From positions 1 through 23,454 of IMG/VR virus record IMGVR_UViG_3300003937_000121: a DNA stretch of 23,454 nucleotides. The stretch is one strand, 5' to 3'. Made by a program: the position numbers and the translations under genes. The stretch is from a virus. Below are positions 1 through 23,454 of this stretch, piece after piece (the stretch's first letter is position 1; the number at the start of each line of letters is the position of its first letter). A model generated the notes under the pieces. The model saw only the letters and a list, made by a program, of their open reading frames with translations. It did no database searches and was not told the DNA's origin.

Positions 1-95
1 TGCTAGACAGCAGGCCGCAAAGTTTTGTGGTGACGATGGGATAAGAAGCTTTGATAAACTCTAAAGGGGAACCCTACTCATAGGAGAGAACAATA
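1..95 (+). promoter_or_regulatory. Leader upstream of first small gene
   Basis: No gene is visible here. The stretch holds TAAGAAGCTTT at 42-52, an 11-mer that occurs again at 20726-20736 before the packaging genes, and the repeated 20-base leader at 72-91 whose AGGAG serves as ribosome binding site for the GTG start at 96. The window edge cuts off whatever lies upstream, so a promoter cannot be judged. The text ATAGGAGAG in the leader loosely resembles the initiation region of T7-type promoters, which is only a hint. Confidence 0.35.
72..91 (+). repeat. Leader repeat A, copy 1
   Basis: CCCTACTCATAGGAGAGAAC is present here and again, identical over 20 bases, at 1212-1231. Both copies sit directly upstream of a small gene and contain its Shine-Dalgarno sequence. 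CCTA (73-76) can pair with TAGG (81-84) across a CTCA loop, partly masking the ribosome binding site. Confidence 0.85.
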
Positions 96-290
96 GTGAG
101 TGAAATTAAGAAGGTCGAAGAGAATAGAGCAATTTCCGACAACGTGAACCTAAAAATGACTATCGATCATATCGATGGCGAAAAACTGGACACCGAAATA
201 GTTGTTCAAGGTACATGGTGGGTTGCAGGAGGCGAGCGCGAAGAATTTGCGAAGAAGCTGGGTGATTTAATAGACGAGTACCGAATCTAA
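96..290 (+). CDS. Small hypothetical phage protein, 64 aa
   Basis: I do not recognise this protein. It starts at GTG 96, the only start placed correctly behind the AGGAG at 82-86, and ends at the TAA at 288-290. The product is acidic, with no membrane segment and no cysteine pairs; the middle alternates polar and hydrophobic residues (KMTIDHIDGEKLDTEIVVQG), suggesting a small beta-rich fold followed by a C-terminal helix. It opens an array of very small genes with similar junctions, the layout usual for phage early genes that modify host functions, but no function can be assigned. Confidence 0.7.
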   Translation: MSEIKKVEENRAISDNVNLKMTIDHIDGEKLDTEIVVQGTWWVAGGEREEFAKKLGDLIDEYRI

Positions 291-309
291 CCCCTAGAAG
301 GATAGAGCA

Positions 310-525
310 ATGCATCTTAGCCAAAAGAAAGTGTGTGGAAACTGTCGAGCCAGAGGAATTGATTCAAGCAAACACTGCGAGCTTGGCTTCAAGAGAAAGG
401 ATGTAGGATATAAACCTCCTTTTTTTATCAGCAAAATGGTTCCGACAGAGGAATGCTACAAGCCATTAACAACTAAAGAATATTTCGAGGCTAGAGCATT
501 AGCCCATCCATCCATAGGGAGATAG
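310..525 (+). CDS. Small cysteine-containing hypothetical protein, 71 aa
   Basis: The ribosome binding site is AAGGATAG at 298-305 and the start is ATG 310. The protein has a CGNC pair near the N terminus (residues 9-12), a further cysteine in HCELGFK and another in EECYKPLTTKEY near the C terminus. This spacing (CxxC, later C-x-LG-F, later C-x-KP-T) recurs in many small phage proteins of unknown function and suits binding of one zinc ion. It lies 19 nt downstream of the first gene. The assignment as a metal-binding protein is inference; the role is unknown. Confidence 0.72.
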   Translation: MHLSQKKVCGNCRARGIDSSKHCELGFKRKDVGYKPPFFISKMVPTEECYKPLTTKEYFEARALAHPSIGR

Positions 526-527
526 GT

Positions 528-587
528 ATGAGTGAAGATAGAAATAAATGGCTAAGAGAAAATCGGGAAAAATCATGGCAGAGCTAG
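528..587 (+). CDS. Possible 19-aa peptide (leader or coupling ORF)
   Basis: ATG 528 is preceded by AGGGAGATAGG, an acceptable ribosome binding site, and the frame reads MSEDRNKWLRENREKSWQS before TAG at 585-587. It starts 2 nt after the previous stop and overlaps the start of the next membrane-protein gene at 575 by 13 nt. The next gene has only a weak binding site of its own, so this peptide may act mainly to deliver ribosomes by translational coupling. It is highly charged. It could equally be a chance ORF. Confidence 0.35.
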   Translation: MSEDRNKWLRENREKSWQS

Positions 588-724
588 CAGACAACGGACT
601 TGTGATTATCTTAGACCCTTACCTATGGATGGTGTCCTATGGAATGGTTGCGGCCTTTGCTGTGTTCTTTACTGCGGTTATTTGTAGGAAACATTACAGG
701 GAACAGGAGAAAATAGAGAAATGA
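575..724 (+). CDS. Small single-pass membrane protein, 49 aa
   Basis: ATG 575 to TGA 722-724. The product begins MAELADNGLV, has one hydrophobic segment at about residues 17-36 (LWMVSYGMVAAFAVFFTAVI), then a strongly charged tail (RKHYREQEKIEK). By the positive-inside rule the C terminus should be cytoplasmic. Its stop overlaps the ATG of the next gene as ATGA at 721-724, good evidence that both are translated. Small inner-membrane proteins of this type are common among phage early genes, but this one is not recognised. Confidence 0.6.
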   Translation: MAELADNGLVIILDPYLWMVSYGMVAAFAVFFTAVICRKHYREQEKIEK

Positions 725-921
725 GCGAAGAAATTAGAACAAAAAATTTGGATAGCGAAGACAGGGAGACATTGAGAGGGCTGCTCAGCAGGTCAATAAA
801 TAACTGTCATTGCCGCTTAGTGGAGGCTGGAGAGAAGGGCTCTTACAAACAATCAGACCTAGATTCACTAGTAATGCGCTACGGCCATCTAAATCAAATC
901 ATGGTGAAGCTGAGAGACTAA
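721..921 (+). CDS. Small hypothetical protein, 66 aa
   Basis: The start ATG 721 overlaps the upstream stop (ATGA); GGGAACAGGAG at 699-709 provides a nearby binding site. The protein is charged and predicted to be mostly helical, with RETLRGLLSRSINN and LDSLVMRYGHLNQIMVKLRD as two amphipathic helices and two cysteines (NNCHCR). There is no recognisable catalytic motif. Its TAA stop at 919-921 begins a repeated junction sequence (919-935). A small helical binder of a host protein would fit the context, but this is inference. Confidence 0.7.
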   Translation: MSEEIRTKNLDSEDRETLRGLLSRSINNCHCRLVEAGEKGSYKQSDLDSLVMRYGHLNQIMVKLRD

Positions 922-935
922 CCCCTCCACCCACT
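919..935 (+). repeat. Junction repeat B, copy 1
   Basis: TAACCCCTCCACCCACT starts with the stop codon of the upstream gene and recurs identically at 1940-1956, again starting with a stop codon. CTCCA (925-929) can pair with TGGAG (944-948), which contains the Shine-Dalgarno of the next gene. Shorter TAACCCCT versions occur at 288-295 and 1208-1215. Confidence 0.85.
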
Positions 936-936
936 G

Positions 937-955
937 ACACGAATGGAGAATGAGA
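937..955 (+). repeat. Leader repeat C, copy 1
   Basis: ACACGAATGGAGAATGAGA is repeated identically at 1322-1340. Both copies carry GGAG as the ribosome binding site of the following gene. The ATG inside the repeat overlaps the Shine-Dalgarno sequence and is therefore an unlikely start, which argues for starts at 959 and 1340. Confidence 0.85.
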
Positions 956-958
956 GAT

Positions 959-1195
959 ATGAGTAAGTGCGGTTGTATAGAGTGTAACCCTTATGGCGAT
1001 GAACCAGATCAAATAGACATGATGACTGAAGCGGAGTTGCGACAAGAATTAAGGTCGGCGCTATATAAATTAGATGCCTATGAGACCCTTATTGCTAACA
1101 GTGACCCCGAGGGTTTATTAGAAGAAGGTTGGGCGCAAGAACTTTACAGAGAGCTACACAGGAAGTTTTACCCAAAGAACTACGCATGCAGTTGA
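959..1195 (+). CDS. Small acidic hypothetical protein, 78 aa
   Basis: I choose ATG 959 over the in-frame ATG at 950 because the GGAG at 945-948 touches 950 but sits about 10 nt from 959. The N terminus has CGCIECNPYGDEPDQ, a cysteine cluster that may bind metal, followed by a long acidic helix (TEAELRQELRSALYKLDAYETLI), a pattern shared by many small phage proteins of unknown function. The C terminus is aromatic and basic (ELHRKFYPKNYACS). No enzyme motif is visible. Confidence 0.68.
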   Translation: MSKCGCIECNPYGDEPDQIDMMTEAELRQELRSALYKLDAYETLIANSDPEGLLEEGWAQELYRELHRKFYPKNYACS

Positions 1196-1211
1196 ACTGG
1201 TTGTTTATAAC

Positions 1212-1231
1212 CCCTACTCATAGGAGAGAAC
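1212..1231 (+). repeat. Leader repeat A, copy 2
   Basis: This is identical over 20 bases to 72-91. It follows TAACCCCT (1208-1215) and provides AGGAG (1222-1226) for the ATG at 1233. CCTA (1213-1216) and TAGG (1221-1224) can form a small hairpin that includes the ribosome binding site. Confidence 0.85.
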
Positions 1232-1232
1232 T

Positions 1233-1319
1233 ATGAAGAAAGTGTTTTGGAATGTGTGGAACTTCATCTGGTGCATCTTACCTGTGTGGATGATACATAA
1301 CCCCCCGTTAAGCGGCTAG
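1233..1319 (+). CDS. Tryptophan-rich 28-aa membrane peptide
   Basis: ATG 1233 follows AGGAG at ideal spacing within leader repeat A, and the frame ends at TAG 1317-1319. The peptide starts MKKVFWNVWNFIWCILPVWM: two lysines, then an almost uninterrupted hydrophobic segment with four tryptophans in 19 residues, then IHNPPLSG. It probably inserts in the inner membrane. The strong, repeated leader is the main evidence that it is real. A toxic or host-membrane-modifying early peptide is possible, but no homologue comes to mind. Confidence 0.6.
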   Translation: MKKVFWNVWNFIWCILPVWMIHNPPLSG

Positions 1320-1321
1320 TA

Positions 1322-1340
1322 ACACGAATGGAGAATGAGA
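1322..1340 (+). repeat. Leader repeat C, copy 2
   Basis: This is identical to 937-955 over 19 bases. The last base is the A of the ATG at 1340. The GGAG at 1330-1333 is 6 nt before that ATG, which makes 1340 rather than 1328 the likely start of the next gene. Confidence 0.85.
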
Positions 1341-1942
1341 TGGACGTACACGAGTTTTTGAAGACTAACGCAAATGTAGTTCCGAGCGACTTAGAAATGG
1401 ACAAAGGGACGGATTCTCAGCACTACGTTTCAAAGATAGACGGTTCATATATAGGGTTAGTTGGATTCTCAGAAGAAGACAATGAAAGGCGTTTTAAATT
1501 CATGATAGATCACGGTATATCGCAACTACAGAATGGAACAGGGCACACGGTGGCGAATATGGGGTTCAGCGAGAAAGAGCAGAAGTGGTACGGCTGGTCT
1601 CATAGGGCAATATTCGGGTTTAAGATTGGCTCGGAGGTAAAGCGTGGAGATTGCGCCTACATGCCTGTAGACGAAGAAGATTTTGTTGCAACCATGGTGC
1701 GATTTTGGGCCGACAAACATCACCTGGATATAGAGTATCGAATAGGGGCTAACGTTCTTGGAGAACGCGGTGTTTTCATTGATTGGGTTTATTCAGAGAC
1801 AGTGCCTTATGAAAATCTGCGCGGAACTAACGGGGGATCTTTCCAAATATTTCCCGAGAATTTCGGTAAAGGCGAATGGAAAGCTGAATCCTTAGAAGAT
1901 GCCAAGCAAATGGCCGCTGATTTTGCCGAAAGTGTTAGCTAA
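1340..1942 (+). CDS. Conserved hypothetical phage protein, 200 aa
   Basis: ATG 1340 is chosen because GGAG (1330-1333) serves it; the in-frame ATG at 1328 overlaps that site. The protein is soluble and acidic. Its central part has GFSEKEQKWYGWSHRAIFGF followed by IGSEVKRGDCAYMP, a block I associate with uncharacterised proteins in phages and polyvalent mobile-element proteins, where KWYGWSHRA is highly conserved. The conserved K-W-Y-G-W-S-H-R could bind a ligand or nucleic acid, but no catalytic role is established. This is the largest gene of the early array and ends at a TAA that starts junction repeat B. Confidence 0.78.
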   Translation: MDVHEFLKTNANVVPSDLEMDKGTDSQHYVSKIDGSYIGLVGFSEEDNERRFKFMIDHGISQLQNGTGHTVANMGFSEKEQKWYGWSHRAIFGFKIGSEVKRGDCAYMPVDEEDFVATMVRFWADKHHLDIEYRIGANVLGERGVFIDWVYSETVPYENLRGTNGGSFQIFPENFGKGEWKAESLEDAKQMAADFAESVS

Positions 1943-1956
1943 CCCCTCCACCCACT
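1940..1956 (+). repeat. Junction repeat B, copy 2
   Basis: This is identical to 919-935 and again begins with the stop codon of the upstream gene. CCCT (1944-1947) or CTCC (1946-1949) can pair with AGGGAG (1965-1970), the ribosome binding site of the short ORF at 1977. Confidence 0.85.
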
Positions 1957-1976
1957 ACAGGAACAGGGAGTAAGAA

Positions 1977-2012
1977 ATGATAGCGCTGCCTAAATCCCAC
2001 TTACAGAGTTAA
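1977..2012 (+). CDS. Possible 11-aa leader peptide
   Basis: ATG 1977 follows AGGGAGTAAGAA, a fair ribosome binding site placed at the end of a repeated junction cassette that in other copies precedes real genes. The frame reads MIALPKSHLQS and stops at TAA 2010-2012. It may be a leader peptide for the structured region that follows, or the remnant of a lost gene whose leader survives. Its shortness keeps confidence low. Confidence 0.3.
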   Translation: MIALPKSHLQS

Positions 2013-2044
2013 CCGAAACAGCAGTTCTTTATTACTATTATAGG

Positions 2045-2069
2045 TAAGATAGTAAGATAGTAAGGATAG
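2045..2069 (+). repeat. Tandem TAAGATAG repeat
   Basis: Two exact copies of TAAGATAG (2045-2052, 2053-2060) are followed by a third with one inserted G, TAAGGATAG (2061-2069). Such short iterated motifs can be protein-binding sites or slippage products. It directly precedes the stem-loop at 2071-2087. Confidence 0.7.
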
Positions 2070-2166
2070 TCGCAATCCTAGGTTGCGCAGGGAGAAGTCC
2101 TACCATGAGCTGACAATGTTCAGAGCTAGTAAACTAGACCTGCTTAAAAGTGCAGGCAATAATTTT

Positions 2167-2241
2167 TGTGAAGTGGCTTAGGCCGAGTAACTTTTATGGC
2201 CATATGAGTTCACGTAGGTTCGAGTCCTACCTTCACAGCCA
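2167..2241 (+). tRNA. tRNA-like element with CCA, aberrant anticodon arm
   Basis: A perfect 7-bp acceptor stem (TGTGAAG 2167-2173 with CTTCACA 2231-2237) is followed by G and CCA (2239-2241). The T arm is canonical: GTAGG (2214-2218), loop TTCGAGT (2219-2225), CCTAC (2226-2230). Total length is 75 nt, exactly tRNA size. The rest is abnormal: the D stem GCTT/GAGT has two wobble pairs and a 5-nt loop lacking the GG pair, and instead of a 7-nt anticodon loop there is a near-perfect hairpin (AACTT 2189-2193 with GAGTT 2206-2210, inside it TAT-GGCC-ATA). No anticodon can be named. It is either a degenerate tRNA or a tRNA mimic that keeps the CCA end and T arm. Confidence 0.55.
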
Positions 2242-2271
2242 AACAACTAACCATAACTAAAGGTATATAGT

Positions 2272-2517
2272 ATGAACGGAAGAAAAGCAAAAATGTTGCG
2301 AAGACTTGCCAGTGTAACTAAAAAGACACAGGAAGACAGAAAGTATTTCGTAGTAGAACATACCAGACGCAGAAGAGAAACTAAAAACTTGCTTGGTGAA
2401 GTTACCAGTTCAATAGTAACAGCCACATTGCAACTCTCTGCTGGGCCGCGTGTAATGTATAAGATGTTAAAGCGCAGCTCTAAAAGTGGTCAACTTAACA
2501 ATCGTATAACAGCGTGA
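2272..2517 (+). CDS. Small basic hypothetical phage protein, 81 aa
   Basis: ATG 2272, with AAAGG about 10 nt upstream. The protein is very basic: MNGRKAKMLRRLASVTKKTQ at the N terminus, TRRRRETKNL in the middle, and GPRVMYKMLKRSSKSG near the C terminus. The N-terminal NGRKAKxLRRL and C-terminal GPRxxYKxLKR blocks match a pattern I associate with small basic proteins in T7-like and T4-like phages; nucleic-acid binding is plausible but unproven. Its TGA (2515-2517) overlaps the GTG (2514-2516) that would start the interrupted gene downstream, so both were probably translated as a coupled pair. Confidence 0.7.
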   Translation: MNGRKAKMLRRLASVTKKTQEDRKYFVVEHTRRRRETKNLLGEVTSSIVTATLQLSAGPRVMYKMLKRSSKSGQLNNRITA

Positions 2518-2699
2518 AGGTTGGACAGAAGTATTACATTATAGCTTCATGGACAAGCTCTGGAATGAGAGTAGAGCGTTGTATTTGAAGAAATGATAGA
2601 GTAGACAACAACAGGTTGGACAAAGGTTTAATATACAAAGATAAGAAAGTCGCTAATGAAGCCTTAGGAAAACAGTCTGCAATGAAACAGGTAGCCTAG
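2514..2699 (+). pseudogene. Small phage protein gene interrupted by in-frame TGA
   Basis: From GTG 2514 the frame reads 24 residues (VKVGQKYYIIASWTSSGMRV then ERCI), meets TGA at 2586-2588, and continues in the same frame for 36 residues (RNDRVDNNRLDKGLIYKDKK, then VANEAL and on) to TAG 2697-2699. The whole fits a common small-phage-protein pattern: GxxYYI, then a tryptophan, ND..D..R...G..(F/Y)K.K..A..AL. The TGA falls where that pattern normally has tryptophan, so a single TGG-to-TGA change, or TGA readthrough, explains it. Other genes here stop at TGA and use TGG for Trp, so wholesale recoding is unlikely. A real nonsense mutation is the simplest reading. Confidence 0.6.
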
Positions 2700-3025
2700 C
2701 ACCTAAAAGCTAGGCAAACAACTGGCAATTATGCCTGACACTATAAAGTCACAAACAAGCGCATGGAGGTGAGTCCATCTCAGAGTAAACTGTAAATCAT
2801 TTAAGATGTTGGTTGGAGTGTCATTCGCCGAGGAGATTAAATGTAAAGGGTCTTTACAGCCAACACCTTACCTATGTAGGACTATTTAGCTACCTGCACT
2901 AAAGAACTATTAGCTATGACTGTCGTGAAAGTGCGGCATTAGTGTCACAGACTAGGGAAATCTAGAAAGTGGCTAATGAATGGAGCAACCGCTCGAAATA
3001 ACTTTTCTTAAGAGAGAGAAATAAT
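2700..3025 (+). other. Structured leader region upstream of the 99-aa gene
   Basis: No convincing gene is present. Visible structures are a 7-bp hairpin GCCTAGC (2694-2700) with GCTAGGC (2709-2715), ATGGA/TCCAT (2763-2778), a 6-bp helix TGTTGG (2807-2812) with CCAACA (2860-2865) enclosing a perfect 7-bp hairpin TGTAAAG/CTTTACA (2842-2858), and GAGC/GCTC near 2983-2994. The stretch TTAGCTA is directly repeated near 2886 and 2910. The region ends in GAGAGAG, the ribosome binding site of the gene at 3026. It is probably a long structured 5' leader or a separate small RNA; it resembles no family I can name. Confidence 0.5.
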
Positions 3026-3325
3026 ATGAATGATAAGATTCAAAGTGTCTTCGGACAATTCGCAGTAGACCTAGGCGAAGGCCCAGTACTTTTCAAAACT
3101 GAAGCTGAAGCACAAGTTGCATTGTCTGAGTACGAAAACGGTGCAGAGCAACGTCAACTCGCTGCTGACTTCTGTGCACATGTTGGTATCGAAGCAAACT
3201 CAAAGAATGCCAAAGGCAAAGCTAACGTAATTACTGCATTCCTATCCTGGGTTGATGCTGGACAGCCTGGCCCTGTTGAAGCGCCTGCTACTGAAGCTGA
3301 AGGTGAACCTGCTAGCGAATTCTAA
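3026..3325 (+). CDS. Conserved hypothetical phage protein, 99 aa
   Basis: ATG 3026 is preceded by AAGAGAGAGAA (3010-3020), a strong purine-rich site. The protein is acidic and soluble: an N-terminal SVFGQFAVDLGEGPVLF beta-like segment, a helix TEAEAQVALSEYENGAEQRQ, then KNAKGKANVITAFLSWV and a low-complexity tail rich in E, A and P. I believe similar proteins occur widely in T7-like phages without known role. It has its own structured leader and its own strong terminator (3365-3399), so it forms a separate transcription unit, and its codons look better optimised than those of its neighbours. High expression is therefore likely. Confidence 0.8.
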   Translation: MNDKIQSVFGQFAVDLGEGPVLFKTEAEAQVALSEYENGAEQRQLAADFCAHVGIEANSKNAKGKANVITAFLSWVDAGQPGPVEAPATEAEGEPASEF

Positions 3326-3364
3326 GTAACACTTAGATACGATAGATAGGGACACAAGCTTGAT

Positions 3365-3399
3365 AGATGACCTAGTATATTACTGGGTCATCTTTTTTT
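3365..3399 (+). terminator. Strong Rho-independent terminator
   Basis: A 13-bp stem (AGATGACCTAGTA 3365-3377 with TACTGGGTCATCT 3381-3393, one T-G pair) with a TAT loop is followed by an uninterrupted T run through 3399. It ends the transcription unit of the 99-aa gene and insulates it from the RNA folds that follow. Confidence 0.92.
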
Positions 3400-3413
3400 A
3401 TGAATATATTTAT

Positions 3414-3585
3414 TGGTTTGTCCTTGTGGAGGACTAGTTTGTACTAGGATTTGTGAGAAAACTCACAATAGCCGCATTGTACGTAAGGTATGTAATTTGC
3501 ACACTCATGGTCTGGCTAAAGGTCAGCTTCCAGAGGGTTACAGCTACTCCTCAGCAAGTACCCAAACTAGCACAAGGACAAACCA
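3414..3585 (+). ncRNA. Putative structured RNA closed by a 15-bp helix (RNA1)
   Basis: TGGTTTGTCCTTGTG (3414-3428) is the exact reverse complement of CACAAGGACAAACCA (3571-3585), 142 nt apart. The helix continues inward after a 5-nt bulge (GAGGA 3429-3433) with CTAGTTTG (3434-3441)/CAAACTAG (3563-3570) and TACT/AGTA. Inside are a perfect 7-bp hairpin with AAAA loop (3451-3468) and a TCTGG/CCAGA stem (3511-3534). The bulge GAGGA is complementary to TCCTC at 3548-3552, which would make a pseudoknot. About 27 bp of long-range pairing cannot be chance. The family is unknown to me; the long rod with a large central opening recalls 6S RNA only in outline. Confidence 0.7.
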
Positions 3586-3599
3586 CTAAATATGTTTAT

Positions 3600-3702
3600 G
3601 CGTAGGGAGCTAGGCCCCAGCCTAGTAGAAGCAGTGTTATACTAAGAATTAATGAATAAGGTACGCACTGTTTATAAAGATCGCAACTTGCCCTACGCTC
3701 CA
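3600..3702 (+). ncRNA. Putative structured RNA with acceptor-like stem and CCA (RNA2)
   Basis: GCGTAGGG (3600-3607) pairs with CCCTACGC (3691-3698), followed by T and CCA (3700-3702), the arrangement of a tRNA acceptor end. Inside are a 6-bp hairpin CTAGGC/GCCTAG with loop CCCA (about 3610-3625) and a stem CAGTG (3632-3636)/CACTG (3666-3670). No T-loop consensus is present (the candidate arm has only 3 bp), and no D arm or anticodon arm is recognisable. At 103 nt it exceeds normal tRNAs without a long variable arm. It is a tRNA-like fold at best. A terminator begins 11 nt downstream. Confidence 0.5.
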
Positions 3703-3712
3703 AATTACACTC

Positions 3713-3754
3713 ATAGCCCTAACCAAATAACTGGTTGGGGCTATTTTGGTTTTA
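3713..3754 (+). terminator. Rho-independent terminator
   Basis: A 13-bp stem (ATAGCCCTAACCA 3713-3725 with TGGTTGGGGCTAT 3732-3744, one T-G pair), 6-nt loop AATAAC, then TTTGGTTTT. It lies between the RNA2 fold and the start of the next gene and would end an RNA1-RNA2 transcript. Confidence 0.9.
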
Positions 3755-3779
3755 ATTAATATAGATGGAGGATAACAAA

Positions 3780-4892
3780 ATGCAACTTCAATACTTCGCA
3801 GTAGATGGAACAAAACTGGAAAACTGTATACGTGTTCCAGATGTATTATATGACATACTAGGTTTTGGAATACCAAAAGGACTAGTAGGATTAGATATGG
3901 ACACTGGATTAGTTAAGGTACATCTAACTAAGACAAAAACAACACACATGAAGTTAGGAAGGTTGTTACACAAAAGTGGAATAGCTGGAGATGTTTGTCG
4001 AGATTATAGCTCTAAACTTAGGGCGATAGTATTAAGTATGAAAGGAGCTAAACTAGAGCTTACAGAGAGCGGAGATGAAGCCTTTGAAATTTATAGAGAT
4101 GGCCCGAACTCATGCATGTCAAATATGGAATGTGTAAAAGCTTATGATTCAGATGATATTGCAGTAGCTTATGTTAGGGTAGAGGGAAGGATACTAGCCA
4201 GAGCTGTAGTGTGCAAAGATGAAGATATAGGACTACGGTATACGTGCATATATGGCAACTCTAACCTAATGAAACCACTATTAGAAGAAGCTGGATATTC
4301 AGAAGGGACACTTAGTGGATGCACACTAAGTTTGTTAAGAGATGATTTTGGCAATACTTTGCTACCCTACCTAGACTGTGGGACAAGAGTATCTGAATAT
4401 GGAGATTACTTAAGTATACACGAAGGTGGAGATTTTGAATCACAAAACACAGCAGGAATATTAGGTGAGGTATGTGATTGTTGTGAAACAATACTATCTC
4501 AGGATGAAACTTATTGGGATGAACATACAGAGCAAAGCTTGTGTAATGAATGCTTTAGTGAAACCAATGTATGGGTAGACGACCGACACTACAACATAAA
4601 TTCTGATGAAGTAGTAGAAGTGTCAGGAAAAGGGTATATACTAAGAGAAGATGCTATTTATGTACATTCTGAGGATGAATGGTTTGCCCAAGAAGATTGT
4701 GTATACTCCGAATACTCTGAAGAAGATTACAGAGCTATAGATGTAGTAACTGCAATAACAGATATATACGAAGAAGAAGGGGAGACATGCTACAGAGGTG
4801 ACTGCACTAATATAGACAATGTATGGGTACACGGAGATGTATTAGCTCTGTATGAAGAGCACATGGATACACAAATGAATATGGATTTATAA
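3780..4892 (+). CDS. Cysteine-rich acidic phage protein with zinc-ribbon-like domain, 370 aa
   Basis: ATG 3780 is chosen over the in-frame ATG 3765 because GGAGG at 3767-3771 serves it. Residues about 100-172 contain SCMSNMECVKAYDSDDIAVA, then GRILARAVV and YTCIYGNSNLMKPLLEEAGY, an SCM / Y / ARA / IYG order I associate with uncharacterised proteins of virulent phages. Residues 232-258 form a likely zinc ribbon (C232, C235, C255, C258), followed by a very acidic tail with repeated EDxVYSEYSEEDY-like segments and C337/C342. It lies just after a terminator, so it probably has its own promoter. Function unknown; a protein-binding or nucleic-acid-mimicking role would suit the acidity but is not shown. 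Confidence 0.75.
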   Translation: MQLQYFAVDGTKLENCIRVPDVLYDILGFGIPKGLVGLDMDTGLVKVHLTKTKTTHMKLGRLLHKSGIAGDVCRDYSSKLRAIVLSMKGAKLELTESGDEAFEIYRDGPNSCMSNMECVKAYDSDDIAVAYVRVEGRILARAVVCKDEDIGLRYTCIYGNSNLMKPLLEEAGYSEGTLSGCTLSLLRDDFGNTLLPYLDCGTRVSEYGDYLSIHEGGDFESQNTAGILGEVCDCCETILSQDETYWDEHTEQSLCNECFSETNVWVDDRHYNINSDEVVEVSGKGYILREDAIYVHSEDEWFAQEDCVYSEYSEEDYRAIDVVTAITDIYEEEGETCYRGDCTNIDNVWVHGDVLALYEEHMDTQMNMDL

Positions 4893-4894
4893 CT

Positions 4895-5110
4895 ATGAAG
4901 ACTATTGATATAAGAGCAAAGAGTGAAAAAGTAGTATCAGTAATATTTGCAGACAATGAAGGAGAATCAGGAAGAGCTGTATCCCTACAAACTTTCTTAC
5001 CAGAACAATGTAACATAATAAGTATAGGAGGCCAAAGCATGCATGTAAAAATGATAGATATAGATAACATGATACTGGCCCTGAGATATGCAAAGGAAAA
5101 CTGGTCATGA
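4895..5110 (+). CDS. Small hypothetical protein, 71 aa
   Basis: ATG 4895 lies 2 nt after the preceding TAA without a clear ribosome binding site, so translation is probably coupled. The product begins MKTIDIRAKSEKVVSVIFAD and is likely a small beta-rich fold (KVVSVIFAD, AVSLQTF, CNIISIGG, HVKMI) with a C-terminal helix. Its stop overlaps the start of the holin-like gene as ATGA (5107-5110). It is not recognised. Confidence 0.62.
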   Translation: MKTIDIRAKSEKVVSVIFADNEGESGRAVSLQTFLPEQCNIISIGGQSMHVKMIDIDNMILALRYAKENWS

Positions 5111-5496
5111 GTGCGTTAGCTTTACTAAAAGGCATAGCAAGCCCAGTAACCCAAATCATAAAAGGCAGACAAGAAATTAAGGCTGCTAAAGTTAAATCTA
5201 TAATTGAATCTATAGAGAGAGGTGAAGAATCAGACATAACATTAGACGAAGAAGCTATGAACAGGGCAGGTTGGATGGACGATCTATCCTTCTTCATATT
5301 TTTATTACCTGCTGTATTGTCCTTCTATCCTCCAGCATTGCCACACATTATGGCTGGATTCGAGGCTTTGGAAGTTATGCCCCAGTGGTGGCAGATGTCA
5401 CTAGGGTTGATGTTAATCAGCGTCTGGGGATACCGGAAGCTTATTTCACCAATTATAACCTCCCTAGCCAAAGCGTATACAGGCAAACTGAAGTAG
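5107..5496 (+). CDS. Holin-like membrane protein (3TM holin type), 129 aa
   Basis: ATG 5107 overlaps the previous stop. The N-terminal 50 residues are charged and helical (QIIKGRQEIKAAKVKSIIES). Two hydrophobic segments follow: about residues 58-77 (DLSFFIFLLPAVLSFYPPAL) and 94-113 (WWQMSLGLMLISVWGYRKLI), then a basic tail. The order and the W-x-D before the first segment resemble the GTA-type 3TM holin family. The T4-type lysozyme immediately downstream supports a lysis role: the holin would form inner-membrane holes that let the signal-less lysozyme reach the wall. Holin identity rests on topology and context and is a good inference, not proof. Confidence 0.65.
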   Translation: MSALALLKGIASPVTQIIKGRQEIKAAKVKSIIESIERGEESDITLDEEAMNRAGWMDDLSFFIFLLPAVLSFYPPALPHIMAGFEALEVMPQWWQMSLGLMLISVWGYRKLISPIITSLAKAYTGKLK

Positions 5497-5522
5497 TTAA
5501 ACAACCGTGGGATATTAATACT

Positions 5523-5984
5523 ATGAACCTAATTAAAGTATTAGCTTTCGAAGAAGGATTTAGAGCCAAGCCGTACTTATGTGCAGAAGGGTACGTGACA
5601 ATAGGTTTAGGTACTAAGCTGCATAAAGATAAAGGAATGTCTCCCAACCGCTTCCCAATTAGGGTCAGCAGAGATATGGCAGAAAAATGGCTACATTCCG
5701 AAGTTGCCTTAAAAGACAGAAGACTAGCCAACAGTGCCAGATCAAAAATATATAGTCTGCTTGATGATGATAGAAAAGCTATTATACTTTCTATGGCATA
5801 CCAAATGGGTGTAAGTAGAGTCTATAAGTTTAGGAAGATGTGGGCTGCTTTAAAGGAAGAAAATTACATAGAAGCTGCTAATGAAGCACTAGACAGCCGT
5901 TGGGCAAGACAAACACCATTTCGTGCCGAGAGACATGCTAGAGTATTAAGAGGAGAGAGCTTGGAAGATGTCTATATTAATTGA
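5523..5984 (+). CDS. Endolysin, T4-type lysozyme (glycoside hydrolase family 24), 153 aa
   Basis: This muramidase cleaves the N-acetylmuramic acid to N-acetylglucosamine bond of peptidoglycan at lysis. ATG 5523 gives MNLIKVLAFEEGF, aligning residue for residue with T4 lysozyme, and places the catalytic positions at T4 numbering: E11, C20 (Asp in T4) and T26 (GYVTIGLGT). An E-C-T triad occurs in several phage lysozymes. The C-terminal lobe has SMAYQMGVSRV and DSRWARQTPFRAERH, matching the T4 FQMG and SRWYNQTPNRAKR blocks. Length is near T4's 164. The frame stays open upstream to 5271 inside the holin gene, which would add a hydrophobic N terminus; I consider that less likely but possible (signal-arrest form). 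Confidence 0.88.
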   Translation: MNLIKVLAFEEGFRAKPYLCAEGYVTIGLGTKLHKDKGMSPNRFPIRVSRDMAEKWLHSEVALKDRRLANSARSKIYSLLDDDRKAIILSMAYQMGVSRVYKFRKMWAALKEENYIEAANEALDSRWARQTPFRAERHARVLRGESLEDVYIN

Positions 5985-6612
5985 CAAATGTGCAGAGTTT
6001 ATTGAATCTAAGAATGCAAACTACTTAGCTAAGGAGGGCATCATAGTCTACTATGCCTCTACTACAGGGCGCAAGTCAGACTTTACTTGGCACAAACTAA
6101 CATTAGCGGAAGCTGTGAGGATAGTAAGAGCCACGAAACTAAGCGCAGAAGACTCTAAGAAGCTACGTGACACACACTTTATAGCAGCCTTTCAAGAGCT
6201 ATTCAGAGTATATGAATTCGCTGTAAAGACGCGTCACAAGGTCTCAGAGGGTATATTCAACTATTCCGAGCACTCTAAGGAGTCTATGGGTGATAGTATC
6301 ATGTCCCTGATGGTAAATGAGCTTATCAAGGCTGACTATACTGCCATGTATATGACAGAGGTTGTACAACTGTTTCAACTAGCCCAAGAGAAGGTGAAAG
6401 CAGGGGTTGGGGCTAAAGAGAGCAGAGAGCTTTTGTTTAAACACTTCGAAGCTGCTGGTTATGAGATGAGGACAGGAGTAAGCAGGGTGTTCATAAACAA
6501 TAAGAAGACACCAGCCATAATGAAGATAGGTACTAAGCCTGCTGAGATTACGAGGCTATCTAAAGTCCTAGTAGGTCAGATAGTAAACAAAACTTGTAGG
6601 GAATTAACATGA
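5968..6612 (+). CDS. Hypothetical protein, 214 aa
   Basis: ATG 5968 overlaps the last codons of the lysozyme gene by 17 nt and has TTGGAAG directly upstream. The protein is basic, soluble and predicted mainly helical, without membrane segments. No conserved catalytic motif stands out; the N terminus (MSILIDKCAEFIESKNANYL) and a central helical stretch (YTAMYMTEVVQLFQLAQEKV) are its visible features. Base composition is locally less AT-rich than in neighbours. It forms an ATGA overlap (6609-6612) with the next gene, so it belongs to a translated operon. I do not recognise it. Confidence 0.65.
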   Translation: MSILIDKCAEFIESKNANYLAKEGIIVYYASTTGRKSDFTWHKLTLAEAVRIVRATKLSAEDSKKLRDTHFIAAFQELFRVYEFAVKTRHKVSEGIFNYSEHSKESMGDSIMSLMVNELIKADYTAMYMTEVVQLFQLAQEKVKAGVGAKESRELLFKHFEAAGYEMRTGVSRVFINNKKTPAIMKIGTKPAEITRLSKVLVGQIVNKTCRELT

Positions 6613-7007
6613 ACAAAACACTTGAAGAACAAGCATGGCTACTATACTGTGAAGATACAGCAGGAGGTATGGACGTAAAAGATCACTGGGATGAGCTACC
6701 ATATGATGTGCAAGAACTGTATCTTAGTAGGGTACAAACTACACAAGATGTGAAGTTGGTTAGCTTAATAAACACCAGTAGCGAAGTGTCTGATACAATA
6801 GAAAGAGCTAAGGTAGTTGAACTGCTTGAGAGTATGAAATCTGGCTGGTTCGGAGGAAGAGATACCCTGGAAGAAGCTAGTGAATATGCCGTATCTTTGC
6901 TTAAGGCATCTTCTAAAGATGAAAGAGAATTTTCCACACACATAGCAATAGGTGTTTATCATAACACAGTGGCTAATGTATTAATTAAGGCATTGGAAGT
7001 TATATAA
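6609..7007 (+). CDS. Hypothetical protein, 132 aa
   Basis: The start ATG 6609 overlaps the preceding TGA. The acidic product has an N-terminal helix (MNKTLEEQAWLLYCEDTAGG) and a W-x-ELPYDVQELYLSRV segment, which resembles the small domains that phages place before enzymatic folds, but the rest (KSGWFGGRDTLEEASEYAVS) gives no clear family. It directly precedes the primase gene (3-nt gap) and may be co-translated with it. Function unknown. Confidence 0.62.
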   Translation: MNKTLEEQAWLLYCEDTAGGMDVKDHWDELPYDVQELYLSRVQTTQDVKLVSLINTSSEVSDTIERAKVVELLESMKSGWFGGRDTLEEASEYAVSLLKASSKDEREFSTHIAIGVYHNTVANVLIKALEVI

Positions 7008-7009
7008 AT

Positions 7010-7831
7010 ATGAGCACTTGTATAGAGAAATTACCCTGCAAAGATTGCAACAGTTCAGACTCTATCCAAAGCTACTTAAACATAGATGATGCGTTAGGGA
7101 TAGAGTGGTATACCTCATTCTGTCATGGAGAATGTTGGGAGAACAAAGGCGACCCTTACACCAAAACAGGTGCTCCAGAGGTTGTAGTTAAAACTGAAGC
7201 CCAAATAAGGGAGGAGGTATCAGTAATAACATCATGCAAACTATTTAAACCAATAAGACCCTACAGAGCTATTCCACCTAAATATTTTATAAGTTGGGGA
7301 TGTAGGTTATTGTATAGTGAGTATGATGGTAAGACACCCTATGCAATAGGATTTGCATACTCGGACTACGGAGAATTAACTGGTTGGAAGTGTAGGCCGT
7401 TTAGAAAGAAAGATTTCTTCTCAGTAGGTAGGACATCTAATATAGATTTATTTGGGTGGACTAGGGCCGCAAAACTAGGTGGCAATACACTGTGGGTAGT
7501 AGAGGGTGAGTATGATGCCATAGCCTTAGATTATTGTATGGTACTGGCCGGAACTAAGAACAGATATCCAGTAGTGTCCTTAAGTCAGGGCGGTGGAAGC
7601 CTTAGAAAGAATTTTGAATATATGAAAGATAGGCTAGGAAAGTATGAACACATTGTGCTTGTACTGGATGACGATAGAGTTGGACACTTAGCCGAAGAAG
7701 CTGCTATGGAAATATTTCCTGGCAAGATAAGAATTGTAAACAAACCCAAAGGTAGTAAGGATGCTAATGCGGCTGTAAAAGCTGGGAAAGCTGTCGCTAT
7801 GGGTAAACTAGCATTAAGCTTTAGGAAGTAA
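7010..7831 (+). CDS. T7 gp4-type DNA primase, stand-alone (no helicase domain), 273 aa
   Basis: It makes RNA primers for lagging-strand synthesis. Residues 10-42 form a zinc-binding domain (C10, C13, C38, H39/C42 with SSD after the second cysteine, as in T7 gp4). A TOPRIM fold follows: VVEGEYDAIAL (E165, E167, D169), SLSQGGG (about 190-196), the aspartate cluster LVLDDDRVG (D220-D222) and SKDANAAVKAG, matching the KDAN of T7 gp4. T7 gp4 is 566 aa because a RecA-type helicase follows; here the protein ends at 273, so it is primase only. The second zinc half is C-x3-C rather than C-x2-C, with H39 as an alternative ligand. It is adjacent to the polymerase block. Confidence 0.88.
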   Translation: MSTCIEKLPCKDCNSSDSIQSYLNIDDALGIEWYTSFCHGECWENKGDPYTKTGAPEVVVKTEAQIREEVSVITSCKLFKPIRPYRAIPPKYFISWGCRLLYSEYDGKTPYAIGFAYSDYGELTGWKCRPFRKKDFFSVGRTSNIDLFGWTRAAKLGGNTLWVVEGEYDAIALDYCMVLAGTKNRYPVVSLSQGGGSLRKNFEYMKDRLGKYEHIVLVLDDDRVGHLAEEAAMEIFPGKIRIVNKPKGSKDANAAVKAGKAVAMGKLALSFRK

Positions 7832-7832
7832 T

Positions 7833-7997
7833 ATGATAAACAAAGATAAGTCTGATACAGAGGGAGTTCTGGATGAAGACGCAATTGAAAACTTAAACAA
7901 TACTCATGTAACAGCACAAGAGTCTGAGACAGAGCCAGATTTGGACGTATACTTAGGTGATGGGCAATGGGGAAACTCAAGACACTTTGAACACTAA
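7833..7997 (+). CDS. Small acidic hypothetical protein, 54 aa
   Basis: ATG 7833 begins 1 nt after the primase stop; coupling is likely since no clear binding site is seen. The product (MINKDKSDTEGVLDEDAIEN to the end at GQWGNSRHFEH) is acidic and probably disordered in its first 35 residues, with a conserved-looking YLGDGQWGNSRHFEH end. Position between primase and polymerase suggests a replisome accessory peptide, but nothing in the sequence proves it. Confidence 0.55.
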   Translation: MINKDKSDTEGVLDEDAIENLNNTHVTAQESETEPDLDVYLGDGQWGNSRHFEH

Positions 7998-8014
7998 GCA
8001 GTAGGAGAACCACT

Positions 8015-8266
8015 GTGGTACAATTAATATACAAAAAAGCATTCTTAATGGATGGAACAGATGTTGGCCCAGAACTTACACTAGATAACGCATATGAAGT
8101 AATTTGTGCGTATTCAATAAGTGAAAATGGAATAGAAGATGTAGAGCTTATGATTTTAAATGATAAGAATGAGCCACATGCATTTATTCTAAACTGTAAG
8201 GAGTTTATCCTCACAGACCACTTTGACTTAATAGGTGACTATACAGATGTTTGGGAGACAAGGTAA
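8015..8266 (+). CDS. Small hypothetical protein, 83 aa
   Basis: The start is GTG 8015, supported by AGGAG at 8002-8006; no ATG lies at suitable distance. The product begins MVQLIYKKAFLMDGTDVGPE, contains alternating beta-type segments and a conserved-looking VELMILNDKNEPHAFIL, and ends DYTDVWETR. It is acidic and has no membrane segment. Its TAA shares one base with the polymerase ATG (TAATG at 8264-8268), so it is coupled to the polymerase. It is not recognised. Confidence 0.65.
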   Translation: MVQLIYKKAFLMDGTDVGPELTLDNAYEVICAYSISENGIEDVELMILNDKNEPHAFILNCKEFILTDHFDLIGDYTDVWETR

Positions 8267-10209
8267 TGGCTAAACATTTATATTGTTCAGACATAGAGGG
8301 TGACAACTTACTCTTTGCCATTACAAAGCTGTGGTGTTGTAGCCTTACAGAACTAGACCCATACATGAACGAAATTGGGTCTAAAACATTACTAGGTATG
8401 GAAGAAATTGCAGAGTTCTTTACAAACCCTGACAACATATTAGTGATGCACAATGGAATAGCATTCGATGGCCCTGCCGTAGAGAAAGTACTGAAAATTA
8501 AAGTACAGGCAGAGATTGTTGATACACTATTCCTATCTTGGTATTTATACCCACGTATGCAAAGGCATGGCCTAGCTGTATGGGGAGAAGAACTAGGAAT
8601 AGCCAAACCTGAAGTAGATGATTGGAGTGAACAACCAATAGAAGTATACGTGCATCGGTGTGAAGAAGATGTAAGAATACAAACTGCACTTTGGAAACAA
8701 ATGTGGAAGCATCTAATGTTGCTATATGGCACATCAAAAGGGTGTTGGCATGTTATTAGGCACTTAAACTTTAAAGCTAAATGTGCAGCTATGCAGGAAA
8801 GCACTCGTTGGAAGTTAGATGTAAAAGAAACCGAAAGGTTAGGGGCACTGTTTAGCCAGAAATTCGAAGAGGCTAAAGATGCCTTAGAAAAGCGCATGCC
8901 AAAAGTGCCTGTATACAAGACTAAAGATTTTCCTAAGAAGCCATACAAGGCCAATGGAGATATGTCAGCCCAAGGTTTATCTTGGAAAGGTTTGGTTGAG
9001 CAACACGTAGACCCAGAAGAGTATTTCCATGGAAACCCTATGGATTACAAATGTACTATTAAGTACGTATCTGGACACAATGAACCCAATGCGGGATCGT
9101 CTGCACAAATTAAGAACTGGCTAACAAATGTTGGTTGGGAACCAGAGTCTTTCAAGTATGTTAGAGATAAGACAACAAATAAAGTTAGGAAAATTCCGCA
9201 GGTAAAGAACCAAGAGACGGAAGAACTTTGTGACTCAATTGTTAAGCTTATTGAATTTGAACCTGCACTGAAATATTTGCGGGAAATGTCCATAGTTAAA
9301 CACAGGCTTGGAGTTGTCCAAGGGTTTCTTAAAAATGTGGACGATGAAGGATACGTCTATGCAGCAATACAAGGACTCACAAACACACTTAGGTTTAAAC
9401 ATAAAGTCTGTGTTAACCTACCATCCACACGTAAACCATATGGAAAAGAGATTCGTAGCCTACTCACAGCCTCGTCGGATGAAAAAGAGTTGTGCGGGTC
9501 AGATATGTCCAGCTTGGAAGATAGAACCAAACAACATTATATGTGGAAACATGATCCCGAGTATGTAAAAGACATGCAGACTCCAGGATTTGATCCGCAC
9601 CTAGACATGTGCTTAGAAGCTAACATGATTAGTATAGAGCAATCTAATTGGTACAAGGCATACAACAAGGATACAGCAAGTGATGAAGAACATGAAATAC
9701 ATGATGCATTGGCACTTATTAGACATGGCGGTAAGAGTACAAACTATGCTGCCACCTATGGAGCAACTGGCCCCACTATTGCTCGTGCTGCTAATGTAGC
9801 TGATGAAATTGGTGAACAACTGTTTGAAGCATACTGGAAGCGTAACTGGTCTTTGACTGCTATTGCTGATGAGTGTATCGTAAAGAATTCTCGTGGCATG
9901 AAGTGGCTATGGAATCCAGTAGCTGAGATGTGGTTCTGGCTTAAAGCTGAGAAGGATCGGTTTAGTACCCTTAATCAAGGCACTGGAACCTATGCATTTG
10001 ATCGCTGGTTATACCATATCATAGAGCAACGTCCACAGATAACTGGACAGTTTCATGATGAAGGAATATTTGAATTATTGAAAGGACATAGAGAGGCCAT
10101 GAGCAAAGTGCTTAACACTGCTATGGATAAAACTAACAATGAGTTACAGCTAAATAGAGAACTAGGTTGTGACATAGACTTTGGAGACACATATGCCGAT
10201 ATACATTAG
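8266..10209 (+). CDS. T7-type family A DNA polymerase with 3'-5' exonuclease, 647 aa
   Basis: Replicative polymerase, slightly shorter than T7 gp5 (704 aa). Start ATG 8266 follows GGGAGACAAGG. Exonuclease motifs: SDIEGD (D9, E11), HNGIAFDGPAV (D68) and YVHRCEEDVRIQTAL (D135). Polymerase motif A is GSDMSSLEDR (D413). Motif B, RHGGKSTNYAATYG, keeps R486, K490, Y494 and Y498 at the exact T7 spacing of R518, K522, Y526 and Y530. Motif C is FHDEG (D598). The tyrosine at the T7 Y526 position predicts ready use of dideoxynucleotides. A thioredoxin-binding insertion is not obvious, so the processivity factor is unknown. The last 17 nt overlap the next gene. Confidence 0.96.
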   Translation: MAKHLYCSDIEGDNLLFAITKLWCCSLTELDPYMNEIGSKTLLGMEEIAEFFTNPDNILVMHNGIAFDGPAVEKVLKIKVQAEIVDTLFLSWYLYPRMQRHGLAVWGEELGIAKPEVDDWSEQPIEVYVHRCEEDVRIQTALWKQMWKHLMLLYGTSKGCWHVIRHLNFKAKCAAMQESTRWKLDVKETERLGALFSQKFEEAKDALEKRMPKVPVYKTKDFPKKPYKANGDMSAQGLSWKGLVEQHVDPEEYFHGNPMDYKCTIKYVSGHNEPNAGSSAQIKNWLTNVGWEPESFKYVRDKTTNKVRKIPQVKNQETEELCDSIVKLIEFEPALKYLREMSIVKHRLGVVQGFLKNVDDEGYVYAAIQGLTNTLRFKHKVCVNLPSTRKPYGKEIRSLLTASSDEKELCGSDMSSLEDRTKQHYMWKHDPEYVKDMQTPGFDPHLDMCLEANMISIEQSNWYKAYNKDTASDEEHEIHDALALIRHGGKSTNYAATYGATGPTIARAANVADEIGEQLFEAYWKRNWSLTAIADECIVKNSRGMKWLWNPVAEMWFWLKAEKDRFSTLNQGTGTYAFDRWLYHIIEQRPQITGQFHDEGIFELLKGHREAMSKVLNTAMDKTNNELQLNRELGCDIDFGDTYADIH

Positions 10210-10465
10210 CATACTTTTTCTTGCATTTATACAGAACGTATCATTCAGTATGGTATCTAGATCACGTAACAGGGACAGTAGGGCGTACCACACTATATGT
10301 TCAGTATTTAGTAATGGTATTTGGTTTATGACAATGCACCAACTAGTTGCAGCAGACCTAACATTTTATCTAGCTATACCTTATATAATTGGTACAGTGG
10401 CTGGGTCATTGTTCGGGGTGGAAGCATCCATTAAAATAGAGAAACTAATTGGAGCAAAAGCATGA
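10193..10465 (+). CDS. Small integral membrane protein of replication region, 90 aa
   Basis: ATG 10193 follows GGAGA (10184-10188) and lies within the end of the polymerase gene in another frame. Three hydrophobic stretches are visible: about residues 2-20, 33-52 and 56-76. Between the first two is a basic loop (SRSRNRDSRAYHT). The VFSNGIWFMTMHQLV and PYIIGTVAGSLFGVEAS segments recall a membrane protein family that is common in virulent phages and lacks a known role. The stop overlaps the next start (ATGA 10462-10465). It might anchor replication to the membrane, which is inference only. Confidence 0.7.
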   Translation: MPIYISILFLAFIQNVSFSMVSRSRNRDSRAYHTICSVFSNGIWFMTMHQLVAADLTFYLAIPYIIGTVAGSLFGVEASIKIEKLIGAKA

Positions 10466-10998
10466 ATCTTGAAAATATGAATATGGAACTAGTTGGATAT
10501 GGAACACTACTCGGTAGAGATTTAATATCCCATGACTACCTTACAATAGGAGAGTCCTATTTTATTAATGATGCAGGCAAACTGTTTGATAGCAGAGGTT
10601 TGGAAGTACATTACAGTAACTTTAAATGGAAGACTATCGGCATAGACCCTGATCTTTTACCTGAAGTAGAAAAATTAGTTGCAGGAGCCAACCGATTCAA
10701 CAGTGGTAAGACACAACTATCATACATGTTAGATGCAAACATTGCTATGGAGGGTATGTGTAAGGTATTTGAGTTCGGTGCTATAAAGTATGCCCGAGGT
10801 AATTGGAAGAAAGGGTTAGATGTTACAGAATGCATAGACAGCCTACTAAGACATTTAATAGCATATCATAGTGGAAAAGTACTAGACCTGAACGAACATG
10901 GCGAAGCTGATGCCAGCCACTCAGGACTACCTCACATAGATCACATTATGTGCAACGCAGTATTCATATCAACTTTTGGAGATCGTGATGGAGATTAA
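10462..10998 (+). CDS. DUF5664-like dATP/dGTP pyrophosphohydrolase (MazG-like), 178 aa
   Basis: The C-terminal domain, about residues 77-172, has the family pattern RFNSGKTQLSYML, VFEFGAIKYARGNWKKG, SLLRHLIAYHSGKVLDLNEH and SGLPHIDHIMCNAVF. This all-alpha fold is the phage dATP/dGTP diphosphohydrolase type, related to MazG; candidate metal ligands are E104 and D160. Family members hydrolyse dNTPs to dNMP plus pyrophosphate; in some phages they remove dATP. Residues 1-65 form a separate beta-rich extension that I do not recognise. GGAG at 10452-10455 serves ATG 10462. Context (ThyX, RNR, dUTPase) supports dNTP pool control. No PurZ gene, which would point to diaminopurine DNA, is in this window. 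Confidence 0.75.
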   Translation: MNLENMNMELVGYGTLLGRDLISHDYLTIGESYFINDAGKLFDSRGLEVHYSNFKWKTIGIDPDLLPEVEKLVAGANRFNSGKTQLSYMLDANIAMEGMCKVFEFGAIKYARGNWKKGLDVTECIDSLLRHLIAYHSGKVLDLNEHGEADASHSGLPHIDHIMCNAVFISTFGDRDGD

Positions 10999-11860
10999 AG
11001 CAAAGATAGTACAGCATAGCTCTAGAGTAGATGGCACAGATATAATAACTTTTGAGCTAGAGTATCCTAGGTTTATTCATAGCGAACTTATGACACATAG
11101 AGTATTTTCTAGAAATGCAGCCAGCTCTAGAGCCATACCAATTGAAAAGATGATGGAACAAGTTTCCAATAACCCTGCTATGCCAGTTTACTGGGGAATG
11201 GATCAGGCTGGCATGCAAGCTGGTGAAGAGCATGAGAACTTCTTAACGTGTGAAATTGCTTGGGGACTTGCAGCAGACAAGGCTGTAGAATCTGCCAAAC
11301 TATTACAATCAATGGGTTTGCACAAGCAGATAGTAAACAGAGTTTTAGAACCTTTTCAAATGATGAAGACTATTGTGACATCAACTGAATGGCAAAACTT
11401 CTACGAACTCAGAGTTCATAAAGATGCACAACCAGAGATCAGGCATTTAGCAGAACTTATGGTTAACGCTAGAACTTATAGTAAACCGTTCCAGCTTAAT
11501 AAGTATGAGTGGCATGTACCGTATGTGTCCCGCTATAGATATTCTAAGTCTAATATCCTAGCGTACTACTTAGATAATGGAAATTTGCAAGACCTAACTA
11601 CTGAGCAAGCTTTAAAGGTTTCATCCTCATGCTGTGCACAAGTAAGTTATAGAGTCCTTGACGATACACTTGAGAAAGCAGAGAGAATTTACGATAGGCT
11701 TGTTAACTCAAAACCAATACACGCATCACCATTTGAACACCAAGCAACACCCTTAGATGAACCAAACGAATTCTCTGGAAACTTTAGAGGGTGGAAACAG
11801 AACCGAAAACTCCTGGAGGAGCAATGTCCAAGCAACAATCATTTCGAAGTAAGGTTGTAG
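10988..11860 (+). CDS. thyX: FAD-dependent thymidylate synthase ThyX, 290 aa
   Basis: It methylates dUMP to dTMP using methylenetetrahydrofolate and reduced flavin. The signature is THRVFSRNAASSRA (H37, R38, S41, N43, S46, R48), matching the ThyX consensus HRxxSxNxxSxR. FQMMKTIVTSTEWQNFYELR provides the downstream substrate-binding block (typically W-x-N-F...LR). Start ATG 10988, supported by TTGGAGA at 10976-10982, overlaps the end of the upstream gene. Its 3' end overlaps the RNR start by 37 nt. It supplies dTMP for phage DNA without needing host ThyA, in a module with dUTPase and RNR. The flavin requires a host reductant. Confidence 0.93.
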   Translation: MEIKAKIVQHSSRVDGTDIITFELEYPRFIHSELMTHRVFSRNAASSRAIPIEKMMEQVSNNPAMPVYWGMDQAGMQAGEEHENFLTCEIAWGLAADKAVESAKLLQSMGLHKQIVNRVLEPFQMMKTIVTSTEWQNFYELRVHKDAQPEIRHLAELMVNARTYSKPFQLNKYEWHVPYVSRYRYSKSNILAYYLDNGNLQDLTTEQALKVSSSCCAQVSYRVLDDTLEKAERIYDRLVNSKPIHASPFEHQATPLDEPNEFSGNFRGWKQNRKLLEEQCPSNNHFEVRL

Positions 11861-13842
11861 TACGCCGAACTTACAACAGACCCCTAGACATAGAAGGAAA
11901 TATATTCGAAACATGGGAAGAGACAGTAGACAGAGTAATAGGACATCAAGTTTGGTTGTGGGAAAGACAACTAGATAAAAAGCTTAACTATATACAGTTA
12001 GCAGAGCTAGAAGAGTTACGAGAATTAATGTATGCCCGTAAAACATCTGTATCAGGTCGTACTCTTTGGCTGGGTGGAACAAATGTAGCAAGGACGTGCG
12101 AGGCATCACAATTCAATTGTGCAGGCACTGCCGTAGAAACTATTTATGATGTGGTAGATACTATTTGGCTATTAATGCAAGGTTGTGGTGTAGGCTTTAA
12201 AGCTATTACAGGACAACTAACTGGGTTCCGTAAAAGGCTTGAGGTAGAAACAGTCCGATCCACTCGCAAAGATAAGGGAAACCCCAACAATGTAGAGTAC
12301 ATTCAGGATAGGGTCTGGACAGTTAGAGTTGGTGATTCAGCTAGAGCATGGTCTAAAGCTATAGGAAAGATTATAATTGGCAAACATGATGTAGACAAAC
12401 TGATTATAGACTTCTCAGAAATTAGGCCAGCAGGCTCACGGCTTAAAGGCTATGGTTGGATTTGCTCAGGTGATGAACAGATATCTAAAGCGTTTGTTGC
12501 CATTGCAGAGATACTAAACAAAGAAGCAGATAAGATACTATCTAAGATAGATATCCATGATATAGAAAATTGGTTAGGAACTATCCTATCTTCAAGACGC
12601 TCTGCCCAGATTTCCCTTATGGATTTTGGAAGCAACGAGTGGGAAGATTTTGTAGCTGCTAAGAACAACTTCTGGATGTGTAAGTCTTGTGAAAGTCACA
12701 ATACATCTAATGGTACGTGCCTAGACTGTGGAGAATCGAATACCAATCATCACAGAACTCAAAGTAATAACTCACTACTGTTTTGGGATAAACCAACTAA
12801 CGGAGAGTTAGTAGATATCTTTGCACGAATGGTAGAGGCCGGTGGATCAGAGCCAGGATTTATTAATGCAGTAGCAGCAACTACACGCGCACCTTGGTTT
12901 TCCACACTTAACCCATGTGCAGAAATTCTACTCCCCAACAAAGGTTTCTGTAATTTGGTAGAGATTAACGTAGCTGCCTTTATAGGTGATGATGAAGGTC
13001 TGGGTAGGGCATTGTATATTATGGCCCGAGCCAATTACCGTCAAACTTGTGTAAACCTAGATGATGGGGTGCTACAAGAAAGCTGGCATTCTAACAACGA
13101 CTTCCTTCGCCTATGTGGAGTTGGTCTTACAGGTATTGCACAGCGACCTGACTTGAAACATACCCAGCTAGACTTTATGAGGCAGGTAGCTACTCACGCA
13201 GCTAATGAGATGGCAGATGAGCTTGGCACACCACGCCCTAAGAACGTCACTACCATAAAGCCATCCGGTACGCTCAGTAAGGTCATGGATTGCCCTGAAG
13301 GGCTTCATACGCCGTTAGGGAGGTACATATTCAACTGGATAGGCTTCTCCATACATGATCCACTAGTATCTAAGCTTAAGAAGGCTGGCTATGACAACAT
13401 ACCAAAGCCTGCTGACTCTGAGACAGTGTTAATAAAGTTGCCTGTAGAATATAGTGGTTGTGAGTTCACTGAGGTTAACGGCACTGAGGTAAACCTAGAA
13501 AGCGCCGTAGACCAACTCAAGCGATATAAGATGTATCAACAATCTTGGACTGACCACAATACATCTGTAACTATTAGCTATGATGTTGACGAAATTCCTC
13601 AGATCATTGGATGGCTACTGAGAAATTGGGACGACTATGTAGGTGTATCATTCATATTCAGGAACGACCCTACTAAAACTGCCAAAGACCTTGGCTATGA
13701 ATATCTACCACAAGAGGTAGTAACTAAAGAAGTATATCAAGCATACGTAGAGACATTAGAAGACGTTGACATAGATTCAGCTAACTCTCACGAAGAGTTG
13801 GAAGCTGAAGATTGTGCTGGCGGCGTATGTCCAATACGATAG
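11824..13842 (+). CDS. nrdJ: Class II (adenosylcobalamin-dependent) ribonucleotide reductase, 672 aa
   Basis: Monomeric RTPR-type reductase converting ribonucleotides to deoxyribonucleotides. Catalytic residues align with Lactobacillus leichmannii RTPR at conserved spacing: C99 (QFNC) for C119, C365 and E367 (NPCAEI) for C408/E410, C376 (GFCN) for C419, and the C-terminal shuttle pair C664/C669 (CAGGVCPIR) for C731/C736. No radical-generating subunit is encoded nearby, as expected for a B12 enzyme. Between about residues 286 and 302 there is an extra CxxC...CxxC element (C286, C289, C299, C302), a likely zinc ribbon inserted before SNNSLLF. ATG 11824 follows GGAGGA (11815-11820). The host must supply cobalamin. 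Confidence 0.95.
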   Translation: MSKQQSFRSKVVVRRTYNRPLDIEGNIFETWEETVDRVIGHQVWLWERQLDKKLNYIQLAELEELRELMYARKTSVSGRTLWLGGTNVARTCEASQFNCAGTAVETIYDVVDTIWLLMQGCGVGFKAITGQLTGFRKRLEVETVRSTRKDKGNPNNVEYIQDRVWTVRVGDSARAWSKAIGKIIIGKHDVDKLIIDFSEIRPAGSRLKGYGWICSGDEQISKAFVAIAEILNKEADKILSKIDIHDIENWLGTILSSRRSAQISLMDFGSNEWEDFVAAKNNFWMCKSCESHNTSNGTCLDCGESNTNHHRTQSNNSLLFWDKPTNGELVDIFARMVEAGGSEPGFINAVAATTRAPWFSTLNPCAEILLPNKGFCNLVEINVAAFIGDDEGLGRALYIMARANYRQTCVNLDDGVLQESWHSNNDFLRLCGVGLTGIAQRPDLKHTQLDFMRQVATHAANEMADELGTPRPKNVTTIKPSGTLSKVMDCPEGLHTPLGRYIFNWIGFSIHDPLVSKLKKAGYDNIPKPADSETVLIKLPVEYSGCEFTEVNGTEVNLESAVDQLKRYKMYQQSWTDHNTSVTISYDVDEIPQIIGWLLRNWDDYVGVSFIFRNDPTKTAKDLGYEYLPQEVVTKEVYQAYVETLEDVDIDSANSHEELEAEDCAGGVCPIR

Positions 13843-13859
13843 CAGTTAAGGAGAACCAA

Positions 13860-14291
13860 ATGGTAAAATTTATAAAGCTACAAGAAAGCTCAATCATACC
13901 ACAAAGAGGCACTCAACAAAGTGCTGGTTATGATCTACATGCTCTTGAGGGTGGAATCATTCTTGCAGGAGAGAGAAAACTAATAAAGACTGGTATTGGT
14001 TGGAAAGTTGACCAAGGAATTTGTATTGTAGGTATCATTAAAGATAGAAGCAGTGTTGCATATAAGAAGGGCATAACAACTATGGCCGGTGTAATTGATG
14101 CAGACTATCCAAGTGATCAAGACATTGGAGCAATACTACTAAACACCAATGATGTAGATTACCTTTACAAAGCTGGCGATAGAATTGCACAGCTAGTAAT
14201 TGTGCCGTTCTTAATTACGGAAGATGATGAAGCTATGCAAAGTAAAGTTGCCAGGAATGGTGGCTTTGGTAGCACTGAACCTAAATCCTGA
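13860..14291 (+). CDS. dut: Trimeric dUTPase, 143 aa
   Basis: It hydrolyses dUTP to dUMP and pyrophosphate, keeping uracil out of DNA and feeding ThyX. All five motifs are present in order: AGYDLHA (22-28), DRSSVA (62-67), GVIDADY (77-83, catalytic D80), AGDRIAQL (105-112) and the glycine-rich C-terminal arm RNGGFGSTEPKS (132-143). Motif 3 has ADYPSDQDIG in place of the usual SDYRGEI. Length is typical for a homotrimeric enzyme. AAGGAGAA (13848-13855) serves ATG 13860, 17 nt after the RNR stop. The next 205 nt are non-coding and structured. Confidence 0.95.
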   Translation: MVKFIKLQESSIIPQRGTQQSAGYDLHALEGGIILAGERKLIKTGIGWKVDQGICIVGIIKDRSSVAYKKGITTMAGVIDADYPSDQDIGAILLNTNDVDYLYKAGDRIAQLVIVPFLITEDDEAMQSKVARNGGFGSTEPKS

Positions 14292-14496
14292 GAACCCATA
14301 ATCACAACGAGAGAACTGGGTAGTATAGGTGGTCTTGTGACTAGCAGCCTATTATTCCTTAATAATAACATGCAGCGTGTAGTCTGCGTTACCCGACTGT
14401 TAATGGTCATAAACAGGAGATGACAAGTTAGGAGTGGAACCGCGTTGGGTGAAGCTCCGAAGCGACCTAACTCAAACTAATAAAGAGAGAATCAAT
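14292..14496 (+). promoter_or_regulatory. Structured leader upstream of SSB gene
   Basis: This is the longest non-coding gap inside the replication block. It holds a perfect 7-bp hairpin TATTATT/AATAATA with CCTT loop (14350-14367), CTGTT/AACAG near 14397-14416, and a 7-bp helix AGTTAGG (14426-14432) with CCTAACT (14466-14472) that encloses 33 nt with further GGAG/CTCC and CGC/GCG complements. A GGGTA/TACCC pair could close the first half. A candidate phage-polymerase initiation text, AGTATAGG, lies near 14332. It probably contains a promoter plus a 5' UTR that stabilises or regulates the SSB message. No known riboswitch is recognised. Confidence 0.45.
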
Positions 14497-15222
14497 ATGG
14501 CTGAAGCCGAAAAGAAAGAAACCTCAATTGTAACTATGAAAGATGTTATCTTTATGTATACATCTGTATCTAGACCAGTTGAACAACTAAACACAGATAA
14601 TAAGCCACCACTATCTGGAAAAGACTCACCAACATTTGGACTAGAGTTTCACTCCTTTGAAATTAAGATTTTGATTTCAGAAGAACGCTTCAAGAAATTG
14701 AAGAAAGGCTTTAAGGCTGCGAAGAACTTGCCACATGCCAAAGAGTGGAGCAAAGAAGATTTGATGGAGAAGTATGACTTCCTAAACGATGAAGATTTAG
14801 ATGAAGATATGTACTTAGTCAAATTTAGCCAAAGCTGCCTAGTAGGTAAGCCTGATAAGAATGGCGTTAGAAAAGAAAGCTACCCTATTAAGCAAATTGG
14901 CATTAAGGGCAAAGTGCAAGATATGCATGGAGTCACTATTGACCAAGAAACTTCTATTGGAAATGGTACTAAAGGACACTTCCAATTTAGGCCAGTTGAA
15001 GGAGCTAATGGACTCTATCTATATCCACAGCTAGTATGTATTACTGAACTCATTGAATATGTTGGTGGTGGTGCAGAAGAAGATATGGAATCATTAGGTT
15101 TGGAAGACCTTGATGAGACTAATGTAGTTGAAGCTGGTAAAGAAGAAGCTGTTAAACAAGCTGAAACTGAGACTGCTGAACCTGCCAAGTCAAGTGTAGT
15201 TGAAGACGACCCAATGTTCTAA
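14497..15222 (+). CDS. Single-stranded DNA-binding protein candidate, gp2.5-like, 241 aa
   Basis: I choose ATG 14497 (MAEAEKKETS) with AGAGAGAA upstream; an in-frame GTG at 14434 would run through the structured leader and lacks a well-placed site. The protein has a beta-rich core (GLEFHSFEIKILISEERF; YPIKQIGIKGKVQDM; GLYLYPQLVCITELIEYV) and, from about residue 190, a low-complexity acidic tail ending EDDPMF. An acidic tail with terminal phenylalanine is the hallmark of phage SSBs such as T7 gp2.5 and mediates contacts with polymerase and primase or helicase. Position before the exonuclease, plus its own leader and terminator, suits an abundant SSB. Assignment rests on architecture rather than close similarity. 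Confidence 0.72.
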   Translation: MAEAEKKETSIVTMKDVIFMYTSVSRPVEQLNTDNKPPLSGKDSPTFGLEFHSFEIKILISEERFKKLKKGFKAAKNLPHAKEWSKEDLMEKYDFLNDEDLDEDMYLVKFSQSCLVGKPDKNGVRKESYPIKQIGIKGKVQDMHGVTIDQETSIGNGTKGHFQFRPVEGANGLYLYPQLVCITELIEYVGGGAEEDMESLGLEDLDETNVVEAGKEEAVKQAETETAEPAKSSVVEDDPMF

Positions 15223-15233
15223 ATCAACTTGAC

Positions 15234-15268
15234 AGCCCTATTCAATTTCGAATGGGGCTTTCTTGGTT
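15234..15268 (+). terminator. Probable Rho-independent terminator after SSB gene
   Basis: A 10-bp stem (AGCCCTATTC 15234-15243 with GAATGGGGCT 15250-15259, one T-G pair) and 6-nt loop is followed by TTCTTGGTT. The T tract is imperfect, so partial readthrough into the exonuclease gene (start 15281) is likely, giving more SSB than downstream product. Confidence 0.75.
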
Positions 15269-15280
15269 ATGGAGAGACTT

Positions 15281-16219
15281 ATGTCCTTAGAAGATTTAGG
15301 AATAATTGGGTATGAAAGCAAGACCCTGCTAATTGATGGAGACTTAGTAATTTACCAAGCCTGTTGTGTCTTTAATGAAGATGATGACCAGAGCAGAAGA
15401 CAAATTATAAGAAACGTCAATGGTAAAGTTGAAAAGCTAATGCAAGCTGCCGACTGTGACAAATATATAATGTTTGTAACTACCAAATTCAACTTTAGAG
15501 ATGACTTGGTAGATGACTACAAACTTAAAAGAGTTGAGGAAGACAGACCTGTAAACTTACAGTGGGCAAAAAGGTATTTTACCGAGAAGCTTAACTGTCA
15601 TTTCCATAAAAAGTTAGAGGCTGATGACTTACTTGGAATTTATATGACTGATGATACAGTCCTTTGGAGTTTAGATAAGGACTTAAGGCAAATTCCTGGG
15701 AAGCACCTAGATGATGCCACAGCAGAAGTCATTGAAGTTAGTGAAGATGGCATTCTTAGAACTGATATTAAAATCGGCAAGAATGGTGTTAAGAAGAAAA
15801 AGATATACTTTGATGGAACCATAGGTTTATATTATCAAATGTTAATTGGAGATAATACAGACCACATAGTAGGCTGCGGCAAAAGAGTTACAGCCATACG
15901 AAAAAGTGGTGACAAGAAAGGTGAAGAGTATATCAAGAGAGTGGGAGTAGGGCCAGGAGCAGCCGTTAAACTACTTACACAGGCTGTCCTACATGGCAAG
16001 GGAAACTTAAAGTTTGCCCTAGAAGCTGTAATAGGAGAGTACAAAAAGGTTCATGGTAGTGATTGGCAAGTACATTTAGAGACTCAAGCTAATCTACTTT
16101 ACATGGTGCGTAAGCAGTATGGAGAAGTCATACAGCGTTGGACTTATGATGGGAGAGAAGAGTACTTCGATCTTGTTGAGGGTGTGATATTACATGACTA
16201 TAAAGCGCCAACTGACTAG
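15281..16219 (+). CDS. 5'-3' exonuclease, FEN/PIN family (T7 gp6-like role), 312 aa
   Basis: It likely degrades RNA primers and host DNA from 5' ends. Metal-binding acidic motifs of the FEN family are present: LLIDGDLVIY (D19, D21), EADDLLG (E113, D115, D116), SLDKDLRQI (D132, D134) and GDNTDHIVG (D191, D194). VGVGPGAAVKLL (221-232) is the helix-hairpin-helix used for DNA backbone contact. Start ATG 15281 has GGAGAG (15271-15276); upstream in-frame starts lack a site. The 3' end overlaps the endonuclease gene by 26 nt. Confidence 0.9.
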   Translation: MSLEDLGIIGYESKTLLIDGDLVIYQACCVFNEDDDQSRRQIIRNVNGKVEKLMQAADCDKYIMFVTTKFNFRDDLVDDYKLKRVEEDRPVNLQWAKRYFTEKLNCHFHKKLEADDLLGIYMTDDTVLWSLDKDLRQIPGKHLDDATAEVIEVSEDGILRTDIKIGKNGVKKKKIYFDGTIGLYYQMLIGDNTDHIVGCGKRVTAIRKSGDKKGEEYIKRVGVGPGAAVKLLTQAVLHGKGNLKFALEAVIGEYKKVHGSDWQVHLETQANLLYMVRKQYGEVIQRWTYDGREEYFDLVEGVILHDYKAPTD

Positions 16220-16562
16220 TACATCTCTAGCAGCATTCAGGAAAGCTAAGGCAGCTTCACAGCAATACAAATGCCCAATTTGTTTAGGGCCATTGCAATC
16301 TGGGAAGCCTGCCTTAGATCACTGTCACAACACAGGACATTGCCGCTCAGTCTTGTGTCAATCCTGTAATGTTGGAGAAGGTAAAGTAAAAGCTGCCATG
16401 TTGTTTAGGACTCCAAAAGGCAACCTTGCCTATAAAGACCCAGTTGCATGGCTGAGAGCTTTAGCAAGATATTTGGAGTATCACAAGGAGAATCCTTCAG
16501 GAGTTGCCCACCCTACATTTGATGTTAGGAAGGGTAAACAAAAACCTGTAAAAAGGAGATAA
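16194..16562 (+). CDS. Recombination endonuclease VII (Holliday-junction resolvase), 122 aa
   Basis: It cuts branched DNA such as Holliday junctions and replication intermediates before packaging. The T4 endonuclease VII signature is complete: CPIC (C27, C30), LDHCHNTG (D42, H43, H45), RSVLCQSCN (C55, C58, N59). These correspond to T4 C23/C26, D40/H41 and C58/C61/N62, that is, the zinc site plus the His-Me-finger active site. At 122 aa it lacks most of T4's C-terminal dimer arm (157 aa); the C terminus is basic (KGKQKPVKRR). ATG 16194 lies inside the exonuclease gene. Confidence 0.93.
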   Translation: MTIKRQLTSTSLAAFRKAKAASQQYKCPICLGPLQSGKPALDHCHNTGHCRSVLCQSCNVGEGKVKAAMLFRTPKGNLAYKDPVAWLRALARYLEYHKENPSGVAHPTFDVRKGKQKPVKRR

Positions 16563-16563
16563 G

Positions 16564-17325
16564 ATGAACTTTGATAAAATAATTATCGCTGACACGCAGG
16601 TTGATGGTGACTCGCCAACTGAACACCTAGGCGCACTATCCAGATATATTTGGAAACATAAGCCTAGGAGTGTTGTACACATAGGAGATCACTGGGACTT
16701 TCCAAGTCTTAGCTTTTATGCTACAAATAGGGAGGCTGAAGGTAGAAGGCTAAGTAATGATCTTGAAAGTGGTAACGCTGCTTTTAGAATGATTATGCAA
16801 GAAACCAAAGACAGAGTGGCGAGAAGTCGTAGAAAGAGGTATGATCCAGACCTTCATTTCATTATGGGAAACCATGAGAATAGGTTACTTAGGCTCATAG
16901 AGCAACAACCAGTACTAGATGGTATTTTTGACCTAGAGGGCTTTATGGAGTCTGAAGGTTGGAAAGTACACAATTATCTAGACCCACTTTGGGTTGATGA
17001 TATTTGTTTCATGCACTTCATGCCTAACACAGAGTCTAAAAGACCTGTTGGTGGAAGTATTGAGAACAAGCTTAACAAGTTTCCTCATAGCTTTGTGCAT
17101 GGACATCAGCAAAAGTACCAGTATGGCAGGCGACAAAACCTGCAAGGTAAGCCACACTTTGGAGTATGTGCTGGAAGCTTTTATATGCATGATGAAGCAT
17201 ATCGTGGAGCTAACAACACAGAGATCAGAGGATTTGTCCACCTTAGAGCATACAAGAACCGATTCGGATTTCTGGATCATGATGTAGAATTTGTCAGCTT
17301 AGAAAGATTGTTGGCAGATTATTGA
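16564..17325 (+). CDS. Calcineurin-like metallophosphoesterase, 253 aa
   Basis: Two-metal phosphoesterase. Motifs: ADTQVD (D10, with Q12 where His is usual), HIGDHWD (G41-D42, D45), MGNHENR (G102-N103-H104-E105), H151 (FMHFMP) and VHGHQQ (H179, H181; second His of GHxH is Gln). Phage members of this family include nucleases and phosphatases; the specificity here cannot be read. AAAGGAGATAAG (16551-16562) serves ATG 16564, 1 nt after the endonuclease stop. Its place between endonuclease VII and ligase suggests DNA or nucleotide processing. The Q12 and terminal Q substitutions may alter metal preference. Confidence 0.87.
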   Translation: MNFDKIIIADTQVDGDSPTEHLGALSRYIWKHKPRSVVHIGDHWDFPSLSFYATNREAEGRRLSNDLESGNAAFRMIMQETKDRVARSRRKRYDPDLHFIMGNHENRLLRLIEQQPVLDGIFDLEGFMESEGWKVHNYLDPLWVDDICFMHFMPNTESKRPVGGSIENKLNKFPHSFVHGHQQKYQYGRRQNLQGKPHFGVCAGSFYMHDEAYRGANNTEIRGFVHLRAYKNRFGFLDHDVEFVSLERLLADY

Positions 17326-17334
17326 GAGTAAAAT

Positions 17335-17529
17335 ATGGCACTAACTAGAAAAGAGGTGCTGTCCGATGCAGGCAACTTAGCAACAGAGTTTGTTGATGAG
17401 TTGTCTCCAAAGGGACTAACCTTTGACCAAAACAATGAGGCTATGCAGGATGCAATAAACATCTTTAGTGCAACAGCCGAAATATTAACTAAGATGATGC
17501 AAAACAAAAAGCGTCCAACAGTTCACTAG
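17335..17529 (+). CDS. Small helical hypothetical protein, 64 aa
   Basis: ATG 17335 follows GAGAG at 17324-17328. The product (MALTRKEVLSDAGNLATEFV onwards) is predicted as two amphipathic helices, with a conserved-looking FDQNNEAMQDAINIFSATAE. No cysteine or membrane segment. It lies in the operon directly before ligase and might be an accessory factor, but I do not recognise it. Confidence 0.65.
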   Translation: MALTRKEVLSDAGNLATEFVDELSPKGLTFDQNNEAMQDAINIFSATAEILTKMMQNKKRPTVH

Positions 17530-17538
17530 GAGTAACCT

Positions 17539-18543
17539 ATGAACATATTCGAATTTTTAGGATTGCCCGAAAATCATAGGGCACAGAATAAAGTAACCCA
17601 ACTAGTTAAGCATTATGATGAGGTTATAGAGAAGCACAAGACTGGCAAGAACTTAGCAGTACAGGTTAAGAAGGATGGAGTGTGCTCATTAACTGTGATA
17701 CTACCATCTGGAAATATAAAAATCTTCTCTAGAACTGGTAAAGAGTTTACCAACACAGAAATAATTAAGGAAAGGATTTCAGAACTAGGTTTGCCACACG
17801 GAATATACATGGGAGAAATGTGGTTGCCCAAAAGTATTGCTTCACTTGAGCAGGTTTCTGGAGCCACTAACCCAAACAGGGTTAAGCCACTTGACATTAA
17901 AAGTAGGCACATTCCAGGAAACCTAGAGATGGCCTTCTTTGATAATATAAGTATTAAAGAGTTTATAGCTGGATCAAGTAGTAACCCATACCACTACAGA
18001 CACAATGAGTTATTATTAGGGTATTCACACTGCGCCAAGAAGCTACACGACAAAAATAATTATAAGCCAGTGGCAGTGGAAGTTTTGCCATACCTCCCAG
18101 TGGACTCAGAAGAAGAGATAGATGCATACTTAAATCATTGTATTACGCATGGTGAAGAAGGGATAATAATACGTGACCTAGATGCAGATTGGTCGGCAGG
18201 TCATAAAGGTTGGCGGGTAATGAAGAAGGTTCGTGGAGTTGACTACGATCTGAAGTGTGTTGGCTATGAAGAGGGCGAAGGCAAATATACAGGCAAGGTT
18301 GCTAACCTAATGTTCAATTGGAAAAATGGCAGCACTATTAAGGCCATGCTAGGTAAAGGTTGGACACATGACATGGCTGAAGAGATGTTTAAAGCCATTG
18401 GAGATAGGTACAAAGGGCCAAATACCAAAGACCCAATAGGTCAAATATTTCAGGTGTATGCACTTGAGGAATCTAGTAAGGGTAAGCTACGGCTTGTGAA
18501 AGTTGGAGAGCGCAGACACGACAAAGGAACACCTGATGTCTAG
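17539..18543 (+). CDS. ATP-dependent DNA ligase, T7-like, 334 aa
   Basis: It seals nicks via a lysyl-AMP intermediate. Motif I is KKDG (nucleotidylated Lys K44; T7 has KYDG), motif III FSRTG (63-67), motif IIIa GEMW (E93), motif IV EEGIIIRD (206-213) and motif V RVMKKV (226-231). A C-terminal OB fold follows (YDLKCVGYEEGEGKYTGKVA), and the size is close to the 359 aa of T7 ligase. Start ATG 17539 has AGGAG (17528-17532). It joins Okazaki fragments after the exonuclease removes primers. The 3' end overlaps the next gene by 8 nt. Confidence 0.93.
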   Translation: MNIFEFLGLPENHRAQNKVTQLVKHYDEVIEKHKTGKNLAVQVKKDGVCSLTVILPSGNIKIFSRTGKEFTNTEIIKERISELGLPHGIYMGEMWLPKSIASLEQVSGATNPNRVKPLDIKSRHIPGNLEMAFFDNISIKEFIAGSSSNPYHYRHNELLLGYSHCAKKLHDKNNYKPVAVEVLPYLPVDSEEEIDAYLNHCITHGEEGIIIRDLDADWSAGHKGWRVMKKVRGVDYDLKCVGYEEGEGKYTGKVANLMFNWKNGSTIKAMLGKGWTHDMAEEMFKAIGDRYKGPNTKDPIGQIFQVYALEESSKGKLRLVKVGERRHDKGTPDV

Positions 18544-18838
18544 CTATGCAAATAAATTAAAGGCTAAACTTAAAAATAAAACAATTGATGTTGTACAAAC
18601 TAAGGTAGCTACAGCTACTAAAGTACCTAATAAGCCCTATGCAATATTAACCCAAGATAGGTACAGTACACCATATAAACTAAATGCAAATGGATCATAC
18701 AAATGCCTAAAGGGAGCATTGATAGCTTACTTGAAAGATGCTACTATGTATCATGACAGGGCATGTACTATTGTTTGTTATGAGTATAGTAAAGTAGAAC
18801 ACCTGACAAAAGAAGAGTATGATCTAAGATTTAAATAA
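18536..18838 (+). CDS. Small basic hypothetical protein, 100 aa
   Basis: ATG 18536 (MSSYANKLKAKLKNKTIDVV) has AAGGA at 18524-18528 and overlaps the ligase stop. The N terminus is lysine-rich; the remainder has beta-like segments (KPYAILTQDRYSTPYKLN, ACTIVCYEYSKVEHL). No motif is recognised. It sits directly before RNA polymerase with a 16-nt gap, so it is in the same operon. Confidence 0.65.
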   Translation: MSSYANKLKAKLKNKTIDVVQTKVATATKVPNKPYAILTQDRYSTPYKLNANGSYKCLKGALIAYLKDATMYHDRACTIVCYEYSKVEHLTKEEYDLRFK

Positions 18839-18854
18839 TAAATGAGGAGGTAGC

Positions 18855-20702
18855 ATGATTGAAATTAGTAGCGGCGTTATGTTGCCTATACCACAAGGCA
18901 AAGTTAAAGGAATATCTAGACCAGATAATATGAATGGTAAAAGGTGGCGAGAAGAAAAGCCTAACGCTTGGAGACGAGCCTACCTACACTGCCTATACTC
19001 ACTACCACTACACCTAGACCTACCACTTCACTCAGTAGTACCTAGGATGGCGCGTAAAATGTTAGAGGCAACTGACCCATTTAACGTAGCACTTAGATTT
19101 ATGGGTGAGATGGAATTGGCTGGATACATAACCTTAGAACGTGGTTTTGATGAAAGGATAGTAGTCCCAACTGAGAAATTCTTGAAGCTAGAGTTAGATT
19201 GTGAAAGAGCACCAGACAGTGCTATATCATACCCTAAGCTACGTGGAGAGAGTATACCAAGATCACCCATAAGAGGTGGTGTAGGTGATCAAACAAACAG
19301 AGATGTATCAGCCATAACAGCAGACATGGCTAACGAAGAGTTTGAGATTAATCAGTTTATGCTAGACCTAATTAAAAGATACCCACCAGAATTTGATAAG
19401 GTATCATCAGCGTACATGTATAAACGCACAATGGAATCTGCTGAGAAGATGGGAGATGGTAAGTTTAGATTTCCCTACTTCCTAGATAGTCGTTCCAGAA
19501 TGTATACAGATACAACATGTGGATTTAGTCCACAAGGAGCAGATCACGAGAAGGCAGTACTATTGCCTATATACAGAGAGCCACTTACAGAAGCTGGATA
19601 CTGTGCATTGCTTGAAGCAGCAGCCGGATACTCCGAGCAAGATTGGAGTGCAGAGTACATGGCGAGTATGGCAGAAGACCCTGATAAATATTTTGAAGTT
19701 TGGCAAGAAGCTGATAAGCCTTATTCTTTCATGGCTTGTGCTGATCTTATTCGCCAATATAGGAACGATCCTAATATCCCCCTACCTAGTTTTATCCCAT
19801 TGGATGGACGATGTTCTGGGCTACAACATTGGTCGGCTATAGTAAGGTCTAATGCAATTACCAGACACTTAGGTATGCATGAGGATGAACATGAGTTAGA
19901 TATTTATGAAAAGATAGCAGAGGATTGGAAGGCTACCCTAGAGCCTGATTGGCACTACTTAGCTACTAGAAAGTGCGCTAAGATACCTGTAATGACTTGG
20001 GGATACAATGCTACCATGATGACTTCAATGGATCACATGGCAAAGCTGTTTGGAGCTAAATCATTTTGGTGCGACCTGGAAATGAAGTATATACAGGGCG
20101 ACAACGGGCTAGACAGGGCCACCACGAGTAAATATGGGTGTGATCTGTACAAACAGTTGCAGATAACTTTGGGGCCACTACAGGCCGCTGTGGGCTGGGT
20201 GAGCGATTGTGCTACAGAAATTTCTAAGATAGGAAATGTGGAAATACGCTGGCCTACACCAGATGGATTCACCTGCCTACAACGTAAGGTGAAAGGAGAG
20301 AAGGTAGACCTAGATTGTAAGCTAAGTGATGACAGTAGATTCACCCTAGACATTCTAGATTTTAGTAAAGACCTCCCTAACACTGGGAAGCACCGTTCAG
20401 CCATAGCCCCAAATATTATTCATAGCCTTGATGCTACCCATTTAAGGATGGTTGCTAGGAAGCTTAAAGAACTTGGCCTACCTAAAATATTTATCCATGA
20501 CTCATTTGCTACTCACTGTAATTATAGAGATGTGTTGTATAAAATAATTATAGAAACTTTTGTAGAACTGTATAGTAGAAAGTACTTAACAGAACTTAAA
20601 GAGTATTGGGAAGCTATGTATGGAGTAGAATTAGACAAACCACCAGCCCTTGGAGATTGGGAACCTGAGTCATTATACAACTTAGACAGATTTTTCGTAT
20701 GA
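18855..20702 (+). CDS. Single-subunit DNA-directed RNA polymerase, T7 type, N-terminally reduced, 615 aa
   Basis: It transcribes phage genes from its own promoters. Catalytic features of T7 RNAP are all present: DSRSRMY (D211, T7 D421), motif A PLDGRCSGLQHWSA (D317, T7 D537), O-helix R372, K376 and Y384 (T7 R627, K631, Y639), SAIAPNIIHSLDATHLR and motif C IHDSFATH (H548, D549; T7 D812). T7 RNAP has 883 residues; alignment by D211 shows about 210 fewer residues before the palm, so most of the N-terminal domain that binds upstream promoter DNA is reduced or replaced. A specificity-loop candidate lies at about 465-510. GAGGAGG (18844-18850) serves ATG 18855. Confidence 0.96.
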   Translation: MIEISSGVMLPIPQGKVKGISRPDNMNGKRWREEKPNAWRRAYLHCLYSLPLHLDLPLHSVVPRMARKMLEATDPFNVALRFMGEMELAGYITLERGFDERIVVPTEKFLKLELDCERAPDSAISYPKLRGESIPRSPIRGGVGDQTNRDVSAITADMANEEFEINQFMLDLIKRYPPEFDKVSSAYMYKRTMESAEKMGDGKFRFPYFLDSRSRMYTDTTCGFSPQGADHEKAVLLPIYREPLTEAGYCALLEAAAGYSEQDWSAEYMASMAEDPDKYFEVWQEADKPYSFMACADLIRQYRNDPNIPLPSFIPLDGRCSGLQHWSAIVRSNAITRHLGMHEDEHELDIYEKIAEDWKATLEPDWHYLATRKCAKIPVMTWGYNATMMTSMDHMAKLFGAKSFWCDLEMKYIQGDNGLDRATTSKYGCDLYKQLQITLGPLQAAVGWVSDCATEISKIGNVEIRWPTPDGFTCLQRKVKGEKVDLDCKLSDDSRFTLDILDFSKDLPNTGKHRSAIAPNIIHSLDATHLRMVARKLKELGLPKIFIHDSFATHCNYRDVLYKIIIETFVELYSRKYLTELKEYWEAMYGVELDKPPALGDWEPESLYNLDRFFV

Positions 20703-20814
20703 GTCCATCAAATACACGCTAATGGTAAGAAGCTTTTTAGTCCCGTTACTACCCCGCTTATTCAGGGAGAGGGACTATCTAGGTTTCGATTATTCATACT
20801 AGGAGAAATTCCCA
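20703..20814 (+). promoter_or_regulatory. Intergenic control region before packaging genes
   Basis: This 112-nt gap separates RNAP from the packaging genes. It holds TAAGAAGCTTT (20726-20736), shared with 42-52, and an interrupted hairpin with outer 7-bp stem TAGTCCC (20738-20744)/GGGACTA (20771-20777) and inner CCC/GGG. No T tract follows, so it is not an intrinsic terminator. ATACTAGGAGAA (20797-20808) gives the ribosome binding site for 20815. A phage-RNAP promoter or RNase III processing site is the likely function. Confidence 0.45.
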
Positions 20815-21261
20815 ATGAGCGAGATAGTAATCTCACATGAGCACGAATTAATAGCTCAAGCCATGCTTTTGACACGAGGAGATTTAGCTAAGGCTTCTAG
20901 ATTAGACTCAGTTGATTATAACGCTATGTCACTTAGAGCAGTGGTTAAAGATAATGCACACATAAGAGTTAGATATCATGAGCTACTTGCAGAAGAGATG
21001 CAAGAGAAAGGATTACATATAGCAGAGCGTATCCTAAAGATGGCCGAGCTACAAGAGGCAGCTTTCGGACAAACTATAATAGACAGTGAAGGTGAGAAGC
21101 TAGATATACCAGCCGACCCTAAAACAGTTATTGAACTATCAAAAGAAATCTCAAGACTGATAGCAGAAGGCAGAAATCAAAACATGTCTGCTAAGTCAAC
21201 TATAGTGTTGGCAAGCAAGGAGGATGGCAAAGAACTGCTTGAGTCATTCCTAAACTCTTGA
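20815..21261 (+). CDS. Putative small terminase subunit (TerS), 148 aa
   Basis: It would recognise the packaging site and load TerL. The assignment is mostly by position: it immediately precedes TerL and starts the late block. The N terminus (HELIAQAMLLTRGDLAKASR, then LDSVDYNAMSLRAVV) looks like a helix-turn-helix, the middle is a long helix (HELLAEEMQEKGLHIAERIL) suited to oligomerisation, and the tail is a short charged region. This architecture is usual for TerS, which is poorly conserved. AGGAG at 20801-20805 serves ATG 20815. Confidence 0.65.
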   Translation: MSEIVISHEHELIAQAMLLTRGDLAKASRLDSVDYNAMSLRAVVKDNAHIRVRYHELLAEEMQEKGLHIAERILKMAELQEAAFGQTIIDSEGEKLDIPADPKTVIELSKEISRLIAEGRNQNMSAKSTIVLASKEDGKELLESFLNS

Positions 21262-21275
21262 GTAGCATAAGTAAG

Positions 21276-22862
21276 ATGAGTGACCATGAGGTAGAGGTAC
21301 TTCATGGATACCTTGAAAATGATTTTGAAGCATTCTCTAAATTCTGCTTTAAGATAATGACAGGTCAAAAATTAATACACGTTGATTACTACGTCATACT
21401 CTTTCATGCCATACAAAGGCTTATTGATCAAGAGTGCCAACGTATGATAATCAACATTCCACCCAGAGCAGGTAAGACACTTTTAATAAGTATCTTCCTT
21501 CCTCTATTCGCATGGGTGAGGAATCCTAGTGGGCAGACTATACTCACAGGATTTAACTCAGATGTACTAGCTGAATGTTCAGGCTACATTAGAACTATCA
21601 TGTCCGATGATGATTTCCGGCGTGTGTTTCCAGATGTAGTTATAGACAACAACAAGAAGTCTGTTGAACGACTTGGTACTATGAGTGCTGGAGTCCTCCA
21701 TGCCATACCTACTACTGGTAAGATGACAGGTAAAGGTTGTGGTGCATTGGTGGAGGGCTTCGCTGGCTTAATGGCTATTGATGATGTAATCAAACCAGAT
21801 GATGCTAACTCTCCAACTGAGAGAGATAAAATCAACAACCGATTTAGTAATACGTTACTATCCCGTTTGGCTACTGAGACTACACCACTTGCTATTATTA
21901 TGCAGAGGCTACATGCAGATGATCTTTGTGGCTACCTAATGAAAGGTGGTTCACACGATACTTATGAATGGCTAAACATTCCTGGAATTATTACCAAAGA
22001 AACTGGTAGTCAAGAATGGTATGATAAGCAAATAGAAGAGTATGGCTACACTCACGTCAAGCCAATACTCTACAACCTACCAGAAAATGAGTTTCGCAAA
22101 TACGAAGAACATATATTTGAAGATAAGCTACAACCTATCTCAAGCTTCTGGAGTATTCGCAAGACTGTTGATACGTTACTTGGACTATTAAACAAAGATG
22201 CGTATACATTCTACTCTCAGTATATGGGTATGCCAGTAGGTAAGGGCAAGGCTGCAATGAAGATGGAGTATATTAGGACTTATGGAAGTTTAGATGAGTT
22301 CAAGATACGACATACCTTTATGACTGCCGACACTGCCTCTACCACTAAGACATATTCTGACTGGACTGTAGTTTGCCTATGGGGTGTAACTACTGGCCCT
22401 ATAAAGGAACAAAAACTTGTTCTGATGGATGCATTGATAGGAAAGTGGGAAATACCAGAACTAATAGTAGCAGTAAGAGACTTCTGGAAAAAGCATAATG
22501 TGTTTAATCCAAACAAACCTACTTGGAAACCTCGTGGAATGTATATGGAAGATAAGTCCTCTGGACTACATCTAAACCAACAATTCACTAGAGACAATAC
22601 CGTAAATGTTAAGCCAGTACCCAGAGATGGAACAGCGGCTAACGATAAGTTCTCTAGGTTTCTGAATACTGTACCCTACTCTAAAGCAGGAAGAATATTG
22701 TTGCCTAGAGATCATGAGCACTATCCTTATATACTTAGGGAGTTGCTTGGGCAGTCTGAATTTGGATCAGCCACAGGCCATGATGATATGGCAGATAATT
22801 TAAGCGATGCGGTTGCTATCGCATTTGCAGGCCAGCTTATGTCTTACGAAGCTTGGTCATAA
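21276..22862 (+). CDS. Terminase large subunit (TerL), 528 aa
   Basis: Packaging motor ATPase and nuclease. Walker A is IPPRAGKT (61-68), Walker B LMAIDD (165-170, catalytic acid D170 or adjacent), and the C-motif region follows (PLAIIMQRLHADD). The RNase H-like nuclease has FMTADTASTTKTYSDW (D352), MYMEDKSSG (E425) and HDDMADNLSDAV (D503-D511). I use ATG 21276; the in-frame TTG at 21258 overlaps the TerS stop (TTGA), so the start is uncertain because neither has a strong binding site. Ends at TAA 22860-22862. Confidence 0.93.
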   Translation: MSDHEVEVLHGYLENDFEAFSKFCFKIMTGQKLIHVDYYVILFHAIQRLIDQECQRMIINIPPRAGKTLLISIFLPLFAWVRNPSGQTILTGFNSDVLAECSGYIRTIMSDDDFRRVFPDVVIDNNKKSVERLGTMSAGVLHAIPTTGKMTGKGCGALVEGFAGLMAIDDVIKPDDANSPTERDKINNRFSNTLLSRLATETTPLAIIMQRLHADDLCGYLMKGGSHDTYEWLNIPGIITKETGSQEWYDKQIEEYGYTHVKPILYNLPENEFRKYEEHIFEDKLQPISSFWSIRKTVDTLLGLLNKDAYTFYSQYMGMPVGKGKAAMKMEYIRTYGSLDEFKIRHTFMTADTASTTKTYSDWTVVCLWGVTTGPIKEQKLVLMDALIGKWEIPELIVAVRDFWKKHNVFNPNKPTWKPRGMYMEDKSSGLHLNQQFTRDNTVNVKPVPRDGTAANDKFSRFLNTVPYSKAGRILLPRDHEHYPYILRELLGQSEFGSATGHDDMADNLSDAVAIAFAGQLMSYEAWS

Positions 22863-22874
22863 TGGAGTAAACTA

Positions 22875-23060
22875 ATGAGTTTAAAAACTCGGCTAGATGG
22901 TAGAACTGTTGATAACAACTCTATCGAAATTAAAGATAGTCAGGGTGAAGTGTTAGCTGAAATTACGCTGCTCGATTGCTCTGGCTCCACACTAGAGATT
23001 TCTACTAAAGAAGGCTTATATATAGAAAAGGCTAACGGGTGGAACTCTAAACCAAAATAG
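22875..23060 (+). CDS. Small beta-rich hypothetical protein, 61 aa
   Basis: ATG 22875 follows ATGGAGTAA with GGAG at 22864-22867. The product (MSLKTRLDGRTVDNNSIEIK onwards) shows alternating beta segments (SIEIKDSQGEVLAEITLLD, STLEISTKEGLYIEKA), as in small phage structural or decoration proteins. Location just after TerL and before a BppU-like protein supports a virion role, but no family can be named. Confidence 0.62.
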   Translation: MSLKTRLDGRTVDNNSIEIKDSQGEVLAEITLLDCSGSTLEISTKEGLYIEKANGWNSKPK

Positions 23061-23068
23061 GAAATGTT

Positions 23069-23407
23069 ATGCCATGCTCAGAGTTACCAGAGTACGATAT
23101 AGAAATACATAGAGGTGATGATAAAGAAGTAAGGTTTAAATATAAAGCAGATGATGTACCAGTAGATATATCTGGCTATACTATAGTATTAGAGTGTACT
23201 GATTCAAGTTTAAACAGAACTGCTATTATCGAACCGGATCAAGTGTTGGATGTTGGAGAGTATAAATTTGTGTACGTGCCAGCCGATACTGTATCATCTG
23301 AAACTATACGTGCTAATTATGAAGTAGTATTTTACCCAACTGGTTTGGCTGGCGTAAGAAACACTAAGTACAAAGGTAGCATACTAATTTCAGCGGAGAT
23401 CACCTAA
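23069..23407 (+). CDS. Beta-sandwich structural protein, BppU N-terminal-like, 112 aa
   Basis: ATG 23069 has TAGGAAATG just upstream. The segment IEIHRGDDKEVRFKYKADDV followed by PVDISGYTIVLEC matches the general pattern of BppU-type N-terminal domains (charged G-D-D, then V-D-I-S-G-Y/W and alternating strands) found in baseplate, neck or fibre-associated proteins. The end DVGEYKFVYVPADTV and YEVVFYPTG fit the remaining strands. It is probably a virion component. The stop TAA shares its last A with the ATG of the next gene. Confidence 0.6.
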   Translation: MPCSELPEYDIEIHRGDDKEVRFKYKADDVPVDISGYTIVLECTDSSLNRTAIIEPDQVLDVGEYKFVYVPADTVSSETIRANYEVVFYPTGLAGVRNTKYKGSILISAEIT

Positions 23408-23454
23408 TGGCTGTTGAGGTTATAGTAGGTAAAACGGAAGTTGTAGAAGTTATT
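23407..23454 (+). CDS. Partial CDS, start of next structural gene
   Basis: ATG 23407 overlaps the preceding TAA by one base and the frame (MAVEVIVGKTEVVEVI) is open to the window end. Only 16 codons are visible; the hydrophobic-alternating pattern suggests a beta-rich virion protein continuing beyond the window. No function can be given. Confidence 0.6.
   Translation, partial: MAVEVIVGKTEVVEVI

What the first reader, a model, noticed from the sequence alone, without database searches (positions are those of the whole stretch)
3400..3754. Stand-alone non-coding unit of two folded RNAs between two strong terminators
Between terminators at 3365-3399 and 3713-3754 there is no ORF but two compact folds: RNA1 closed by a perfect 15-bp helix (3414-3428 with 3571-3585) extended by 8 and 4 bp, and RNA2 closed by an 8-bp helix ending in CCA. 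Long-range perfect pairing over 140 nt is very unlikely by chance. I do not recognise either as a known family. This looks like a dedicated phage small-RNA locus between the early genes and the next operon.
Basis: partly seen in the sequence, partly recalled or inferred. Interest (0 to 1): 0.72.

Follow-up and report, generated by a model that had tools for sequence, protein, structure and literature searches.

The report
Two-RNA cassette in a phage
Between two transcription stops, an uncultured Zobellviridae-like phage carries two strongly folded RNAs, not matching any Rfam family, whose folds recur with different letters at the same spot in several related phages; they are probably real small RNAs, but what they do is not known.

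Summary
Between two intrinsic terminators (3365-3400, 3713-3749) lie 300 nt with no credible gene, and these are the most strongly structured windows on the + strand of the record. RNA1 (3400-3599) is closed by 13+15 bp with one mismatch; no such 15-bp inverted repeat arises in 60 shuffles. RNA2 (3600-3702) is a four-arm cloverleaf ending in CCA. No Rfam family matches.

Relatives support that these are RNAs. RNA1-like elements follow the terminator of the same operon in nine phages (z -4.4 to -9.4; about eight independent) and are absent in seven others. Seven of the nine share one design: long helix, 5-7-nt bulge on the 5' strand only, second helix; all 13 core pairs change on both sides and never break. 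RNA2 recurs in three phages with a 16-nt loop (14/16 invariant) and a 7-nt loop RUCGCAA on stems that covary.

So this is a lineage-specific, gain-and-loss slot for structured RNAs. Best guess: read-through transcript, cut in the long helix by RNase III, yielding two stable RNAs that act in trans, perhaps as decoys (inferred). Main rival: RNA1 is only a cis processing site. No transcript data exist.

The parts
3365..3400 (+). Intrinsic terminator 1, ends the operon of the small gene 3026-3325
   Evidence: a terminator at this place in most relatives
3400..3599 (+). RNA1: long-helix RNA. P1 outer 3400-3412/3587-3599, mismatch 3413.3586, P1 inner 3414-3428/3571-3585
   Evidence: z -7.6; nine phages at the same place
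3429..3433 (+). GAGGA: 5-nt bulge on the 5' strand of RNA1 with no nucleotide opposite; conserved in position and size (5-7 nt) in 7 of 9 elements
3434..3570 (+). RNA1 P2 (3434-3441/3563-3570, CUAGUUUG/CAAACUAG) and the variable interior it closes
   Evidence: forced P2 costs 0.3 kcal/mol; covariation
3600..3702 (+). RNA2: cloverleaf. P1 3600-3607/3691-3698, U 3699, CCA 3700-3702
   Evidence: homologs L004 and L010
3609..3626 (+). RNA2 arm 2 (hairpin GCUAGGC-CCCA-GCCUAGU), variable in relatives
3630..3672 (+). RNA2 arm 3: lower stem 3630-3636/3666-3672, apical stem 3640-3643/3660-3663, 16-nt loop 3644-3659 AAGAAUUAAUGAAUAA (14/16 invariant in three phages)
3677..3689 (+). RNA2 arm 4: 3-bp stem, 7-nt loop 3680-3686 AUCGCAA (RUCGCAA in relatives), one nt before the 3' strand of P1
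3713..3749 (+). Intrinsic terminator 2
   Evidence: also after the RNA in L004, L005, L162, L167, L010

Best explanation
The stretch is a cassette of two structured non-coding RNAs in a variable slot behind the last gene of an early operon. SHOWN: both folds are kept in relatives while their letters change. INFERRED: the early transcript reads through terminator 1 and stops at terminator 2; host RNase III cuts the 28-bp helix of RNA1, and the two compact RNAs persist as stable small RNAs during infection. INFERRED, weakest step: they act in trans, binding a host protein. RNA1 would offer a long A-form helix with a bent 5-7-nt bulge; RNA2 a tRNA-like cloverleaf with a 16-nt single-stranded bait loop. 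A decoy against a host RNA-binding or tRNA-directed defence factor would fit the gain-and-loss pattern.
For: Fold strength z -7.2, top of the record on this strand. RNA1-like elements at the same place in nine phages, z -4.4 to -9.4, against -2.0 to +2.1 in seven relatives without it. 13 core pairs in six sequences: 100% paired, all 13 with changes on both sides, 0/500 shuffles and no slid control near. L169/L235 (71% identical there) keep a 25-bp outer helix with two compensatory changes and no break. RNA2: apical stem UACU/GGUA, AGCU/GGCU, GAGA/UCUC on one nearly invariant loop; P1 with three compensatory changes window vs L004 and no mismatch. RNAs come and go independently of the downstream gene: RNA1+RNA2 in window and L004, RNA1 only in L005 and others, RNA2 only in L010, neither in L008, L011, L013, L174, L175, L176, L233. 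A Thoeris inhibitor gene (Tad6) lies 1.5 kb upstream, so the region also carries counter-defence.
Against: No transcript data. No recognised promoter at the 5' end. The interior of RNA1 runs from 23 to 210 nt and in L165 is a bare hairpin, which is odd for a trans-acting RNA and suits a helix-only role. L004 and L167 lack the bulge-P2 core. RNA2 is known from three phages only, at this one locus. No target was found: the 16-nt loop has no complement of 9 nt or more in the window. The decoy idea rests on position and pattern alone.
Confidence: 0.45

Rival explanations
1. RNA1 is a cis-acting processing and insulating element: a long double-stranded stem at an operon border that host RNase III cuts, setting the 3' end of the early mRNA and the 5' end of the next one, as in T7. 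Only the helix matters, the interior is free to drift. RNA2 would be a separate matter.
For: Always directly behind the terminator of the same operon; P1 is the constant part, interior length 23-210 nt; in L169 and L235 the 3' arm of P1 covers the AGGA ribosome-binding site of the next gene (sequences), so cutting would be needed to translate read-through mRNA.
Against: A conserved 5' bulge with nothing opposite, plus P2, are kept; the whole element is 71% conserved between L169 and L235. One such site near one gene rather than many along the genome; absent in seven relatives; in the window there is already a terminator on each side. Does not explain RNA2.
Confidence: 0.33
2. RNA2 is a tRNA derivative or tRNA-like RNA (decayed tRNA, or a charged or decoy tRNA mimic).
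For: Four-arm cloverleaf, 8-bp acceptor-like stem, 7-nt loop in the T-arm position, encoded U-CCA in the window; tRNA or tRNA-like genes 0.5-1.5 kb upstream in the window, L010 and L167.
Against: Not called by ARAGORN or by the Rfam tRNA model even at E<5; loop is RUCGCAA rather than UUCRANY; 16-nt loop in the anticodon position; L004 and L010 do not encode CCA; arm 2 differs wholly in size.
Confidence: 0.15
3. A DNA-level element (origin, cruciform, recombination or packaging site) rather than an RNA.
For: Inverted repeat at a fixed genome position; the arms could extrude as a cruciform.
Against: G-U pairs occur in the helices, the bulge is on one strand only, terminators frame it, loops are conserved in RNA2. 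Several relatives do without it.
Confidence: 0.05
4. Small proteins are encoded: the AUG in the RNA2 loop opens an ORF of 35 aa in the window.
For: AUG AAU AA in the loop of all three phages.
Against: Products are 35, 25 and 16 aa without likeness, and L010 is out of frame at the conserved UCGCAA; the TTG/GTG ORFs of 58 and 50 aa lie inside helices that change freely between relatives.
Confidence: 0.03

Closest known systems
RNase III processing sites of phage T7 early mRNA (such as R1.1)
   Same: Double-stranded stems at gene borders of an early phage operon (own knowledge; papers that use R1.1 located, not read).
   Different: T7 sites are short irregular hairpins repeated along the genome (own knowledge); RNA1 is one element with 28 bp, a one-sided 5-7-nt bulge and up to 210 nt of folded interior.
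tRNA (RF00005) and tRNA-like RNAs
   Same: RNA2: cloverleaf order of arms, 7-nt loop next to the closing stem, U-CCA end in the window.
   Different: 8-bp closing stem, 16-nt loop, loop RUCGCAA, no Rfam or ARAGORN hit, no CCA in the two homologs.
GOLLD and ROOL RNAs (PMC12286853, abstract seen)
   Same: Structured non-coding RNAs, found in phages, near tRNA genes (own knowledge), function unknown.
   Different: Those are large (hundreds of nt) and ornate; no Rfam match here.
6S RNA
   Same: About 200 nt, 5' and 3' ends joined in one long helix.
   Different: No two-sided central bubble; no Rfam match.

Membership tests
tRNA (RF00005) | Score above the Rfam gathering cut-off / ARAGORN call | tested here: not met
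   only 2167-2241 is called, nothing in 3400-3754
tRNA (RF00005) | T-loop UUCRANY, 7-nt anticodon loop, 7-bp acceptor stem | tested here: not met
   loop AUCGCAA, 16-nt loop, 8-bp stem
T7-type RNase III processing site | Double-stranded stem of about 20 bp at an operon border | tested here: met
   P1 28 bp with one mismatch
T7-type RNase III processing site | Cut by RNase III, giving mRNA ends there | not testable with these tools
   needs RNA ends from infected cells
T7-type RNase III processing site | Several sites along the early and late transcripts | tested here: not met
   the only perfect inverted repeat of 12 bp or more, arms 20 nt or more apart and within 320 nt, in the window; shorter hairpin sites were not looked for
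6S RNA and every other Rfam 15 family | Covariance model match | tested here: not met
   (E<5) and 51 for relatives
Trans-acting phage small RNA | Discrete transcript during infection | not testable with these tools
   no expression data
Trans-acting phage small RNA | Own promoter | tested here: inconclusive
   no sigma-70-like site on the + strand in 3325-3420; the putative phage promoter motif is not near
Trans-acting phage small RNA | Conserved structure and terminator | tested here: met

The most novel reading that the evidence does not exclude
The slot behind this early operon is an exchange site for phage-made RNA decoys: RNA1 and RNA2 are two new RNA families that shield the phage from RNA-binding or tRNA-cutting defence proteins, gained and lost as hosts change.
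Probability: 0.2. Interest if true: 0.85.

Novelty: new variant of a known kind. Interest (0 to 1): 0.52.

Why it matters
Few phage RNAs outside tRNAs are known with comparative proof of structure. Here one slot in a phage lineage related to Zobellviridae holds two RNA types absent from Rfam, one with strong covariation, in an early region that also carries a defence inhibitor. It gives exact molecules to look for, and a natural presence/absence series of phages in which to look for an effect.

Tried and rejected
Nucleotide search of the phage isolate collection: no match, near or distant; the gene upstream has no isolate homolog. A model of RNA2 run over 71 loci found no fourth copy (next best E 0.11). 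A protein search with the gene downstream found nothing in viral contigs. The 16-nt loop as antisense: no complement of 9 nt or more in the window. RNA2 loop as a phage promoter: resembles the putative promoter GCTAATGRTAAG only loosely and the flanks covary, so rejected. The upstream non-coding block of L169/L235 folded as one large RNA: gapped alignment, not convincing. Alignment A9 misplaced L165, so the covariation count uses six of the seven sequences with P2. A planned pair count on the L169/L235 alignment failed on a length error; the two compensatory changes were read by eye.

Full report
WHAT THE WINDOW IS. A 23,454-base IMG/VR virus record. Its DNA polymerase is 48-49% identical to those of Pseudomonas phage PA11 and Salinivibrio phage CW02, both Zobellviridae; it also codes for a single-subunit RNA polymerase (18855-20702). 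No isolate in the collection shares DNA with it (and for 2400-4900).

OBSERVATION. Terminators at 3365-3400 and 3713-3749 are real. The stretch between folds at -111.6 kcal/mol against -75.6 in shuffles, z -7.2, and the four most structured of 292 windows on this strand overlap it or its terminators. The 15-bp perfect inverted repeat occurs in none of 60 shuffles. Outer part: 13 more pairs after one mismatch. RNA2 is as described. Rfam has nothing for it, even at E<5.

RELATIVES. DNA polymerase searches gave phages down to about 44% identity in that protein. The 99-aa gene just upstream (3026-3325) marks the place in most relatives used. L004, a short contig, was placed by the gene downstream. 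Behind the terminator there is a long-helix RNA in the window, L004, L005, L162, L165, L167, L169, L235 and L019 (z -4.4 to -9.4). L169 and L235 are close kin, so nine elements are about eight independent ones. Relatives L008, L011, L013, L174, L175, L176 and L233 lack such an element; the 200 nt that follow there are not structured (z -2.0 to +2.1).

RNA1 DESIGN. Seven of nine elements share P1, then 5-7 unpaired nt on the 5' strand only, then P2 of 5-8 bp: bulges GAGGA, GAAGGC, GGAAGA, GUAGAC (twice), ACGAU, AUGGCCA. Within each interior, chance of such a P2 is 0.002-0.037. In the window the P2 fold costs only 0.3 kcal/mol against the minimum-energy fold. Counting six sequences (inner 8 pairs of P1, first 5 of P2; apical part replaced by a GAAA placeholder and short bulges padded with N to keep the columns in register), all cells pair, all 13 pairs change on both sides, 0/500 shuffles reach this, and slid controls fall to 33-48% paired. 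Caution: the helices were picked because they pair, so the shuffle and slide controls overstate; the z-scores and the fixed location do not share this flaw. L004 and L167 have P1 but not this core.

RNA2. In window, L004 and L010 the same core appears: 16-nt loop AAGAAWWAAUGAAUAA on a stem of quite different letters, then RUCGCAA in a 7-nt loop on a 3-bp stem, then the 3' strand of the closing helix. L010 has RNA2 in the place of RNA1, with a longer closing helix. L010 alone folds weakly by energy (z -1.0), so its membership rests on loops and stems. No other copies were found.

HOW IT MAY WORK. Three facts bear on function. First, the elements come and go, and RNA1 and RNA2 do so separately. 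Second, the downstream gene differs: the 370-aa gene in window, L004 and L005, and other genes in L165, L169 and L235 (sequences). So the RNAs do not serve one downstream gene. Third, in L169 and L235 the 3' arm of P1 covers the ribosome-binding site of the next gene, so there a cis effect is likely. Together these favour stable RNAs acting in trans, cut out by RNase III, at about 0.45, over a cis processing element at about 0.33. Neither transcription nor cutting is shown.

MEMBERSHIP. RNA2 resembles a tRNA in outline but fails the defining tests; RNA1 resembles an RNase III site in its helix but differs in number and in its bulge and interior. Both are best called new, unnamed phage RNA types.

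Noticed in passing
window 1328-1942 (+): 204-aa protein matches Tad6, a type I Thoeris inhibitor (Pfam PF25188, E 2.9e-40).
   Followed up: no
window 2167-2241 (+): tRNA-like gene with a 4-base anticodon call (ggcc) and Rfam tRNA score 34; odd tRNA also in L010 4051-4123, and a tRNA-Met in L167 2379-2453.
   Followed up: partly
window 2518-3025 (and 1943-2271): About 500 nt without a plausible gene just upstream of the 3026 gene; 2709-2775 is 72% identical to L005 4338-4401, with a hairpin around GUGAGUC whose stem changes on both sides. L169/L235, L010, L167 and L162 also have 0.5-1 kb of mostly non-coding DNA there. May be a further RNA.
   Followed up: partly
window 20712-20729; L001 near 3089 and 3145, L003 near 6475, L011 near 20445: Motif like AYACRYGCTAATGRTAAG just behind the RNA polymerase gene in window, L001/L002 (twice) and L003, and also in L011: a candidate promoter of the phage RNA polymerase.
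   Followed up: partly
window 20740-20775; L001, L002, L003: Strongly conserved non-coding block CCGTTACTACCCCGCYTRWTYAGGGAGAGGG between the RNA polymerase and the small terminase genes; role unknown.
   Followed up: no
L010 4600-4680: Another long hairpin RNA-like element (z -5.5) upstream of the 3026-gene homolog.
   Followed up: no
L242 about 660-715 and L246 about 2210-2265 (Clostridia MAGs): Two similar stretches with AAGAAWWAATGAATAA ... ATAACTTT ... GTCGCAAC; they do not fold like RNA2, probably unrelated but alike to each other.
   Followed up: no
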